NCBI RefSeq assembly: GCF_022637395.1 | Contig: NZ_CP093338.1 | Location: 124,001 to 188,000 of the forward strand | DNA length: 64,000 bases | DNA from: Shinella sp. H4-D48 | GTDB taxonomy: Bacteria > Pseudomonadota > Alphaproteobacteria > Rhizobiales > Rhizobiaceae | Reading direction: 5' to 3' | Shown here: positions 1-64,000 of the stretch, one piece after another | How the letters are laid out: the number at the start of each line of letters is the position of its first letter | How positions within the stretch are numbered: the first letter of the stretch is position 1 | The notes under the pieces: generated by a model | Seen by the model: only the letters and a program-made list of their open reading frames with translations | Database searches by the model: none | What the model was told of the DNA's origin: nothing | Translations under genes and position numbers: made by a program

Positions 1-185
1 ATCTCGACAAGCTGACCAACGTCTGGATCGCCACGACGGACCAGGATGCCGAGCTCGTCGCCCGCTCGCAGGCCGGCGTCGAAGATCCCGCCTACATCCC
101 GGGGCCCTACTCGCCCTTCTCCGAGACGAACCTCGACAAGTTCGCAACTTGGTACATCGAACGGATGCGTGCCCATGGATACTAG
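1..185 (+). CDS. Rieske ring-hydroxylating-type oxygenase, C-terminal end (betaine demethylase alpha subunit), partial
   Basis: Only the last 60 or so codons are present, read in frame 3 from base 3 to the TAG at 183-185. The tail contains VEDPAYIPGPYSP and ends WYIERMRAHGY, which resembles the C-termini of glycine betaine/stachydrine demethylase oxygenases (GbcA/Stc2 group). These enzymes use a Rieske centre and mononuclear iron to remove N-methyl groups from quaternary amines as formaldehyde. The Rieske and iron-binding parts lie outside the window. The next gene, its probable electron donor, starts inside this gene's last 11 bases. The assignment rests on the tail and on the neighbour; substrate is inferred. 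Confidence 0.72.
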   Translation, partial: LDKLTNVWIATTDQDAELVARSQAGVEDPAYIPGPYSPFSETNLDKFATWYIERMRAHGY

Positions 186-1260
186 GAGCGATATTCTGCC
201 GGCCGAGCGCGCGCACCACGCCCCCCTCTGGAGGCGGGAAACGGACGAGGAACTCGTCTGCATCGACATCCATCAGGAAACGCACGACGTGAAGACCTTC
301 ACCTTTGCGTCGCCAGAGGGAAAACGCTTCGCCTTCGAGGCCGGACAGTATTTCCTGTTCGACCTTGACGTGGCGGGCGAAATGGAAAGCCGATGCTACA
401 GCATTTCCTCCTCCCCAGCGCGGAGCCATGCGTTCTCGATTACGGTGAAACGCGTTGCCGGCGGGAGGATATCCAATTGGCTGCACGACAACCTCATGGT
501 CCACTCGAAGGTGAAGGCGAATGGGCCGCTCGGTCATTTCATCCGGCCCAATGCGCGCAAATATCTCTTCCTCTCCGGCGGTTCGGGCATCACTCCTGTC
601 ATGTCGATGCTGCGCGACATCGCCGATACTTGCGAGCCCGCCGATATTGTCTTCCTGCATGCCTCGCGCAGCCCGAAGGATCTGATCTTCCGCGAAGAGC
701 TGACATGGCTGGCGGAACGCGTGAAGGGTTTGCGCCTCCACTTCCTGCCGGAAACGGTGATGGGCGAGGCACATTGGCCCGGCCTGACAGGGCGCATCTC
801 CCCGGACTACATGAAGCTTGCCGTTCCCGACCTTGCCGAACGCATCGTGCTGTGCTGTGGCCCTGCACCGTTCATGGCGGCTGCGCGCGCGATCGCAGCG
901 GAGCTTGGAGTTCCCTCGGCCAACTATCTCGAGGAGAGTTTCGACGCTGCGGTCATCGATGACATCGACCTTCCGGTCGTGACCGAAGCGGCGACGCGCA
1001 GCTTTCAGGTCTCCTTCGCCAAGCAGTCGCGGGAGATTGCGGTATCAGGCGACCAGACAATACTCTCCTGCGCCAAGAAGGCGGGCGTGAAACTGCCGTC
1101 GTCCTGCTCCAACGGCGTGTGCGGAACCTGCAAGTCCAAGCTGATCTCCGGTAGCGTGGACATGAACCACAATGGCGGCATCCGACAGCGAGAGATCGAT
1201 GCCGGCCTCTTCCTGCCCTGCTGCTCGAAACCCCTCAGCGATCTCGTCATCGACAGATAG
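175..1260 (+). CDS. Hybrid FAD/2Fe-2S NADH oxidoreductase, electron donor to the Rieske demethylase (GbcB/Stc-type)
   Basis: 361 residues from the ATG at 175, chosen because it gives a normal family start overlapping the upstream stop; a longer in-frame reading from 46 would be antisense-free but lies inside the oxygenase gene. A ferredoxin-reductase FAD/NAD domain comes first (RCYS FAD motif at residues 73-76, GGSGITP nucleotide loop near residue 145). A plant-type 2Fe-2S ferredoxin follows, with Cys 311, 316, 319 (C-x4-C-x2-C) and a last Cys near 349. It passes electrons from NADH to the partner oxygenase in the cytoplasm. Coupled translation with the oxygenase supports a two-component demethylase. 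Substrate (proline betaine versus glycine betaine) is inferred from neighbours. Confidence 0.88.
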   Translation: MDTRSDILPAERAHHAPLWRRETDEELVCIDIHQETHDVKTFTFASPEGKRFAFEAGQYFLFDLDVAGEMESRCYSISSSPARSHAFSITVKRVAGGRISNWLHDNLMVHSKVKANGPLGHFIRPNARKYLFLSGGSGITPVMSMLRDIADTCEPADIVFLHASRSPKDLIFREELTWLAERVKGLRLHFLPETVMGEAHWPGLTGRISPDYMKLAVPDLAERIVLCCGPAPFMAAARAIAAELGVPSANYLEESFDAAVIDDIDLPVVTEAATRSFQVSFAKQSREIAVSGDQTILSCAKKAGVKLPSSCSNGVCGTCKSKLISGSVDMNHNGGIRQREIDAGLFLPCCSKPLSDLVIDR

Positions 1261-1277
1261 GGACAGCGGTCGGACGG

Positions 1278-1868
1278 TTAGGGCAACAATGCCCAGAAGG
1301 CGAAGAGTGGCTTTTCGCCCGAGCGCATGGCGTGGCGAATGCCGGGCGGATTGTAGAAGGTCCCGCCCACACCCGGCGAAAACCAGCCGGAATCGCCATG
1401 CCGGAATTCACCGTCCGACATGACGAGATAGGTTTCTTCCGGCGCGTGATCGTGATCGGGATAGCGCACATGCGGCGCCAGCAGGCTTACGCCCAGCCAG
1501 ATATCCGCCCGGTCCTCAAGCCCACCGGGGCCGACGATCATGGTATTGGCATGCCCCGATGGGAAATTATCGCTTGCAGTTTCATCAAATTGCGGGCGGC
1601 TCTTCCATTCCAGCAACGGCTCCAGCGCTCTGAACCGTTCCAGCAGACGAGCAAACGGCGGTCGATCGCATCCTGCCGAAAGGGCATCCTCCAGATAAGG
1701 CTCGCAGACCGGCAGCCGCCGGCCGATGTCCTGCCGCTCCGGATGAGGCACCTTCGATGCCGCGACGATCCGCTTGATCGACGCGCGCCCCAGCGCGTCC
1801 GTCACCCGGTCATCGAAGGCGTCGAAGATGGCATCGAGGAAGCCCTGCAGGACATCGCTGCGCGCCAT
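1278..1868 (-). CDS. Dimethylsulfoniopropionate (DMSP) lyase-family cupin protein
   Basis: 196 residues. The C-terminal half is a cupin: motif one HDHAPEETY places His139, His141, Glu145 and Tyr147, and motif two PPGIRH places His179, matching the metal-binding set of the DddQ/DddL-type DMSP lyases, and the length is that of DddQ-type proteins. Such enzymes cleave DMSP to dimethyl sulfide and acrylate. It starts two bases after the stop of the N-methylproline demethylase gene, so the two are probably co-translated. In this betaine cluster the true substrate may be DMSP or a related onium compound; family membership is clear, lyase activity is not shown. Confidence 0.75.
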   Translation of the reverse strand: MARSDVLQGFLDAIFDAFDDRVTDALGRASIKRIVAASKVPHPERQDIGRRLPVCEPYLEDALSAGCDRPPFARLLERFRALEPLLEWKSRPQFDETASDNFPSGHANTMIVGPGGLEDRADIWLGVSLLAPHVRYPDHDHAPEETYLVMSDGEFRHGDSGWFSPGVGGTFYNPPGIRHAMRSGEKPLFAFWALLP

Positions 1869-1870
1869 GA

Positions 1871-3907
1871 TCAGAGATCCTTTGCCAGACGCAGGGCGTC
1901 GTAGATCGCGGCATGGGTGTTGCGTGCAGCAACCGCATCGCCGATCCGGAAGAGCTGGTAGGTGCCGTCAGGGTTGCGCTGTACGGTCTGAGGCGCTCCT
2001 GCGACGAGGTCGTTATAGGAAACTTCGCCGAGATTGCTCGAACCGGGCTTCAGCTCGAAATAGAGGTCATCAAGCGGAATGGTGCCGTGGTTGACGACGA
2101 TCTGGTCCACCGTGCGCTGCCGCGAGACGCCGCCGTAATCGCTGCCGACATGGGCGATGATCTGGTTGCCGCTCTTTTCGGCCGCCTCGAGCCTATACGT
2201 GACGGTGAAGGTCGTATCGAGCGTCTGCAACGAGCGCATATAGGGCACGAGGTTCATGGCCATCACTTCGGGCGCGAAGGAGCGGTCGGGCGTCATGATC
2301 TCGACCTTGCCACCGGCCTTGGCGATGAACTCGGCGGCCTGCAAACCCGCATGGTCGCCAGCATCGTCATAGACGAGCACATTGGTGCCCGGCTTAACAT
2401 CGCCGGAAATGATATCCCAGGAGGAAACGACCAGTTCGTTGCCTTTCGACAGCACATCCGTATGCGGCAGGCCACCCGTAGCGATGATCACGACATCCGG
2501 CTTCTCCGCCGTGATCGTCTCGGCATCCGCCCAGGTGTTGAAGTGGAAGGTGACACCCAGCTTCTCGCACTGGCTCATGCGCCAGTCGATGATGCCGATC
2601 ATCTCGCGGCGACGCTCGCTCTGCGCCGTCAGCCGGATCTGGCCGCCGGCATTGTTCGCAGCTTCGAAGATAACGACGTCATGGCCGCGTTCGGCCGAGA
2701 CACGCGCGGCCTCCAGCCCGGCCGGGCCGGCGCCGACGATGACGACCTTCCTGCGTGCCGCCGACTTTGGAATGACATGCGGCATCGTCTCTTCGCGGCC
2801 GGTCGCAGCATTGTGGATGCAGAAGGCCAAGCCGCCCTGATAGATGCGATCAAGACAGTAGTTCGCCCCGACGCAGGGCCGGATGTCGTCCTCACGTTTT
2901 TCGATGATCTTGCGCAGGATATGCGGGTCGGTCATGTGCGCACGCGTCATGCCGATCATGTCGACCTTGCCTGTCGCGATGGCATGGCGTGCGGTGGCCA
3001 CATCCTGGATCTTGGCCGCATGGAAGGTCGGGAACTTCGTAGCGGCGCGCACATCGCCGGCGAAATCCAGATGCGGCGCACTTGCCATGCCCTGGATCGG
3101 GATAACGTCCGTCAGGCCCGGATCGGTATCGATATGACCGCGGATGACGTTGAGGTAGTCGATCAGGCCGCTTTCCTTGAGGCGACGGGAGATTTCGAGG
3201 CCCTCGGCCTTTCCGGTCCCGCCGGGAAGACATTCGTCGGCGGTGTAGCGCACGCCGAGAATGAAATCGTCGCCCACCCGCTCGCGCATCGCCTTGAACA
3301 CGTCGAGACAGAAACGCAGACGGTTGTCGAGCGAACCGCCATAGGGGCCGTCCAGCTCATTGGTCAGCGGCGAATTGAACTGGTCGATCAGGTGGCCGTA
3401 AGCCTCCAGTTCCACCCCGTCCATGCCGCCGGCCTTCATACGCTCGGCCGCATCGGCGAAGTCCTTGATGATGCGCGTGATATCCCAGTCTTCCAGCTTC
3501 TTCGGAAACGCACGGTGCGCGGCTTCACGATGATGCGACGGCGCCACGACAGGCAGCCAGTCGCCCTTGTCCCAGCGCGTGCGGCGGCCGAGATGGGTAA
3601 GCTGGATCATGATCGCCGCACCCTCTTCATGTACGGCATCGGTCATCTCGCGGATCCACGGAACGATCTCGTCCTTGTACGCCAGCAGGTTGTTGAAGAC
3701 CGGCGGACTATCCTTGGACACCGCGGCGGAACCGGCCGTCATCGTCATCGCGACGCCGCCCTTCGCGCGTTCGACCGTATAGGCACGGTAGCGGCCCTTC
3801 GGCATGCCATCCTCGGGATAGGCTGGCTCGTGCGAGGTGACGATGATGCGATTGCGGAGAGTCAGATGCTTCAGCTGATACGGCTGGAGCAGAGGATCGT
3901 TCGACAT
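1871..3907 (-). CDS. N-methylproline demethylase-like FMN/Fe-S/FAD oxidoreductase (StcD/HpbA type)
   Basis: 678 residues, the usual size for the trimethylamine dehydrogenase/2,4-dienoyl-CoA reductase family. Residues 1 to about 340 form an old-yellow-enzyme TIM barrel (LTHLGRR, YGGSLDNR). An iron-sulfur loop follows at 345-363. A C-terminal FAD/NAD domain starts at VVIVGAGPAGLEAA. The likely reaction is oxidative demethylation of N-methylproline (or dimethylglycine/N-methylhydroxyproline), the step after the Rieske enzyme. The loop reads C345-V-G-A-N-Y-C351 with a last Cys at 363, so one of the four cluster cysteines of trimethylamine dehydrogenase is Ala348. The gene is divergent from a TetR regulator. 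The large reading frame on the other strand is a shadow. Confidence 0.85.
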   Translation of the reverse strand: MSNDPLLQPYQLKHLTLRNRIIVTSHEPAYPEDGMPKGRYRAYTVERAKGGVAMTMTAGSAAVSKDSPPVFNNLLAYKDEIVPWIREMTDAVHEEGAAIMIQLTHLGRRTRWDKGDWLPVVAPSHHREAAHRAFPKKLEDWDITRIIKDFADAAERMKAGGMDGVELEAYGHLIDQFNSPLTNELDGPYGGSLDNRLRFCLDVFKAMRERVGDDFILGVRYTADECLPGGTGKAEGLEISRRLKESGLIDYLNVIRGHIDTDPGLTDVIPIQGMASAPHLDFAGDVRAATKFPTFHAAKIQDVATARHAIATGKVDMIGMTRAHMTDPHILRKIIEKREDDIRPCVGANYCLDRIYQGGLAFCIHNAATGREETMPHVIPKSAARRKVVIVGAGPAGLEAARVSAERGHDVVIFEAANNAGGQIRLTAQSERRREMIGIIDWRMSQCEKLGVTFHFNTWADAETITAEKPDVVIIATGGLPHTDVLSKGNELVVSSWDIISGDVKPGTNVLVYDDAGDHAGLQAAEFIAKAGGKVEIMTPDRSFAPEVMAMNLVPYMRSLQTLDTTFTVTYRLEAAEKSGNQIIAHVGSDYGGVSRQRTVDQIVVNHGTIPLDDLYFELKPGSSNLGEVSYNDLVAGAPQTVQRNPDGTYQLFRIGDAVAARNTHAAIYDALRLAKDL

Positions 3908-3953
3908 GCGCCGGGCTCCGGTCTGGTGGGGGATTACGCTGAAAGCTAAACCG

Positions 3954-4018
3954 AAATGTACACAAGCGTCAATATTATCTGACAGTCAGGTTCGGGTAAT
4001 TGACATAGATGTACATTT
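3954..4018. promoter_or_regulatory. Divergent promoter/operator with long inverted repeat
   Basis: Two 20-base arms, 3954-3973 and 3999-4018, are inverted copies matching at 15 of 20 positions: AAATGTACA, five unmatched bases, GTCAAT. The arms contain TTGACG (leftward) and TTGACA (rightward), so a -35 element for each divergent gene lies within each arm. It is the likely operator of the adjacent TetR-type protein, controlling itself and the demethylase gene. Confidence 0.6.
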
Positions 4019-4056
4019 TTCTTGCCCCGAAGACGCGAATTTGCTAGGGGAATTCC

Positions 4057-4686
4057 ATGGAACAGGCGACCACTGACAGCGGCTGGCGTGGCTCCCAGGA
4101 GGGATGGCTGGAGGCCGCCTATGAAGCGCTGCTCGAGTCCGGCGTTGAATCGGTCAAGATCCTGCCGCTTGCCAAGCGACTCAGTCTCTCCCGCACCAGC
4201 TTCTACTGGTTCTTCAAGGACCGGGAAGAATTGCTCGACGCGCTGATTGCGCGCTGGAGGGACAAGAACACCGGCAATCTCGTAAAACAGTCCGAGGCTT
4301 ATGCGGAGACGCTCGCCGAAGCGATGCTCAATGTCTTCGATTGCTGGCTGAACAAGGATCTGTTCGACTCCCAGTTCGAATTCGCCGTTCGCAGCTGGGC
4401 TTTGCAATCGCCCGATATCCTTGCGGAGGTGCACGCCGCCGACCAGACACGAATGGAAGCGCTGCGCCGAATGTTCGTGCGCTTCGGCCACGAGGAAGGC
4501 CCCGCCGACGTTCGCGCGCGCACCACCTATCTGGTCCAGATCGGCTACATCTCAATGCAATCACGTGAGGATATCGCGCTGCGCATGAAGCGCATCCCCG
4601 AATATATCGCAATCTATACCGGCGAGGTTCCGCAACAGCGGGAACTCGACCGCTTCTTCGCGCGCCATGGATACAAACCGGAGTGA
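4057..4686 (+). CDS. TetR/AcrR-family transcriptional regulator
   Basis: 209 residues with an N-terminal three-helix DNA-binding domain (about residues 15-60, including LSLSRTSFYWFFKDREELL, the TetR recognition helix and following helix). The C-terminal ligand domain is not recognisable by eye. It has a good ribosome site (TAGGGG) before the ATG. It is divergent from the N-methylproline demethylase gene and shares the inverted-repeat promoter at 3954-4018, so it probably senses a betaine or N-methylated amino acid. Its stop lies inside the first codons of the downstream reductase gene, so the two are translationally coupled. Confidence 0.88.
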   Translation: MEQATTDSGWRGSQEGWLEAAYEALLESGVESVKILPLAKRLSLSRTSFYWFFKDREELLDALIARWRDKNTGNLVKQSEAYAETLAEAMLNVFDCWLNKDLFDSQFEFAVRSWALQSPDILAEVHAADQTRMEALRRMFVRFGHEEGPADVRARTTYLVQIGYISMQSREDIALRMKRIPEYIAIYTGEVPQQRELDRFFARHGYKPE

Positions 4687-5494
4687 AAGCAGGGTGGAAC
4701 AGGGCAAGGACCTGAGAATCGGTATTATCGGCGGGGCCGGCTGGCTGGGCGGCGCTATGGCCGCCGCTATGCTGGACGCGGGTGTCGTCGCCCCGGAGAA
4801 CCTTACCCTCTCCTACCGCACCATGCGGCCGGACCGTTTCTCCCGCGCCTTCTGGACAAAAGACAACCAGGCCCTCGCCGACCGCTCCGACATCATCATC
4901 CTCTCCATCCGCCCGGTCGACTGGCAGGACCTGACCATGACGGCAGAGGGCAAACTCGTGATTTCCGTGATGGCCGGCATCCGCCTCGCAGCACTTGGCA
5001 ACCGCCACCGCACACACAGAGCCGTCCGCGCCTTGCCGAATGCCGCCGCAGAAGCCCGCAAATCCTATACGCCATGGCTCGCGGCCGACGGGATTGATGA
5101 TGCCGATCGCGCGGTCATCAGGGCGATCTTTGACGCCTGTGGCGTGCAGGACGAGGTGCAAAGCGAAGCGGAGATCGACTATCTCACAGGCCTCACAGGC
5201 TCCGGCCCGGCGTTTCCCGCGCTTCTCGCGGACGCCATGATGGCCGATGCCATTTCAAGGGGTCTCGACCCGCGCGTCGCACGCCGCGCGGTCAACATGC
5301 TTCTGGTCGGTGCCGGCCGGATGTTGGAGCAACGCAACGACTGTCCAACTGAAACGGTAAAGACCTTTCTCGATTATCGCGGCACCACCGCTGCCGCCAT
5401 CGAGACGATGACAAGCGCGGGGTTTCGAGCCGCCGTCGCGCAGGGTCTAGCTGCGGCCTATGAGAAATCACTGCATCTGGGAGATGCCTCCTAG
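4667..5494 (+). CDS. Pyrroline-5-carboxylate reductase-family protein (ProC-like)
   Basis: 275 residues. An N-terminal Rossmann domain begins IGIIGGAGWLGGAMA, and the C-terminal dimer domain contains LTGLTGSGPAFPALL, the conserved ProC signature region. ProC reduces 1-pyrroline-5-carboxylate to proline with NAD(P)H. Its place in a betaine cluster, translationally coupled to the TetR gene, suggests a cluster-specific imine reductase rather than the housekeeping ProC, perhaps recycling a cyclic imine made during proline-betaine breakdown. That role is inference. Confidence 0.75.
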   Translation: MDTNRSESRVEQGKDLRIGIIGGAGWLGGAMAAAMLDAGVVAPENLTLSYRTMRPDRFSRAFWTKDNQALADRSDIIILSIRPVDWQDLTMTAEGKLVISVMAGIRLAALGNRHRTHRAVRALPNAAAEARKSYTPWLAADGIDDADRAVIRAIFDACGVQDEVQSEAEIDYLTGLTGSGPAFPALLADAMMADAISRGLDPRVARRAVNMLLVGAGRMLEQRNDCPTETVKTFLDYRGTTAAAIETMTSAGFRAAVAQGLAAAYEKSLHLGDAS

Positions 5495-5558
5495 CAACGC
5501 AGGATACGGGCCAAAGCGGCGGCCCGCACAGAAGATGCCGCAAACAAAGGGAACCACA

Positions 5559-6560
5559 ATGAAGAAACTGCTCGCATCAACCTGTTTGACACTCGGTATT
5601 TTCGCCGCGGCCTCCGGCGCCAGTGCCGCGGAATGCGGCGATGTCACCATCGCCAGCATGAACTGGCAAAGTGCCGAGGTGATCTCCAACCTCGACAAGA
5701 TTATTTTGAACGCCGGCTATGGCTGCAATGCCGATATCACGATCGGCGACACCGTACCGACGATCACGTCGATGGCCGAAAAGGGCCAGCCGGACATCGC
5801 CCCCGAAGCCTGGATCGATCTTTTGCCCGACGTCGTCAAGAAGGGCACGGATGAGGGCCGCATCGTGCAGGTCGGCTCGCCGCTACCGGATGGCGGCGTA
5901 CAAGGCTGGTGGATCCCGCAATATGTCGCGGAAGCCCACCCTGACATCAAGACGATCCCGGATCTCCTGAAGCATCCCGATCTGTTCCCGGACAACGAAG
6001 ACAAGAGCAAGGGCGCCATCCTCAACGGTCCGCAGGGCTGGGGCGGCACGGTCGTCACTTCGCAGCTCTTCAAGGCTTTCGACGGCGAAAAGCTCGGCTG
6101 GAAGCTTGTCGACACGGGCTCGGCAGCCGGTCTCGACGGCTCGATGGCCAAGGCCTACGAGCGCAAGGAGAATTTCGTCGCCTACTATTGGGCGCCGACG
6201 GCGCTTCTCGGCAAATACCAGATGGTCCGCCTCGCGGAAGGCGTCGACAACGATGCGGCCGAGTGGAAGCGCTGCAACACCGTCGAAGCCTGCCCGGACC
6301 CGAAGCCGAATGGCTGGCCGGTGGACACGATCGTCACGCTGGTCGCCAAGCCGTTTTCCGAGCGTGTCGGCCCTGAGGTCATGGACTATCTCAACAAGCG
6401 CTCCTGGAGCAACGACACCATCAACAAGCTGATGGCCTGGATGACCGACAATCAGGCGAGCGGCGAGGACGGCGCCAAGCACTTCCTCTCCGAAAACAAG
6501 GATACCTGGAAAGCCTGGGTCACGCCGGAAGCCGCCGAAAAGATCGAAGCGTCGCTCTGA
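5559..6560 (+). CDS. Glycine betaine/proline betaine ABC transporter substrate-binding protein (OpuAC family)
   Basis: 333 residues from the ATG at 5559, which starts a clear Sec signal peptide (MKKLLAS, hydrophobic core, cleavage after GASAA). A longer in-frame reading from 5460 would bury this signal. The mature part is an OpuAC-type binding protein (MNWQSAEVISN near the start, PEAWIDLLPD, AYYWAP), the class that holds quaternary amines in an aromatic cage. It sits 64 bases after the ProC-like gene and is followed by a strong terminator. No permease or ATPase gene is adjacent, so it must use a transporter encoded elsewhere. Confidence 0.88.
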   Translation: MKKLLASTCLTLGIFAAASGASAAECGDVTIASMNWQSAEVISNLDKIILNAGYGCNADITIGDTVPTITSMAEKGQPDIAPEAWIDLLPDVVKKGTDEGRIVQVGSPLPDGGVQGWWIPQYVAEAHPDIKTIPDLLKHPDLFPDNEDKSKGAILNGPQGWGGTVVTSQLFKAFDGEKLGWKLVDTGSAAGLDGSMAKAYERKENFVAYYWAPTALLGKYQMVRLAEGVDNDAAEWKRCNTVEACPDPKPNGWPVDTIVTLVAKPFSERVGPEVMDYLNKRSWSNDTINKLMAWMTDNQASGEDGAKHFLSENKDTWKAWVTPEAAEKIEASL

Positions 6561-6576
6561 CGGTACCTCGTCAATG

Positions 6577-6610
6577 AAACGTGCGATGCGCACTGCGCAT
6601 CGCACGTTTT
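6577..6610 (+). terminator. Rho-independent terminator of the betaine-binding protein gene
   Basis: A perfect 15-base stem (6577-6591 with 6595-6609) closes a three-base loop and ends in TTTT. It begins 17 bases after the stop codon. Confidence 0.88.
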
Positions 6611-6974
6611 CCGCAACCCATGAGATGGTGTTCACCGCTGCGTCGACGTTACCGCCGAACATATCCTGACATATGAGTCGGCGCGTTTACCGCCACAGAC
6701 AGCAGAATCATTGCCAGCCTGAAGGCAGACAGATTATTTTCATTACGCAGGAGTGGGTGGCTGGCGGCTGAATGTGGCGTCAGGCCCTTGCGGCGATGGC
6801 TTACTCATCCCCTGGCTCGCCCCGCCAAACGACCCGCTACAGACGTTTTCGCGCGGCATTAGCGCTGCGCACGCCGGTGAATTGTGGCGCGTCATGCTTC
6901 GCGCCAGCCAGGCCTGAAATTAACCATTTGTTAACCATTTCACCGCTACACAAAGCTACCGAAAATTAACCAAG
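6611..6974. other. Intergenic region upstream of minC
   Basis: No convincing gene is present. A short rightward reading frame at 6772-6969 lacks a ribosome site and family features. The last 60 bases carry a CtrA-type box and a further TTAACC half-site at 6966-6971, so this is mainly the minCDE promoter region. Confidence 0.5.
6920..6936 (+). promoter_or_regulatory. CtrA-type binding box upstream of minCDE
   Basis: The sequence TTAACCATTTGTTAACC fits the full CtrA consensus TTAA-N7-TTAA(C). It lies 39 bases before the minC start codon, with another TTAACC half-site next to the start. CtrA is the alphaproteobacterial cell-cycle master regulator and is known to act on min genes in Sinorhizobium. 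Confidence 0.65.
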
Positions 6975-7724
6975 ATGACTGACGTGTTAACTCAACCCCG
7001 GCCGATCCGCCTCAAGGGGCGGTCCTTCCTTGCGCTTGCGCTGACCCCGGAGCTGCCCGTTGCGGACTGGCTGGTGCGCCTTGACGATCTTGCGGCCCGT
7101 TCGGCCGGCTTCTTCCTTCGTCGTCCGGTCGTTCTGGATATCGATGGCCTCGATATCGACCGTCAGGAACTGCGCGAACTCGTCGAGCAATTGTCGTCCC
7201 GCAATGTCCGCGTGATGGGCATCGAAGGCGCGCGCACCTCCCAGCTTGGCCCCGACATGCCGCCGGCGATGACCGACGGCCGCCCGGCGGCCGATTTCGA
7301 AGCCCCTGCCGAATCGGAGAAGGCGGACAAGCATGCGATCGACTCGGTCGAGAGCGCGGCACCGGTCCCCGCTCATCAACAGTCGGTTACTGCGGCGCCA
7401 TCCCTGATCGTGTCCCGCACGGTACGATCCGGCCAGTCGATCTTCTTTCCCGAGGGTGACGTGACCATCGTCGGTTCGGTCGGTTCCGGCGCCGAAGTCG
7501 TGGCGGGCGGCTCGATCCACGTCTACGGCGCACTGCGCGGCCGGGCGATGGCGGGCTCCACAGGCAATGCCGAGGCACGCATCTTCTGCCGCAAGCTGGA
7601 AGCGGAACTCATCGCAATCGACGGCTTCTACAAGACCGCCGAAGACATGGAACCCGAACTGCGCGGCAAGGCCGGGCAGATCTGGCTCGAAGGCGAAACA
7701 ATCAAGGCCGCGATACTCGGCTGA
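6975..7724 (+). CDS. minC: Septum site-determining protein MinC
   Basis: 249 residues. The C-terminal third is the MinC beta-helix domain (SIFFPEGDVTIVGSVGSGAE, then GGSIHVYGALRGRA and ARIFCRKLEAELIAIDG). The N-terminal domain, about residues 10-100, binds FtsZ; a charged linker near 95-140 joins the two. MinC blocks FtsZ ring assembly away from mid-cell when recruited to the membrane by MinD. It heads the minCDE operon, 29 bases before minD. Expression is probably cell-cycle controlled through the CtrA box upstream. Confidence 0.95.
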   Translation: MTDVLTQPRPIRLKGRSFLALALTPELPVADWLVRLDDLAARSAGFFLRRPVVLDIDGLDIDRQELRELVEQLSSRNVRVMGIEGARTSQLGPDMPPAMTDGRPAADFEAPAESEKADKHAIDSVESAAPVPAHQQSVTAAPSLIVSRTVRSGQSIFFPEGDVTIVGSVGSGAEVVAGGSIHVYGALRGRAMAGSTGNAEARIFCRKLEAELIAIDGFYKTAEDMEPELRGKAGQIWLEGETIKAAILG

Positions 7725-7753
7725 ACACGAATTCCTATGGACTGGAGAGGTAT

Positions 7754-8569
7754 ATGGGCAAGGTAATCGTTGTCACATCGGGTAAGGGCGGCGTCGGCAA
7801 GACGACGTCGTCGGCCGCATTGGGTGCCGCACTGGCGCAGAACGGCGAGAAGGTCGTGGTCGTCGATTTCGACGTCGGCTTGCGCAATCTCGATCTCGTC
7901 ATGGGGGCGGAACGCCGCGTCGTATACGACCTCGTCAACGTCATTCAGGGCGAAGCCAAGCTCACGCAGGCGCTCATCCGCGACAAGCGCGTCGAGACGC
8001 TCTATTTGCTGCCTGCCTCGCAGACCCGCGATAAGGACAACCTCACGCCTGAGGGCGTCGAGAAGGTCATCGCCGCGCTGAAAAGCGCGTTCGACTGGGT
8101 GATCTGCGATAGCCCCGCCGGCATCGAGCGCGGTGCAACGCTCGCCATGCGCCATGCGGACATTGCTATCGTCGTGACCAACCCGGAAGTCTCTTCGGTC
8201 CGCGACTCGGACCGCATTATTGGCCTTCTCGATTCGAAGACGCTGAAGGCGGAGAACGGCGAGCGCATCGAAAAGCACCTGCTTTTGACCCGTTACGACG
8301 CCAATCGCGCCGAACGCGGCGACATGCTGAAGGTGGACGACGTGCTGGAGATTCTCTCCATCCCGCTGCTCGGCATCATCCCGGAAAGCATGGACGTGCT
8401 GCGCGCGTCGAACGTTGGCGCTCCCGTGACGTTGGCCGACGGCCGCAGCGCGCCTGCGCTTGCCTATTTTGAAGCCACGCGCCGCCTGAAGGGCGAGGAT
8501 TTACCGGTCACCATTCCTGGTGAGAAGCGCAGCTTCCTCGGCAAGATTTTCGGAAGGAAAGCGGCATGA
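7754..8569 (+). CDS. minD: Septum site-determining ATPase MinD
   Basis: 271 residues of a ParA/MinD-type ATPase with deviant Walker A GKGGVGKTT at residues 10-18, VVVDFDVGLRNLDLVMG, and a C-terminal amphipathic end (FLGKIFGRKAA) that would act as the membrane anchor. MinD-ATP binds the inner membrane, recruits MinC and is released by MinE, making the pole-to-pole oscillation. The start has a good ribosome site (GGAGAGG). Its stop overlaps the minE start (ATGA), giving coupled synthesis. Confidence 0.97.
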   Translation: MGKVIVVTSGKGGVGKTTSSAALGAALAQNGEKVVVVDFDVGLRNLDLVMGAERRVVYDLVNVIQGEAKLTQALIRDKRVETLYLLPASQTRDKDNLTPEGVEKVIAALKSAFDWVICDSPAGIERGATLAMRHADIAIVVTNPEVSSVRDSDRIIGLLDSKTLKAENGERIEKHLLLTRYDANRAERGDMLKVDDVLEILSIPLLGIIPESMDVLRASNVGAPVTLADGRSAPALAYFEATRRLKGEDLPVTIPGEKRSFLGKIFGRKAA

Positions 8570-8829
8570 AGCTTTTCGGTTTCTTCTCCCGCGGCCAGTC
8601 GGCGCCGGCAGCCCGTGAACGGCTGCAGGTCCTGCTTGCCCACGAACGCGCCTCTACCGGCGACATCGACCTCGTCAACAAGCTGCGCGACGAAATCCTG
8701 AAGGCGATTTCCAAACACATGCAGGTTGATGACGAGAAGGTCAGCATCAAGATGGAACGCGGCGCGCAGGTCTCCACGCTGGCCGTGGACATCGAGATCC
8801 CCTTCGACGCCGGCAAGAAGGCCGCCTGA
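8566..8829 (+). CDS. minE: Cell division topological specificity factor MinE
   Basis: 87 residues, standard MinE length. The N-terminal MKLFGFFSR is the membrane-targeting piece, the region near residues 18-35 (ARERLQVLLAHER) is the MinD-contact helix, and the remainder is the dimerisation domain. MinE stimulates MinD ATP hydrolysis and keeps MinC activity off mid-cell. It overlaps minD by four bases and closes the operon. Confidence 0.96.
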   Translation: MKLFGFFSRGQSAPAARERLQVLLAHERASTGDIDLVNKLRDEILKAISKHMQVDDEKVSIKMERGAQVSTLAVDIEIPFDAGKKAA

Positions 8830-8962
8830 CGGCCATGCCGATCACGCCGCCGCGCCCGACTCGGGCGGGCGGCACTGTTCAACGCTCAGGAAGGACACCT
8901 GGCCGACCGCAGCCCGCTTTGGGCGCACCCCTCTACACATCAAGCATAGCAAGGAGGCTGTC

Positions 8963-9148
8963 ATGACCCGCTTAGCCCTTCTGGAGAGACTGAAAGCAGT
9001 CCAGCAGATGCCGAAGTTCGAGCGCCGCGACATCACCACCATCGCCGCCATCCTCAACACGAAAGCACTCGCCCGGCATGTCGAAGTGTGCGAGAGCGAC
9101 GCAGGGATCACCAGACCCGGTGTCGATGTGCCGAACGGCCCGGCATAG
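8963..9148 (+). CDS. Small hypothetical protein (61 residues)
   Basis: The ATG at 8963 follows a near-ideal ribosome site (AAGGAGG at 8951-8957, five bases before the start), which is the main argument that it is real. The product begins MTRLALLERLKAVQQMPKFE, is hydrophilic, has one Cys, and carries no signal peptide or membrane segment. It lies 133 bases after minE and might share its transcript. I do not recognise the family. Confidence 0.45.
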   Translation: MTRLALLERLKAVQQMPKFERRDITTIAAILNTKALARHVEVCESDAGITRPGVDVPNGPA

Positions 9149-9435
9149 TCTCGTCGCATCCCGCCAAGACGCTTCCCCTGACTTTCCTGATTGCGCCATT
9201 TTGTCACCTTCAAGTGCCATGCTCAACCGCTGGCATGGGCGCTATCAATCGCAGGCGAAGCGTTTACAGCAGTTGAAGCGCGTTCGCGCATCCAGAAAAA
9301 CATTCGGCCTATCGTAGAAGTTGCGTTATCGAACAAAGCGCAGCTGGGCTCTCCCGCATATAAAGTTGGCTCTTTTATTCATGTATCATATCGCCGCGAC
9401 TGTCCGCCGATCGGACAATCGAATTGGAGATTTTT

Positions 9436-11607
9436 ATGTGTATCTTGAGAGGGTTAGCCGGGCCGCTCCTCGCGGTGGCCACGGGGTTTTCGCACGCCTA
9501 TGCGTCAGATTTTGGTGGTCTTGCCGAATTCGAGGGGCGTTTGGGAAGTGAAGCGTCGACTGGTGGCCTCGGCATCATGCTCCCCTTCCAGCTGGACGCC
9601 GGGCAAACATTCTTCCTTGATCTCAATGGCGCACTGGTATCCGGTGGCGTCGAACAGGGCTCGCTTGGAGCCGGTTACCGTTTTGCGACATCGAGCGATT
9701 GGGTGCTCGGCATATACGGCTACTACGACTACCTGAACTCGCGCCTCGGCAATGATTTCCATCAGCTGTCCTTTGGCGCGGAGGCCATTGGTGCAGTGCT
9801 GGAAACGCGCGCAAATGTCTACCTGCCACTCGGAAATGGCTATTCGGTCGACGGCTTAGGTGTAGCGGTTGTCGATAACGGTGTCCTTCGCTTCCGCGAC
9901 GGCCGCGAACAGGCACGCCCCGGCCTGGATGTTGAGGCTGGCATCAAGATGCCGGGCCTTGACGACGATACGCAGCTGAAATTCTTTGCCGGAAGTTACT
10001 GGTATGGCGGCAAAAATGTCAGCGACATGTTCGGGGCCAAATTGCGGGCGGAGCTCGCCTTTACCGGTATCAACGGATTGCCGTCCGGATCTACTGTCTC
10101 CTTCGGCGCGACCGGCACCTACGACAATCAGGACAAGCTTGGCGGCGCGGTCATGGCACGGCTGCGTATTCCATTTGGCGGAGCCGGCAGCGCGGCCGGC
10201 GACCCCTTCGACCCGGCAATACAGGCCGTTAGACGAGCCTCGACCATCAAGACTCATTTCGGCGTGACCGGCGACATCGAAGATGCGGTTCTTGACCTGA
10301 ATGGCCAGACGGCTGGCAGGCTCGTCAACATCTCTGCGGGGAGCGGCGACGCCGCAGCCATCAATGCCATCCTCGCAGGAGCGGGAGACGGCGCGGTTGT
10401 TCTCGCCGATGGCGATATCGGCCTCAATGGCTCCCTGATGCTGGCGAACGGACAGACTCTCCTTGGCGGTGGCGGGACGCTGGCTCTTCGCGGCGCGAAG
10501 AGCGGCGGCCGGGGCAGTTTCACCAATAGCGGCGCTCATACAACGCTGACCGGTTATGACCCGGCCAGCGACCTCGTGACAATGGCCTCCAACAGCATGG
10601 TCTCCTCGCTGGGGATCATCGGCGGCCTTGCGGGAATTGGCAGCGCCGGTACGAGCAGGCTGACGATCCACAATGTCGACATTTCGAATACGGCCCATGA
10701 CGGAATCCGACTGGCAAGTGTCGATGGCGCCGTCATCGAGAACAGCCGTATCCACGACCTTTACATCTGCGACAACAATACGCTTTGCGAGTTCGCCGTC
10801 GGCAACCCGAACCGCGCGCCTTATGCCGCGATCAGCGCGCACGGCACGGCGAATCTCACCATTCGCGATACAACCATCGACAACGTGACCTATGGCATTT
10901 TTGCCGGAAGCGTTATCGATGACAGCGACTGGCCTCCTGTCGTGACGGACCTTGCCAGAAACATTACCTTCGACAACGTGTCCATTTCCCGCTCGCGGCG
11001 GGAGGGCATCCTGCTTGTGGCAGCGGACAAGGTCGACATGAACAAAGTGACGATCGACAACACACAGCAAGGCCGCGACATGGACCTCGTCGTGCTCCAG
11101 GGCACCTCGAACGTCTCGATCACTGACATGTCGCTGAAGGGCGGCATCAATGGCCTGATGCTGGTGACGGCGTCCACCCTTCCCGAAGATGCCGTGACGA
11201 CAAATGTGAAGGTCAAAGGCCTGACGACCGATGGTACGACGAATGCCGGCATCTTCTTCAATCCCGTCTCGGGCATTTCACTCGAAGATGTCACGATCAA
11301 GAATGCCGGCACCTACGGCATGTTCATTTACGGAAGCGACTATGCCTTCCTCGGCGGGCCGGTGGCCGATATCGACTTCAAGAACGTGGTTATCGACAAG
11401 GCGGCGAATGCCGGCCTCTACTTCATGGGACCGGCGAGAGACCTGAAGGGCGATATCACCGTTCGCAACACGCCACGCGATTGCAAGTCCGATCCGCATT
11501 GGAGCGGCACTGGCGTCAACGGCTCCATTACGCAGTCGCCAGGCTCCGTCTTCACCGTCAACGGCCAGGAGATCGGCAACACGACGCTTGCGGCACGTTG
11601 CGGCTGA
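9436..11607 (+). CDS. Outer-membrane protein: inverse-autotransporter-like beta-barrel with right-handed beta-helix passenger
   Basis: 723 residues from the ATG at 9436, chosen over a TTG at 9424 because GGAG at 9426-9429 is spaced six bases from it. A short signal peptide ends at HAYA before SDFGG. Residues about 25-265 look like an inverse autotransporter (intimin/invasin type) barrel: alternating strands, GYRFATSSDWVLGIYGYYDY, then LSFGAEAIG and RANVYLPLGNGYS. Residues about 290-720 are pectate-lyase-like beta-helix repeats (VDISNTAHDGIRLASVDGAVIENSRIHD and similar rungs). The architecture suggests a surface-displayed adhesin or polysaccharide-acting protein. No catalytic residues can be assigned. 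The gene stands alone between its own 5-prime region and a terminator. Confidence 0.72.
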   Translation: MCILRGLAGPLLAVATGFSHAYASDFGGLAEFEGRLGSEASTGGLGIMLPFQLDAGQTFFLDLNGALVSGGVEQGSLGAGYRFATSSDWVLGIYGYYDYLNSRLGNDFHQLSFGAEAIGAVLETRANVYLPLGNGYSVDGLGVAVVDNGVLRFRDGREQARPGLDVEAGIKMPGLDDDTQLKFFAGSYWYGGKNVSDMFGAKLRAELAFTGINGLPSGSTVSFGATGTYDNQDKLGGAVMARLRIPFGGAGSAAGDPFDPAIQAVRRASTIKTHFGVTGDIEDAVLDLNGQTAGRLVNISAGSGDAAAINAILAGAGDGAVVLADGDIGLNGSLMLANGQTLLGGGGTLALRGAKSGGRGSFTNSGAHTTLTGYDPASDLVTMASNSMVSSLGIIGGLAGIGSAGTSRLTIHNVDISNTAHDGIRLASVDGAVIENSRIHDLYICDNNTLCEFAVGNPNRAPYAAISAHGTANLTIRDTTIDNVTYGIFAGSVIDDSDWPPVVTDLARNITFDNVSISRSRREGILLVAADKVDMNKVTIDNTQQGRDMDLVVLQGTSNVSITDMSLKGGINGLMLVTASTLPEDAVTTNVKVKGLTTDGTTNAGIFFNPVSGISLEDVTIKNAGTYGMFIYGSDYAFLGGPVADIDFKNVVIDKAANAGLYFMGPARDLKGDITVRNTPRDCKSDPHWSGTGVNGSITQSPGSVFTVNGQEIGNTTLAARCG

Positions 11608-11621
11608 AAACGATAAGTGCG

Positions 11622-11648
11622 ACGAGGGGCGGCTCGCGCCCCTCGTTT
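11622..11648. terminator. Bidirectional terminator between convergent genes
   Basis: A perfect 10-base stem (11622-11631 with 11637-11646) closes a five-base loop and is followed by TT on the right. It separates the beta-helix protein gene from the convergent EamA transporter gene. Confidence 0.7.
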
Positions 11649-11653
11649 GCGTT

Positions 11654-12517
11654 TCAGCGCGCGAACTTCCGCGCGCCGGCGACGCAGAGCACGACCGCGA
11701 GCGTCGTGACAATCATAACTGGGCTGACCTTCTCGTGAAGCAGCACAGCGGCGATCAGAAGACCGAAGAAGGGTTGCAGCAGCTGCAACTGGCCGACAGC
11801 GGCGATACCGCCCTTAGCCAAGCCGCGATACCAGAAGAAGAAGCCGACCAGCATGCTGAAAACCGAAACGTAAAACAGCCCGGCCCAGGCACTAGGCGCT
11901 ATGCCGCTCCAAGCATCCGGAAGCCATAGCAGCGCGATGATCGCCATCGGCGGCAGGGACAGGACGAGCGCCCAGCAAATGACCTGCCATCCGCCGATGG
12001 CGCGCGAGAGCTTGGCCCCCTCTGCATAGCCGAGGCCGCAGAGGATGATTGCAGCGACCATCAGCAAATCGCCGACAAGCGAGATCCCCACGCCGGCCGT
12101 CAGCGCAAAGCCGACCACCGTTGCGCTGCCGATGCAGGAGAACAGCCAGAAGAGCGGCTTCGGCCGCTCGCCGCCGCGCAGCACCCCGAAAATTGCGGTC
12201 GCCAGTGGCAGGAGCCCGATAAAGACGGCGGAATGCGCGGCCGTGACATATTGCAGGGCAATCGCGGTCAGAAGCGGAAAGCCGACAACAACACCAAGTG
12301 CAACGACGGCGAGCGGCAGGAGATTTTCCCGCGGCGGCCGGACTTGCCGCAAGGCGAGAAGAAAGATCGCCGCCAGCGTCCCGGCGATCACCGCCCGCGC
12401 GGAGGTCAAGAACAGCGGCGAGAAATCTCCAACTGCCAAGCGCGTCGCGGGGAGCGACCCACTGAAAATGACAACGCCCGTCAGCCCGCTGCCCCAGCCT
12501 TCCATCGATGTTTTCAT
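11654..12517 (-). CDS. EamA/DMT-superfamily transporter
   Basis: 287 residues from the ATG at 12517, with AGGAAAGG upstream; the longer in-frame reading to 12754 runs back through the divergent regulator gene and is rejected. Ten hydrophobic segments in two EamA halves are visible, typical of inner-membrane exporters of amino acids or other metabolites. The gene is divergent from a MocR-type regulator across a 112-base promoter region, a pairing that usually means the regulator controls the exporter. Substrate unknown. Confidence 0.85.
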   Translation of the reverse strand: MKTSMEGWGSGLTGVVIFSGSLPATRLAVGDFSPLFLTSARAVIAGTLAAIFLLALRQVRPPRENLLPLAVVALGVVVGFPLLTAIALQYVTAAHSAVFIGLLPLATAIFGVLRGGERPKPLFWLFSCIGSATVVGFALTAGVGISLVGDLLMVAAIILCGLGYAEGAKLSRAIGGWQVICWALVLSLPPMAIIALLWLPDAWSGIAPSAWAGLFYVSVFSMLVGFFFWYRGLAKGGIAAVGQLQLLQPFFGLLIAAVLLHEKVSPVMIVTTLAVVLCVAGARKFAR

Positions 12518-12576
12518 AGCACCTTGCCTTTCCTGTCCTGTTAAGCGCGGGGAGACTGGAAATGACAGGAACAGTG

Positions 12577-12602
12577 CAGTACAATTATGAAAAACTGTAC
12601 TG
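12577..12602. promoter_or_regulatory. Inverted repeat in the EamA/MocR divergent promoter
   Basis: CAGTACA at 12577-12583 and its inverse TGTACTG at 12596-12602 flank a 12-base AT-rich spacer. The site lies 28 bases before the MocR-type start and 60 bases before the exporter start, placing it where the regulator would act. Confidence 0.5.
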
Positions 12603-12629
12603 ATGCAATAACCAATACAAAGGCCTGAC

Positions 12630-14048
12630 ATGACAACGACAGCGACAGGCACACGGACCTCCCATGTCATGAATGCCGTTCGCGGGCGGATCGCCGGACG
12701 CATGCTCGGCCCCGGAGATCGCCTGCCCTCGATCCGTAATTTTGCCACCACCATGGGCGTTTCCCCGTCGACTGTCGTGGAGGCCTATGACAGACTTGCA
12801 GCGGAAGGATTGATCCGACCCCAACAGGGATCGGGCTTCTATGTGACTGGCGCCGCCCTTCCTCCCCTCAAGCTCGCCGAGGCCGAAACGCCCAAAGCCC
12901 GCGCTGTCGATCCGTTCTGGGTATCGCGACAGTCGCTCGATGCGGACGATACGACGCTCAAGCCCGGCGGCGGCTGGTTGCCGGCCGACTGGATGCCCAA
13001 CGATGCCCTGCGGCGGGCGATCCGAAGCCTTGCGCGCAGCGACGACGCGCTTTTGGCCTACTACGGCAGTACGCGCGGCTCCCCTGCCCTTCGACGCCTT
13101 CTGCTCGGTCGTCTCGCCGAGAACGGCATTCCGGCCGGACCCGACAACCTGCTTCTGACCAGCACCGGGACGCAAGCGCTCGACCTTATCTGCCGCTTCC
13201 TCCTGCGGCCCGGCGACACGGTGCTGGTGGACGACCCCTGCTATTTCAATTTCCAGGCGATGCTGAAGGCGCATCAGGTCAAGGTCATCGGCGTCGCCCG
13301 CACGCATCATGGGCCTGACATTGCCGCTTTCGAGGCAACGTTGGCCGCGCACCGACCCCGTCTCTACATCACCAATTCGACGATCCACAATCCGACGGGC
13401 TCCACCCTTTCCCCGCAGGTTGCCCACCGGGTGCTGAACGCCGCTGCGGCCAACGAAACGATCATTGTCGAAGACGACATCTTCGCAGATTTCGAGCCGG
13501 AGCCCTCCACCAGGCTCGCAGCGCTCGACGGGCTCGAGCGGGTCATTCGGATCGGCAGCTTCTCGAAAACCCTGTCGGCTGCGGTGCGTTGCGGCTATAT
13601 CGCGGCCCGCCCGGATTGGGTCGAGGGCCTGATCGACCTGCAGATCGCCACAAATTTCGGTGGGCCGAGCCCAATCGCCAGCGAAATCATAACCCATATG
13701 CTGGCAGGCGGCGGCTACCGCAAGCACATGGAGGATGTGCGCCGCAAGCTGGTGCGCATCCGGCGCGAGACGGCCGACCGCCTGTCCCGCCTCGGCATCG
13801 AGCCATGGCTCATGCCACGCGGCGGTATCTACCTCTGGTGCCGGCTGCCGGAGGGACTGGATTCCGGTGAGGTCGCGCAGGCAGCCCTTGCACAGGGCGT
13901 GGTTCTGGCGCCGGGCAACGTGTTCAGCGTATCGCAGAGCGCCGGCAACTTCATGCGCTTCAACGTGGCCCTCATGGTGGAGCCACGCATCTATACCGTG
14001 CTTGCCGACGTCATGAAGCGGCCGGTCTCGTCCGTCTCTCCAGCATAG
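12630..14048 (+). CDS. MocR/PdxR-family regulator (GntR winged helix fused to aminotransferase-fold domain)
   Basis: 472 residues. The N-terminal winged helix spans about residues 10-75 (GDRLPSIRNFATTMGVSPSTVVEAYDRL). The remainder is a fold-type I aminotransferase domain with GSFSKTLSAAVRCGY, where the Lys of SFSKT would bind pyridoxal phosphate. Such proteins sense PLP or a PLP-amine adduct and activate or repress neighbouring genes. It faces the EamA exporter. Its last 38 bases overlap, tail to tail, the end of the ABC permease gene on the other strand. Confidence 0.88.
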   Translation: MTTTATGTRTSHVMNAVRGRIAGRMLGPGDRLPSIRNFATTMGVSPSTVVEAYDRLAAEGLIRPQQGSGFYVTGAALPPLKLAEAETPKARAVDPFWVSRQSLDADDTTLKPGGGWLPADWMPNDALRRAIRSLARSDDALLAYYGSTRGSPALRRLLLGRLAENGIPAGPDNLLLTSTGTQALDLICRFLLRPGDTVLVDDPCYFNFQAMLKAHQVKVIGVARTHHGPDIAAFEATLAAHRPRLYITNSTIHNPTGSTLSPQVAHRVLNAAAANETIIVEDDIFADFEPEPSTRLAALDGLERVIRIGSFSKTLSAAVRCGYIAARPDWVEGLIDLQIATNFGGPSPIASEIITHMLAGGGYRKHMEDVRRKLVRIRRETADRLSRLGIEPWLMPRGGIYLWCRLPEGLDSGEVAQAALAQGVVLAPGNVFSVSQSAGNFMRFNVALMVEPRIYTVLADVMKRPVSSVSPA

Positions 14049-14808
14049 ACCGCGACAGCACCACGACGAGGCCGATCAGGATCGTCGCAGCGATGAACAG
14101 GAACGCCGCGGCGGCAATCGCCGGGCTGATATTCTCACGAATACTGGAGAACATTTGACGTGCCAATGTGCGCTGGTTGGGGCCAGCGACGAAGAGTGTC
14201 AGCACCACCTCGTCCAGCGATGTGGCGAAGGCAAGCACGGCACCGGACAGAACCCCCGGCATGGCCAAGGGCAGTGTCACGCGCCGGAAGACGGTGACGG
14301 GCGCCGCCCCAAGACTTTGCGCGGCAAGCTCGACCCGTTCGTCGATGCCGGCAAGCGCCCCCGTCACGCTCACCACGACGAAGGGAATAGCGACGACCGT
14401 ATGGGCGATGATCACGCCGGCATAGCTGTTGATGAGGCCGAAGCGTGCGAGCAGCACCTGCATGCCCACGCCCAGCACCACAGCCGGCACGACCATCGGC
14501 AGCAGAAAAAGCGTGCGCATCGAGCCCCGGAAGAAGAACAGCCTGTTGCGAAGGCCGAGCGACGCTGCGGTGCCCAACACGGTGGCGAGCAGCGTCGTGC
14601 CCGTGCCGATGATCAGGCTGTTGATGATCGCGCGGCGCCAGGCATCCGCAAAAAACAACTCCTCGAACCAGCGCAGAGACCAGGACGGGATCGGATAGGT
14701 GAGGATGACGCTAGACGTGAATGCAAGCGGCAGGATGGCGATGAGCGGTGCGACGAGAAACAGGATCGTCAGCAGGGCGAAGGTAAGTTTTGCGATCTTC
14801 ATAGGCAT
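14011..14808 (-). CDS. ABC transporter permease, PotC-like
   Basis: 265 residues with six hydrophobic segments and the inner-membrane ABC permease loop (AAQSLGAAPVTVFRRVTLPLA, the EAA motif). It belongs to the spermidine/putrescine/opine (PotC) group. ATG at 14808 is followed by a second possible ATG at 14802. It is the last gene of a PotD-A-B-C order operon, two bases from the upstream permease gene. Substrate is probably a cationic or amine compound; see the neighbouring kinase/phospho-lyase pair. Confidence 0.87.
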   Translation of the reverse strand: MPMKIAKLTFALLTILFLVAPLIAILPLAFTSSVILTYPIPSWSLRWFEELFFADAWRRAIINSLIIGTGTTLLATVLGTAASLGLRNRLFFFRGSMRTLFLLPMVVPAVVLGVGMQVLLARFGLINSYAGVIIAHTVVAIPFVVVSVTGALAGIDERVELAAQSLGAAPVTVFRRVTLPLAMPGVLSGAVLAFATSLDEVVLTLFVAGPNQRTLARQMFSSIRENISPAIAAAAFLFIAATILIGLVVVLSRSMLERRTRPAAS

Positions 14809-14810
14809 GG

Positions 14811-15989
14811 TCAGCGCCTCCCTGGCTCGTCCGAGGAAAGCCTGGCATAGACGCTGTAGAGCAACAGCGTCGCCACCAGCAGCACCATGCCGAGCGCGCC
14901 CGCCATGCCCCAGTTCGCCGAACCCGTCGCGTAGAAGGCGATGATCGAGGAGATCATCTGGTCGCCCGGCCCGCCGATCAGCGCCGGCGTGATGTAGTAC
15001 CCGATGGCCGAAATAAAGACGAGTAACCCGCCTGAAGCGACGCCGCGCAGGCTAAGCGGCAGGAGAACGCGCAGGAACGCCCGGATGGGCGGCGCGCCGA
15101 GCGAGGCCGCCGCCGGCATGAGGTTCTTAGGGATGGTGATAAGCACCGAGTATATCGGCAGCACCATGAAGGGCAGCAGCACATGCGTCATGGCGATAAT
15201 GACGCCTGTGCGGTTGAAGATGAGCGCCAGCGGTGCGTCGATCAGGCCGATGGCGCGCAAGAAATCGTTGATCAGTCCCTGTTCCTGCAAAAGGATGAAC
15301 CAGGCGGCCGTGCGCACCAGAAGCGAGGTCCAGAGCGGCAGGAGAACGGCGGCCAGCATCAAATCGCGCTTCCATCCGGTCAGCGAGGCGGCGATGATCG
15401 CATAGGGAAAGCCGATACAGGCACAGAAGAAGGTGACAAGCGCCGCAATCCAGAAGGTCCGCACGAGGATAACGCGATTGACGGACTGGTCGGCAGGCAG
15501 ATGTTCTATGGCACCGGCTGAATTGCGCCCGAGATCGACGGCGGCGAGCAGGTTGCGGTCGGTGAGCGGCGACAGCGCGTCGGCGATGGCGATCCAGAAT
15601 TCCGGTTTTTCCCAGCGCTTGTCGATGGAAACGAGATCGGGCGGCGGGCTGGCGGCATCGCCAAGCGCGCTCGTCGTCTTCGACATCAATGTGCGAAAAC
15701 CGGAGCGGGCGCTGTTGAGGCGACGCACCATGTCGCCGAGTGCCTGATCATCATCGACAGCCTTGAGATCTTCCATCAACGCCGTCTGCATCGGCATGCT
15801 CGGCGGGGATTCGCGATCCCAATCGCCCATGATTTCAGCTGTGCGCGGCAGGAGGCGCAGGACCGCCGGATCGGAGACGGCCTGCGACATCATGCTGAAC
15901 AGCGGCCAGACGAAGAAGCCCATGAGGAAGAGAAAGAGCGGCGCGAGCAGCAGAAGGGAACGCCCCATGCGGGACGACGAGCCACTCAT
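14811..15989 (-). CDS. ABC transporter permease, PotB-like, with enlarged periplasmic loop
   Basis: 392 residues from the ATG at 15989, which overlaps the ATPase stop as ATGA. After a first membrane segment (about residues 14-34) there is a hydrophilic stretch of roughly 130 residues before the second segment (WIAALVTFFCACIGFPYAII). Ordinary PotB proteins are about 100 residues shorter. The EAA loop is AAASLGAPPIRAFLRVLLPLS. It pairs with the PotC-like permease. Confidence 0.86.
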   Translation of the reverse strand: MSGSSSRMGRSLLLLAPLFLFLMGFFVWPLFSMMSQAVSDPAVLRLLPRTAEIMGDWDRESPPSMPMQTALMEDLKAVDDDQALGDMVRRLNSARSGFRTLMSKTTSALGDAASPPPDLVSIDKRWEKPEFWIAIADALSPLTDRNLLAAVDLGRNSAGAIEHLPADQSVNRVILVRTFWIAALVTFFCACIGFPYAIIAASLTGWKRDLMLAAVLLPLWTSLLVRTAAWFILLQEQGLINDFLRAIGLIDAPLALIFNRTGVIIAMTHVLLPFMVLPIYSVLITIPKNLMPAAASLGAPPIRAFLRVLLPLSLRGVASGGLLVFISAIGYYITPALIGGPGDQMISSIIAFYATGSANWGMAGALGMVLLVATLLLYSVYARLSSDEPGRR

Positions 15990-17089
15990 GGCGCGATAAC
16001 CCGGCAATCGCCCGCCGAAAAGGCGGCGAAGACCTTGGTGCCCGGTGCGAATTCACGCGAGCGACGGCCGAGCTTGGCAATCAGCGGATACGCCTCGTTC
16101 TGCAACTGAACACGCAGGTGATCCCCCTGATAGACGCTGTCCGTCACCTCTGTCTCCAGCACGTTTCGGGCGGCACCGCGGGCTTCGGCAAGATCGATGC
16201 GTTCCGGGCGGATGGAAAGATAGACCCCCTGGCCGGCCGCAACACCGTCAGACACGGCAGAGACGATCTGCGCACCGTTCGGCAGGCGCACCGTCGCCTC
16301 CCGGCCCTCGATCGCTTCCACCACTCCCTCGACGAGATTGGTCTCACCGATGAATTCGGCAACGAAGCGCGTCGCCGGCTCGTCGTAGACCTGGCGCGGC
16401 GTGCCGATCTGCTCGATCTTGCCCTTGTTGAAAACCGCAACGCGGTCCGACATGGTCAGAGCCTCGGACTGGTCGTGCGTCACAAAGACGATGGTCAATC
16501 CGAGTCGGCGATGGAGTTCGCGGATATCGAGTTGCATCTGCTCGCGTAGTTGCTTGTCGAGCGCACCGAGAGGCTCGTCCATCAACACGACGCGCGGCTC
16601 GAAGACCAACGCGCGGGCAAGCGCCACGCGCTGCTGCTGGCCACCGGAAAGCTGCGAGGGACGGCGATCGGCCAGCGTAGACAGCTGCACCATATCGAGG
16701 GCCTGCTTGACGCGCGCGGCGGTCTCGGCTTTGTCGATGCCGCGCATTTGCAGCGGAAAGGCGATGTTTTCGCCAACCGTCATATGCGGGAAGAGCGCAT
16801 AGCTCTGGAAAACCACACCCATATCCCGCTTGTGGGTCGGCACATCGTTGATGGCCGCGCCATCGAGCAGGATTTTTCCTGAGGTCGCCTGCTCGAAACC
16901 GGCAAGCATCATGAGCAGCGTCGTCTTGCCGGAACCGGACGGCCCCAGGAGACTGACAAACTCGCCCTTCGCAATGCTCAGATCGAGATTTTCGACGACA
17001 CAGAGCGGGCCATAGAATTTGGTGATGCGATCGAATTTGATAAATTCGGCCAAGGAATGCTCCATCGCTAGCGGCGAAGGATGCGGCAT
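15986..17089 (-). CDS. ABC transporter ATP-binding protein, PotA-like
   Basis: 367 residues. Walker A GPSGSGKTT near residue 49, signature LSGGQQQRVALARAL, Walker B VVLMDEPLGALD, and a C-terminal TOBE domain (about 270-367) as in PotA/FbpC importers. Translation start could be 17089 or the later ATG at 17065; neither has a strong ribosome site. The stop overlaps the downstream permease start. It energises import of the ligand of the PotD-like protein. Confidence 0.93.
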   Translation of the reverse strand: MPHPSPLAMEHSLAEFIKFDRITKFYGPLCVVENLDLSIAKGEFVSLLGPSGSGKTTLLMMLAGFEQATSGKILLDGAAINDVPTHKRDMGVVFQSYALFPHMTVGENIAFPLQMRGIDKAETAARVKQALDMVQLSTLADRRPSQLSGGQQQRVALARALVFEPRVVLMDEPLGALDKQLREQMQLDIRELHRRLGLTIVFVTHDQSEALTMSDRVAVFNKGKIEQIGTPRQVYDEPATRFVAEFIGETNLVEGVVEAIEGREATVRLPNGAQIVSAVSDGVAAGQGVYLSIRPERIDLAEARGAARNVLETEVTDSVYQGDHLRVQLQNEAYPLIAKLGRRSREFAPGTKVFAAFSAGDCRVIAP

Positions 17090-17118
17090 GAAGGATCGCG
17101 ACGCATCCGGCCAGTCAG

Positions 17119-17144
17119 GAAGGGCGCCCGTGAGGACGCCCTTC
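17119..17144 (-). terminator. Hairpin between the binding-protein and ATPase genes
   Basis: GAAGGGCG (17119-17126) pairs perfectly with CGCCCTTC (17137-17144) around a 10-base loop. There is no T run. Such hairpins just after a binding-protein gene usually stabilise its message or attenuate reading into the transporter genes. Confidence 0.5.
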
Positions 17145-17157
17145 GCTGCGGATATCC

Positions 17158-18210
17158 TTATTGGGCCAGCCAGGCATTGAACCGCTGCGTCAGCGATTCC
17201 GCATTGTCGATCCAGAAATCGACGTTAAGCGCGATGGCTTCCGGCAGGTTTGCCGGATCGGTGGGCAGATCTTTTGCAAGATCAGCGGGCACCATCGCCG
17301 CGGCTTCCTTGTTTGGCAGACCGTAGGCGACGGATTCCGGCAGCTTCGCCTGATTTTCCGGCAGGCTCGCGAAGGCGATGAAGTCCTGCGCCACATCCTT
17401 GTTCTCGGCGTCCTTGAGAACGACCCAGCTGTCGACGGCGTAGATGCTGCCCGGGAAGACGACCTTGAAGTTCTTGCCTTCGGAACGGTTGATGCCGGTG
17501 ATGCGGCCGTTATAGGCCGACGTCATCGCGACTTCGCCGGATGCGAGGAACTGGATCGGCTGCGCGCCGGATTCCCACCATACGATGTTCGGCTTCAGCT
17601 CATCGAGCTTCTTGAAGGCGCGCTCGACACCTTCTTCGGTAGACAGGACGTCATAGAGCTCATCCTTGGAGACGCCATCGGCCAAAAGCGCGAATTCAAG
17701 CGTGTATTTCGGGCCCTTGCGCAGCGAGCGCTTGCCCGGGAACTTTTCGACGTTCCAGAAATCCGCCCAGGACTTCGGCCCTTCGGCCAGCTTGTCGCCG
17801 TCATAGGCGATGGCCGTGGACCAGACGATGGCGCCGACGCCACAATCGTTGACGGCACTGTCGAGGAACTTGTCCTTGCCGCCCATCTTGTCCCAGTCGA
17901 TCTTCTCGTAAAGGCCATCGGCACAGCCGAGCGCGAGCTCCTCGGCTTCCACCTGCACGGCGTCCCAGTTCGGCGCACCGGCCTTGACCTTCGACTGGAT
18001 GACGCCGATGCCACCGTCCCAGGCTTCGTCGAGCACCGGCTTTCCGATCTTCTCGGAGAAGGGCTTGAAATAGATGTTGCGCTGCGCGTCCTGATAGTTG
18101 CCGCCCCAGGAAACGACGGTAAGGTCCCGCGCAGCAGCCGGAAGAACCAGGCTCGCGGAGAGGGCGACCGCTGCGGCCGCCAGGATTCCGGATTTAACGA
18201 TAGTCTTCAT
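17158..18210 (-). CDS. ABC transporter substrate-binding protein, PotD/spermidine-putrescine-like
   Basis: 350 residues with a Sec signal peptide (cleavage near PAAARDL). The mature protein starts DLTVVSWGGNYQDAQ, typical of the PotD/opine-binding family, and contains FLASGEVAMTSAYNGR. It delivers ligand to the PotABC-like importer encoded directly downstream. The family includes polyamine, GABA and opine binders, so the ligand cannot be named from sequence. A 197-base region upstream separates it from the SDR gene and should carry its own promoter. Confidence 0.9.
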   Translation of the reverse strand: MKTIVKSGILAAAAVALSASLVLPAAARDLTVVSWGGNYQDAQRNIYFKPFSEKIGKPVLDEAWDGGIGVIQSKVKAGAPNWDAVQVEAEELALGCADGLYEKIDWDKMGGKDKFLDSAVNDCGVGAIVWSTAIAYDGDKLAEGPKSWADFWNVEKFPGKRSLRKGPKYTLEFALLADGVSKDELYDVLSTEEGVERAFKKLDELKPNIVWWESGAQPIQFLASGEVAMTSAYNGRITGINRSEGKNFKVVFPGSIYAVDSWVVLKDAENKDVAQDFIAFASLPENQAKLPESVAYGLPNKEAAAMVPADLAKDLPTDPANLPEAIALNVDFWIDNAESLTQRFNAWLAQ

Positions 18211-18407
18211 TGCACTCCCCTTTTCTGTTTTGTGGAAGAGCCGGTGCGGGCTCTGTTGCGACTTTCGACCCGCTCCGCGCCCGCCTTTTGGCGTGGCACG
18301 GCATCATGGCCTCTCCAGTCGGCCTGTCCTTTCCCCGGGACATGTCGACCGATTCATGCATTCCGATCATCGCCGGTCAACGGAAATCCGCCGCGGCTTG
18401 ATTATCG

Positions 18408-19148
18408 TCAGACGTGCTGCCCTCCATTGATGTGGATTTCCGCGCCGTTGATGTAGGAGGACTGCTCGGTGCACAGGAAATAGATGGTTTCCGCGACTTC
18501 GCGCGGTTCGCCCAGCCGTCCCAAGGGCACTTCCGCAGCCACCAGTGCATCGGTGCCGGGTGACAGTATCGAGGTTTCGATCTCGCCTGGCGCGATCGCG
18601 TTGGCCCGCACGCCGCGCTTGCCGAATTCATGCGCCATTTCGCGCGTCAGCGAGGCAAGTCCGGCCTTGGAGGCCGCATAGGCGACACCGGCAAAGGGAT
18701 GCACGCGCGAACCGGCGATTGAGGTGACGTTGACGATCGACCCCTTGGCCGCTTCGAGCTCGGGCATCAGCGCGCGCGCGATCAACGCTGTCGAGACGAG
18801 ATTGACGTTGAGGACCTGTGTCCACACGTCGGCATCCGTGCCCATTACCCCGAGACGGCTTCTGTTCGGCCCCTTCGGCGAGATGCCTGCATTATTGACG
18901 AGTGCATGCAGCCTGCCGTTGGGCAGCCGCTCGCGCACCGTCGCGGCAAGACGATCGATCTGGCTGAGGTCGGCAAGGTCGGCCTGAATGTGGCTTTCAC
19001 GTGCGGAAGGCCAGGCACACTCCTCGGAGAACGGCTGGCGCGAAACGGTGAATATCCGCCAGCCTTTCGACTGGAACAGCTTGACCGTTGCGTGCCCGAT
19101 GCCGCGGCTTGCGCCCGTCAGCAACATGTAGCGGCGTTCTTCGGTCAT
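18408..19148 (-). CDS. Short-chain dehydrogenase/reductase (SDR)
   Basis: 246 residues, classical SDR: TGASRGIG nucleotide loop at residues 11-18, NNAG, and the catalytic Ser and YAASK Tyr/Lys pair. NAD(P)-dependent oxidation of an alcohol or reduction of a carbonyl is expected. The promoter carries CTTGATACATC at 19168-19178, a near copy of a site in front of the adjacent gntR gene, so it is probably under that regulator. It may oxidise or reduce the semialdehyde released by the aminotransferase-fold enzyme encoded nearby (inference). Confidence 0.88.
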   Translation of the reverse strand: MTEERRYMLLTGASRGIGHATVKLFQSKGWRIFTVSRQPFSEECAWPSARESHIQADLADLSQIDRLAATVRERLPNGRLHALVNNAGISPKGPNRSRLGVMGTDADVWTQVLNVNLVSTALIARALMPELEAAKGSIVNVTSIAGSRVHPFAGVAYAASKAGLASLTREMAHEFGKRGVRANAIAPGEIETSILSPGTDALVAAEVPLGRLGEPREVAETIYFLCTEQSSYINGAEIHINGGQHV

Positions 19149-19167
19149 CCGGCAGTCTCCGTTGATG

Positions 19168-19178
19168 CTTGATACATC
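19168..19178. promoter_or_regulatory. Candidate GntR operator upstream of the SDR gene
   Basis: CTTGATACATC lies 20 bases upstream of the SDR start. It differs by one base from CTTGATGCATC at 19933-19943 in front of gntR. The two copies in neighbouring promoters argue for a shared operator. Confidence 0.5.
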
Positions 19179-19220
19179 GTAATCCGCGGTCGGTGAAATG
19201 CAAGTCCCTTTCGGCGGGGT

Positions 19221-19901
19221 TCAGGCCGAACGCTCTGCGCCGGGCACGACAGCTCCAATGCGTTCGAGAATCGGCTTCCCGCCCAGAAGGATGTCGTCCA
19301 CGATTGCCATGGACGCCGCGGCCGGGTCGTGCCGCTTCAGCGCCTCGACGACCGGATAGTGATGATCGATCATCGCCCGTCCGCCGGCAAGGTAGGCATC
19401 GGAAATATGCGGTCCCATCTGTAGCCACAGGCGTCGCAGGATCGTCGTCAGAACGGGAAGTCCGGCGATCTGCGGCAGTCTGAAGTGGAAAGCCTGATTG
19501 AGCTGCGTGCCCCGCAAGCGATCGCCATCGGCGATAGCCGCTTCATTTTCCTTGAGAATTTGTTCCAACGCCTGGATATCCGCGCTCGTCGCGACCTGTG
19601 CTGCGGTCTCCGCGGCAAACCCTTCTAGGCGCACGCGGATGGCGCGTATTTCGCGATAGCGGTTTTCACTCAGGCCGGCGACGCGGATATCGCGCGGCGA
19701 GCGGAAGGTGATCGCCTCATCATTGGCCAGACGCAGAATCGCATCACGGATCGGCGTGACGCTGGTGCCGAACTGCTCGGCAAGGTCGCGGATCTTGAGC
19801 CGGTCGCCCGGTTGGAACCGTCCCTGCATCAACGCGTCGCACAGAGCGCCATAAACGACGCTGTTGAGGTTCTCATGTTCCAGTGTGGTGAATTCCGCCA
19901 T
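19221..19901 (-). CDS. GntR-family (FadR/FCD type) transcriptional regulator
   Basis: 226 residues from ATG 19901; ATGs at 19913 and 19931 are alternatives, and the latter would place the start codon inside the operator repeat. The winged helix spans about residues 8-70 (FGTSVTPIRDAILRL). An all-helical FCD ligand domain follows with metal-ligand-type His residues (NQAFHF, ISDAY, DHHYPVVEAL). The long in-frame extension to 20615 lies antisense to the kinase gene and is not coding. It likely controls itself, the divergent kinase/lyase genes and the SDR gene. Confidence 0.87.
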   Translation of the reverse strand: MAEFTTLEHENLNSVVYGALCDALMQGRFQPGDRLKIRDLAEQFGTSVTPIRDAILRLANDEAITFRSPRDIRVAGLSENRYREIRAIRVRLEGFAAETAAQVATSADIQALEQILKENEAAIADGDRLRGTQLNQAFHFRLPQIAGLPVLTTILRRLWLQMGPHISDAYLAGGRAMIDHHYPVVEALKRHDPAAASMAIVDDILLGGKPILERIGAVVPGAERSA

Positions 19902-19928
19902 GGACCGGCCCATAAAATTGCGCAATAA

Positions 19929-19966
19929 CATACTTGATGCATCTTTTTTGACGTGTTTCAAGTATG
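19929..19966. promoter_or_regulatory. Operator in the gntR/kinase divergent promoter
   Basis: CATACTTGA (19929-19937) and its exact inverse TCAAGTATG (19958-19966) form a repeat. Overlapping it is CTTGATGCATC (19933-19943), containing the palindrome GATGCATC, similar to the site before the SDR gene. Confidence 0.55.
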
Positions 19967-20072
19967 GGGTCGTACCAAGGGTCGTTCCTCTTGCGAAAAC
20001 CTTCGGAAATCCCGCATGCCCTTTATCTGCGGCAGAACGATACGCCGAACAGAGCGCGCCAACGGAGCCAGC

Positions 20073-21122
20073 ATGACCGAGCCACCGCTCGCCAGTCCCA
20101 GAAAAGATTCGATGTCCGCGACCCTGACGGTGACGGCCTTGCCGGAGGCCGCGGCAGCGGTCGCCGCGGTGTACGGGCTCAAAGGCGAGGCCAAGCGTCT
20201 TTCGAGCGAGCGGGACGAGACCTTCCTTTTCAAGCGGACTGACGGCACGGCATTTATCCTGAAAATCGCCAACGCTGCGGAGGATCCTGCGGCGCTGGAA
20301 TTCCAGGATGGCGCGCTGCTGCACCTCGAAAGGGCCGCCCCTTGCGTACCGGTTCCAAGACTGATCCGCACCCAGGCTGGCGAGCAGAGCCACACGCTCG
20401 CGAGCCCCGACGGGCCGCGCATCATGCGCTTGCTTTCCTTCCTGCCCGGCGAACTGCAATATCGCACGCCTGCAACGCCGTCGCAGAGCCGCAATGTCGG
20501 CCGTGCGCTCGCCGAACTCGGCCGTGGGCTTGAGGATTATCAGGGCCGCCCTCCGGAGGGAAAGCTGATGTGGGACATTTCCCACATGCTCGATCTTGCC
20601 GCCGTTGTCGGACACGTCGCCCCCGAGCGTCGCGCCCGGGCCGAAGCCGTTCTGGCGGAATTCGAGGGCGCGCTACCAGCCATCAAAGCCCTCAGGCGGC
20701 GCCAGATCATCCACAACGATTTCAACCCGCACAATATCCTGCTCGATCCCGCCACGCCGGACGTGGTGGCCGGCATCATCGATTTCGGCGACATGGTGCA
20801 TGCACCGCTCATCAACGATCTCGCTGTCGGCCTTTCCTATCATCTGGCGACAGAGAACTGGGCGGCGCGCGCCAGCGGCTTCCTTGAAGGTTTCCTCTCG
20901 GCGCGACTGCTGGAGAAGGCGGAGATCGAGGTTCTGCCGCTCTTGCTGCGCTGCCGATTGGCCATGTCCATCATCATTGCCGAATGGCGCTCGGCGCTTT
21001 TCCCGGAAAACCGGGATTACATCATGCGCAACCACGCCACCGCCCTCAGGGGCCTGCAGAACATTTCCGATCTCAATCCGGCCGGGCTCGCATGGCTCGT
21101 GCCCAATCTTTCCGAGGCCTGA
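20073..21122 (+). CDS. APH-family phosphotransferase (hydroxylysine/ethanolamine-kinase-like)
   Basis: 349 residues from the ATG at 20073. Aminoglycoside-phosphotransferase/choline-kinase fold: a lysine-containing N-lobe (FLFKRTDGTAFILKI), catalytic loop IIHNDFNPHNILLD and metal site IIDFGDM. It is followed three bases later by a class III aminotransferase-fold enzyme. That pairing is known from hydroxylysine kinase with phosphohydroxylysine phospho-lyase and from ethanolamine kinase with ethanolamine-phosphate phospho-lyase. It likely phosphorylates an amino alcohol imported by the PotABCD-like system. Kinase fold is well supported; substrate is inference. Confidence 0.82.
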   Translation: MTEPPLASPRKDSMSATLTVTALPEAAAAVAAVYGLKGEAKRLSSERDETFLFKRTDGTAFILKIANAAEDPAALEFQDGALLHLERAAPCVPVPRLIRTQAGEQSHTLASPDGPRIMRLLSFLPGELQYRTPATPSQSRNVGRALAELGRGLEDYQGRPPEGKLMWDISHMLDLAAVVGHVAPERRARAEAVLAEFEGALPAIKALRRRQIIHNDFNPHNILLDPATPDVVAGIIDFGDMVHAPLINDLAVGLSYHLATENWAARASGFLEGFLSARLLEKAEIEVLPLLLRCRLAMSIIIAEWRSALFPENRDYIMRNHATALRGLQNISDLNPAGLAWLVPNLSEA

Positions 21123-21124
21123 TC

Positions 21125-22441
21125 ATGTCGATGGTGAATGCATTTTCGCGTGCGGATTTCGAGCGGCTCGACGAAGCCGACCGGGCGCTGATCGCCCGCC
21201 GGGAAAAGGTACTCGGTCCTGCCTATCGCCTGTTCTATGAAAAGCCGCTGCATCTTGTGCGCGGCGAAGGCGTCTTTCTCTACGACACCTCCGGCGAGCG
21301 GTATCTCGATGCCTATAACAACGTTGCCTCGGTCGGCCACTGCCATCCGCGCGTGGTCGAGGCGATCACCCGTCAGACGGCCGTGCTCAATACCCACACG
21401 CGCTACCTGCATGAAGGGATCATCGACTATGCCGAAAAGCTGACGGCGACGTTTCCCGATTCGCTCAGCCAGGCCATGTTCACCTGCACGGGCAGCGAGG
21501 CCAACGATCTTGCTGTGCGCATCGCACGCTTCGTCACAGGCGGGACAGGCATCATCGCGACGGAACTCGCCTATCACGGCCTGACAAGCGCGGTCGCGGA
21601 GTTCTCGCCGTCGCTCGGCGAATCCGTCACGCTCGGGCCGCATGTGCGCACCATTCCCGCACCGGACAGCTATCGCCACACGCCGGAAGACATGATGGAA
21701 AAATTCGGCCGCGACGTTCGCGCCGCCATCGCGGACCTGAAGCGACACGGCATCAAGCCGGCCATGCTGATCACCGACACGATCTTTTCGAGCGACGGCA
21801 TCTTCGAGGGGCCGAAGGGCTTCCTGAAGCCTGCGGTGGACGCCATCCACGAGGTGGGCGGCCTGTTCGTCGCAGACGAAGTGCAGCCCGGCTTCGGACG
21901 CACGGGCGAAACCATGTGGGGTTTTGAACGCCATGGTGTCGCGCCCGACATGGTGACGATCGGCAAGCCGATGGGCAATGGCTATCCCATGGCCGGCATC
22001 GTGCTTCGACCGGAAGTGATCGCCGAGTTCGGGCCACAGGCCCGTTATTTCAACACGTTCGGCGGAAACCCGATCGCCGCTGCTGCCGGCAAGGCCGTAT
22101 TAGAGGTCATCCACGAAGAAGGCCTTCAGCAGAATGCGCTGGATGTCGGCCGCTACATGATGGATGGTCTGAAGAGCCTATCGGACCGTTACCATGCCAT
22201 CGGCGACGTCCGCGGCTCCGGCCTGTTTATTGGCGTTGAGATCGTCGCAGACCCCGCGGCAACGAGCGCGGATGCCGCGCTCACGGCCCGCATCGTCAAC
22301 GGGCTGCGGGAGCGCCGCGTGCTCATCAGCGCCTCCGGCCCGCGCGCCAACGTCTTGAAAATCCGCCCGCCACTCGTCTTCTCGCGCGAAAATGCGGACA
22401 TGCTGCTCGACGCCCTGCGCGGCGTCTTGCAGGCGCTCTGA
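21125..22441 (+). CDS. Class III aminotransferase-fold PLP enzyme, possible phospho-lyase
   Basis: 438 residues from the ATG at 21125. Class III signature with Asp251 (LFVADEVQPGFGRTG) and PLP lysine Lys281 (TIGKPMGNGYPMAG). Relatives include alanine-glyoxylate aminotransferase 2 and the phospho-lyases for ethanolamine phosphate and phosphohydroxylysine, which remove phosphate and ammonia to give an aldehyde. Tight coupling to an APH-type kinase favours the phospho-lyase reading, but a true transaminase cannot be excluded from sequence alone. Confidence 0.83.
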   Translation: MSMVNAFSRADFERLDEADRALIARREKVLGPAYRLFYEKPLHLVRGEGVFLYDTSGERYLDAYNNVASVGHCHPRVVEAITRQTAVLNTHTRYLHEGIIDYAEKLTATFPDSLSQAMFTCTGSEANDLAVRIARFVTGGTGIIATELAYHGLTSAVAEFSPSLGESVTLGPHVRTIPAPDSYRHTPEDMMEKFGRDVRAAIADLKRHGIKPAMLITDTIFSSDGIFEGPKGFLKPAVDAIHEVGGLFVADEVQPGFGRTGETMWGFERHGVAPDMVTIGKPMGNGYPMAGIVLRPEVIAEFGPQARYFNTFGGNPIAAAAGKAVLEVIHEEGLQQNALDVGRYMMDGLKSLSDRYHAIGDVRGSGLFIGVEIVADPAATSADAALTARIVNGLRERRVLISASGPRANVLKIRPPLVFSRENADMLLDALRGVLQAL

Positions 22442-22477
22442 CCGACGACGACGGCGGGTTTCAGGAGCGACCCGCCG

Positions 22478-23410
22478 TCAGGTCCAGGCGTAACGAACAA
22501 TGTGGAAGAAAACGGGAGCGGCAAAGACCAGGCTGTCGGCACGGTCGAGCATTCCGCCATGGCCTTCGATCATGTGGCCCCAGTCCTTCACCCCGCGATC
22601 GCGCTTGATGGCAGAGGCGACGAGGCCGCCGAAGAAGCCCATAATGCAGGCGAGCGCCGCCAAAACCCCGGCTTCGAGCGGCGAGAATGGCGTCAGCCAA
22701 TAAAGCCCCGCCCCCATCAGCGATGCGCTGGCGATGCCGCCGATGAGGCCTTCCCAGGTCTTGGATGGAGAAATGGCGGGCGCCACCTTGTGCCGGCCGA
22801 ACAGCTTGCCGAAGATATATTGCAGCACATCGCTGCCCTGCACGGTGGCGATCAGGAAGGCAATCAGAAGCAGTCCTCGCCCTTCATTGCCGGGAATGGG
22901 CAGCGTCACGAGCGCCGGCACATGGCTCAGGCAATAGACCGAAAGCATGATACCCCATTGCTGCTCGCTAACCCGCTCAAGAAAGCGGGAGGTATCGCCG
23001 CGCAGCGCCGTCAGCGCCGGCATGGCGAGAAAGCAGTAGACGGGAATGAAGATCGAGTAGAGCCCGTACCAGTCGATCCAGATCAGATAGTATTGTACCG
23101 GAATGACGATCAGGAACATGCCAAGCAGCGTCCAACGGTCTGCGCGGCGGGTATTGGTGAGCGTCACATATTCCCGCAGCGCCGCGAATGACACGAAGGC
23201 GAACAGCAGGATCACGCCGCCTTTGCCGAAGACGAAGGCCACCGAAATGCCCGTAACCATGATCCACCACGCCTTGATGCGGGCGTTCAGGTTGTCGAGC
23301 GTGGAAGGCAAAGGCTTGGGACTGCGCCAGGAGAGGATGGCCGCGACAAGGCTCGCCACCGACAGCACCGCGACAAGCCCGAGAAAAAGACAAGTGGTAT
23401 CGTCGCTCAT
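22478..23410 (-). CDS. Phosphatidate cytidylyltransferase-like protein (CdsA family; YnbB-like)
   Basis: 310 residues, about eight hydrophobic segments. The CDP-diglyceride synthase signature is intact near the C-terminus (SAIKRDRGVKDWGHMIEGHG followed by GMLDRAD). The reaction is CTP plus phosphatidic acid to CDP-diacylglycerol at the inner membrane. Its start overlaps the acyltransferase stop (ATGA). Its neighbours match the E. coli ynb set, so this is probably the YnbB counterpart rather than the housekeeping CdsA. Confidence 0.87.
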   Translation of the reverse strand: MSDDTTCLFLGLVAVLSVASLVAAILSWRSPKPLPSTLDNLNARIKAWWIMVTGISVAFVFGKGGVILLFAFVSFAALREYVTLTNTRRADRWTLLGMFLIVIPVQYYLIWIDWYGLYSIFIPVYCFLAMPALTALRGDTSRFLERVSEQQWGIMLSVYCLSHVPALVTLPIPGNEGRGLLLIAFLIATVQGSDVLQYIFGKLFGRHKVAPAISPSKTWEGLIGGIASASLMGAGLYWLTPFSPLEAGVLAALACIMGFFGGLVASAIKRDRGVKDWGHMIEGHGGMLDRADSLVFAAPVFFHIVRYAWT

Positions 23411-24057
23411 TGCGGGGTTCCATCCTTTCGCGGCGCAAGCGCGAGAAGCGCCACTCGGGCGCGGTCAAGAAAGACTTTGCGGTCCTCGCCATTTTCCAGC
23501 TTAAGCGGCGCGCCGAACACGACGCGGCAGAGCAGCGGGATGGGCAGGAACGCTCCCTTCGGCAGTACACGGGACATGTTCTCGATCCAGCACGGCACGA
23601 GTTCCACCTCGGGACGTGCGGCCGCGAGATTGTAGAGGCCAGAGCGGAAGCGCAGCAGCGGCTCCTCCGTCATGTTGCGCGTGCCTTCTGGAAAGAAGAT
23701 CAGGCTCTCGCCCGCATCGAGTGCCGCGAGCATCACCTCCATAGGATCCACTCGGCGCTCGACCCAGTTGCGTTCTACCAGCACGGTGCGCAGCAGCCTG
23801 CCGGCGATGAAACGCCTGACGGGACCGGCATTCCAGTAATCCGCGCCGGCGACCGCCGCTGTGCGACCACGCTCGGCCAGATGAAGGCAGGTGCAAACCA
23901 GAATGAAATCGCCGTGGCTGGCGTGATTGGCGAAGTAGATGCGCAGCGGCCCGTTCGGCGACGTGCCCGCCCAGATCGGGCGCACACCGGTCACGGCGCG
24001 GGCGAGCACGGCGAGCACAGCGGCTGACGCTTTCTGGAGGAGGCTCGCCCCGCTCAT
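23407..24057 (-). CDS. 1-acyl-sn-glycerol-3-phosphate acyltransferase-family protein (PlsC-like)
   Basis: 216 residues from the ATG at 24057, which overlaps the upstream stop as ATGA; a 32-residue in-frame extension is unlikely. Acyltransferase motifs are present: NHASHGD (catalytic His/Asp) and FFPEGTRN. It would transfer an acyl chain to lysophosphatidic acid or a related acceptor at the membrane. Position between the CdsA-like gene and a small membrane protein gene suggests it supplies the cluster's lipid substrate. E. coli ynbABCD has no such gene. Confidence 0.86.
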   Translation of the reverse strand: MSGASLLQKASAAVLAVLARAVTGVRPIWAGTSPNGPLRIYFANHASHGDFILVCTCLHLAERGRTAAVAGADYWNAGPVRRFIAGRLLRTVLVERNWVERRVDPMEVMLAALDAGESLIFFPEGTRNMTEEPLLRFRSGLYNLAAARPEVELVPCWIENMSRVLPKGAFLPIPLLCRVVFGAPLKLENGEDRKVFLDRARVALLALAPRKDGTPQ

Positions 24058-24491
24058 GCCCCGCCCCCCTCGATACCGTCGAGCAGCAGGATGGCAAAAA
24101 GGGAAAGCGCGAAGGCCAGAAGAATGCGCTGCATCCAGACCAGCCGCCGGCATCCCGCAAGTCTGGTGGCAAGGGGAGCGGGCTGGCCGTTGCGCTTGCG
24201 AAGGCCCATGCGCTCCAGTACGTCGTCGATGGCCGATAGCGCGGCATCTTCCCTCTTATGGGAGGCAGCCAGCCTGAATAGCCCGGCATCGAACAGAAGG
24301 TGAGCCGACAGCCCGAGCGGCGCGAGACAGAAGGCGAGCAACAGCCACCAGCCGAGCGGCGCGGTAAAACCATGGGCGCCGGCGGTCGGCGGAGCGACCG
24401 CGAGGATCAGCACCGCAAGCGCTCCGCCCGCAAGTCCGTTGCGCCTGAAGCTCAGCGCTGCTTTCGTCATACGCATCCGCCAGTCCGTCAT
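24054..24491 (-). CDS. Small membrane protein of unknown function (145 residues)
   Basis: Three hydrophobic stretches: about residues 19-38, 47-66 and 120-137. The middle hydrophilic part contains KREDAALSAIDDVLERMGLRKR. No known domain is recognised. Both ends overlap neighbouring genes as ATGA, so it is surely expressed with the lipid cluster. A role in holding or positioning the enzymes of the cluster is possible but unsupported. Confidence 0.75.
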   Translation of the reverse strand: MTDWRMRMTKAALSFRRNGLAGGALAVLILAVAPPTAGAHGFTAPLGWWLLLAFCLAPLGLSAHLLFDAGLFRLAASHKREDAALSAIDDVLERMGLRKRNGQPAPLATRLAGCRRLVWMQRILLAFALSLFAILLLDGIEGGGA

Positions 24492-25822
24492 CGCGCTGCC
24501 TCATCGATCACAGCATAGGCCTCGACCGGCAGATGAACCGGCCGGCCGGCGGCCCTGATCTGCGCCACCGCAATAGCCGCACTTGCCGCATACCCCATGC
24601 GAACCAGAACGCAGGCAGCAACCACCGCACTGCGCTGGAAACCCAGCGCGCAGCAGATGAGGACGGGGCCGTGACGGCGGGCCTCCTCCACGGAAAGCGT
24701 GGCTTCACGGATGCGGCCGGCAGACAACGACAGGAGATCGAGGGACGGGAATGCGCGCCAGGCAAGCCCCGGCACCACGAGACCCGGCAGCTCTGCCGTC
24801 ATGTCGATCACCGTCGCGATCGTCGAAAGCGTCTTTCGTTCGGGAAACCGCCCGAGCAGCACACCATCACCGATTTTCACCGTCGCCGGAAGCCGGCGCG
24901 TCCACCAGAGCATGTTGAGCCACGCGCCGAACCGGTAAGGCATGAGCAGCCAGCGGCTCGCCAGGCTGACACGGCCGTCGGTAGCCTTCTGGAAAACCGC
25001 CTCGCCCGCCCCCGCATAACCGAGAGCCACGATGGCAAGCGCCAGCGCCGGCCAGAGCAACAACAGCCCGGCGCCGTAACTGTGCGTCGTGAGGATCGCC
25101 AGAATGAGCAGGATCGCCGCTGCGGCTGCGTAGAAGGTGGCAAGCCGCCGTGGCTTTGCCTCCGCCGTCCATCGGACGCCGGAAAGCGGCGACTTTCCTC
25201 TCGAAGGAAAAAGCCAGAGCGCAAAAAGCCCGAGAAGTGCGCCGGCTGGAATGTCCAAAACATGATGCTGCCATGTCGTCAGCACGGAGATTCCGATTAG
25301 AGCGCTCCAGAGATGCCAGATCATTCTGACTGCGCCGGCAAAGCGACCGCGCCAGTGATCCCAGATGATCACCAGAAGTGCAATATGCAGCGACGGCGCC
25401 TGGTTGAACGGCTTATCGAAACCACCGAGCACATCGAACATGAAACCCGGCAGCCCCTCTGTCGGCGGTCGCACAAAGATGGCCTGGAGGGGAAACGCGA
25501 CGAAACAGGCGATGGCTACAACCTGTGCCGTCAGATAGCGCCGCGCCAGCCGGCCGACTGCGTCCGGCGTGGCATTGACGAAGAGCGAGAGGGCATAGAA
25601 GACATTGATCGACCAGTAGGGCACGATCGTCCAGGCGAGGAAAGGGATGTGACGTTCCCAGCCGAAGGCGATGTTCGGCACACCGGATCGCAGCGAGGCC
25701 AGCCAGTTCGCCGTGCCGTAGGTCAGGTAGAAGAATGGCGCCAGGAAAAGCAGCCACAGTGCCGCCGCGCGCAACACTGCGCGGCGCTGGCTCCCGGGCA
25801 TGGATGCGACCCCCTCCCCCAT
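24488..25822 (-). CDS. Fused PAP2 phosphatase / dual-specificity phosphatase membrane protein (YnbD-like)
   Basis: 444 residues. The N-terminal half is a multi-spanning PAP2 (inositolphosphotransferase-type) domain with VRPPTEGLPGF, APSLH and WQHHVLDIPAG. Two or three more membrane segments follow. The C-terminal 120 residues are a cysteine phosphatase with C391-ALGFQ-R397, the C-x5-R active-site loop. E. coli YnbD has the same build. It may dephosphorylate a lipid phosphate on one face and a second substrate on the other; both activities are predicted from motifs only. Confidence 0.82.
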   Translation of the reverse strand: MGEGVASMPGSQRRAVLRAAALWLLFLAPFFYLTYGTANWLASLRSGVPNIAFGWERHIPFLAWTIVPYWSINVFYALSLFVNATPDAVGRLARRYLTAQVVAIACFVAFPLQAIFVRPPTEGLPGFMFDVLGGFDKPFNQAPSLHIALLVIIWDHWRGRFAGAVRMIWHLWSALIGISVLTTWQHHVLDIPAGALLGLFALWLFPSRGKSPLSGVRWTAEAKPRRLATFYAAAAAILLILAILTTHSYGAGLLLLWPALALAIVALGYAGAGEAVFQKATDGRVSLASRWLLMPYRFGAWLNMLWWTRRLPATVKIGDGVLLGRFPERKTLSTIATVIDMTAELPGLVVPGLAWRAFPSLDLLSLSAGRIREATLSVEEARRHGPVLICCALGFQRSAVVAACVLVRMGYAASAAIAVAQIRAAGRPVHLPVEAYAVIDEAAR

Positions 25823-25829
25823 TATGGCC

Positions 25830-27566
25830 TCAGACGCGTTCGGCCAGTGAGACGGTGAAGATGCCCCACTTATCGATGCGCTGCTCGATCTTGCGGAAGC
25901 CCGCCGCGGCCACGAGTTGGTCCATCTCCTGCTGCGTGCGACGGCGCATGATCCAGGCTTCGCCGCCGCGATGGGAGGTCAGCGCCCGTGCGATCATCTC
26001 GAGCTGCGGATGCCAGGGTTGGCCGGTATAGACGAGCAGCGATCCCGGCTCGAGCGCTCGGCCCAAGCCGGCAAGCGAGGCCTCGACCATGGCATTGTCC
26101 GGGAAGAGTTCGTAGAGGCCGGAAACGATGGCAAGCGTCGGCTTCGGCTCGATGGACGCAAGGCCTTGCGTATCGAAGGCATCCGCCCGATGGAATGCCG
26201 CGCTGTCTCCAAGGCCCCGCGCCGCGATCAGCGCCGTGCCTTTTTCTACGTTGATCGGCGAATAATCCTGCAAGCGGATGCTTTCCGGCTTCACCTCGGA
26301 TGCGGCGACGGCGTCGAGCAAATACCGTCCATGGCCAGCGGCGATGTCGAGAACGCGCGCCGGCTTTCCTTCGGCATCGAGGCGTTTGAGCGCCTTGCCG
26401 ATCAACTCCTCCAGATGCACCTTTCTCTGGCGGATACCGCGCCAGCCGATGGCATCGAGGAACTGCCGGTCGATCAGCCGTCCGCCGGGGCCAAGCCCGC
26501 GCGCCTCGTCCTCGTAGACGTAATCGAGCGTGGAACCGGAATCGAAGCCCGTGCGGCTTCCGGTGGCAAGCCCCTTGGAGAACAAGCCGCCAAGGCGGAT
26601 CGAGGCGCGTGTGAGCGCCCAGTAAAGGCCGCGCGGCGAAAGCAGCGGCAGGGGCGTCGCCAGCCGGTCGGCTTCGTCACGGGTGTAGCCGGACAGGTGG
26701 GCGCTCCGCACATCGGCCACGGCGGGTGGTTCGGCAAAGCGGGCGAGGAGGAAGGTGCGCACCTTCTCCAGCGCCTTGGCCCGATCCCGCTCGCCCAATG
26801 TGTCATGATAGAAACCGGGCAGCACGTGGCGTTGCTTGATCGTCGCACCAAGGTTTTCGAAGAAGCGATGCTGCGGCGCGTGGCGCACGACGAAGTCGCT
26901 GCCCGAGATCAGGATTTGCGTCGGCACCGTAATGGCGCGGGCATCCGCCACCACACGGTCGGCAGCCTCATAAAGCTCCAGCAGGATGTTGGACGCGATA
27001 GGGCGCGTGATCAACGGGTCGGCCTCGAACGAGGCGATGCGCGCGCGGTCATGGGTCAGGAAGCGCGCCTTGACGTAGGAATTGACAAAGAAGGTACCCT
27101 TCAGCTTCTGCCAGAGCGCAATGCCCTCCTTCGCGAAGGGAACGTAGAGCTTGACGTCGAAGGCCGGCGCGGCCAGCACGAGCGCACGGATATCAGGCGC
27201 ATAGTCATGCACCCAGGTCGCAGCCAGCACGGCCCCGACGCTCTGGGCGACGACGGCGATATCGCCGATTGCAAAACCGCCGGTCTCCATAATGTGCCGG
27301 ACGAAGCAATCGAGGTCGCGCACCGAATGGGCAAACGACGGCGAAAAGCCGCGTTCGCCGGGCGAGCGGCCGTGGCCGCGTGCATCCCAGGCGTAAAAGG
27401 CGAAATCGTCCAGGCCCAGTTCATCGACAACATGCGCCACCCGGCCACCATGTTCGTGGCCGCGGTGCAGAAGCACGATGGCTCCCTTCGGCGTGCCGGA
27501 GCGGGCCGGCCAGTAACGGTAGAAAAGCTCGACCCCGTCGTGGCTGGTAAACGTCGATTCGATCAT
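25830..27566 (-). CDS. Fused alpha/beta-hydrolase and methyltransferase (YnbC-like)
   Basis: 578 residues from the ATG at 27566 (GAGGACAGG ribosome site; an upstream in-frame ATG at 27593 is less likely). Residues 1 to about 290 are a monoacylglycerol-lipase-like hydrolase (WDARGHGRSPGERG, nucleophile loop AQSVGA, GFYHDTLGE for the His). The second half is a SAM-dependent methyltransferase (VLDIAAGHGRYLLD). E. coli YnbC has the same length and fusion. The nucleophile elbow has Ala in place of the first Gly of G-x-S-x-G. Start of the leftward lipid operon. Confidence 0.82.
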   Translation of the reverse strand: MIESTFTSHDGVELFYRYWPARSGTPKGAIVLLHRGHEHGGRVAHVVDELGLDDFAFYAWDARGHGRSPGERGFSPSFAHSVRDLDCFVRHIMETGGFAIGDIAVVAQSVGAVLAATWVHDYAPDIRALVLAAPAFDVKLYVPFAKEGIALWQKLKGTFFVNSYVKARFLTHDRARIASFEADPLITRPIASNILLELYEAADRVVADARAITVPTQILISGSDFVVRHAPQHRFFENLGATIKQRHVLPGFYHDTLGERDRAKALEKVRTFLLARFAEPPAVADVRSAHLSGYTRDEADRLATPLPLLSPRGLYWALTRASIRLGGLFSKGLATGSRTGFDSGSTLDYVYEDEARGLGPGGRLIDRQFLDAIGWRGIRQRKVHLEELIGKALKRLDAEGKPARVLDIAAGHGRYLLDAVAASEVKPESIRLQDYSPINVEKGTALIAARGLGDSAAFHRADAFDTQGLASIEPKPTLAIVSGLYELFPDNAMVEASLAGLGRALEPGSLLVYTGQPWHPQLEMIARALTSHRGGEAWIMRRRTQQEMDQLVAAAGFRKIEQRIDKWGIFTVSLAERV

Positions 27567-27685
27567 GCCTGTCCTCGTTTCGCGTATGAACACACATCCT
27601 ATACGGATGAGACCGCCTGTTTGCAGTTGATTTCATACCGCCGCACCTGCATTTGTTGAATCGAGCGAAGCGGATTCAAGCCCTT

Positions 27686-28282
27686 ATGTCGATCTATAAA
27701 CTGAAATCGTCCTTCCAGAACCTGCTGCGGCCACTGGTCGGGCGCCTCGCCGAACGGGGCGTCACCGCCAATCAGGTCACGCTTTTCGCGGCCATCGTCT
27801 CGGTCGGAATCGGTGCACTTCTCTTGGCCAATCCCCAACCCGCGCTCTTCGCGCTGGTGCCGCTCTGGATGTTCCTACGCATGGCGCTGAACGCCGTTGA
27901 CGGCATGCTGGCGCGCGAGCACGACCAGAAGAGCGCGCTCGGCGGCTATCTCAACGAGATCACCGACGTCGTTTCCGACGCCGCGCTTTACCTGCCCTTT
28001 GCGCTGGTCGCACCCTTCTCGCTGCCGTGGCTGACGGCCATCGTGTTCCTGGCGACGCTCACGGAATTCACCGGCGTTCTGGGCGTCGCGCACGGCAAGG
28101 GCCGCAGCTACGAGGGACCGATGGGCAAGAGCGACAGGGCGCTGCTTTTCGGCGCGCTCGGCGCGCTTGTGGCCGGTTTCGGCACCCTGCCGGACTGGAC
28201 ATGGCATATCCAGCCCATGGCCTGCGTCCTGCTCGTCTGGACGGTCGTCAACCGCGTGCGGGCCGGCCTCGCCCCGTCCTAG
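27686..28282 (+). CDS. CDP-alcohol phosphatidyltransferase-family protein (YnbA-like)
   Basis: 198 residues from the ATG at 27686, matching the length of E. coli YnbA; a TTG 33 bases upstream is the alternative. Five or six membrane segments. The CDP-alcohol phosphotransferase motif reads N-AVDGMLAR, eight residues, G-YLNEITDVVSD: the first Asp of D-x2-D-G-x2-A-R is Asn, the other acidic positions are kept. It would join CDP-diacylglycerol to an alcohol. It is divergent from the rest of the lipid operon and ends in a CTAG shared with the rarA stop. Confidence 0.83.
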   Translation: MSIYKLKSSFQNLLRPLVGRLAERGVTANQVTLFAAIVSVGIGALLLANPQPALFALVPLWMFLRMALNAVDGMLAREHDQKSALGGYLNEITDVVSDAALYLPFALVAPFSLPWLTAIVFLATLTEFTGVLGVAHGKGRSYEGPMGKSDRALLFGALGALVAGFGTLPDWTWHIQPMACVLLVWTVVNRVRAGLAPS

Positions 28283-29595
28283 CGCTTCGCGCCGAACCGG
28301 CCGGGCGTCGGTCGCCCTGTGACCTGCTCCCAGTGTTCGTCCGCACGCCGCTCGAAGGTCGCGGCATCGCGCGCATCGCTTTGGTAGAACGCGCCGCGGG
28401 GCACGTCCGGTGCATAGACCTGCTCGCTCCAGCCGCGCCCGTCATCATGCGGGAAGGCGTAACCGACATGGCCGAGTGCTGCCGCGCCCTTGTAATGCGT
28501 ATCGCGCAGATGCATCGGCACCGCCGATGGCGCTTCGTTCGCCACATGCGCAAGCGCAAGCGAGATACCCCGACAGGCGGAGTTGGATTTCGGTGCCCGC
28601 GCGACATGAAGGGCGGCATGGGCCAGCACGATCTGCGCCTCGGGATAACCGATCTTTTCCACGGCATGCAGGGCCGCGACCGCGGTCTGCAACGCGGTGT
28701 TGTCCGCAAGCCCGACATCCTCGGAGGCATGGATCATGATGCGCCGGGCGATGTAACGGGGATCTTCGCCGCCGTGGATGAGCCGCGCCAGCCAGTAGAG
28801 CGTCGCGTCGGGATCCGAGCCGCGCATCGATTTCACGAAGGCCGAGACCACATCGTAATGGGCATCGCCCGATCGATCGTGATTGACCGGCGCGGCCGCA
28901 TAGGCTTCCTCCACCATCGCTTCGGTGATGACGACGGGCTGGCCGTGTACATGGCCGACAGCGAGGCTTTCGAGCACCGTCAGCGCGCGGCGCGCATCAC
29001 CACCGGACCGGCCGGCAATGCGACGCAGTTGTTCGGGCGGGAGATCGACAGCGACGCCGTTTGCGGCGAGGTGTTGCAGGCCACGCCGCACGACCTCCTC
29101 CATTTCCTCGATCGCCAGAGGCTCCAGCTTGAGAATGGTGGAACGGGAGATGAGAGCGGGTGTCAGCGTATGATAAGGATTGCCCGTCGTCGCACCGATG
29201 AAGTCCGCGACGCCCTCCTCACACAGCGCAAGCAGATGATCCTGTTGCGTGGCGCTGAAGCGATGCACCTCATCCGCGAAAAGCAAGGTCGGGCGCATAC
29301 GCGCCTCGTCGGCGATCTTGCGGATATCGGCGACATTGTTGTGCGCGGCATGCAGCGGGCGGAAGTTCTTGCCAAGCATGTTGCCGATGGCGCGTCCGAT
29401 GGATGTCTTGCCGAGGCCCGGCGGTCCGTAGAGGATGATGCTGCCGAGCCGTCCGGCCGCAATGCGCCGGCGCAGCATGGTACCCTCGCCTATCACCTTC
29501 TGCTGACCAATGACGTCATCCAGCGTCGACGGACGCATTTCCGCGGCCAGCGGCATGGAGCCCGTGCGCGGCGCCGCGTCGAAAAGATCGGACAT
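28279..29595 (-). CDS. rarA: Replication-associated recombination protein A (RarA/MgsA AAA ATPase)
   Basis: 438 residues. Walker A GPPGLGKTS at residues 57-65, Walker B LLFADEVHRFS, sensor-1 IGATTGNP, then the conserved C-terminal MgsA helical domain (AADNTALQTAVAALHAVEKIGYPEA region). RarA acts at stalled replication forks and interacts with SSB. The stop codon sits in a CTAG that also supplies the stop of the convergent lipid gene. Confidence 0.94.
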   Translation of the reverse strand: MSDLFDAAPRTGSMPLAAEMRPSTLDDVIGQQKVIGEGTMLRRRIAAGRLGSIILYGPPGLGKTSIGRAIGNMLGKNFRPLHAAHNNVADIRKIADEARMRPTLLFADEVHRFSATQQDHLLALCEEGVADFIGATTGNPYHTLTPALISRSTILKLEPLAIEEMEEVVRRGLQHLAANGVAVDLPPEQLRRIAGRSGGDARRALTVLESLAVGHVHGQPVVITEAMVEEAYAAAPVNHDRSGDAHYDVVSAFVKSMRGSDPDATLYWLARLIHGGEDPRYIARRIMIHASEDVGLADNTALQTAVAALHAVEKIGYPEAQIVLAHAALHVARAPKSNSACRGISLALAHVANEAPSAVPMHLRDTHYKGAAALGHVGYAFPHDDGRGWSEQVYAPDVPRGAFYQSDARDAATFERRADEHWEQVTGRPTPGRFGAKR

Positions 29596-29618
29596 GGGAC
29601 CTCCCGTCGAAAACCAGT

Positions 29619-29651
29619 GCAGGCGGCGGGCGTGACGGAAAACCCGCCTGC
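29619..29651 (-). terminator. Hairpin downstream of the flavin reductase gene
   Basis: GCAGGCGG (29619-29626) pairs with CCGCCTGC (29644-29651) around a 17-base loop. It is GC-rich without a clear T run, so termination is only plausible. Confidence 0.35.
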
Positions 29652-29747
29652 CCGGCCGATGACTGTCGTCTATCGAGCGCGGCAGGCGGGGTCAAAGGCA
29701 TTATTCGGCTTTCCGGCCGGCGGGCGACGTGTTTCCGGCGTCCGTCG

Positions 29748-30287
29748 TCAAGCGACCGCGTGGTAGCGTCCATCCTGATATAGTAGCGAACGGCCCGTGC
29801 CGAGGCGGATAGCCAGCACGGTGCCGATGACGATAACGTGGCTGTGCCGCTCGATGGCCTCTTCGACGACACAGTCAATCGCCGCAACGGCATCGACCAG
29901 CAGCGGTGCGCCGCTGACGGCCGTTGTCCACTCGGCGCCGCGATAACGGGCCGGCCCGCGCAGGCCGCCGCGGCCGGCGAACTGGTTGGCGATCTCCTCA
30001 TGGGCCGCCCCGACGATGTTAATCCCGAAATGACCGTAGCGCTCGACCACGGGCCATGTGGAGGACGAACGGTTGAGAGAGACCAGCATTCGCGCGGGCT
30101 CGACGGACAGGGCGGTCGCGGAGGTCACGGTGGCTCCTGTGCGCGTTTCCCCCTCGCCCGCCGTGATGATGCTCACGCCGCCGCCAAGCGTGCGCAGGGC
30201 CGCCTTCAGGCTGTCCGCATCCGTTGGCTGGTTGAGCAATGCCGTGTTTTCGGCGTTGAAAAGAATGTTTTCGACATGCGCGTTCAT
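29748..30287 (-). CDS. Flavin reductase-domain protein (FMN, HpaC-like)
   Basis: 179 residues from the ATG at 30287 (GGAGCGGG upstream); a 36-residue upstream extension is rejected. Flavin-reductase fold: GGGVSIITAG, TGATVTSATALSVEPARMLVSL (split across two conserved strands) and the C-terminal HVIVIGTVLAI. It makes reduced FMN with NAD(P)H for two-component monooxygenases. An ATAGAAAAT sequence 98 bases before the start resembles the sites in front of the sulfur genes, so it may serve the FMN-dependent SsuD and NtaA-like monooxygenases nearby. Confidence 0.87.
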   Translation of the reverse strand: MNAHVENILFNAENTALLNQPTDADSLKAALRTLGGGVSIITAGEGETRTGATVTSATALSVEPARMLVSLNRSSSTWPVVERYGHFGINIVGAAHEEIANQFAGRGGLRGPARYRGAEWTTAVSGAPLLVDAVAAIDCVVEEAIERHSHVIVIGTVLAIRLGTGRSLLYQDGRYHAVA

Positions 30288-30516
30288 CGTTCCCGCTCCG
30301 GCAGAGACTTCGAATGATGAAAGGCATAGCAAACCCGGCAGGGCATCAGCAGGCACGTCTTTCTTAATTTGACTATTTTTATAGAAAATATGCACTCTGT
30401 GCGTCTGCCTCTATGCGCCCTGTTTTGTGTCAGGCAACACGATTGCGGGTGGCGCCCATCGAAAATTCCGTCTTTCATGCTACGTTGGGGAAGCGCCCGA
30501 CATGCCGGAGCCAACT

Positions 30517-31131
30517 ATGAGTTTACAGAACCGCGTCACACCCTTTGGCGAGATCGTCGCCATTGCGCAACGAGGCCTTTTCACGGGCAATCGCGGCATC
30601 ATCCACGACCCCGCTACCCGTACTTTGTTGAAGAGGCGCTGGACGAGCAAGGCCTGGATCATCTGCGACTGCGATTTCAAGAACGTCCGCCGCGACGTGA
30701 TGAGCACGCGCAGCTGGACGGAGCTTTTCTTCCTGGACGAGGCCATTGCGCTTGCCGCGGGGCATCGGCCCTGCTTCTTCTGCCGCCGGCCACAGGCCGA
30801 ACAGTTCCGCGCCTGCTATCCGGCAGAACAACCCTCGGCCCGGGAAATCGATGCTCAACTCCATGCCGAACGTCTGGAAAACGGGCAGAAGCGCCGGCAT
30901 CCCATGGAGGGTCCGCCGTCCGCCCTGCCGGACGGTTCCGTTGTCGCGGCCGGCACGGACGCCTACACAATGCGCCGCGGTCACGCCCATCGCTGGACCG
31001 TTGAAGGGTATGCGCCTCCGCGAGGCCTCGATCATGCCGACGGCCTGCTGACACCGCCCTCGACGGTCATGGCGCTGCGTGCTGGTTACCGTCCAGTCTT
31101 CCACCCGTCCATCGACACCGCGCTCCCGTAA
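30517..31131 (+). CDS. Conserved hypothetical protein
   Basis: 204 residues from the ATG at 30517 (GGAG six bases upstream); ATG 30502 and GTG 30427 are in-frame alternatives. The central part reads WTSKAWIICDCDFKNVRR, then HRPCFFCRRPQAEQF, and the C-terminal part contains HRWTVEGY. The Cys/His-rich middle could bind metal. There are no membrane segments or signal. I recognise it as a type seen in other rhizobia but know no function. It ends eight bases from the convergent flavoprotein gene. Confidence 0.72.
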   Translation: MSLQNRVTPFGEIVAIAQRGLFTGNRGIIHDPATRTLLKRRWTSKAWIICDCDFKNVRRDVMSTRSWTELFFLDEAIALAAGHRPCFFCRRPQAEQFRACYPAEQPSAREIDAQLHAERLENGQKRRHPMEGPPSALPDGSVVAAGTDAYTMRRGHAHRWTVEGYAPPRGLDHADGLLTPPSTVMALRAGYRPVFHPSIDTALP

Positions 31132-31139
31132 GAGGGCTG

Positions 31140-32513
31140 TCATTCGGCCCGAACGACATCGACGCCGATGAGTTGACGCTCGGCGAGAGCCGACGCCGCC
31201 GCATAGGCCTGCGTCACGATCTGCGGCACGAGGTCGATATCCGGCAGACTGCCAAGGCCCAGCGGCCCCATGGCGAAAAGACCTTCGAAACGATCCTCGC
31301 CATTCACCACGCGGCCGCTGGCATCGACAAAGACGCCGAGGTCGAGTTCGTCCCGCTGCGCGACGCCGGTGGAGAACAACGCCCTGAACAGCGACGAATC
31401 CAGATCCGCCGACCGAATGCGACAATCGATCGTCACGTCGGCGGCAAGAACCTGTAGGCCTCCGGCCGTCGACAGGAGCACCCCGTTTGTCGCGATGCGC
31501 TCGACCTTGCCCTTTCGGACGGTAATCGCGCCGCTGGCGATCGCCTCACGCAGACGTGCATACTGGGCGGGCGGCAGACGGTTTCGATGGCTGTCATAGA
31601 TCGGCTTGACGTGCCGCTTGAAGCGTCGGCGCTCCTCCGGCGTCAATCCTCGCCAGAGATCGCATGCCCGTTGACGGAAATCATTCATGATCCCCTGCCA
31701 GCCAGATCCGTCCACGGCCGCGCGGTTGGCCGCTTCGCGCAGCGAGCGGAAAGCCCCGCGCAACGTGTTTGGGAAAGGCTTGTCCGACACCACAGTGCCG
31801 ACAGCAGCGGCGGTATGCGGTTGGGGCAGGAAACCGGACGCGGAAATGAGCGTCACATGCGCCGCGCCGCCGGACGCCAGCAGGCGAAGCGCGCGATCGA
31901 CCGCATGGACCCCGCCGCCGATGACAATCGCCTCTGTGGCTGTGCCCTGCGCAGCCGTGTCCTCGCGCCCGTCGCGCAGGCCATAACCTGTCGCCAGGAA
32001 CACCGCATCGAAGCGCGCGCGCTCCCCGCCGGAGACGACATTCAATCCGCCTTGCGCGTGCCGCTCGACGGCAGTCACGCTCTCCGCGCTGATCTGCATG
32101 ATGACGTCGGTGCGACCGTGCAGCGCCTCGGCGAAGCGCTGATAGACATACGCACTGAAAATTTCACCGGGAACGAACGCATGGTCGACCGCGCCATCGG
32201 CGCTTGTCTGACCACCCTCATCCCAGCGACCGTCCGTTTCCAGCCAGGCTCGAAAATCATCGCGCAGGATCGGATCGATGGAGAGATCCCGTACCCGGCT
32301 GTTCAGCAGCGGCGAGGCCGTATGGGCGATGCCTTCGCCGCCATCGATCCTTGGATAGGGATCGTGCAGTACGAGGTGGAACGGCCTGTCGAACGTCTTC
32401 AGCAAGGCAATCGCCGTCATCATGCCGGTAAAGCCGCGACCGACCACGGCGATGCGGGCAAGGGCTCCGGTCTCTCGCGATTGCTGGGCGAAATGGCTTG
32501 GAACAAGCGTCAT
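31140..32513 (-). CDS. FAD/NAD(P)-binding oxidoreductase of the sulfur region (first paralogue)
   Basis: 457 residues. The N-terminal dinucleotide fold IAVVGRGFTGMMTAIAL and conserved PRIDGGEGIAHT, NSRVRDLSI match the FAD-NAD(P)-binding family (PF13454) seen in organosulfur clusters. A paralogue is encoded at 34741-36201. Role probably in oxidising or reducing a sulfur-containing metabolite; not known. ATAGAATTT lies 97 bases upstream of the start, a core shared with other sulfur promoters here. Confidence 0.78.
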   Translation of the reverse strand: MTLVPSHFAQQSRETGALARIAVVGRGFTGMMTAIALLKTFDRPFHLVLHDPYPRIDGGEGIAHTASPLLNSRVRDLSIDPILRDDFRAWLETDGRWDEGGQTSADGAVDHAFVPGEIFSAYVYQRFAEALHGRTDVIMQISAESVTAVERHAQGGLNVVSGGERARFDAVFLATGYGLRDGREDTAAQGTATEAIVIGGGVHAVDRALRLLASGGAAHVTLISASGFLPQPHTAAAVGTVVSDKPFPNTLRGAFRSLREAANRAAVDGSGWQGIMNDFRQRACDLWRGLTPEERRRFKRHVKPIYDSHRNRLPPAQYARLREAIASGAITVRKGKVERIATNGVLLSTAGGLQVLAADVTIDCRIRSADLDSSLFRALFSTGVAQRDELDLGVFVDASGRVVNGEDRFEGLFAMGPLGLGSLPDIDLVPQIVTQAYAAASALAERQLIGVDVVRAE

Positions 32514-32605
32514 CTGTCGGCTCCTCTCCTGTGTTGCATCAGGCGGTATTCCAGGGCTCGCCCCACGCGGGACGAGCGGTGACTCTGCATTTCCCTACTA
32601 AAACA

Positions 32606-32614
32606 ATAGAATTT
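32606..32614. promoter_or_regulatory. Sulfur-regulon candidate site (ATAGAATTT)
   Basis: ATAGAATTT in an AT-rich stretch, about 97 bases before the start of the FAD/NAD(P) oxidoreductase. The same core occurs in front of the other sulfur units of the window. Confidence 0.5.
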
Positions 32615-32654
32615 AGATGAGATTGCAAGCCCCTTTTTCGCGGTCTCGCAATCC

Positions 32655-33668
32655 TCAGAAGCGCAGGCTGATCCCGGCACGCCGCAGCAACCAGTAGAAA
32701 AGTCCGGTCGCGGCGATCCCAAGTGCCACGGCCCAGCCGAAACCCGAATCACCGTGGCTGAATGGCAAGCCGGCCGTGTTCATGCCGAAGACGCCCACGA
32801 CAAGCGTGCCGGGCAGAAGAAGCGCGCTCATGATCGCCATCGCACGAAGGCTGCGGTTGGACTCATCGGCAAGCTCGGCCGCCATTTCCTCCTGAAGCAG
32901 TCGGGCGCGATCATTGACGGTGACAATTTCGCGATCCAGCCTTTCGAGACGCAGGGAAAGCCTGCGCAGCACGGCATGAGCGGTTTCCGACAGCATCCAG
33001 CCTTCGCGGTCCTCCTCATCGAAGAGCGCCACCATGCCGGCGACGGGCCGATGCAGGGAGACCGCAAGACGGCGGACCTCCTTCAGGCTGCGCCGTTCGT
33101 CGCTCAGCCGTTCGGTGACGATACGATCCTCAATGGTATCGAGCAGGCCCGAGGCCTCCTTGAGCCGAAGATTGGTGTTCTTGCAGAAGGCGGCGACAAT
33201 GCCTTCGAACAGTTCGTAGGCCGTGGCGGGCGCAAATCCCTCGGAGAACGAGCGGCGCACCCTATCCACCGCGGCGAGCGGATGACGCCTCGCCGTGACG
33301 AGAAGCCGGTCGGTCAGCGCGAAATGCAGCCGTCCGACGACAGTCGTCACGCGTCCCATGTCCTGTTCCAGGTCGACCACGACGCCGTGGGTGGTGCCCG
33401 CCTCATGGCCCAGCACCAGGCTCTCGTCGTGCCCGTCGAGGACGGCACGTGCGGCGATGGGAAGGGCACAGCGCCCGGTCAGCCAACCGTGCATGCGCTG
33501 ATCGACGAGATCGACATGCAGCCAGACCCACCCGCTGCCATCGGCCAGTGCCGTATCGAGATCCTGCGGCGCGATCGGCCGCACGCGGCCGCCGCCTTCT
33601 CCACGCCATGCGCCGACGAGCCCGGGCGCATGTCCGCTTTCACTCTCATTCAGAAGGGCCAGGGACAT
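32655..33668 (-). CDS. ZntB/CorA-family metal ion transporter
   Basis: 337 residues. Long N-terminal cytoplasmic domain with coiled-coil character (about 150-270), then two C-terminal membrane helices separated by GMNTAGLPF, the GMN motif of CorA-type channels; the GMNT form and WVWLHVDL near the start favour the ZntB zinc-transporter branch. It follows ppk2 with a nine-base gap, so both are likely one operon. No sulfur-type promoter motif is seen. Confidence 0.86.
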   Translation of the reverse strand: MSLALLNESESGHAPGLVGAWRGEGGGRVRPIAPQDLDTALADGSGWVWLHVDLVDQRMHGWLTGRCALPIAARAVLDGHDESLVLGHEAGTTHGVVVDLEQDMGRVTTVVGRLHFALTDRLLVTARRHPLAAVDRVRRSFSEGFAPATAYELFEGIVAAFCKNTNLRLKEASGLLDTIEDRIVTERLSDERRSLKEVRRLAVSLHRPVAGMVALFDEEDREGWMLSETAHAVLRRLSLRLERLDREIVTVNDRARLLQEEMAAELADESNRSLRAMAIMSALLLPGTLVVGVFGMNTAGLPFSHGDSGFGWAVALGIAATGLFYWLLRRAGISLRF

Positions 33669-33677
33669 GACCGCGCG

Positions 33678-34586
33678 TCAGAAAACCTCGGGAACGTACA
33701 TTTCGTCCGGCGGCTCGCGGCGGATGTAGTCGTCGTGCCGCACGCGCTCGGGCAAGTCGACAGCGGCCTTCGGCACATCCTCGTAGGGCACCTGCGCAAG
33801 AAGGTGGGCAATGCAGTTCAGGCGCGCCCTCTTCTTGTCGACGGCCTCGACGATCCACCAGGGTGCCTCGGGAATGTGCGTACGTTCCAGCATCTCTTCC
33901 TTGGCCTTGGTGTAGTCCTCCCAGTGAACGCGGCTTTCCAGGTCCATCGGAGACAGCTTCCATTGCTTCAGCGGATCATGGATACGCATGCGGAAGCGGA
34001 ATTCCTGCTCGTCGTCGGTGATCGAGAACCAGTATTTGATAAGGATAATGCCGGAGCGGACGAGCATGCGCTCGAATTCCGGCACCGACCGGAAGAATTC
34101 CTCCAGTTCGTCGGGCGTGCAGAAGCCCATGACGCGCTCGACACCGGCGCGATTATACCAGGAGCGGTCGAACAGCACCATTTCGCCGGCCGTCGGAAGA
34201 TGCGGCACGTATCGCTGGAAGTACCACTGATTGCGCTCGCGCTCGGTCGGTGCAGGCAGGGCGACAACGCGGCAGACGCGGGGGTTAAGCCGCTGGGTGA
34301 CACGCTTGATGGCGCCGCCCTTGCCGGCGGAATCACGGCCTTCAAACAGCACGACCACCTTGAGCTTCTGGTGCTGAACCCAGTCCTGAAGCTTGACCAG
34401 CTCGTGCTGAAGGCGAAACAGCTCGCGGAAATAGATGCGGCGCTCCAGCGTCTGCGCAGGCGCCTCGGACATGCCCTCAGAGATGAGGTCGTCCAATCGA
34501 TCCTCCTCGATCTGCATTTCCAGCTCCTCGTCGAAGCTGTCGGCAATTTCCGCCTTGATGCGGTTCAGATGATTATCGTTGAACAT
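33678..34586 (-). CDS. ppk2: Polyphosphate kinase 2 (PPK2)
   Basis: 302 residues from the ATG at 34586; the in-frame 28-residue extension is low complexity and unlikely. Walker A EGRDSAGKGG near residues 82-91, Walker B FDRSWYNRAG, and the lid region are all present in the single-domain PPK2 pattern. It phosphorylates nucleoside diphosphates with polyphosphate, or the reverse. The C-terminal part contains PWWIVEAVDKKRARLN, typical of class I. It precedes the zntB-like gene. Confidence 0.94.
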   Translation of the reverse strand: MFNDNHLNRIKAEIADSFDEELEMQIEEDRLDDLISEGMSEAPAQTLERRIYFRELFRLQHELVKLQDWVQHQKLKVVVLFEGRDSAGKGGAIKRVTQRLNPRVCRVVALPAPTERERNQWYFQRYVPHLPTAGEMVLFDRSWYNRAGVERVMGFCTPDELEEFFRSVPEFERMLVRSGIILIKYWFSITDDEQEFRFRMRIHDPLKQWKLSPMDLESRVHWEDYTKAKEEMLERTHIPEAPWWIVEAVDKKRARLNCIAHLLAQVPYEDVPKAAVDLPERVRHDDYIRREPPDEMYVPEVF

Positions 34587-34740
34587 GACCGGTATCCGCC
34601 AATGGAAGCTGCGCCCGGAAGCGGCCGCCGCCGGGGTCAGTGAGGCGCGTGCGGACCGGGAGGCCAGCATCGGCGCGGCTTAGAGATAGGAAGGCTTCAT
34701 GAAGGTATTGTGACGGCAGCCACGTGCATGCCGTCGCGCC

Positions 34741-36201
34741 TCAGTCGATCCGGCATTCCCCCGCCGTGACCGTTTGCGAGGCAGGCCGAGCCAGTGCCGC
34801 TGCGACCCGCTCAGCCACGAAGACTGCATGCTCCGTCACCTGGGGAAGGCCCATAAGTTCCCCGAACGTGCCGCGGGCAAGCGGTCCGGCGACGTGGATA
34901 TCTCCGACGTTCATGCCGTCTTCGCCGATCGCGCGGCTTTCGGCATCGACCGCTATGCCGAGACCGACGCTGTCGACCTTCAGAACGCCGGCCTCGGCAA
35001 GTCCGGCAAGAAAGGGCTGGCTGGACAGGATGCTGCCATGCCCCGGCCCTGTTGCCAGCACGACGGCATTGTATCGCCCTTTAAAGGGCAGACCGCCGCG
35101 GCGCGGGCGAAACGTGACAGCGATCGTGTCGTCCGGTTCGCGGACGACCGAAACAAGCGATGCCGCATGAAAGCCGAGACCACCGGTCGAAAGACGCTGC
35201 TCGATGGCCGCCTCGACCTGCGGGGCTATGCGGAAGCGGTGGACATCCCAGTAGGGCCGCAGAAAGCGCACCAGCCGTCTTCGCTCGGCAACCGGCAAGG
35301 CGCGCCAGATGTCACCACCCTGCGCCCGCAGCCGATCGAATACCGCATGCCATGTCACGCCGTGCGCCTCGGCGACTGCGATCGTACGACGAACCTGCCG
35401 CAACAGAGCACGCGCCGTGCGGCTCGGCGGATCGACGAACTCGCCGAACGGCTCCTGCGGGAGCAGATTGTGGCCGCGCGAGCGCAGCCCGCGCCGGGAA
35501 ACGGCGGTAATATTGCCGGAATGGCCGGCCGCGTCGAGCGCCGCGATGATGTCGGCCGCCGTCAACCCCGTTCCGACGATAAGCACACGGTCGTGCGCAC
35601 GGATCGCCGCGAGCGCCGATGGCCTCGTCGCGTCTGCGACGTAACGAGGGTGCCCGGCAAGCGCCCGCTCGATGGCAGCCGGCGCCTGCGGCCCCGGATG
35701 GCTTGTCGCCAGGACGAGGTGGTCGGCCACGAGGCTGGTGCCATCCTCCGCCTCGATCCGCCATGCCTTGCCTGCCGGCTCGATTGCGACGACGCGCGCC
35801 CTGTGATGTTCGACAGCGCCCGCCGCCAGAAGCGGCTGAAGGTGGGCTGCAACGTAACGCCCGAAGGTCGAGCGGCGCGCGAAGACGTGCCCATCGGGCG
35901 TCGTCGCTTCCGCATCGTCATCGAGCGCGCCTGTCTCGAGCAGCCAATCCTGAAAATGTTCTCCCTGGCTCGGAATGAGCGACATGCGCGACGCCGGCAC
36001 ATTGATGCGGTGGACCGGTACGGCCGTGTCATAGGCAAGTCCGCCGCCGAGCGTGGCACGCGGCTCGTAGACGACGATCCGGACAGCCGCAGCACCTACA
36101 AGACCGGCGAGATGATAGGCCAAGGCCGCCCCGGTGAAGCCACCGCCGATGATGGCAACAACAGGCCGGGCCGGTCCTTTGTGCTGGAAAGGCACGGTCA
36201 T
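34741..36201 (-). CDS. FAD/NAD(P)-binding oxidoreductase of the sulfur region (second paralogue)
   Basis: 486 residues from the ATG at 36201 (GGGGTGAG upstream); a GTG at 36207 overlapping the previous stop is the alternative. FAD fold VVAIIGGGFTGAALAYHLAG, then PRATLGGGLAYDT and HRINVPASRMSL as in PF13454 proteins, and a second dinucleotide loop VLIVGTGLTAADI. It is the second gene of a unit headed by the FMN-dependent monooxygenase. Specific reaction unknown. Confidence 0.8.
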   Translation of the reverse strand: MTVPFQHKGPARPVVAIIGGGFTGAALAYHLAGLVGAAAVRIVVYEPRATLGGGLAYDTAVPVHRINVPASRMSLIPSQGEHFQDWLLETGALDDDAEATTPDGHVFARRSTFGRYVAAHLQPLLAAGAVEHHRARVVAIEPAGKAWRIEAEDGTSLVADHLVLATSHPGPQAPAAIERALAGHPRYVADATRPSALAAIRAHDRVLIVGTGLTAADIIAALDAAGHSGNITAVSRRGLRSRGHNLLPQEPFGEFVDPPSRTARALLRQVRRTIAVAEAHGVTWHAVFDRLRAQGGDIWRALPVAERRRLVRFLRPYWDVHRFRIAPQVEAAIEQRLSTGGLGFHAASLVSVVREPDDTIAVTFRPRRGGLPFKGRYNAVVLATGPGHGSILSSQPFLAGLAEAGVLKVDSVGLGIAVDAESRAIGEDGMNVGDIHVAGPLARGTFGELMGLPQVTEHAVFVAERVAAALARPASQTVTAGECRID

Positions 36202-36203
36202 GC

Positions 36204-37616
36204 TCACCCCGCGATCTTCACGGCCGAGATCACCTCAGCTTCGCGCTGTTTCAACGCCTCGATATCCCTGTAGCTCTCCGCCGGGTGGGACTTCGGCAGA
36301 TATGCCCCCTCCCCGAAGAGCTTCTCCCGCAGCGTTCCCGGCTTGTAGGCCGTGGGATAGGCGTCGCGCTTCTGCAGTTCTGGCACGATATGACTGACGA
36401 CATCCTCGAAACTGTCCGGTGTGACGGCATAGGCGATGTTGAATCCATCGACATCGGTATCCGCCACCCATTCCTGCAGGATATCGGCGATGCGCTCCGG
36501 CGATCCGACAAAGACCGGCCCCATGCCACCGATGCCGCCGAACTGTGCCAACTCGTCGATGGTCCACGACTTGTCGCCGCCGGCAATGTGCTCGACGAAG
36601 GAGTGGATGGCGTTGGTCTCGATCCTCTCCACCACGTCGGTCGGCGCATACTGCCCGAAATCGATGCCGCTCCAGCCCGACATGAAGGTCAGCGAGCCAT
36701 CATAGGACACGTAGTCGCGGTAGTCCTCGAATTTCTTCTGCGCCTTCTCTTCCGTTTCGTCCGTAATGATGGTGACGAGCGTGTAGATATAGACCTTCTT
36801 CGGATCGCGGCCGGCGTCGGCAATCCGCTGGCGAATGTCGGCGACATAGGCCTTGAGCACGGCCTTGGTCGGCGCGGCCACGAAGATGCACTCGGCATGC
36901 GCGGCGGCGAAAGCCTTGCCGGGGCCGGACGCACCGGCCTGATACAGCACCGGCGTGCGCTGCGGCGAGGGCTCCGTCAAACCGTAGCCCGGCACCTCGA
37001 AATACTTGCCCTTGTGAGCGATCTCGTGAACCTTTTCGGGATGGGTGAAGATGCGATTTTGGCCATCGCGCACAACGGCGCCCTCTTCCCAGGACCCCTC
37101 GAGCAGTTTGTAGAGCACTTCGAGATATTCGGCGGCGACTTCGTAGCGGTTGTCATGCCGGCGAAGACCGCCCTGCCCCACATTCTTCGCCCCGCTCTCC
37201 AGATAGGAGGTGACGATATTCCAGCCCACGCGGCCCTTGGTGTGATGATCCGCCGTCGCAAGCCGCCGCGCGAAGGTATAGGGGTGCTCGAAGGACGTCG
37301 ACGCGGTGATGCCTATACCCAGATGCTTCGTGGCAAGCGCGATCGGCGCTGCCAGCTGGAGGGGATCGTTCACCGGAATCTGCGCGGCCTGGTGGATGGC
37401 GTGGTAATTCGAACCCTTGTAGACATCGTAGTAACCGACGACGTCGGCGATGAAGATGCCATCGAAGACGCCGCGCTCCAGCGTGCGGGCAAGGTCCTGC
37501 CAGTAGTCCAGGTCCTTGTACTTCGAGGACTTGTCGCGCGGATGCGCCCACAGGCCCGGTGACTGGTGGCCCACGCAGTTCATGTCGAAGGCATTGAAGC
37601 GAATGTGGCGTGCCAT
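36204..37616 (-). CDS. FMNH2-dependent monooxygenase, NtaA/SnaA/DszA type (LLM class)
   Basis: 470 residues, usual length for the NtaA/DszA branch of bacterial luciferase-like monooxygenases. Recognisable parts are MARHIRFNAFDMNCVGHQSP at the start, GRVGWNIVTSYL, and TPVLYQAGASGPGKAFAA. It inserts oxygen using reduced FMN from a separate reductase, cleaving C-S or C-N bonds. It lies in a sulfur cluster and carries an upstream AAATACAGAAATTC element, so an organosulfur substrate is likely (inference). It overlaps the downstream flavoprotein gene. Confidence 0.88.
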   Translation of the reverse strand: MARHIRFNAFDMNCVGHQSPGLWAHPRDKSSKYKDLDYWQDLARTLERGVFDGIFIADVVGYYDVYKGSNYHAIHQAAQIPVNDPLQLAAPIALATKHLGIGITASTSFEHPYTFARRLATADHHTKGRVGWNIVTSYLESGAKNVGQGGLRRHDNRYEVAAEYLEVLYKLLEGSWEEGAVVRDGQNRIFTHPEKVHEIAHKGKYFEVPGYGLTEPSPQRTPVLYQAGASGPGKAFAAAHAECIFVAAPTKAVLKAYVADIRQRIADAGRDPKKVYIYTLVTIITDETEEKAQKKFEDYRDYVSYDGSLTFMSGWSGIDFGQYAPTDVVERIETNAIHSFVEHIAGGDKSWTIDELAQFGGIGGMGPVFVGSPERIADILQEWVADTDVDGFNIAYAVTPDSFEDVVSHIVPELQKRDAYPTAYKPGTLREKLFGEGAYLPKSHPAESYRDIEALKQREAEVISAVKIAG

Positions 37617-37685
37617 TTGTGTCTCCAGAGGTGGGGAATGCCGAGCGGCTTCCAGTTCTGGCTGAGAATAATGCTCCGGTTCATT

Positions 37686-37708
37686 AAATACAGAAATTCC
37701 ATATTTTA
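37686..37708. promoter_or_regulatory. Sulfur-regulon candidate site upstream of the NtaA-like gene
   Basis: AAATACAGAAATTCCAT runs from 37686 to 37702 and continues AT-rich. The first 14 bases are identical to those at 40251-40264. A partly inverted copy, ATGGAAAT, lies at 37721-37728. The core is about 80 bases before the start codon. Confidence 0.55.
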
Positions 37709-37784
37709 TATAGATTAATTATGGAAATCGCTTTTCAACGGAACCGTCGGGGTGCCAGATGCACCGATGGGGGCTCGGTCGATA

Positions 37785-37813
37785 GAAAAGACCGCAATCC
37801 CCAGAGATTGCGG
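37785..37813 (-). terminator. Rho-independent terminator of the oxygenase/dehydrogenase unit
   Basis: CCGCAATC (37792-37799) and GATTGCGG (37806-37813) form a perfect eight-base stem with a six-base loop. Read leftward it is followed by TCTTTTCTATC, a T-rich tail. It lies about 30 bases after the acyl-CoA-dehydrogenase-like stop. Confidence 0.75.
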
Positions 37814-37844
37814 CCAGGCGACCACCCCCACCACGAGGTTGATT

Positions 37845-39059
37845 TCACAGCGCTCCGTTTCTCGGCGGAATAACATCGTTGAGATGATAGTTGCCCACGA
37901 CGTGGTACTTCCAGCGCACCGGATCATGCAGCGTGTGTGTACGGGCATTGCGCCAATGGCGTTCGAGGTTGAGGCCGCGCTTCGTCGCGGATGTGCCGGC
38001 AAGCTCGAAAAGCACGTTCGTTGCGTCGATGACCAGCTCCGTCGTCAGCACCTTGGCAGCGGCGACAGCAAGCGTCGCGGCGACCGCATTGTCCGCGTTG
38101 AGGCTCACCTGCGCCTGGTCGATCTTCCGCCCGGCCCGCTCCACCGTCGCCTCGGCCGCCTCAATACGGATCGCCAGATCGCCGATGCGTGCAATGGTCA
38201 GCGGATCATCTGCGGCACGCTCGACGCCCGAATCCATCCAGGGACGTGCCTTGTCGCGCACATAGCCGATAAGTTCCTTGAAGGCGGCGCGAGCAATGCC
38301 CAGATCGACGCCGGCGTGGATGATCTGGCCGACGGACCCGATCGTACCCGGCCGTTCAAAGCCCTTCTGATGCGGTACGACGGCATCGGCGGGAACATAG
38401 ACGTCGCGCAGGATCGTCGTACCGCTTCCCGTCGTGCGTTGACCGAAACCGTCCCAGTCATCGACGACCTCGATGCCGTCGGTCTCGCGCGGCACGAAGG
38501 ACATCGTCAGCCGCTCCTGGTCGTCCACGGCGAAGACCGTTACCCAGTGGGCGAACAGTACACCCGTCGAATAGAACTTCCGCCCATTGATGCGAAAGCC
38601 CGCCCCGTCAGGCGTGATGCGCGTGTTGTAGTCCCCGACCGTTTTCGTACCGACTTCCGAAAGGGCATTGCCGAAACGGTCGCCGGCAAGCGCGCGGCCG
38701 AAATAGAAGCGCTTCTGCGCCTCGCTCCCGTCATGGCGCAAGGCCTCGAGGATATAGAAATGGTTCTGCGGAATCTGCCCGATCGAGCTGTCGGCTTCCG
38801 ACAGGATCGCCGTGACCTCGGCAAGCACCGCATTCGAGACGTCGATGCCGCCGTATTCGGCTGGAACCGTGATCGCGAGCAGGCCCGAGTCGGAAAGCCT
38901 GTCCAATTCCTCGTGTGGCAGCGCGCGTTCGAAATCACGCCGACTGGCACCTCCGGCGAATTCAGCCGCAAGGGCGCGGGCAATCGACAGCGCCTCTTCC
39001 TCGCTTGCGATGCGATTGGCCGCCTTGGGAGGCTGTACGAGCGTGGTGACGCTGCTCAT
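37845..39059 (-). CDS. Acyl-CoA dehydrogenase-like flavin monooxygenase (SfnB/DszC type)
   Basis: 404 residues with the acyl-CoA dehydrogenase fold: ITVPAEYGGIDVSNA, QIPQNHFYILEALR, WVTVFAVDD, and a helical C-terminal domain ending RNARTHTLHDPVRWKYHVVG. That ending, and the setting, fit the SfnB/DszC group, which oxygenates sulfur compounds with reduced flavin rather than oxidising acyl-CoA. It follows the isopenicillin-N-synthase-like gene by 67 bases and precedes a terminator, forming a two-gene unit. Confidence 0.86.
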   Translation of the reverse strand: MSSVTTLVQPPKAANRIASEEEALSIARALAAEFAGGASRRDFERALPHEELDRLSDSGLLAITVPAEYGGIDVSNAVLAEVTAILSEADSSIGQIPQNHFYILEALRHDGSEAQKRFYFGRALAGDRFGNALSEVGTKTVGDYNTRITPDGAGFRINGRKFYSTGVLFAHWVTVFAVDDQERLTMSFVPRETDGIEVVDDWDGFGQRTTGSGTTILRDVYVPADAVVPHQKGFERPGTIGSVGQIIHAGVDLGIARAAFKELIGYVRDKARPWMDSGVERAADDPLTIARIGDLAIRIEAAEATVERAGRKIDQAQVSLNADNAVAATLAVAAAKVLTTELVIDATNVLFELAGTSATKRGLNLERHWRNARTHTLHDPVRWKYHVVGNYHLNDVIPPRNGAL

Positions 39060-39126
39060 GGATCTTCCTTTCTAAGTAAGGGCGGTATCGGCGCTCGTGT
39101 GGCGGCGCTGGAAACCGCGACCTGCA

Positions 39127-40167
39127 TCATGCTTTCGCGGGCTTCTCCAGAAGATGGAGCAGGTCGGCATGGTGCCGCTCGGCCACATCGGGGTGCGAGC
39201 GCAAACGGCTTTTCAGGTGGTTGACGCCGACCTCGCGAAAGATGGGATTGAGCGGATCGACCGTGACGCCGCGCTCGCCGCGCTTCAGTTCTTCCGGCAG
39301 CGGAATAACCGGGATGATCGCGTCGTAACGCGCGCCGAGGAAGAAGGCGACCGAGAAGCGCTCCACACCGGCCGGCGGCGTGACGACATCATGCACGTCG
39401 GCGCGCACGAAACCGTTCGTCGCCAGTTCGAGCAGCTCGCCGCTGTTGATAACGAAGGTGCCCGGCACCGGAGGCGCCTCGATCCAGACACCCTCTTCCG
39501 TGCGGATGCGCAGGCCGGGCGTCGTATCCTGCAGCAGGACCGTGACGAAGCCGCCATCTTTGTGCGCACCGACGCCCTGGTCACTGCCGGCGGCCTCGCG
39601 GCCCGGATAGCGGATAATCTTCAGGAGCTGCGACGGCGTCGGCTCGTAGATGTCGGCGAAGGCATTTTCCGGCTGTCCCAGCGAAAGCGCGATCGCCTTC
39701 AGCACGTCGATGCCGATGCGTGTGACTTCCGCCTGATAGCGCAGGAGAAGCGGCTTCAACTCCGGCAGTGCCTCGGGCCATTGATTGGGTCCGTGAAGCC
39801 GGTCCCAGGGGGTGTCTACGCCACCCTCGACAGCCTCGCCCTCGGTGTTGATGTCGAGCTGTTCGCGCCAGTCCTGCTCGCCACGGGTCCGCTCGTATCC
39901 GGCTCGATTGTAGCCGCGGAAATGCGGCGACCTCACCATCTCGATCGACAGCTTGTCTGCCTCCGGCAGGGCAAAGAATCGCTTCGAAACCGCGATCACA
40001 TCGTCGATCAGACTCTGCGGAACGCCATGCCCCGTGAGGTAAAAGAAGCCGTGATCATGCAGAATGCCGGTCAGTTCCCGGATGAAACCATCGCGTTCTG
40101 CGGCATCGCCGTAGAACCGTGAAAAATCGATCGTCGGCAGATGAACCGGCTTGGTGTGTATCGTCAT
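39127..40167 (-). CDS. Isopenicillin N synthase-family Fe(II)/2-oxoglutarate oxygenase
   Basis: 346 residues. Iron ligands His202 and Asp204 (AHKDGG) and His259 (ADVHDVV), and the Arg270-x-Ser272 pair that binds 2-oxoglutarate, are all present. The N-terminal part contains the DIOX_N segment (LPTIDFSRFYGDAAERDGF). Family members oxidise small molecules, amino acids or nucleobases; here the sulfur setting suggests an organosulfur substrate. It has its own promoter with the AAATACAGAAATTC element and is co-transcribed with the SfnB-like gene. Confidence 0.88.
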   Translation of the reverse strand: MTIHTKPVHLPTIDFSRFYGDAAERDGFIRELTGILHDHGFFYLTGHGVPQSLIDDVIAVSKRFFALPEADKLSIEMVRSPHFRGYNRAGYERTRGEQDWREQLDINTEGEAVEGGVDTPWDRLHGPNQWPEALPELKPLLLRYQAEVTRIGIDVLKAIALSLGQPENAFADIYEPTPSQLLKIIRYPGREAAGSDQGVGAHKDGGFVTVLLQDTTPGLRIRTEEGVWIEAPPVPGTFVINSGELLELATNGFVRADVHDVVTPPAGVERFSVAFFLGARYDAIIPVIPLPEELKRGERGVTVDPLNPIFREVGVNHLKSRLRSHPDVAERHHADLLHLLEKPAKA

Positions 40168-40250
40168 ATCGGAGGTCCCGCGTTGTTCTGGCGTGGCCGG
40201 AAAATCCGCCGCGCCCGTGATCTGACACGAGACTAGCGGTAGCCCCGCGC

Positions 40251-40271
40251 AAATACAGAAATTCTATCTTT
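40251..40271. promoter_or_regulatory. Sulfur-regulon candidate site upstream of the oxygenase gene
   Basis: AAATACAGAAATTCTAT at 40251-40267 then a T run. The match to 37686-37702 is 16 of 17. Its core AAATTCTAT is the inverse of ATAGAATTT. It lies about 96 bases before the start codon. Confidence 0.55.
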
Positions 40272-40331
40272 TTTATGCGGTTAAAGGTGAAATGCATTTC
40301 TTTTTGCGCAACCGGCCTTTTAGCAAGGGAA

Positions 40332-40361
40332 GCCCCGGCGCGGGAGGAGGTACGCCGGGGC
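40332..40361 (-). terminator. Hairpin after metY
   Basis: GCCCCGGCG (40332-40340) pairs perfectly with CGCCGGGGC (40353-40361) around 12 bases, 22 bases after the metY stop. There is no long T run. Confidence 0.55.
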
Positions 40362-40382
40362 CATGCCGATCGAACGGACGGA

Positions 40383-41744
40383 TCAGGCCAGTGCAATGGC
40401 GCGTTCGAGATCGGCGATCAGGTCTTCGGGATGTTCGAGGCCGATGGACAGGCGCACATAGCCGGGCGTGACGCCTGTCGCGAGCTGATCGTCCTGCGAC
40501 AGTTGCGAATGGGTCGTCGTTGCGGGGTGGATCGCCAGCGAGCGGGCATCGCCGATATTGGCGAGGTGGTAGAAAAGCTGGAGCGCGTCGATAAAGCGGC
40601 GCCCCGCCTCGCGCCCGCCCTTCAGCTCAAAACCGATAAGCGCACCGAAATGGCCGGGCTTGAAGTATTTTTCGGCACGGGCACGGGCCGTTCCATCCTG
40701 GAATTTCGGGAAGATGACGCGCTCGACCTTGGCATGGCCTTTGAGATAGTCGGCGACCTTCACCGCATTCTCGTTGTGCTGGCGCAGACGCAACGGCAGG
40801 GTTTCGAGGCCCTGAATGAACTGGAACGCATTCTGCGGGCTGATTGCAGCGCCGATGTCGCGCAGCAGCACGGCACGGGCACGCAGGATGTAGGGGTGGA
40901 AGCCGATCACCGACGCCTTATCGATCCAGGTCTTGCCCTGATAGCTCGCGTCGGGCTCCGTGAGGTTCGGCTGCCGCGTTGGGTTTTCCGTCCAGGGAAA
41001 GCTGCCGCTATCGACGATCGCGCCACCAATAGAGGTGCCGTGTCCGCCGATATATTTCGTTGTCGAATAAACGACGACAGCGGCGCCATGCTCCAGCGGC
41101 CGGATGATCAAGGGAGCGGCAGTGTTGTCGATAATCAGCGGGACGCCGTGCCGGCGGCCGATTGCAGCGACTTCGGCAATCGGGAAGACTTCCAGCTTCG
41201 GGTTTGGCAGGGATTCGGCGTAGTAGGCGCGTGTGCGTTCATCCGTCGCCTTCTCGAACGCCTCAGGATCGGCAGCGTCGACGAAGCGCGTCTCGATGCC
41301 GAAGCTCTTGAGCGTAGCGGCAAACAGCGCCCAGGTGCCGCCGTAGAGGCCCGCGGCGCTGACGATATTGTCTCCGGCACGCGCAAGATTGAGGATAGCG
41401 AATGCCGACGCCGCCTGTCCCGAGGAAACCGCCAGCGCAGCCGCACCGCCCTCCAGTTCGGCCAAGCGTTGCTCGAAGACATCCTGCGTCGGGTTTGAGA
41501 CACGGGTATAAAGATGGCCCGGCGCCTCAAGCGCAAAGAGCTTGTCCGCCCCTTCGGTGCCGGGCAGTTGGAACGAGGAAGTCTGGTAGATCGGAACCGC
41601 GACCGCGCCCGTCGTCGGATCGAACCGGAAGCTTCCGCCGTGGAGCGCGATGGTTTCGGGATGACGGCTCTTGAAGGTCGCGTTTCCGGCGGGAACGTCG
41701 ATGATATCCGGCTCGGCGACCTCTGGGGATTGATGAATCGTCAT
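40383..41744 (-). CDS. metY: O-acetylhomoserine sulfhydrylase (MetY, PLP-dependent)
   Basis: 453 residues from the ATG at 41744 (AAGGAGA upstream); a 60-residue in-frame extension is rejected. Cys/Met-metabolism PLP enzyme: YTRVSNPTQDVFEQRLAELE, PLP lysine Lys230 in YSTTKYIGGHG, and the homocysteine-synthase-length C-terminus. It makes homocysteine from O-acetylhomoserine and sulfide (or methionine from methanethiol). As the last gene of the SsuABC-like operon it would capture sulfide or sulfite-derived sulfur released by the monooxygenases. Confidence 0.9.
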   Translation of the reverse strand: MTIHQSPEVAEPDIIDVPAGNATFKSRHPETIALHGGSFRFDPTTGAVAVPIYQTSSFQLPGTEGADKLFALEAPGHLYTRVSNPTQDVFEQRLAELEGGAAALAVSSGQAASAFAILNLARAGDNIVSAAGLYGGTWALFAATLKSFGIETRFVDAADPEAFEKATDERTRAYYAESLPNPKLEVFPIAEVAAIGRRHGVPLIIDNTAAPLIIRPLEHGAAVVVYSTTKYIGGHGTSIGGAIVDSGSFPWTENPTRQPNLTEPDASYQGKTWIDKASVIGFHPYILRARAVLLRDIGAAISPQNAFQFIQGLETLPLRLRQHNENAVKVADYLKGHAKVERVIFPKFQDGTARARAEKYFKPGHFGALIGFELKGGREAGRRFIDALQLFYHLANIGDARSLAIHPATTTHSQLSQDDQLATGVTPGYVRLSIGLEHPEDLIADLERAIALA

Positions 41745-41769
41745 GACATTTCTCCTTTGATGAGGCGCG

Positions 41770-42066
41770 TCAGGCGCGCGCGGGACGAGCCGACAGCAAC
41801 GCGCCGGCAAGGAATAGGCTTGCTGCAGCCCAGAAGGCTTCCGGCGCGTACCACCGGATGCCGTAGAGGTGATCGTCGGTGCAGAGTGCCTGGGCGAGCG
41901 CACAAAGGTCCGTCGCCCCGGCAATGCAGGTGACGGCCTGGCGGACGGTCAGGTAGTCCGCCTCAACGACCTTGCTGAAGATCAGCCACCACCAACCGAT
42001 CGCGACGAGGGAGAAGGCGCCCCCCGCGGCTGCGACGATCGGATAGGTTCGGGCGCTAGACGTCAT
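41770..42066 (-). CDS. Small membrane protein in the sulfonate operon (98 residues)
   Basis: 98 residues from the ATG at 42066, overlapping the ATPase gene by 11 bases. Two or three hydrophobic segments (YPIVAAAGGAFSLVAIGWWW and EAFWAAASLFLAGALLS), with three Cys in the loop between. No domain recognised. Coupling to the ABC genes and metY suggests a part in import or sulfur handling, but nothing in the sequence proves it. Confidence 0.65.
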   Translation of the reverse strand: MTSSARTYPIVAAAGGAFSLVAIGWWWLIFSKVVEADYLTVRQAVTCIAGATDLCALAQALCTDDHLYGIRWYAPEAFWAAASLFLAGALLSARPARA

Positions 42067-42844
42067 GGGAGATCCCAAGCTTTTCAAGCAGTTCGCGACG
42101 AAGCGCCACAAGACCGGCATCATCGCGACGACGCGGATGAGGCCGATCGACGCGAACCTCCGCAACGATGGACGCCGGACGGTCCGAAAGCACGATCACC
42201 CGATCGGCGAGAAGCAGTGCTTCCTCGACATCGTGCGTCACGAGAAGCGCGGTGAAACCGGCGCTCTTCCAGAGGTCGAGAAGCTCGTTCTGCATTCTCA
42301 GCCGCGTCAGCGAGTCGAGTTTGCCGAAGGGCTCGTCGAGCAACAGCAGCTTGGGGTCGTTGACGAGGGCGCGGGCAAGGGCTGCGCGCTGGGCCATGCC
42401 GCCGGACAGCTGATGCGGGTAGACATCGGCAAAGCCCTCGAGCTTCACTAGTTTCAGCACCTCGTCGATACGGTACTCCCGCTCGCGGATTAGGCCCCGC
42501 GCCTCAAGACCGATGGCGACATTGTCTCGTACCGTGCGCCAGGGAAACAGCGTCGCGTCCTGAAAGACGAGGATGCGATCCGGATTGGGCGCGGCGATCG
42601 GCAGGCCGTCCTCCAGCACGTTCCCCACGGTGGGTGTCTCCAGCCCGGCGGCAAGCCTCAGAAGCGTGGACTTGCCGCACCCCGACGGTCCGAGCAGGGC
42701 AACGAATTCCCCTGGCTCGATAACGAGGCTCACATCGTCGAGAACCTGAAGATTCCTGCCGTCGAGGTCGTAGTGGTGTGTGACGCCTTCGATGTCGAGG
42801 GCAATGCTGTTGGCGACAGCGTTTTCCGCAGGAGCAAGGGCCAT
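42056..42844 (-). CDS. Aliphatic sulfonate/taurine-type ABC transporter ATPase (SsuB/TauB-like)
   Basis: 262 residues. Walker A GPSGCGKSTLLR, signature LSGGMAQRAALARAL, Walker B LLLLDEPFGKLD, and the H-loop LLVTHDVEEAL. It matches the SsuB/TauB/nitrate class. Its start shares one base with the permease stop. With the permease and Tat-exported binding protein it imports a sulfonate or similar organosulfur compound. Confidence 0.92.
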   Translation of the reverse strand: MALAPAENAVANSIALDIEGVTHHYDLDGRNLQVLDDVSLVIEPGEFVALLGPSGCGKSTLLRLAAGLETPTVGNVLEDGLPIAAPNPDRILVFQDATLFPWRTVRDNVAIGLEARGLIREREYRIDEVLKLVKLEGFADVYPHQLSGGMAQRAALARALVNDPKLLLLDEPFGKLDSLTRLRMQNELLDLWKSAGFTALLVTHDVEEALLLADRVIVLSDRPASIVAEVRVDRPHPRRRDDAGLVALRRELLEKLGISHDV

Positions 42845-43845
42845 CAGAGAATCCCCTTCTGCCAGCCGAGCAGACGGTCGCGCACCACGAAGAGGAGACG
42901 CACGAGGCCAGCGCAGATCAGCGCCATGATGATGAGGGCGGCATAGACATTGGCGTAGGCCGAATAGGCCGTGTTGAACTGGAGATACCAGCCGAGGCCG
43001 AACTTCGCGCCGAGCATTTCGGCGACGACCAGCACGGCGAAGGAGTAGTAAAGGCCCATGAAAACGCCGACGAAGACGTTCGGCAACGATGCGGGAATGG
43101 CAACCTTGAAGATGAGGAAGCGATTGCTGGCGCCGAGCGTACGAGCGACATCATAGAACGAGCGGTTGACCTGCCCGACACCGGCGGCCGTGAGGATGGC
43201 GACCGGAATGCCGGATGCCAGCGCCACGAGGAAGATGGACGCGTGGAAAGTGGTCGGAAAGAGGAAGAACGTGCAGGGGATCCAGGCACTTGCCGGAACG
43301 GGTCCAATCAGTTTGAGAAGCGGCATGCCCCAATAGGCGAACCGCTTCGACCAGCCGAGCGCCACGCCGCCGGCAAAGCCCACGAGAATGCCCGAAAAGA
43401 AGCCGAGACCCCAGAGCCGCCCGGTATAGGCGACGCAGATCAGCAGCCGCTCCCAATCCGTGACATAGACATGCAGCAAACCCTGCGGTGGCGAAAAGAA
43501 CGGTTTGGGCAACCAGCCGAGCTTTGCAGTCAGCACTTCCCAAATCGCAAGCCATAGGCCGAGGACGATGAACCAGGGCCCATAGTGCACAAGGGTACGT
43601 CCCAGGCCGCCGAGCCGGTGCACCGTCACCGACAGCACAAGAAAGAAGGCTGCGCCGAGAAGCGTCACGATTGCGAACAGCTCCGTTGCACCCCAGGTGA
43701 TGACATCGGGCAAGCCGTAGGTCACGGCAGAGGCGAGCAGCCATGTTCCGGCTGCCAACAGGCCGTTTCGCCAGAGGCCGGTGACGGGCAAAGCGAGGGA
43801 TCGCCGCCCTGCTCCGCCGAATGTACCCTCTATCGCAGCGCTCAT
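42844..43845 (-). CDS. Aliphatic sulfonate-type ABC transporter permease (SsuC-like)
   Basis: 333 residues, longer than SsuC (about 260) because two or three extra hydrophobic segments precede the core (about residues 27-80). The core permease has the EAA-type loop DVARTLGASNRFLIFKVAIP and six segments. It lies four bases from the binding-protein gene. Role: inner-membrane pore of the importer. Confidence 0.88.
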   Translation of the reverse strand: MSAAIEGTFGGAGRRSLALPVTGLWRNGLLAAGTWLLASAVTYGLPDVITWGATELFAIVTLLGAAFFLVLSVTVHRLGGLGRTLVHYGPWFIVLGLWLAIWEVLTAKLGWLPKPFFSPPQGLLHVYVTDWERLLICVAYTGRLWGLGFFSGILVGFAGGVALGWSKRFAYWGMPLLKLIGPVPASAWIPCTFFLFPTTFHASIFLVALASGIPVAILTAAGVGQVNRSFYDVARTLGASNRFLIFKVAIPASLPNVFVGVFMGLYYSFAVLVVAEMLGAKFGLGWYLQFNTAYSAYANVYAALIIMALICAGLVRLLFVVRDRLLGWQKGIL

Positions 43846-43849
43846 GGCA

Positions 43850-44887
43850 TCACGCGAAGATGTCTATGGTGATGCGGTTTGCGATCTCGTCCGGGTCCGT
43901 CGACGCATCGATGACGCCGGTCAGCTTGAGATCCTCGTAACCGATCTTAACCTCCTTCAGCAGCTCCTTGCCGAACCAGTGGTCGTGGTAGGTGAAGGAC
44001 GAGAGGACTTCCGTCAGGTCCTCCAGCGGAAGGCCCGGCTTCAGCGTATCGAAATACCATCTGGCAACCTCGTCAGGGTGTTTCGCCGTGTACTGGTGGA
44101 TTTCCAGATTGGCAGCGGCAACGCGCTTGATGGCATCCTTGTTGGCTTCGTAATAATCGCCATTGACGCCGAGCACGCAGCAGACGCGGTCCGTGAAGGT
44201 GCCGGTCTGCGTGTCCGCGACGCGGCGGAAGCCGTGTTGCTTTTCATAGGAATAGGCCCAGGGATCCATATGCGCAACGGCATCCGCCTCGCCCTTCAGC
44301 ACGCCCTCCGCCACCAGATCGAACGGGAAGACCTTCCAAGTAACGTCTGTTTCGGGATCGAGGCCAGCTTTGGCGAGCGCGACGGAAAAGGCGACGCGCG
44401 AAGGCGACATCACATCGAAGGTGCCGATCGTCTTACCCTTGAGGTCCGTCAGCGTCTTGATGTCGGAGTCCGGCTTGACGAGCACGCTCTGGCAACCGCC
44501 ATGCGAGCCGGCAAAGAGCCGCACGTCGAAACCCTGCTCGATGGGCTTCAGCCAGTCGTACAGCAGGCCCGGCCCGGCTTCCGCCTTGCGGGTGGCGAGC
44601 GCCTGGATCAGGGTCTGGCCGCTCGCGCCCTGATAAAACAGCTCCACATCGAGACCGTGCTTGGCATAGATGCCCTTGGAAAGACCGAAGCCGACAGGCG
44701 AATGGCAGGCCGCCACTTCCGTCCACTCCAGCTTGATCGGAATCGGATTGCCGGCGATCGCATAGCGCGTCGAACGGGCGCCGACGACGCCGGCCGTGGC
44801 GGCTGCCGCTGTCACCCCTGCTGCCTTGATCAGGCTGCGACGCGAAAAGCCCTTTGATAACGTGGATTCGGATTGCTGGCTCATCAT
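43850..44887 (-). CDS. ABC transporter substrate-binding protein with Tat signal (SsuA-like)
   Basis: 345 residues. A twin-arginine signal (FSRRSLIKAAGVTAAAA, cleavage near GARST or later) sends it folded to the periplasm. The mature part is NMT1/SsuA-like (LEWTEVAACHSPVGFGLSKG, HGLDVELFY, GGCQSVLV). It is the first gene of a unit running through permease, ATPase, small membrane protein and metY. GAGGGGACC precedes the ATG. Two tandem ATAGATT-type repeats at 44939-44956 lie just upstream. Confidence 0.88.
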   Translation of the reverse strand: MMSQQSESTLSKGFSRRSLIKAAGVTAAAATAGVVGARSTRYAIAGNPIPIKLEWTEVAACHSPVGFGLSKGIYAKHGLDVELFYQGASGQTLIQALATRKAEAGPGLLYDWLKPIEQGFDVRLFAGSHGGCQSVLVKPDSDIKTLTDLKGKTIGTFDVMSPSRVAFSVALAKAGLDPETDVTWKVFPFDLVAEGVLKGEADAVAHMDPWAYSYEKQHGFRRVADTQTGTFTDRVCCVLGVNGDYYEANKDAIKRVAAANLEIHQYTAKHPDEVARWYFDTLKPGLPLEDLTEVLSSFTYHDHWFGKELLKEVKIGYEDLKLTGVIDASTDPDEIANRITIDIFA

Positions 44888-44938
44888 TGGTCCCCTCGAC
44901 TGTTGATGGCACCAGCTTAATCGAAACGTCTATTGTTT

Positions 44939-44956
44939 ATAGATTTTATAGATTAT
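44939..44956. promoter_or_regulatory. Tandem sulfur-regulon candidate sites
   Basis: ATAGATTTT (44939-44947) is directly followed by ATAGATTAT (44948-44956). They resemble the ATAGAATTT core and lie 50-70 bases upstream of the Tat-exported binding-protein gene. Confidence 0.45.
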
Positions 44957-45016
44957 TTCTGGTGGTAAGGTGGGAATATTGTTTTGCGCGGCGCCCCCGC
45001 CCGCGCATTCTCGTCC

Positions 45017-45127
45017 TCACCAAGGCAAGAGGGCATCGATTTCCTCCGCCGTGAGGCAGAGCCCCAGGCCCCGCGCTGAACGCTGGAATGAATATGGTGT
45101 CAGCCAAGTCTTGTTGAAGCGCCGCAT
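45017..45127 (-). CDS. Possible small protein (36 residues)
   Basis: ATG at 45127 to TGA at 45017-45019. The product begins MRRFNKTWLTPYSFQRS and ends LTAEEIDALLPW, which looks protein-like in composition. GAG lies five bases upstream of the start. No family is recognised. It may be a leader peptide, a small regulator or chance. Confidence 0.22.
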   Translation of the reverse strand: MRRFNKTWLTPYSFQRSARGLGLCLTAEEIDALLPW

Positions 45128-45236
45128 GCCGGCTCAAAAACTTTGGCAGACACCGAACGCGTTTCCGCACATTCGCGGATCGCGATAAAAATCCACCGGG
45201 CCTCGTCACAAGAGAATTAAATTCCTTATGGAAACT

Positions 45237-45245
45237 ATAGAATTT
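45237..45245. promoter_or_regulatory. Sulfur-regulon candidate site upstream of ssuD
   Basis: ATAGAATTT, exact copy of the core at 32606-32614, about 79 bases before the ssuD start. A TTCC-TTAT-GGAA dyad lies just upstream at 45221-45232. Confidence 0.5.
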
Positions 45246-45319
45246 ATTATTCTCGGGGAAACGCCTGTTTCCGCAGGCGCATCACCAGACGACGCCATGC
45301 GCACCGCAGGAGACATTTC

Positions 45320-46489
45320 GTGACCAAGACAGCCACTCCCCTTGATTTCCTGTGGTTTATCCCGTCATCCGGTGACGGTTCCTATTTGGGCTCTGACAAG
45401 CTGAGCCGCCCTTCGGATCCAGGCTACTTCCGCGAGATCGCCGTTGCCGTTGATCGGCTGGGTTATTCGGGCGTGCTCATCCCGGTCGGGGCGGCCTGCG
45501 AAGAGTCCTTTGTGCTTGCCGCGGATCTCGCCGCACGCACGGAAAAACTGAAATTTCTCGTCGCCATCCGTCCCGGCACGGCAACCCCAGCCTATTATGC
45601 CCGGCTCGCCTCGACGCTTGACCGCGTGTCGAACGGCCGCTTGCTGCTCAACATCGTCGTGGGCGGCAGCGCGCAGGAACTGGCCGGCGATGGCATCTTC
45701 CTGCCGCATGACGAGCGCTACGATCACGCAGCCGAATTCTTCAAGGTCTTCAACGAACTGATCGAAACCGGCAAGTCCAACCTCGACGGCAAGTATATCA
45801 AGGCAATCGACGCCCAGCTTGGCCTTCCTCCGGTGCAGCAACCGCGCCCGCCGATCTATTTCGGCGGCTCCTCGGACGCTGCAATAGACTTCGCCGGCGG
45901 CCTCGTCGACAAGTACCTCACGTGGGGCGAGCCGCCGGCGCAGGTGGCCGAAAAGATCGCGCACGCCCGAAAGGCCGCCGCTGCCAAGGGCCGCGATGCC
46001 TCGTTCGGCATCCGGCTGCATTTCATCGTCCGCGAGACGGACGACGAGGCGTGGGAGGCTGCCGACAGGCTGATCTCCCATCTTTCCGACGAGGCGATTG
46101 CAGCGGCACAGGACGTGCTGACCAAGAATTCGGATTCGGTCGGCCAGGCGCGCATGGTCGCCCTTCACAACGGCCGCCGCGACAAGCTTGAAGTCTCGCC
46201 CAACCTGTGGGCCGGCATCGGGCTTGTGCGGTCCGGCGCGGGCACCGCGCTGGTCGGCTCGCCGAAGACGGTTGCCGCGCGCCTGCGTGAGTATCAGGAC
46301 CTCGGCATCGATACGGTCATCGCCTCGGGTTATCCGCATCTCGAAGAGGCCTACCGCGTCTCAGAACTGCTCTTCCCGGAACTCGGCCTGCCCGGGCCGC
46401 GCAACCAATTGCGTGCCTCGTTCGGACACCATCAGGTCTTCGGCGGCGGTGGCCACGGCGGCAACGTCAAGCTCACATCCGCCTCCTGA
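45320..46489 (+). CDS. ssuD: FMNH2-dependent alkanesulfonate monooxygenase (SsuD)
   Basis: 389 residues from a GTG at 45320, seven bases after AGGAG. LLM-class SsuD features: [32 protein letters not shown]-type strand, and [31 protein letters not shown]. The enzyme desulfonates alkanesulfonates to aldehyde and sulfite with reduced FMN and oxygen. It is divergent from the SsuABC-like operon and carries an ATAGAATTT site. No ssuE lies next to it; the flavin reductase at 29748-30287 is a candidate partner. Confidence 0.93.
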
Positions 46490-46509
46490 GCGCCTTGCTC
46501 GTAGACCGG

Positions 46510-46532
46510 GTACGCCGGGTCCTCCGGCGTAC
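46510..46532. terminator. Hairpin between ssuD and the convergent dehydrogenase gene
   Basis: GTACGCCGG (46510-46518) pairs perfectly with CCGGCGTAC (46524-46532) around five bases. There is no T run, so factor-independent termination is uncertain. Confidence 0.5.
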
Positions 46533-46591
46533 GCTGTCACAACGGATCCTCTCCATTGCGGTCAGGTTTGATCTGGGGACAATCGCGCGGC

Positions 46592-48265
46592 TTAGAGGCT
46601 GACGCGGTTGAACGTTGTGAGATGCGCGGTCACGGAAGCCAGTTCAGCGGCCAATTTGTCATCGTTCCAGCCGAGAGCCGTCGCCGCAACGCGTGCGATC
46701 TCATCGAGCCCCGCTGCCGTCAGCTTGCCTTCGATGGCAAGCGTCGTGCGCCGCATGACGATATCGGCGAGATGGCCGACCATCTCATTACGCACGACCC
46801 AGTCGATTTCACCTTGGCCATAACCCTCGGCGTGAGCGAGCGGCTGGTCGCCCACCTTACGGATATGCGCCAACACAGCGTCGGCGGTCGTGCCGTAACG
46901 CGCAAGCAGTCCCTCTATCCGAGACGCCGGAAGGCCACTCTCCGCCGCACGCCGGGCAATCCACGCCTTGCGTGCCGCGTCGTCCGTCGGAAAATCTCGT
47001 CCGCCGCCGATCGGCAGCATCTGCGTGCTGACGATGCGGCTACGACCGATGCGCGAAAGGATCGTGTCGGCGACTTCTTCGGCAAATCCACGGAACGTCG
47101 TCCATTTGCCGCCGACCAGCGAGATGACCGGGAACGGTCGTCCCTTGGCCGGCTCTGCGACCGGTGCAGAATGGTCGCGGCTGATCAGGCCCGGATTGCT
47201 GGCGTCTGACGCCGGAAGCGGGCGGATGCCACTATATGCATAGACAATCTGGTCGCGACTGAAATCGAGCTTCGGCAGGAGCGAGCGCAGGCTGGCGATG
47301 AAGTAGTCGATCTCGTCTTCCTCGCAGCGCACGGTATCAGGATTATCGGCCTTGATATCCGTCGAGCCGACCAGGGCGAGCCCGAGAAAATCGTAGACGA
47401 GGCAGATACGCCCGTCGTCGGCCTCGAAATAGATCATCCGGCCCTTCAGGCTCTTCACCAGTTCCGGGTGCTGCAGCAGGATATGCGAGCCCTTGGTACC
47501 TCCGATGAGCTTGCCCGATATGCCTAGCGTTTCATTGACGTGATCGATCCACGGGCCGGCGGCGTTCACCACCGTCCCGGCGCGAACCAGCCGTTCGACT
47601 CCGTCTGCGTCGCGCAGCGTGATCAAACCGTCCCGTTGGCCAACCAGCGTGGCGCCATTCATCGCGCCGGACCCCGTGCTGGCGTCGAGACCATCGCGCA
47701 CCAGTTCCCAGACGAGCCGCTCGGGCCGGCTTATCTTGGCATCATAATAGATGCCGCCGGCAACGATGCGCGGCGTCAGCGCGGGCATTTCCTGAAGCGC
47801 CTTGCGGCGGAAGAAGAACTGGTGCTTCGGCATTACGCGATGGCGCGCGCCGTAGAGGTCATAAAGCGCAAGGCCGATCTTGATGAGCACAGCACCACGG
47901 CTGCGCGGCGCGGTGGTGGAGCCGAGAAGCGTGCGCAACGCGGCAAAAGCCCCCTTCATGAGCGAGAAGGACGGGATAAAGGTCGGCAGGGGCTCCACGC
48001 AATGCGGCGCGTTGCGCAGAAGCAGGTTGCGCTCCAGCGTCGACTGCGCGACGAGGCCAAGCTCGCCGGTCTCCAGATACTTGATGCCACCGTGGATGAG
48101 GCGCGAGGGCGCTGCGCTGGTGCCGGCGCCGAAATCCGACTTTTCGACAATGAGGCACTTCAGTCCCTGGAGGCAGAGGTCGCGAAAGAGCCCTGCCCCG
48201 TTGATGCCCGCACCGAGAATGATGACGTCGAATGTTTCGACCGCATCGGCTGCCATGTCCGTCAT
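46592..48265 (-). CDS. Glycerol-3-phosphate dehydrogenase-like FAD enzyme (polyol-phosphate dehydrogenase)
   Basis: 557 residues. FAD loop DVIILGAGINGAGLFRDLC, then APSRLIHGGIKYLE and VVNAAGPWIDHVN, followed by the C-terminal GlpD domain. GlpD-type enzymes oxidise glycerol-3-phosphate to dihydroxyacetone phosphate and pass electrons to quinone. Directly after a polyol-type kinase gene and in a polyol region, it probably oxidises the phosphate made by that kinase; EryB is a more distant relative in the same window. True substrate (glycerol, threitol, another polyol) is open. Confidence 0.84.
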   Translation of the reverse strand: MTDMAADAVETFDVIILGAGINGAGLFRDLCLQGLKCLIVEKSDFGAGTSAAPSRLIHGGIKYLETGELGLVAQSTLERNLLLRNAPHCVEPLPTFIPSFSLMKGAFAALRTLLGSTTAPRSRGAVLIKIGLALYDLYGARHRVMPKHQFFFRRKALQEMPALTPRIVAGGIYYDAKISRPERLVWELVRDGLDASTGSGAMNGATLVGQRDGLITLRDADGVERLVRAGTVVNAAGPWIDHVNETLGISGKLIGGTKGSHILLQHPELVKSLKGRMIYFEADDGRICLVYDFLGLALVGSTDIKADNPDTVRCEEDEIDYFIASLRSLLPKLDFSRDQIVYAYSGIRPLPASDASNPGLISRDHSAPVAEPAKGRPFPVISLVGGKWTTFRGFAEEVADTILSRIGRSRIVSTQMLPIGGGRDFPTDDAARKAWIARRAAESGLPASRIEGLLARYGTTADAVLAHIRKVGDQPLAHAEGYGQGEIDWVVRNEMVGHLADIVMRRTTLAIEGKLTAAGLDEIARVAATALGWNDDKLAAELASVTAHLTTFNRVSL

Positions 48266-48280
48266 GATGGGTATGTCCTG

Positions 48281-49807
48281 TTACTGTACCGCGCCGCCGA
48301 GACGCCGCAGCGTCGGCCAGAGCGGCTTCATCGCCTCGGCGAGATCGAGAAAGACCCGGTACTTCTCGTCATAGGCTTTCTGCCTGTCAGGGTCCGGCTG
48401 ATAGATCGTTTCGATCGACGCCAAATCGCGGGGATCGTCCGTCGGAGAGGCGAAAAGCCCCGCACCCGCACCGGCGCAGAGCGCCGCGCCCCAGGCCGCA
48501 GCCTCCTCGGTGCGCGTCGCCGTCACCGGCATACCGAGAATGTCGGCGAAGAGACCGGCCATGGCCGGATTGCGCGAAACGCCGCCCGTCAATCGTGCAG
48601 AACTCGGTTCAAAGCCGTCGCGCAAGGCTTCGACATGGACGCGGTGGTTGAACGCGATGCCTTCCAGGACCGAGCGCACCAGATCGCCACGATCGTGCCA
48701 GGCATTAAGGCCATAAAACCCGGCGCTCGAGGCCCCTCCGAAGGGTGAGCCAAAAAGATAGGGATGGAAGAAAACGCTCGACGGGCGCCCACGCGCCGCC
48801 TCGAATTCCTTGCCGAGGATGGTGTGAATGCTCTGGCCGGCAGCTTCCGCCGCCTTCGCGTCGCCAGCGCAGAACTGATCGATGAACCAGTCGTAATTGG
48901 CAGTCGAGGCCGGTGAGATCGACATGCTGTTCCATTCACCGGGAAGGATGCCGTTGCGGCAGAACCAGCGCGCATCGACCTTCGGCGCACGCGACACCGT
49001 CTCATTGATCGAGTAGGTGCCGGCAATGACGGCGACGACACCCTCGCCGTACCCACCCATGCCGAGCGCGGAGGCGGTGACGTCGTGGAGACCGGCCATG
49101 ACGAGCGTGCCCTCGACGAGGCCCGTGAGGCGCGCGGTGGCCGCAGTCACGCCGCCGACGACCTCGGTAGAGCCTGCGATCGGTGGCTGCCGGCCGACGA
49201 GCCCGTCCAGTCCGAACAGGCGCAATGCGTCGTCAGTGTAGTCCTGGGTGCGAACGTCGGTGAAGGAGGTGCTCGCCTCCGTGCGGTCCGTGCCGATCGT
49301 GCCGCAGAGGCAGAAGCGCAGCCAGTCTTTCGCGGCGATGAAATGCGCAATCCGCGCGTAGCGCTCAGGCTCGTTGTCGCGTATCCACCTCAGGATGGCG
49401 GAAGGCGCGGAAGCGTGTGGCTTCTGGCCGGTCAGGGCAAGCGATCGTTCGCCGATCTCGGTGCTGTTCCAGGCATCCGCAATCGCATCGGCGCGCGTGT
49501 CCAGCGACACGATGGCATTGCCGAGCGGCCGCGTCTCCTTATCAAGCAGGTAGATGCCGTCGCCATGCGCCGTGGCCGCGATGGCGACGATGTCGGAAGC
49601 CGGCCGGCCGCAGGCGGCAACCGCCTCGCGGATCGCATCGGCCGTTGCCTCCCAGAGGCAATCCATATCGCGCTCAACATGCTGCGGAGCGGGGATGAGC
49701 TGTGGAACGCGCCGGCGGGCGGTGGAAAGGACCGTTCCATCCGTATCGAAAATTACAGCCTTCGTTACGGTCAGGCCGCTGTCTATACCCAGAATGCAGG
49801 GCATCAT
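48281..49807 (-). CDS. FGGY-family carbohydrate kinase
   Basis: 508 residues from the ATG at 49807 (GGAGAAT just upstream); ATG 49816 and a TTG at 49822 are alternatives. N-terminal phosphate loop CILGIDSGLTVTKAVIFD, AATAHGDGIYL with catalytic-type residues, and C-terminal ARLTGGVSRNPAMAGLFAD plus EEAAAWGAALCAG. It phosphorylates a polyol or ketose with ATP. It resembles EryA in its opening region but is encoded on the opposite arm. It precedes the GlpD-like gene by 15 bases. Confidence 0.88.
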   Translation of the reverse strand: MMPCILGIDSGLTVTKAVIFDTDGTVLSTARRRVPQLIPAPQHVERDMDCLWEATADAIREAVAACGRPASDIVAIAATAHGDGIYLLDKETRPLGNAIVSLDTRADAIADAWNSTEIGERSLALTGQKPHASAPSAILRWIRDNEPERYARIAHFIAAKDWLRFCLCGTIGTDRTEASTSFTDVRTQDYTDDALRLFGLDGLVGRQPPIAGSTEVVGGVTAATARLTGLVEGTLVMAGLHDVTASALGMGGYGEGVVAVIAGTYSINETVSRAPKVDARWFCRNGILPGEWNSMSISPASTANYDWFIDQFCAGDAKAAEAAGQSIHTILGKEFEAARGRPSSVFFHPYLFGSPFGGASSAGFYGLNAWHDRGDLVRSVLEGIAFNHRVHVEALRDGFEPSSARLTGGVSRNPAMAGLFADILGMPVTATRTEEAAAWGAALCAGAGAGLFASPTDDPRDLASIETIYQPDPDRQKAYDEKYRVFLDLAEAMKPLWPTLRRLGGAVQ

Positions 49808-49872
49808 ATTCTCCATTCTCAAGCGTAGGAGAAACGGCGCCAGGCATCAGTCGGTCCGCAATAGCGAACCCT

Positions 49873-50727
49873 TCAGCCGGACCGCTCTCCGTCCGCCACT
49901 ATCACGTTGATCCCCTTCGAGCGCAGGCGCGACAGATGGGAGACCGGAATATCCTCATCGACGATCACGGCGTCGAATTCCTGCAGCGTCGCGAAGTGAT
50001 GCAGCGCGCGCCGCTCGAACTTGGTGTGATCAGCCAGAAGTACGCGCCTAGATGCGCATTCGAACATCGCGCGTTTCGTCTCTACCGTCTCGGGCGACTG
50101 GTGATAGACCACGTCGTCGACGATGGCCGACAGCGACATGAACACGGTATCGGCGCGCAGCCGGCGGATTTCGTTGGTGGTGATGTGCCCCATGAAGGCA
50201 TTGCACCAATGGTAGAACTGCCCCCCGAGACAGATGAGGTTGATGTCCTTCACCTCCTTCAGCTCGGTGATGAGGACGAGCGAATTGGTGATGACCGTCA
50301 GAGGCACCTTGGCCGGCAGGAAACGCGTCATCTCGTGGACGGTTGTCGCATCGTCCATGAAGATGGCCTGCCCCGGCTCGACGAACTGCATCGCTGCCTT
50401 CGCGATGGCCTTCTTCTCCTTGGCCTGCTTCGTCGCGCGATAAGCGTCGGAGGATTCGATCAGGCTGGTGGGCGCTGCGGAAACGATGCCACGCGTCTTG
50501 CGAAACAGCCCGCGGCTGACGAGTTCATCGACATCGCGGTGGGCGGTCATCAGGCTGATGCCAAAACGTTCGGTCAGATCCTCGATGCGCAGTGAGCCTT
50601 CGGCAATTACCGCCTCGGCAATCATCTGGCGTCGCGCGATCTGCCGGGCCTGCCGGCTGTCGCTCGGCAGTTCCTCCGAAAGCAAATCCTTGACATCGAC
50701 TTTCTTGTTCACGGGAAATCCTGCCAT
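49873..50727 (-). CDS. DeoR/GlpR-family transcriptional regulator
   Basis: 284 residues. A DeoR helix-turn-helix is at about residues 30-85 (IEDLTERFGISLMTAHRDVDEL). A sugar-phosphate sensor domain follows, with IFMDDATTVHEMTRFLP, TVITNSLVLITEL and the late LLADHTKFERRAL. Such proteins repress until a phosphorylated intermediate is bound. It lies between the binding-protein gene and the kinase gene and is distinct from EryD on the other arm, implying separate sensing of a second polyol phosphate. Confidence 0.9.
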   Translation of the reverse strand: MAGFPVNKKVDVKDLLSEELPSDSRQARQIARRQMIAEAVIAEGSLRIEDLTERFGISLMTAHRDVDELVSRGLFRKTRGIVSAAPTSLIESSDAYRATKQAKEKKAIAKAAMQFVEPGQAIFMDDATTVHEMTRFLPAKVPLTVITNSLVLITELKEVKDINLICLGGQFYHWCNAFMGHITTNEIRRLRADTVFMSLSAIVDDVVYHQSPETVETKRAMFECASRRVLLADHTKFERRALHHFATLQEFDAVIVDEDIPVSHLSRLRSKGINVIVADGERSG

Positions 50728-50808
50728 GCTTCGAGGTGAGAGCTGTCGTATCTCGTATCGGGCGGCAAGGAGAATGCCAAGCTGACCGGGCGGTGCCCTG
50801 GATCCGGG

Positions 50809-50834
50809 TGGGAGCGCCCCGAAAGGCGCTCCCA
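50809..50834 (-). terminator. Strong hairpin after the binding-protein gene
   Basis: TGGGAGCGCC (50809-50818) pairs perfectly with GGCGCTCCCA (50825-50834) around six bases, eight bases after the stop. There is no T run. It probably protects the binding-protein message or reduces reading into deoR. Confidence 0.6.
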
Positions 50835-50841
50835 GTCTTGA

Positions 50842-51789
50842 TTACTCGCTCAGAACGAACGGAGCGGTGTACTTGTCGACGTTGTCCTTGGTGATCAGCA
50901 GGCAATCGAAGAGCTGCTTTTCGGTTTCAACGCCGGTCGAGCCCGTCTTGATGACGTTGTCGGCCTGCTTGACGGCTGCTTCCGAGAAGACGGCAACCGG
51001 CTGGAGAACGGTGTACTGCAGTTCACCGGCCTTGATCGCGGCAACAGCGTCAGGCGAACCGTCGAAACCGCCGACCTTGACCTGGTCGAGCTTGCCGGCT
51101 TCCTTCAGGGCCGCGATGGCGCCAAGGGCCATTTCGTCGTTACCGCTGATCACGCCGATGATGTCCGGGTTTGCCTGAAGCAGGGACTGCATCTTGGCGT
51201 GGCCCTTCGTGCGGTCCCAGTCAGCCACTTCGCGGCCGACCTTCTCGAGGTCCGGGTACTGCGTCAGGACGGTTTCGTAACCGTTGGAGCGCGTTGCGGC
51301 GTTGTTGTCCGAAGGCGCGCCGAACAGTTCGACATACTTGCCCGTCTCGCCGACCGACTCGACCCACTGCTGCGCACCGAGAGCGGCACCCTGGGCGTTG
51401 TTCGAGACGAGCTGAGCCTTGGCAAGGCCTTCCTGGTTGATCTCAGCGTTGACGAGAATGACCGGGATACCGGCAGCAACGGCCTTCTTGACCGCGCCGA
51501 CAGAACCGTCGGCGTTGGCCGGGTCGAGGATGATCGCAACCGACTTGTTGGTGATCGCGGTGTCGATCAGGTTGCTTTCAGTGTTCGTGTCGCCCTTGTG
51601 TGCGCCGACATTGGCCGTGTAGCCCAGGCCTTCAGCCGTATTCTTGGCAACTTCGCCTTCCGTGAACCAGTACGGGTTGGACGGATCGTTGACGATGACG
51701 GTGATGAGGCCTTCGGCCCAGGCCGAGCTGAACAGCAGCGGCACGACGGCAGTTGCTGCGAAGAGGATACGCATACCTTTTTTGAACAT
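50842..51789 (-). CDS. Sugar/polyol ABC transporter substrate-binding protein (RbsB-like)
   Basis: 315 residues from the ATG at 51789 with a Sec signal (cleavage near SSAWA). Periplasmic-binding-protein type 1 fold: ITVIVNDPSNPYWFTEGEVA, VAIILDPANADGSVGAVKKA, VISGNDEMALGAIAAL. It binds the polyol for the importer encoded upstream in the same unit. In rhizobia the equivalent erythritol genes are eryE, eryF and eryG; this corresponds to the binding protein, though the second catabolic module downstream leaves the ligand open. Confidence 0.88.
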   Translation of the reverse strand: MFKKGMRILFAATAVVPLLFSSAWAEGLITVIVNDPSNPYWFTEGEVAKNTAEGLGYTANVGAHKGDTNTESNLIDTAITNKSVAIILDPANADGSVGAVKKAVAAGIPVILVNAEINQEGLAKAQLVSNNAQGAALGAQQWVESVGETGKYVELFGAPSDNNAATRSNGYETVLTQYPDLEKVGREVADWDRTKGHAKMQSLLQANPDIIGVISGNDEMALGAIAALKEAGKLDQVKVGGFDGSPDAVAAIKAGELQYTVLQPVAVFSEAAVKQADNVIKTGSTGVETEKQLFDCLLITKDNVDKYTAPFVLSE

Positions 51790-51894
51790 AGTCTCACTCC
51801 CTTTGTTGAGTCTGTTGACGCCGATTTTCGGCAATACTTTCCGCTGCCGGCTCCTCGATGGTCCGCCTCGTCCGGCCGCGGTCAGTTCCAGTCA

Positions 51895-51916
51895 GCCGTC
51901 GCGTTTCAGCGACGGC
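51895..51916 (-). other. Hairpin across the permease stop codon
   Basis: GCCGTCGC (51895-51902) and GCGACGGC (51909-51916) form a perfect stem whose loop holds the permease stop codon. It stands before the binding-protein gene and could tune read-through or message processing. Confidence 0.4.
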
Positions 51917-52946
51917 CGTATTTGACGCTGTTCAGAAGAACGGCGGTGACGATAACGGCGCCGGTGAAAACCGTCTGCCAGTATGCGGAGACGCCGATAA
52001 TCACGAGGCCGTCCGACAGGAACCCGATCACGAAGGCGCCCAGCATCGTGCCGATGACCGTGCCGCGGCCGCCCGTCAGCGCCGCGCCACCGATGACCAC
52101 GGCCGCAATGGCCGTCAGTTCGTAGGTGGTGCCGGCAGTCGGGCCTGCGGATGTCAGCTGCGAGGACAGGACGAGGCCGGCCACGGCAGCGCAGATGCCG
52201 GAAAGCACATAGACACTGATCTTGACGCGCTTGACCGGCACGCCCGACAGTTCTGCTGCGCGCTCATTACCGCCGGAAGCATAGAGCCAGCGGCCGAAGG
52301 CGGTGCGCGTCAGGATAATGTGGCAGACGACGGCGAAGACCAGCAGCACAATCACACCGATTGGAACGCCGGCCAGGCGGTTGAAGCCGAGCCAGTCGAA
52401 GCCGGTATTGCCAAGCTCCGGACGACCGCCAAGATTGTTGTAGGTTAGCCCGTTGGTCATCAAGAGAGCGATACCGCGGGCGACGTAGAGCACGCCGAGC
52501 GTGGCGACGAACGCCGGGACACGCAGATAGGCGATGAGTACGCCGTTGACCGCGCCGACGACCGCACCGAGCAGGCATGTCAGAACCACGACGACCCAGA
52601 CAGACGGATAAAGGATCACTCCGATCTGCGGCAGCGTCACGCCCTGCATCAGGAAGCCCGCAACAACGCCGGCAAGCCCGAGCGTCGAACCCACGGACAG
52701 GTCGATACCGCCATTGAGGATGACGAGCAGCATGCCGATGGCCAGCAACCCGAAGATCGCCACGTGCGACGCCATGATCAGGAAATTGTTGATCGTGAAA
52801 TAGTTCGGCGACATCAGCGAGAAGACGACCACGATGGCGATCAACGCGAAGAAAGCGCGGCCTTCGAACAGCAGTTCGACAAGGCTTTTCTTGCGCTTGC
52901 CGCCGCTTGTCGCCGCCTTCGTGTCTATTGCAGGTGTGACTGACAT
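51906..52946 (-). CDS. Sugar/polyol ABC transporter permease (RbsC-like)
   Basis: 346 residues, eight to ten hydrophobic segments, with the ribose-permease signature around GIDLSVGSTLGLAGVVAG and AAVVIGGAALTGGRGTVIGT. It forms the membrane channel with the double ATPase encoded just upstream. No overlap with neighbours, 12 bases from the ATPase stop. Confidence 0.92.
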   Translation of the reverse strand: MSVTPAIDTKAATSGGKRKKSLVELLFEGRAFFALIAIVVVFSLMSPNYFTINNFLIMASHVAIFGLLAIGMLLVILNGGIDLSVGSTLGLAGVVAGFLMQGVTLPQIGVILYPSVWVVVVLTCLLGAVVGAVNGVLIAYLRVPAFVATLGVLYVARGIALLMTNGLTYNNLGGRPELGNTGFDWLGFNRLAGVPIGVIVLLVFAVVCHIILTRTAFGRWLYASGGNERAAELSGVPVKRVKISVYVLSGICAAVAGLVLSSQLTSAGPTAGTTYELTAIAAVVIGGAALTGGRGTVIGTMLGAFVIGFLSDGLVIIGVSAYWQTVFTGAVIVTAVLLNSVKYGRR

Positions 52947-52958
52947 GCTTCAGCGCTC

Positions 52959-54500
52959 CTAATGGGCATGCACGGCTTCGCCGGAGGCGGCCATGATCTG
53001 TTCCTTGGTCGCATCGGGACCGAATTCTGCGGAGATGCGGCCACGCCGCATGACGATGACACGGTGCGCAATGCTGAGGCACTCGCCGACCTCGGAGGTC
53101 GTGTAGACAACGGCAAGTCCCTGCCTTGCGCGCTCGGCCAGCAGCTTGAACACTTCCGCCTTGGCGCCGATATCGATGCCGCGGCTGGGCTCGTCGAGCA
53201 GGATGACCTCAGGGTTGGTCGCCAGCATCTTGCCGATAACCACCTTCTGCTGGTTGCCGCCCGAGAGCGAACCAATTGCGGCATCGCCTCCGTCCGTCTT
53301 GATGTGCACTTTGCGGATCGCGTTGCCGACAAGATCAAGCTCTTTGCCGGCGGACGTGAAGAGACCGCGGGTGAAGGAGCCGATGCTGGCAAGCGAGAGG
53401 TTTCGCCCGACAGTCATGGTCTGCACCAGACCGTCGCGCTGGCGATCTTCCGGCACGAGCACGAGACCGTCGCGAATGCACTGCGCAATCGACTGGCCTG
53501 TTACGTCCCTACCCTTCAAAAGCACCTTTCCGGCGGTTGGCAAGAGACGTCCTGCGGCCGTTTCCAGCAATTCCGTGCGCCCTGCCCCCATGAGGCCATA
53601 GATGCAGACGATCTCGCCCTCGCGCACCGACAGCGACAGGTCGTCGACGACCGAATAGCCGGCACCGCCAGGATCGGGAACCGTCAGACCTTCGATGGAA
53701 AGCGCGACGCCGCCCATCTCATAACCTGTTGGCGGCGAGCCAAGATCGAAATTTTCACCGACCATGTGGCGCACGATCCATTCCAGATCAATGTCTTCCC
53801 GCCCGGCATAGGCGGTCATGGCGCCGTCGCGAAGAACCACCGCGTGGTTTGTGATCTGCAGCGCCTCCTCGAGGTGGTGCGAAATGTAGACGATGGAGAC
53901 GCCGCGGGCGGTCAGATCGCGGATGACCTTGAACAGCACCTCCACCTCGGACGCACTGAGCGCCGAAGTCGGCTCGTCCATGATGAGAATGCGCGAATTG
54001 ACGGACAGCGCGCGGGCGATCTCGACGATCTGCTGCTGACCGAGGCGCAATTCCTCTACCGGGGTCAGAGGATCGATATCCTCTTCGAGCTCTTCCATCA
54101 GGAGGCGCGTCTGGCGCTCTTCTTCTGCGAAGTCCACGCCCGTCGCCGTCATGATTTCGCGACCCATGAAAATGTTATCGCGGACGTTCATGTTGGGAGC
54201 GAGGCTGAGCTCCTGATGGATGATGGAGATGCCGCGGTCGCGTGCTTGGGAGGATGACGCGAAGGCGACAGGCTCCCCATCGAGTATGATTTCGCCGGAC
54301 GTGGGCTGTACCACGCCGGACAGGATTTTCATCAGCGTCGACTTTCCGGCGCCGTTCTCGCCGAACAGCGTCGTCACTTCGCCGCGGCGAATGTCGAAGT
54401 TCACACCCTTGAGAGCGTGGATATTGCCGTAGGATTTCGCCACGTTGCGTGCAGCAAGGACGACTTCACCCTTCTGGCCGATGTCGGCAACTTCGCTCAT
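52959..54500 (-). CDS. Sugar/polyol ABC transporter ATPase, two tandem nucleotide domains (RbsA-like)
   Basis: 513 residues. The first domain has Walker A GENGAGKSTLMK and Walker B ILIMDEPTSAL; the second has YGLMGAGRTELLE (degenerate), LSGGNQQKVVIGKML and VILLDEPSRGID. This asymmetric pair is normal for RbsA/XylG-type importers. It overlaps the DUF2291 gene by four bases. Confidence 0.94.
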   Translation of the reverse strand: MSEVADIGQKGEVVLAARNVAKSYGNIHALKGVNFDIRRGEVTTLFGENGAGKSTLMKILSGVVQPTSGEIILDGEPVAFASSSQARDRGISIIHQELSLAPNMNVRDNIFMGREIMTATGVDFAEEERQTRLLMEELEEDIDPLTPVEELRLGQQQIVEIARALSVNSRILIMDEPTSALSASEVEVLFKVIRDLTARGVSIVYISHHLEEALQITNHAVVLRDGAMTAYAGREDIDLEWIVRHMVGENFDLGSPPTGYEMGGVALSIEGLTVPDPGGAGYSVVDDLSLSVREGEIVCIYGLMGAGRTELLETAAGRLLPTAGKVLLKGRDVTGQSIAQCIRDGLVLVPEDRQRDGLVQTMTVGRNLSLASIGSFTRGLFTSAGKELDLVGNAIRKVHIKTDGGDAAIGSLSGGNQQKVVIGKMLATNPEVILLDEPSRGIDIGAKAEVFKLLAERARQGLAVVYTTSEVGECLSIAHRVIVMRRGRISAEFGPDATKEQIMAASGEAVHAH

Positions 54501-55147
54501 TGGACGTCGAACCTCACGGGCGTGACGATCCAGCTCTTCGGGTTGACCAGCTTGAAGACGCCGATGACAGTTACGGTCTTGCCCTCGATCGTCGCAGGAT
54601 CGAGATCCCCGAGGACGACCTTCTTGACCTCGTTGTTGATGGCAGAACCGGCATCCTGATATTCGATCTGGTTCTTGAACTGGCCGAACTCGATCTTGCC
54701 CGTCGCGTCGCGCAGGTCCGTGCCGTTCAGTGCCGGCCCGGTCTGGACGCGCACGGTCAGCTCAGCGGGCAGGCCCTCGACCGCAACGACATTGTAGTTT
54801 GCCTTGCGCTCGCCGAGCACGCCAGTGAATTTCACAGGAAAGACCGGCCCGACGGACGTAGCGACGCCATACTTTTCACCGGCGGCCTTCCTGTCGGCCG
54901 CAATGGCCTGCGACAGCTCGACCGCATCGACGGCGCGCTCTTCCACATTCTGCGTGATGAGCGGGAACTGCTCGGCGCCGAAGGCGACCGGTGAGAACTT
55001 CTGCACCTGGACATCAGCGTCCGAGCCGATCGTCACGATCTTCGTGTCGAAGGCCATGGCGCCGACGAGCACGATGGCGGCGGCAATGCCAAACCAGCGA
55101 TAGGACCGCGCCGGCTGCGGCGATTTCGAGAGCGTGGCTTCAGTCAT
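54497..55147 (-). CDS. DUF2291-family protein of the polyol importer unit
   Basis: 216 residues. One N-terminal membrane anchor or signal (WFGIAAAIVLVGAMAF), then an extracytoplasmic domain with GVATSVGPVFPVKFTG and a beta-rich C-terminus (VTVIGVFKLVNPKSWIVTPV). DUF2291 proteins accompany ribose-type importers in rhizobia; their function is unknown to me. First gene of the leftward unit, overlapping the ATPase start. Confidence 0.82.
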   Translation of the reverse strand: MTEATLSKSPQPARSYRWFGIAAAIVLVGAMAFDTKIVTIGSDADVQVQKFSPVAFGAEQFPLITQNVEERAVDAVELSQAIAADRKAAGEKYGVATSVGPVFPVKFTGVLGERKANYNVVAVEGLPAELTVRVQTGPALNGTDLRDATGKIEFGQFKNQIEYQDAGSAINNEVKKVVLGDLDPATIEGKTVTVIGVFKLVNPKSWIVTPVRFDVQ

Positions 55148-55363
55148 GTCCGTTGGCCTTGAGATAGAACGAGGAGGTTGTCAGCGAGGACGGCGACGAC
55201 AGGAACGGCGCATCGCTCATGCGGCGACCGTTTACGGGCATCTGGAGATCAGAAGATGTCACGACGTCCTCCCATGAACCGCGCTGGCCAGATCTCCTCA
55301 CCTGCTTCGCGCTGCATTGCACACATCTTCGCATCTGCGGTATGTGCACGTTATATGTCCCAA

Positions 55364-55393
55364 CACATATGTTAAGTTAACACAGGCTGTCAA
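55364..55393 (-). promoter_or_regulatory. Leftward promoter with embedded operator for the importer unit
   Basis: Read leftward, TTGACA at 55393-55388 is followed after 18 bases by TATGTG at 55369-55364. The spacer contains TGTTAAGTTAACA (55370-55382), a perfect odd palindrome. A repressor bound there would block the promoter. EryD or the DeoR protein are candidates. Confidence 0.55.
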
Positions 55394-55893
55394 TCGGGCT
55401 TTTTGCGGCAATCCACATTCATTCGCGATGACTGCCCTCGTCGAAACGTCAGAATTCCCGCCCCGACAGAAACAAGCCAGACAGAGTGAAATCGTCGCCT
55501 TGGAAGCATAGAGAAACCCGATATAATGCTGATTTTACTCAATTAACCTCGCAAGCCGTGTGAATACAGGGCACTTTTCGACAACGTATGAGAACACAAT
55601 CACAATCTGGCACACGATGCTGGGACCTCAAAAATTGCGTCGACGCAACAAGCACCACAACCTGGGCTTACCTTGAAAAAAACTCCACAGGCCGAAAATT
55701 TTTCCGAGACATGCGATAACTTTGTGTTATCTTCCATCGCGAGGTACGGAATATCTGCGTTCATTTCCTTTTGGCGTCACCGCCGAACACGAAAAAGCAC
55801 GCACTTCCGGAAAGACTTGTCGGGAGGATTGAATGCCCTGTTTCGGATCAGGCAACGCGGCGGCCACCGCTTCGCGTGGCGTGGGTGCGCGAC
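55394..55893. promoter_or_regulatory. Divergent ery control region with two further dyads
   Basis: The region between the DUF2291 gene and eryA has no convincing gene. It holds a perfect 14-base palindrome TTGCGTCGACGCAA (55635-55648) and an inverted repeat GATAAC-TTTGT-GTTATC (55715-55731), 160-180 bases before eryA. No -35/-10 pair for eryA is clear by eye. Confidence 0.45.
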
Positions 55894-57444
55894 ATGACTG
55901 AGTCGCATGATCTGATCATCGGCATCGATGCCGGCACGTCGGTCATGAAGGCGGTGGCCTTCAGCCTGAACGGCCGCCAGATTGCCAGCGCCTCGGTGCG
56001 CAACAGCTACAAAACGGGCGACGACGGGTCCGTCACGCAATCCCTGGACCAGACCTGGCACGACTGCACACGCGCACTGCTCGGACTGGCGGAAAAGATC
56101 GATCGTCTTGCCGAACGTACCGCTGCCATCGCTGTCACAGCACAGGGCGACGGCACCTGGCTCGTCGGCGCCGGAAATCGCCCGGCTGGCGATGCTTGGC
56201 TCTGGCTCGATGCCCGTGCTGCCTCCACCGTCGAGCGCCTTGCCGCTACCGACGAGGATAGGGCGCGATTCGCTGCGACGGGAACGGGCCTCAACACCTG
56301 CCAGCAGGGCACGCAACTGGCCCATATGGACCGTTATTATCCCGAGCTCCTCGCCGGGGCGGAAACGGCCATGCACTGCAAGGACTGGCTCTATCTCAAC
56401 CTGACGGGCGTGCGCGCGACGGACCCGTCCGAGGTCAGCTTCACCTTCGGTAATTTCCGAACACGCCAGTACGATACGGATGTTTTGGCCGCCCTTGGCC
56501 TCACGCATCGGCGCAACCTGCTGCCCGAGGTCATCGACGGCACGCAGACATCGCACAAGCTGACGGCGGCCGCGGCGGCGTCATCCGGTCTCAGGGCCGG
56601 CACGCCTGTCTGCCTCGGCTATGTCGATATGTGCATGACAGCGCTGGGGGCCGGCGTACGCAGCGAGGGCCGCAACGCCGCCTGCTCCGCCATCGGCTCG
56701 ACCGGCGTTCACCTGCTGGCCAAGGCTGTAGAAGACGTCGTTCTGAATGCCGAACGCACCGGATACGTGATCGCCCTTCCGATTCCGGGCATCGTCACCC
56801 AGGTCCAGACCAATATGGGCGCGACGATCAACCTCGACTGGTTGCTGCAGGTGGGCGTCGGCATGCTGGGCGAGTTCGGCGTCAACGTCGGGCTGGACGA
56901 GATGATCGCCCGCGTCGACCAATGGTTTACGGCAAGCAGGCCGGGCAACATTCTCTATCATCCCTATATTTCGGAAGCCGGGGAACGCGGGCCATTTGTC
57001 AACGCACGCGCGCGTGCCAATTTCACCGGCCTTTCCAGTCGCCATCGCTATCCCGATCTCGTTCGCGCCGTGGTCGAGGGCCTCGGAATGGCAACGCGCG
57101 ACTGCTATGCCGCCATGGGGGGCCTGCCCTCCGAGTTGCGCGTGAGCGGCGGAGCAGCCCGGTCAGCCTCCCTTCGACGCACGCTCGGCGCCGCCCTTGG
57201 AGCGCCCGTGCGCGTCAGCACGCGCGAAGAAGCCGGAGCCGCCGGCGCCTCGATGATGGCAGCTGTCGCCATCGGCGCCTACAGCACCATGGACGACTGC
57301 ATCGCCGATTGGGTGACACCCGAGCTGGGCGCGGCCGAACAGCCTGATGCAGAAGCATCCGAACGTATGACACGCCTTTTCACCGCCTATGCGGATGTGC
57401 GCCGGGGCATCGCGCCCGCCTGGGACATCCTTGCCGCGCGTTGA
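55894..57444 (+). CDS. eryA: Erythritol kinase EryA (FGGY family)
   Basis: 516 residues from the ATG at 55894, close to the Brucella enzyme in length; a 41-residue in-frame extension is rejected. FGGY motifs: LIIGIDAGTSVMKAVAFS at the start, VTAQGDGTWLVG, WLWLDARAAS, and C-terminal LRVSGGAARSASLRRTLG plus EEAGAAGASMMA. It phosphorylates erythritol to L-erythritol-4-phosphate. It heads a unit eryA-eryB-eryC-eryD-tpi-rpiB, which fixes the identification better than the kinase alone. Confidence 0.92.
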   Translation: MTESHDLIIGIDAGTSVMKAVAFSLNGRQIASASVRNSYKTGDDGSVTQSLDQTWHDCTRALLGLAEKIDRLAERTAAIAVTAQGDGTWLVGAGNRPAGDAWLWLDARAASTVERLAATDEDRARFAATGTGLNTCQQGTQLAHMDRYYPELLAGAETAMHCKDWLYLNLTGVRATDPSEVSFTFGNFRTRQYDTDVLAALGLTHRRNLLPEVIDGTQTSHKLTAAAAASSGLRAGTPVCLGYVDMCMTALGAGVRSEGRNAACSAIGSTGVHLLAKAVEDVVLNAERTGYVIALPIPGIVTQVQTNMGATINLDWLLQVGVGMLGEFGVNVGLDEMIARVDQWFTASRPGNILYHPYISEAGERGPFVNARARANFTGLSSRHRYPDLVRAVVEGLGMATRDCYAAMGGLPSELRVSGGAARSASLRRTLGAALGAPVRVSTREEAGAAGASMMAAVAIGAYSTMDDCIADWVTPELGAAEQPDAEASERMTRLFTAYADVRRGIAPAWDILAAR

Positions 57445-57490
57445 GGACAACGACGATCGTGCCGCCGCGGCGGCGCCAGAGGAGACTGAT

Positions 57491-59002
57491 ATGAACGAGC
57501 CAAAGCTTATTGACCTCTTCGTCATCGGCGGGGGCATCAACGGCGCGGGCATCGCACGCGACGCTGCCGGACGCGGCCTTTCCGTGGTACTCAGCGAAAA
57601 GGACGATCTTGCCGAAGGCACATCCTCGCGCTCGGGAAAACTGGTGCATGGCGGCCTTCGCTACCTTGAATATTACGAGTTCCGCCTGGTACGCGAGGCG
57701 TTGATCGAGCGCGAAGTGCTGCTCAACGCGGCGCCGCACATCATCTGGCCGATGCGTTTCGTCCTGCCGCATAGCCCGCAGGACCGGCCGGCCTGGCTGG
57801 TACGCCTAGGCCTCTTCCTCTACGATCATCTTGGCGGCCGCAAGAAATTGCCCGGCACACGCACGCTGGACCTGAAGCGCGATCCCGAAGGCACGCCGAT
57901 CCTCGACCAGTATACGCGCGGCTTTGAATATTCCGATTGCTGGGTGGATGACGCCCGCCTCGTTACGCTGAACGCCATCGGCGCCGCAGAAAAGGGCGCC
58001 GTCGTGCTGACCCGCTCGCCGACCGTATCGGCCCGCCGCGAGAACGGCGCCTGGACGGTCACGACGCAGAACAGCGTGACCGGTGAAAGCAGGATCTTCC
58101 GCGCAAAGTGCCTCGTCAACTGTGCAGGCCCGTGGGTCACTGACATCATCAACCGCGTCGCCGGCTCGAATTCCGCACGAAATGTCCGCCTCGTGAAAGG
58201 AAGCCACATCATCGTTCCGAAATTCTGGGCGGGCGCGAACGCCTATCTGGTCCAGAACCACGACAAGCGTGTCATCTTCATCAATCCCTATGAGGGCGAC
58301 AAGGCGCTGATCGGCACCACTGACATCGCCTATGAAGGCCGCGCCGAGGATGTCGCCGCCGACGAGGCCGAAATCGATTACCTGCTGACGGCCGTGAACC
58401 GCTACTTCAAGGAGAAGCTGCGCCGGCAAGATGTGCTGCACTCCTTCTCCGGCGTGCGCCCCCTCTTCGACGATGGCAAAGGCAACCCCTCTGCTGTCAC
58501 CCGCGACTATGTCTTCGATCTCGATGAAACCGGCGGCGCACCGCTGCTCAACGTGTTTGGCGGCAAGATCACGACATTTCGCGAACTTGCCGAGCGCGGC
58601 ATGCACCGCCTGAAACATATTTTCCCGAATATGGGCGCGGACTGGACCGAGAAGGCACCCCTGCCCGGCGGCGACATGCCAAACGCCGACTACGAGACCT
58701 TCGCCAACAGCCTGCGGGACACCTATCCCTGGATGCCGCGCAAGCTCGTCCAGCACTATGGGCGCCTCTATGGCACGCGCACGAAATCTGTCGTCGGCAG
58801 TGCCACGGGCATCGAAGGCCTCGGTCGGCATTTCGGCGGGCAGCTCTATGAAGCGGAAGCCCGCTATCTCGTCGAGAAGGAATGGGCGCTGACGGCGCAG
58901 GACATTCTCTATCGTCGCACCAAGCACTACCTTCACCTGACTGAATCCGAACGGGCCGCCTTCGCGGACTGGTTCAGCACCAGCCGCCTTACAGCGGCGT
59001 GA
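57491..59002 (+). CDS. eryB: Erythritol-4-phosphate dehydrogenase EryB (GlpD-like flavoprotein)
   Basis: 503 residues from the ATG at 57491 (AGGAG seven bases before). FAD loop DLFVIGGGINGAGIARDAAG, SSRSGKLVHGGLRYLEYYEF, CLVNCAGPWVTDI, and ALIGTTDIAYEG, all GlpD-type. It oxidises erythritol phosphate to the tetrulose phosphate, passing electrons to the quinone pool at the membrane. The gene lies 46 bases after eryA and four bases overlap a possible GTG start of eryC. Confidence 0.92.
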   Translation: MNEPKLIDLFVIGGGINGAGIARDAAGRGLSVVLSEKDDLAEGTSSRSGKLVHGGLRYLEYYEFRLVREALIEREVLLNAAPHIIWPMRFVLPHSPQDRPAWLVRLGLFLYDHLGGRKKLPGTRTLDLKRDPEGTPILDQYTRGFEYSDCWVDDARLVTLNAIGAAEKGAVVLTRSPTVSARRENGAWTVTTQNSVTGESRIFRAKCLVNCAGPWVTDIINRVAGSNSARNVRLVKGSHIIVPKFWAGANAYLVQNHDKRVIFINPYEGDKALIGTTDIAYEGRAEDVAADEAEIDYLLTAVNRYFKEKLRRQDVLHSFSGVRPLFDDGKGNPSAVTRDYVFDLDETGGAPLLNVFGGKITTFRELAERGMHRLKHIFPNMGADWTEKAPLPGGDMPNADYETFANSLRDTYPWMPRKLVQHYGRLYGTRTKSVVGSATGIEGLGRHFGGQLYEAEARYLVEKEWALTAQDILYRRTKHYLHLTESERAAFADWFSTSRLTAA

Positions 59003-59010
59003 GGATGACC

Positions 59011-59946
59011 ATGCCGCTGACGCTCTCGCTCAACACCAATCCGCTGGTCAACCGCTTCGCCGACCCTGACGACCTTATCGACACGGTCGCAAGGGATCTC
59101 CGGCTGCGCGATCTTCAGCTGACCCATGAGTTCATCAACCCAAGCTGGAACGCCGATACGATCCGCCGCCTGACGCGCCAGATGGACCGCGCGCTCCAGC
59201 GCACGGGCGTGCGTGTCACATCCGGTATGACCGGCCCTTACGGCCGCCTCAATCATTTCGGCCACCCGGATGCGGAAGTGCGGCGCTATTACGTCGACTG
59301 GTTCAAGACCTTCGCCGACATCATCGGTGACCTTGGCGGCCAGTCCGTCGGCACGCAGTTCGCGATCTTCACTTACAAGGACTACGATGATCCGGTTCGT
59401 CGCGAGGAGCTGATCAAGATCGCCATCGACTGTTGGGCAGAGGTCGCGGATCACGCCAGGGACGCCGGCCTTTCCTATGTGTTCTGGGAACCAATGAGCA
59501 TTGGACGCGAATTCGGCGAGACCATCGAAGCCTGCCTTGCCTTGCAGGATCGGCTGACGGCGGCGGACATGGCCGTTCCCATGTGGATGATGGCCGATAT
59601 CGACCATGGCGACGTCACATCCGAAAACCCGGACGATTACGATCCCTATGCCTGGGCGCGCGCAGTCCCGAAGGTTTCCCCCATCATCCATATCAAGCAG
59701 AGCCTGATGGATAAGGGCGGCCACAGGCCGTTCACCGCCGCATTCAATGCCAAGGGCCGTATCCAGCCGGAGCCGCTGCTGAAGGCGTTTGCAGAGGGTG
59801 GCGCGGTCGAGAACGAGATTTGCCTCGAACTCTCCTTCAAGGAACGCGAACCGAACGACCGCGAGGTCATCCCGCAGATTGCCGAAAGCATTGCCTTCTG
59901 GGCGCCCTATATCAACACCGGTGCATCCGATCTCAAAGTGGGCTGA
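59011..59946 (+). CDS. eryC: Tetrulose-4-phosphate racemase EryC (sugar phosphate isomerase/epimerase family)
   Basis: 311 residues from the ATG at 59011, whose ribosome site is GTGAGG; a GTG at 58999 and ATG at 59005 are alternatives. AP-endonuclease-2/xylose-isomerase-like TIM barrel: LRDLQLTHEFINPSW, then MMADIDHGDVTSENPDDYDP. In Brucella EryC interconverts the L- and D-tetrulose-4-phosphates, which feeds the isomerases encoded later in this unit. Length and neighbours fit closely. Confidence 0.9.
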   Translation: MPLTLSLNTNPLVNRFADPDDLIDTVARDLRLRDLQLTHEFINPSWNADTIRRLTRQMDRALQRTGVRVTSGMTGPYGRLNHFGHPDAEVRRYYVDWFKTFADIIGDLGGQSVGTQFAIFTYKDYDDPVRREELIKIAIDCWAEVADHARDAGLSYVFWEPMSIGREFGETIEACLALQDRLTAADMAVPMWMMADIDHGDVTSENPDDYDPYAWARAVPKVSPIIHIKQSLMDKGGHRPFTAAFNAKGRIQPEPLLKAFAEGGAVENEICLELSFKEREPNDREVIPQIAESIAFWAPYINTGASDLKVG

Positions 59947-60019
59947 CCATTCCCGGAACGCTTGTCAGGACATCTCTGACAGGGACGTTGCGGGCGGACA
60001 GCAGGACAGGACATCATTG

Positions 60020-60964
60020 ATGACCGACAACGAAGATTCCCTCGCCGTCCGTGCTGCTTGGCTGCACTATGTCGGGGGCTTCACCCAGGCCGCCGTGGCC
60101 AAGCGGCTCGGCATTCCCTCGGGCAAGGCACACCGCCTGATTGCGCGTGCTGTGGCCGATGGTGTGGTGAAGGTCAGCATAGATGGCGACATCGCCGAAT
60201 GCGTCAACCTGGAGGTCGCGCTTTCGGAGCGCTACGGCCTCGATTACTGTGAGGTCGCCCCCGATGTCGATGACGACGCGCTTGCGCTGACGGCGCTCGG
60301 GCATGCCGGCGCGGATTTTCTCCGTCGTGAAATCGAAAGCGGCACGGCTGCCGTGATCGGTCTTGGTCATGGCCGTACGCTTTCAGCGGCCGTTCACCAC
60401 CTGCCGCGCATCAACGCGGGTAATACCCGTTTTGTCTCGCTTCTCGGCGGGCTTACCCGCGACTACGCCACAAATCCCTATGATGTCATGCATCAGCTCG
60501 CCGCAAAGACCGGCAGGCAAGCCTATGTGATGCCTGTGCCCTTTTTCGCCAATACGGAGGACGACCGCGAGGTTCTGCTCTCCCAGCGCGGCGTCAGCGA
60601 TGTGTTCAATCTCGCTCGCAGTGCCGATCTCAAGGTCGTCGGTATTGGCACAGTCGACAACCAGGCGCACCTGGTCACATCGGGTATGCTGCACGCCGAC
60701 GAGTTGGAAGAGATCGCAACGCTTGGCGGTGCTGGCGAACTGCTCGGTCACTTCTTCGACAGCAAGGGCCGCATCCTCGAGACATCCGTGACGGCGCGCA
60801 CACTTGCAGCCTCGTTCACCGACGCCGGCCGGGATCGCATCGTTGCCGTTGCGGGAGGCCCGGCCAAGACCGAAGCCATCCGGGCCGTTCTGCACAGCTA
60901 CAAGCTTCACGGCCTGATCACCGACGAGCGCACCGCCCGTCTTCTGCTACAAAGCTCCGCATGA
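60020..60964 (+). CDS. eryD: Erythritol operon regulator EryD (SorC family)
   Basis: 314 residues from the ATG at 60020 (a longer in-frame reading covers the end of eryC). N-terminal helix-turn-helix (FTQAAVAKRLGIPSGKAHRLIARA) and a SorC/CggR-type sugar-binding domain (VIGLGHGRTLSAAVHHLP, DLKVVGIGTVDN, VAVAGGPAKTEAIRAVL). In Brucella EryD represses the ery operon and erythritol relieves it. The dyads in the divergent region upstream of eryA are its expected targets. Confidence 0.92.
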   Translation: MTDNEDSLAVRAAWLHYVGGFTQAAVAKRLGIPSGKAHRLIARAVADGVVKVSIDGDIAECVNLEVALSERYGLDYCEVAPDVDDDALALTALGHAGADFLRREIESGTAAVIGLGHGRTLSAAVHHLPRINAGNTRFVSLLGGLTRDYATNPYDVMHQLAAKTGRQAYVMPVPFFANTEDDREVLLSQRGVSDVFNLARSADLKVVGIGTVDNQAHLVTSGMLHADELEEIATLGGAGELLGHFFDSKGRILETSVTARTLAASFTDAGRDRIVAVAGGPAKTEAIRAVLHSYKLHGLITDERTARLLLQSSA

Positions 60965-60992
60965 GGCACACAATGACGAGGGAGAATACACT

Positions 60993-61763
60993 ATGAGCGA
61001 CGGCCGGAACTTCTGGGTCGGCACAAGCTGGAAGATGAACAAGACGCTGGCCGAGGCAAAGGTTTTCGCCGAGGGCCTGAAGGCTGCCGACAAGGATCGC
61101 CATGCCCGCATCCAGCGCTTCATCATCCCGCCCTTCACCGCCGTGCGCGAGGTCAAGGCGCTGCTTGCCGAAACCTCCGTCAAGGTCGGCGCACAGAATA
61201 TGCACTGGGCCGACGAGGGTGCCTGGACCGGCGAGATCTCTCCGGTCATGCTGAAGGACTGCAATCTCGATCTGGTCGAGCTTGGTCATTCCGAACGCCG
61301 CGAGCATTTCGGCGAAACGGACGAGGCCGTTGGCCTGAAGACGGAAGCCGCCGTGCGCCATGGTCTCGTGCCGCTGATCTGCATCGGTGAAACGCTGGCC
61401 GACCGGGAAAGTGGCAATGCCGACGCTGTACTGGCGCAGCAGGTTCGTGGCGCCCTCGGAAAGCTCCAGGGCGCACAGAAGGAAGCGGAAATCCTGCTCG
61501 CCTATGAGCCCGTCTGGGCGATCGGCGAAAAGGGCATACCGGCGACCGCCGACTATGCGGATGCCCGTCATGCGGAAATCGCCAAGGTCGCGGAAGATAT
61601 TCTCGGCCGCCGGATTCCTTGCCTCTACGGTGGTTCGGTCAACCCGCAGAACTGCGAGGAACTGATTGCCTGCCCCAATATCGACGGGCTTTTCATCGGC
61701 CGTTCAGCCTGGAAGGTTGAAGGCTATCTCGACATCCTGGCGCGTTGCGCCGCCACCATCTGA
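60993..61763 (+). CDS. tpiB: Triose-phosphate isomerase paralogue for tetrulose phosphate (TpiB/EryH)
   Basis: 256 residues. TIM signature [15 protein letters not shown] with catalytic Glu, [15 protein letters not shown] with catalytic His, and [15 protein letters not shown]. Starts [11 protein letters not shown] with the active-site Lys. In Brucella the ery-linked copy (renamed EryH) isomerises D-3-tetrulose-4-phosphate to D-erythrulose-type phosphate; here it lies 28 bases after eryD with GAGGGAG before the ATG, indicating the same job rather than central glycolysis. Confidence 0.9.
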
Positions 61764-61777
61764 AAAGGAGTTGCACC

Positions 61778-62239
61778 ATGAAACTTGCTATTGCCGGTGA
61801 CAGCGCGGGCGAAGGCCTCGCCAAGGTTCTCGCCGATTACCTCAAGGACCGCCACGAGGTGCACGAAATCTCGCGCACCGAAGCCGGCCCGGATGCTTTC
61901 TACGCCACCCTCTCCGACCGCGTCGCTTCGGCGGTCATCGCGGGCGAATATGACCGCGCTATCCTCGTCTGCGGCACCGGCATCGGTGTGTGCATCGCCG
62001 CCAACAAGGTGCCCGGCATCCGCGCCGCGCTGACCCACGATACCTATTCGGCCGAGCGCGCGGCGCTGTCCAACAATGCGCAGATCATAACGATGGGTGC
62101 ACGCGTCATCGGTTCGGAAGTCGCAAAGACCATCGCGGACGCCTTCCTTGCCCAGACCTTCGACGAAAACGGCCGCTCGGCCGGCAACGTCAATGCCATC
62201 AACGACGTGGACGCCAAATACAACACCGCCGGCAAGTAA
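61778..62239 (+). CDS. rpiB: RpiB/LacAB-family isomerase (EryI)
   Basis: 153 residues from the ATG at 61778 (AAGGAG upstream). RpiB signature [26 protein letters not shown] with the catalytic Cys, and late [16 protein letters not shown]. In Brucella the ery-linked copy, EryI, produces D-erythrose-4-phosphate, the entry to the pentose phosphate pathway. It is the last gene of the erythritol unit and is followed by a terminator. Confidence 0.92.
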
Positions 62240-62249
62240 ACCGGCCTGG

Positions 62250-62280
62250 AAGGGCGGAGACGGTTGTTTCCGCCCTTTCT
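62250..62280. terminator. Terminator between rpiB and the convergent PPC-domain gene
   Basis: AAGGGCGGA (62250-62258) pairs with TCCGCCCTT (62269-62277), ten bases between, then TCT. It lies 11 bases after the rpiB stop and two bases before the stop of the opposite gene. Confidence 0.65.
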
Positions 62281-62281
62281 G

Positions 62282-62728
62282 TCAAGCCTGATCGATATCG
62301 ATCAATGCGATGCCAAGTTCGGCATTGTGCCTTCGGCGCAGTTTCGCCGGCGTTTCGCGCACCACCACCTCCAATGTCGGCCGCACATGGCCTTCGAGGA
62401 AATGTCCGCCCCTCGTGCTGCCATCGGACAGGCCGAGCACGACGTGAAGATGCAGACTCGCTTCGTCCTTCTCATTGACCGCGACGTCGCCCATCAGGCT
62501 CAGCACCTCCGTTTGCACCTCGACGGGTATCTTCTTGTAGTTCTTCGTCTCGAATTCGAAGAAGGCGATGGTTGCCGAGCGGAAGGCGCCGATCGCCGTG
62601 ATGGACGCCGCCGTAATGCGTTCCTGCCGCGCGAAGGCGGTGAGACACGCAAAAGCCTCGTCGTCTTCCTCGAGGATAAGGATGAAGGTGCGCTCACCCG
62701 CATCGTTTGCCAGCAATTTGTGCTTCAT
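62282..62728 (-). CDS. PPC (DUF296)-domain protein
   Basis: 148 residues, almost wholly the PPC/DUF296 fold: ERTFILILEEDDEAFACLTA, ASITAIGAFRSATIAFFE, LHLHVVLG and GHFLEGHVRPTLEVVV. In plants this domain joins AT-hook proteins; bacterial copies stand alone as trimers with conserved His (HLH) and no proven function. Reading is against the erythritol unit. Reason for its position beside otsB is unknown. Confidence 0.83.
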   Translation of the reverse strand: MKHKLLANDAGERTFILILEEDDEAFACLTAFARQERITAASITAIGAFRSATIAFFEFETKNYKKIPVEVQTEVLSLMGDVAVNEKDEASLHLHVVLGLSDGSTRGGHFLEGHVRPTLEVVVRETPAKLRRRHNAELGIALIDIDQA

Positions 62729-62782
62729 CGATTTCTCCCTTGTTCTCGGGGAAAGGCGCGGAACCGGTCTGGGTTCCGGCGC

Positions 62783-63595
62783 TTACGACGCAGAAGCCTT
62801 TCGATCGGCACTCGTGGACGCGATGGTTGCCAGTGCCGAGCGGATGGCAGAGGGAGAAGATGCCTTGGCAAGCGCGCAGGTTTCGGTCGACAACGAGCCA
62901 ACACGGATCGACTTTCCGCCCCGGGCATTGGCCAGTGCAAACATGGATTCGTCCGTCAGATCGTCACCTATCGCGATCGGCAGGCGCCCGGCAAACACCG
63001 GTTCTTCCAGGTAGGACGCAACCGCTTCGCCCTTGTCGGCGCGCGATGGTCTGATTTCGAAAACCATCTTTCCGGGTTGTAACACCCAGTCCGGTCCCGC
63101 CTCCTCGGCAAAGGCACGCATGATCTGCTCTAGCGCCTTGTCATACGCTGGAGCCAATCTGTAGTGGGCCGCGACGGCAGCCCCCTTGTCCTCGATCAGC
63201 ACACCCTCCATCCACGCCGTCTGCTGCAAGAGGCGCAGCTTGATGTCGGCAAAAGCCGGCGTCTCCACGACGGCATTGACCTTGCCATCCGCGCCACGGA
63301 ACTGCGCGCCGTGCAACCCGGCGATCGGGAAACGATGCGGCGCGAAGAGCCGATCGACATAAGGAAGGCTTCGGCCCGTCACCAACGCCAATGCGCCACC
63401 GAGGCGGGCCGAAACCGCGCTGAGATCCGATCTCAGCGATAGGGGCACCTGAATGGCATCGGGGGTCGCCGCGAGGTCGATCAGCGTGCCATCGATATCG
63501 AGGAAGAGTGCCCAGCGGTCGGGCTCGTCGACGATGCGGCGAACAAGATGGCGGATGGCCGCGTCCGACGGACGCAATTTCTCCAGTTCAGTCAT
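62783..63595 (-). CDS. otsB: Trehalose-6-phosphate phosphatase (OtsB)
   Basis: 270 residues from the ATG at 63595; a 46-residue in-frame extension runs into the divergent gene's region and is rejected. HAD phosphatase with Asp33/Asp35 in LFLDIDGTLID, the cap region ALVTGRSLPYVDRLFAP, and late PIAIGDDLTDESMF. It converts trehalose-6-phosphate to trehalose, an osmolyte. No otsA is adjacent within the window. Confidence 0.9.
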   Translation of the reverse strand: MTELEKLRPSDAAIRHLVRRIVDEPDRWALFLDIDGTLIDLAATPDAIQVPLSLRSDLSAVSARLGGALALVTGRSLPYVDRLFAPHRFPIAGLHGAQFRGADGKVNAVVETPAFADIKLRLLQQTAWMEGVLIEDKGAAVAAHYRLAPAYDKALEQIMRAFAEEAGPDWVLQPGKMVFEIRPSRADKGEAVASYLEEPVFAGRLPIAIGDDLTDESMFALANARGGKSIRVGSLSTETCALAKASSPSAIRSALATIASTSADRKASAS

Positions 63596-63701
63596 GGCAT
63601 TGCAATTAGATCGTAAATCCGGCCCGGCAAGGGGTGCGCTGGAACAACTTTCATCGGGCGGCATTTGGGTTCTGCGTTTCGTCACGGGGCTGGGAGCTGG
63701 C

Positions 63702-64000
63702 ATGACAAAAAAGAAAAAACCGCAGGATAGCAACGGTGGCGCGGCGCCTGTCGCGCACGGTGCAGAGGATCTGCCGGCGGTGACGGTGGCAAGCTACAAT
63801 CTGGAGGTCCGTGACAAGGAGGGCTTTATTGGCGACCGCGCCAACAAGTCTGCCTTCCGCGACATGCTCGACGAATGGCGCAAGCGCGCTGGAGATGGTG
63901 GGCCTGACCCAATAGGGGACATTCGCACAGGCGATCTCTCCAAAAAGGATGTCGACGCATTTCTGGAGCAGCTCGAAACGGAGAAGGCAGCACTCGTTCT
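63702..64000 (+). CDS. Probable ROK-family sugar kinase/regulator, N-terminal part, partial
   Basis: The ATG at 63702 follows GGGAG. The first 99 residues run to the window edge: a lysine-rich start (MTKKKKPQ), then VTVASYNLEVRDKEGFIGDR and SAFRDMLDEWRKR. I recall this opening from a group of rhizobial ROK proteins that carry an N-terminal extension before the kinase fold; the ROK domain itself lies beyond the window. It is divergent from otsB. The family call is from memory of the leader segment and should be treated as tentative. Confidence 0.5.
   Translation, partial: MTKKKKPQDSNGGAAPVAHGAEDLPAVTVASYNLEVRDKEGFIGDRANKSAFRDMLDEWRKRAGDGGPDPIGDIRTGDLSKKDVDAFLEQLETEKAALV

Follow-up and report, generated by a model that had tools for sequence, protein, structure and literature searches.

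A ynb-type lipid locus of Shinella sp. encoding a YnbA with an altered catalytic signature

The YnbA-type CDP-alcohol phosphotransferase of a ynb-type locus in Shinella sp. H4-D48 has an altered catalytic site, with Asn at the first and third signature aspartate positions (D1 and D3; N/N, as opposed to D/D for the canonical controls with Asp at both) and Arg four residues ahead of D1, which is the new feature reported here. The locus occupies positions 22478–28282 of the window, the whole 64,000-nucleotide stretch of the second replicon that was analyzed, and comprises six ORFs, with the domain families claimed in a previous sequence-only reading. It has the look of a production line devoted to a membrane lipid and is a fuller relative of E. 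coli ynb. From the comparison emerge a remodeled active site recognizable by its sequence, a core trio that is separately expressible, and phosphatase and methyltransferase modules that are optional. An active N/N/R enzyme would broaden what is accepted as catalysis in this central family of phospholipid enzymes; a dead one would require another reading of ynb than that of a synthesis path.

Gene organization and encoded proteins

The following features were assigned to the locus.

22478–23410, minus strand: YnbB-type CdsA paralogue (CTP:phosphatidate cytidylyltransferase), 310 aa; PF01148, 232 bits; 42% identity to E. coli YnbB
23407–23410, minus strand: ATGA stop/start overlap of PlsC and YnbB, read directly
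23407–24057, minus strand: PlsC-like lysophospholipid acyltransferase, 216 aa; PF01553, 58 bits; same annotation in Shinella L006
24054–24057, minus strand: ATGA stop/start overlap of S and PlsC, read directly
24054–24491, minus strand: small membrane protein S, 145 aa; comparable ORFs located after YnbD in other loci
24488–24491, minus strand: ATGA stop/start overlap of YnbD and S, read directly
24488–25822, minus strand: YnbD-type PAP2-like and dual-specificity-phosphatase (DSP) protein, 444 aa
25830–27566, minus strand: YnbC-type alpha/beta hydrolase and Methyltransf_20 fusion, 578 aa; PF12146, 230 bits; PF12147, 490 bits
27567–27685, no strand: spacer separating the divergent YnbC and YnbA genes, presumed promoter region from sequence reading
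27686–28282, plus strand: YnbA-type CDP-alcohol phosphotransferase with altered signature, 198 aa

YnbC and YnbD are separated by a gap of 7 bp, and the oppositely oriented YnbA gene lies 119 bp away from the YnbC start at 27566. Three starts are uncertain: that of PlsC, placed at 24057 by homology to Shinella L006 with the longest ORF reaching 24153, that of YnbC, which may be 27566 or a GTG at 27593, and the start codon of YnbD. BLASTP alignment of YnbA, YnbB, YnbC, and YnbD with their MG1655 counterparts gave 46%, 42%, 56%, and 36% identity over 196, 300, 576, and 421 aa, respectively. Homologues of all four proteins thus occur together in the window, as expected of the ynbABCD locus type. 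The sequence-only reading had named all four E. coli ynb components, and the 36–56% identities and the domain families bear this out; the PlsC-like acyltransferase and small membrane protein that it added are both at the locus and conserved as a set, and the ATGA overlaps that it described as linking four genes are the three that join YnbD, S, PlsC, and YnbB.

YnbB matched CTP_transf_1 over positions 2–263 of 264, and its match to the CdsA equivalog model NCBIfam NF008635, confined to residues 164–304, fell below the cut-off (108.8 vs 385 bits). A second CdsA-family gene, presumably the housekeeping copy, is located at C1:1936200 of the same genome. Part of ynb biochemistry is already published, namely CDP-DAG synthesis by YnbB and negative complementation results for YnbD. 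E. coli YnbB is reported to make CDP-DAG in vitro and to be able to feed synthesis of the MPIase glycolipid, but not to replace CdsA (PMC6362211, PMC7018664). A role in ECA-PG was rejected, as ynbB, a TraDIS candidate, was later reported to be unnecessary for it (PMC8609368). One study treats ynbB as transcriptionally silent in LB (PMC5725501); therefore, growth in LB may show no phenotype.

S had no match in Pfam or NCBIfam. An S-like ORF follows YnbD in 82 of the 83 loci searched, the window and L006 included, and overlaps by 4 bases in 51 of these 82. PlsC-type acyltransferases carry the motifs HX4D and EGTR, and the PlsC of the locus, with conserved NHxSHxD and FPEGTR in addition to its PF01553 match, belongs to this type.

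The hydrolase/methyltransferase fusion proposed for YnbC was confirmed by its Hydrolase_4 (PF12146) and Methyltransf_20 (PF12147; positions 1–309 of 309) matches, and its hydrolase part was nearest to monoacylglycerol lipases among PDB sequences. The PAP2/DSP fusion proposed for YnbD held for the DSP half: the predicted structure of the window protein matched DSP structures over residues 306–444, resembling PTPMT1 as well as other DSPs, and a C(X)5R loop is present. Pfam reported no DSP domain in the window protein, whereas E. coli YnbD matched DSPc with 96.6 bits. The PAP2 half remained below threshold (PAP2_3, 22.9 bits; Pfam cut-off, 27); the structural-match list was filled by the DSP half and says nothing against PAP2 relatives. 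The C3 motif of PAP2 phosphatases is SRx5Hx3D; YnbD proteins have S-(V/I/T)-x5-H-x3-D, with Arg in none of the 106 readable rows. Directly ahead of the catalytic Cys, 96 rows have a further Cys and one has His.

The catalytic signature of YnbA

YnbA matched CDP-OH_P_transf (PF01066) with 37 bits and has a class I fold, nearest to that of PIP synthase. In place of the complete class I signature, DxxDGxxAR...GxxxDxxxD, it has R-x3-N-x2-DG ... G-x3-N-[ED]-x2-D-x3-D. The altered codons, all on the plus strand, are as follows.

27878–27880, plus strand: Arg65, four residues ahead of D1; Arg in 141/141 N/N rows and 0/67 D/D rows
27890–27892, plus strand: Asn69 (D1); Asn in 109/110 unselected rows (the other a gap), Asp in 67/67 D/D rows
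27953–27955, plus strand: Asn90 (D3); Asn in 141/141 rows, Asp in 67/67 D/D controls

Asn thus replaced these two metal-binding aspartates in all 141 rows of YnbA and its relatives from PlsC-YnbB-YnbA trios, compared with none of the 67 canonical controls. The N/N rows of the YnbA and trio sets were chosen by Asn at D1, with D3 left free; in the 110 unselected YnbA-profile rows, Asn was found 109 times at D1 and 109 times at D3, and the single exception, with Q at D3, was the broken L083. The 141 N/N rows represented 138 distinct sequences, or 90 after thinning at 90% identity, and the 67 D/D rows were all distinct and unaffected by thinning. The motif was readable in 27 of the 28 trio-set transferases (L166 is a fragment), all of which were N/N. 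For the controls, 72 loci of 135 matches were read (three own, 29 best, and 40 weaker), yielding 67 D/D, 3 N/N, and 2 unreadable cases; outside these 72 stood the window YnbA and one match already found to be N/N in L182. The N/N CDP-alcohol transferases adjoined YnbB in 3/3 blind cases.

D2, D4, both Gly, Ala, and Arg151 were invariant across the 141 N/N rows, which also shared R65 and an acid at position 91 as novel invariant features; a re-tuned site therefore fits better than a dead one. The signature Arg was absent from trio-type YnbA (V/I/L/M in 24/24). The residue after D4 was hydrophobic in 117/117 ynb-type rows (Val95 in the window) and Arg in 24/24 trio-type rows; in PIP synthases, it is reported to be always K or R and was tested by mutation (PMC6506517). 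R151 and R190 of YnbA aligned with R155 and R195, the acceptor-phosphate arginines of the Mt PIP synthase (PMC4634129), and K135 of MtPIPS lay in an inserted stretch that the YnbA profile lacks. The nearest NCBIfam models, for archaetidylinositol phosphate and PIP synthases, scored well below their cut-offs (archin_ph_syn, 67.8 vs 180 bits; PIPSynth, 47.7 vs 170 bits).

In MjPSS, any change of a signature aspartate is reported to have reduced or abolished activity, and Mg restored little or none of the activity lost in D62N, at position D3 (PMC8633023), suggesting that YnbA may be something other than an ordinary transferase. The choline phosphotransferase annotation of YnbA in EcoCyc has since been withdrawn, according to PMC3781023. 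Of the head-group transfer step claimed earlier, the YnbA-type enzyme stands, whereas ordinary transfer cannot be assumed because two of the four signature aspartates are absent.

Distribution and history of the gene set

The search for conserved gene sets that the sequence-only reading had suggested was run, and the set recurred in named Alpha- and Betaproteobacteria as well as Acidobacteria MAGs; E. coli has a reduced set. This recurrence across phyla places the ynb-type lipid locus beyond chance. Since A, C, D, P, and B were present in 81 of 103 distinct other YnbC loci (106 loci minus three pairs with identical YnbC), the island shows no special expansion, contrary to its earlier description; E. 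coli ynb is the reduced form, and 'expanded' is relative. The E. coli ynb region was matched in 4579/5426 complete genomes.

Full-length YnbB was found in 67 genomes (68 matches, counted by eye), including 27/27 genomes with YnbC, in three of which it was on another contig. Of 44 YnbB regions without linked YnbC, 40 were fetched (G388, G389, G207, and G246 were left out), comprising 28 PlsC-YnbB-YnbA trios, 11 regions with PlsC-YnbB only, and one with YnbB only; L163 among them had a weak YnbC-profile match. Because trios without YnbC and YnbD are common, and 11/40 regions have PlsC and YnbB without nearby YnbA, methylation and dephosphorylation are add-ons. The 'complete path' claimed earlier is thus retained as a ynb-type lipid locus and not as an obligatory path. 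The 11/40 regions without linked YnbA and the trios without a linked phosphatase run against the view of a dedicated branch. Among Acidobacteriota, YnbB was detected in 1/149 genomes at E 1e-60, a search that is insensitive there because G435 did not pass this threshold despite the YnbB match at its locus L086. Clustering of 616 flanking ORFs from 73 loci (44 YnbB-region loci and 29 chosen YnbC loci) gave, beyond S, only generic families as recurrent neighbors, such as an ABC ATPase in 9 of the 73.

A tree of 116 rows that kept the motif columns joined both N/N clades in one group with support 92 and required 1 change. Without columns D1 and D3 (120 rows), each N/N clade stayed whole and the split from D/D needed 2 changes; a single origin of N/N is therefore not shown. 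Distance correlations were 0.20–0.49 between YnbA and the other locus genes and 0.58–0.83 among the others, with a maximum of 0.23 in 500 permutations for the A-C pair only; YnbA history thus tracks the other genes less closely than those track each other. The lower YnbA correlations are also at odds with the dedicated-branch view.

Possible pathways and related systems

We tentatively consider the locus to be a dedicated side branch of phospholipid synthesis, apart from the housekeeping one, a reading that is quite possible though short of probable, and infer that its product is a dedicated CDP-diacylglycerol lipid. PlsC would form a phosphatidate, which YnbB would convert to CDP-diacylglycerol, as reported for the E. 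coli protein. YnbA, PIP-synthase-like with a rebuilt metal site, would pass the phosphatidyl group to an acceptor that, judging from the fold and from Arg151 and Arg190, is probably phosphate-bearing but not a MIPS-made inositol phosphate; the absence of K/R after D4 in 117/117 rows weakens this for ynb-type YnbA. In ynb-type islands, the domains suggest that YnbD would then take off a phosphate and that YnbC would deacylate and methylate the product or an intermediate. As a guess, S may keep the membrane enzymes together. The product would be a minor, non-essential lipid; as the sequence-only reading had stated, none is established for ynb, and none was found in the open-licence literature among the matches listed. 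The order of the steps cannot be read from domain names.

It is rather doubtful that YnbA and its trio relatives form a separate mechanistic class, in which the invariant Arg and two Asn replace part of the two-metal site and one or no metal is used; in the most daring form, a phosphate rather than a hydroxyl would be the nucleophile, giving X-PP-diacylglycerol supplied by a dedicated YnbB-PlsC pair. The replacement of two of four metal-binding aspartates in 141/141 rows, the missing signature Arg of trio-type YnbA, the PlsC-YnbB regions without YnbA, and the activity loss of MjPSS motif mutants (PMC8633023) would also suit a non-catalytic YnbA, with an N/N/R site that does no more than bind CDP-DAG and regulate or scaffold a YnbB-PlsC pair feeding another lipid; the invariance of D2, D4, both Gly, Ala, and Arg151 and the new invariants at 65 and 91 speak against this, and we regard it as unlikely. 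A phosphate nucleophile, which would suit the fewer acidic groups and retained arginines, also fits an MPIase-type precursor, in which YnbB and perhaps YnbA would join CDP-DAG and a sugar-1-phosphate to sugar-PP-DAG. YnbB overproduction is reported to raise MPIase, and CdsA/YnbB to give GlcNAc-PP-DAG (PMC6362211, PMC7018664), but ynbB deletion caused no significant MPIase change in E. coli as reported (PMC6362211) and no island protein matched a glycosyltransferase family in Pfam or NCBIfam, making this decidedly unlikely.

Two further explanations carry still lower probability. A turnover or repair module, in which damaged phospholipids are removed or remodeled by the hydrolase, phosphatase, and acyltransferase and phosphatidate is reused through the CDP branch, agrees with the monoacylglycerol-lipase-like hydrolase, with possible re-acylation of lyso-lipids by PlsC, and with the raised polyphosphate, read as stress, of a ynbC transposon insertion in HMS174(DE3). 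However, this effect was missing in Keio deletions (PMC2435150), trios without hydrolase or phosphatase are common, and the methyltransferase would be left without a role, so that the module appears highly unlikely. Very improbable is an ordinary phosphatidylinositol or PG branch with YnbA as PIP (or PGP) synthase and YnbD as phosphatase: the fold, the nearest models, far under cut-off as they are, and the PTPMT1 likeness of the DSP half point that way, whereas MIPS (PF07994) had no match in the Shinella genome or the E. coli control (5/14 control genomes matched), the counterparts of MtPIPS K135 and, in ynb-type rows, of K/R after D4 are missing, D1 and D3 are Asn, and YnbD is reported to have complemented neither PGP- nor C55-PP-phosphatase defects (PMC7413402).

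The preferred reading, a dedicated side branch, is set beside known systems as follows. The four proteins of E. coli ynbABCD (b1408–b1411) are homologous with identical fusions, but are encoded as A-B-C-D on one strand, with neither PlsC nor S in the locus. PIP synthase/PgsA1 class I enzymes (PDB 5d92, 6h59, and 6wm5) share with YnbA the fold, D2, D4, and two acceptor-phosphate arginines; YnbA differs in Asn at D1/D3, Arg at −4, the acid after D3, and the lack of an aligned K135 counterpart and, in the ynb type, of K/R after D4. CdsA shares the CTP transferase domain and a homologous C-terminal catalytic half with YnbB, whereas its N-terminal half is reported to be unlike that of YnbB (PMC7018664), which did not replace it in E. 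coli (PMC6362211). YnbD resembles PAP2 phosphatases (PgpB) and DSP phosphatases (Tk-PTP and PTPMT1) in PSxH, HxxxD, the DSP fold, and C(X)5R, and differs in being fused, in Val/Ile/Thr for the C3 Arg (106/106 readable rows), and in the residue before the catalytic Cys. The Pseudanabaena plasmid region L151 likewise combines N/N YnbA, YnbB, PlsC, and Methyltransf_20, but its methyltransferase is free of the hydrolase and the region lacks YnbD.

The ynb-type locus of Shinella sp. H4-D48 and its relatives

Contig 2 of the genome (4.77 Mb, three contigs) contains the window. Along its entire length, the locus shares 90–91% identity with sequences on large plasmids in Shinella oryzae and S. sumterensis. 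It consists of six genes.

22478-28282, six-gene locus
Minus strand, five genes: YnbB/CdsA, PlsC, the small membrane protein S, YnbD, and YnbC
Plus strand, divergent: YnbA

YnbA, YnbB, YnbC, and YnbD were 46, 42, 56, and 36% identical to their MG1655 counterparts, respectively, and the YnbD/S, S/PlsC, and PlsC/YnbB pairs were each joined by an ATGA overlap. The gene make-up of the locus thus agrees with the sequence-only reading. Among solved structures, the Methyltransf_20 C-terminal half of YnbC (window 25830-27566) had only weak sequence relatives (best E 0.002). A record named Roseateles (NZ_CP084753.1), possibly misnamed, carried a locus 79% identical to that of the window.

A YnbC-alignment scan of species genomes yielded at least 502 relatives, of which 80 loci were kept, and 26 more were obtained from further Pseudomonadota genomes; with three pairs sharing identical YnbC, 103 distinct loci remained. 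Conserved gene sets of this type, proposed as a check in the sequence-only reading, were found in other genomes: YnbA, YnbC, YnbD, PlsC, and YnbB occurred together in 81 of these 103, and the island is therefore not the special, "expanded" form that it had been taken for. Only YnbA, YnbC, and YnbD were present in 14 loci and other subsets in 8, some on short contigs. The usual order was YnbA-YnbC-YnbD-S-PlsC-YnbB, with YnbA and YnbC on the same strand in 72 loci and on opposite strands, as in the window, in 28. An S-like ORF followed YnbD in 82 of the 83 loci where it was looked for, with a 4-base overlap in 51. In G043 (L140, L167) and G253 (L139, L166), the island was split over two contigs, YnbA-YnbC-YnbD versus trio-type YnbA-PlsC-YnbB; G043 thus holds two types of YnbA with Asn at D1 and D3 (N/N), and the second YnbA of G253 is a fragment.

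Across 37 thinned loci, distance correlations among YnbB, YnbC, YnbD, PlsC, and S were 0.58–0.83, in agreement with a shared history. The agreement was weaker for YnbA (0.20–0.49), whose inversion or short length may be the cause.

Altered signature of YnbA

The defining feature of class I CDP-alcohol phosphotransferases is the signature DxxDGxxAR...GxxxDxxxD, whose four aspartates (D1–D4) bind two metal ions, according to excerpts of published reports (PMC8633023, PMC4634129, PMC6506517). In YnbA, by contrast, Asn replaces Asp at D1 and D3, each in 109 of 110 rows of an unselected set, the exception being a broken row. Besides Asn at both D1 and D3, all 141 N/N rows, comprising the YnbA set, trio-type proteins (from loci with PlsC and YnbB but neither YnbC nor YnbD), and blind finds (138 distinct, 90 after thinning), had Arg at −4, an acidic residue (Glu/Asp) following D3, and Asp at D4+4.

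For controls, 41 Alphaproteobacteria were scanned with PF01066. Of the 135 matches, 72 were inspected, and these comprised 67 canonical (D/D), 3 N/N, and 2 unreadable proteins. None of the 67 D/D controls had Arg at −4, Asn at D1 or D3, or the acid after D3. Asp at D4+4 occurred in one and is not special to N/N proteins, since PIP-synthase-type structures also have it. All three blind N/N proteins adjoined YnbB; two adjoined PlsC, and the third was at a contig end. N/N proteins formed one clade on a 116-row tree, and a single origin was no longer shown when the two motif columns were taken out. The ynb-type YnbA retains the signature AR, whereas trio-type proteins have V/I/L/M instead of Arg in 24/24. 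In the excerpted work on MjPSS, every motif mutation reduced or abolished activity, and D62N, at the D3 position, showed negligible or no recovery with Mg (PMC8633023); the natural N/N site with Arg at −4 therefore needs its own explanation.

Core and optional modules

YnbC (PF12147) was present in 27/398 Pseudomonadota genomes and full-length YnbB (E <1e-80, counted by eye) in 67/396. All 27 YnbC genomes had full-length YnbB (hypergeometric, 8e-24), 3 of them on a different contig. Among 40 fetched of 44 YnbB regions without linked YnbC, 28 contained PlsC, YnbB, and a YnbA-type transferase, 11 PlsC and YnbB with no transferase nearby, and 1 YnbB alone. Loci with PlsC-YnbB and no CDP-alcohol transferase motif nearby were L170-L175, L177, L185, L186, L188, and L189. 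Whole-genome YnbA-profile searches of 15 genomes, 12 from the group lacking a transferase beside YnbB, gave no match in 11; G379 and G296 had YnbA in a ynb island elsewhere, G321 an N/N match with an internal stop, and G208 a match that is a canonical D/D protein. On a cyanobacterial plasmid (Pseudanabaena, L151:5230-8385), a YnbA-YnbB-PlsC trio lies near nif genes, and the next gene encodes Methyltransf_20 as a protein of its own.

These gene contents indicate that acylation and CDP activation are the most constant part and head-group transfer is usual, and that optional modules add methylation, hydrolysis, and dephosphorylation; the complete path put forward earlier is partly supported. The data directly show which genes are present and how they overlap, their conservation and co-occurrence, the altered signature, the linkage of the blind finds, and the predicted folds. 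From these we infer a dedicated CDP-DAG lipid and a phosphorylated acceptor; the sequence in which YnbD and YnbC would act, and any part played by S, are inferences as well.

Published biochemistry and the E. coli locus

As excerpted, published work reports that E. coli YnbB made CDP-DAG in vitro and did not replace CdsA, and that MPIase was raised by YnbB overproduction and hardly altered by ynbB deletion (PMC6362211, PMC7018664). The excerpt on YnbD ascribes no function to it and reports no complementation of PGP-phosphatase or C55-PP-phosphatase loss (PMC7413402); that on ynbC reports increased polyphosphate with an insertion in one background and no such rise in Keio strains (PMC2435150). 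The open-licence literature, among the matches listed, assigned no product to ynb genes, in line with the sequence-only reading, and nowhere mentioned the altered N-type signature.

The ynb region was matched in 4579/5426 E. coli genomes, 4242 retaining at least 80% of it; the 847 without a match at megablast sensitivity and the 337 below 80% indicate that ynb is often lost or reduced in this species. A gene annotated ynbB is also found on an E. coli plasmid record (NZ_CP141085.1, 385 kb). With the order YnbA-YnbB-YnbC-YnbD and neither S nor PlsC, the E. coli locus is a reduced form of the gene set.
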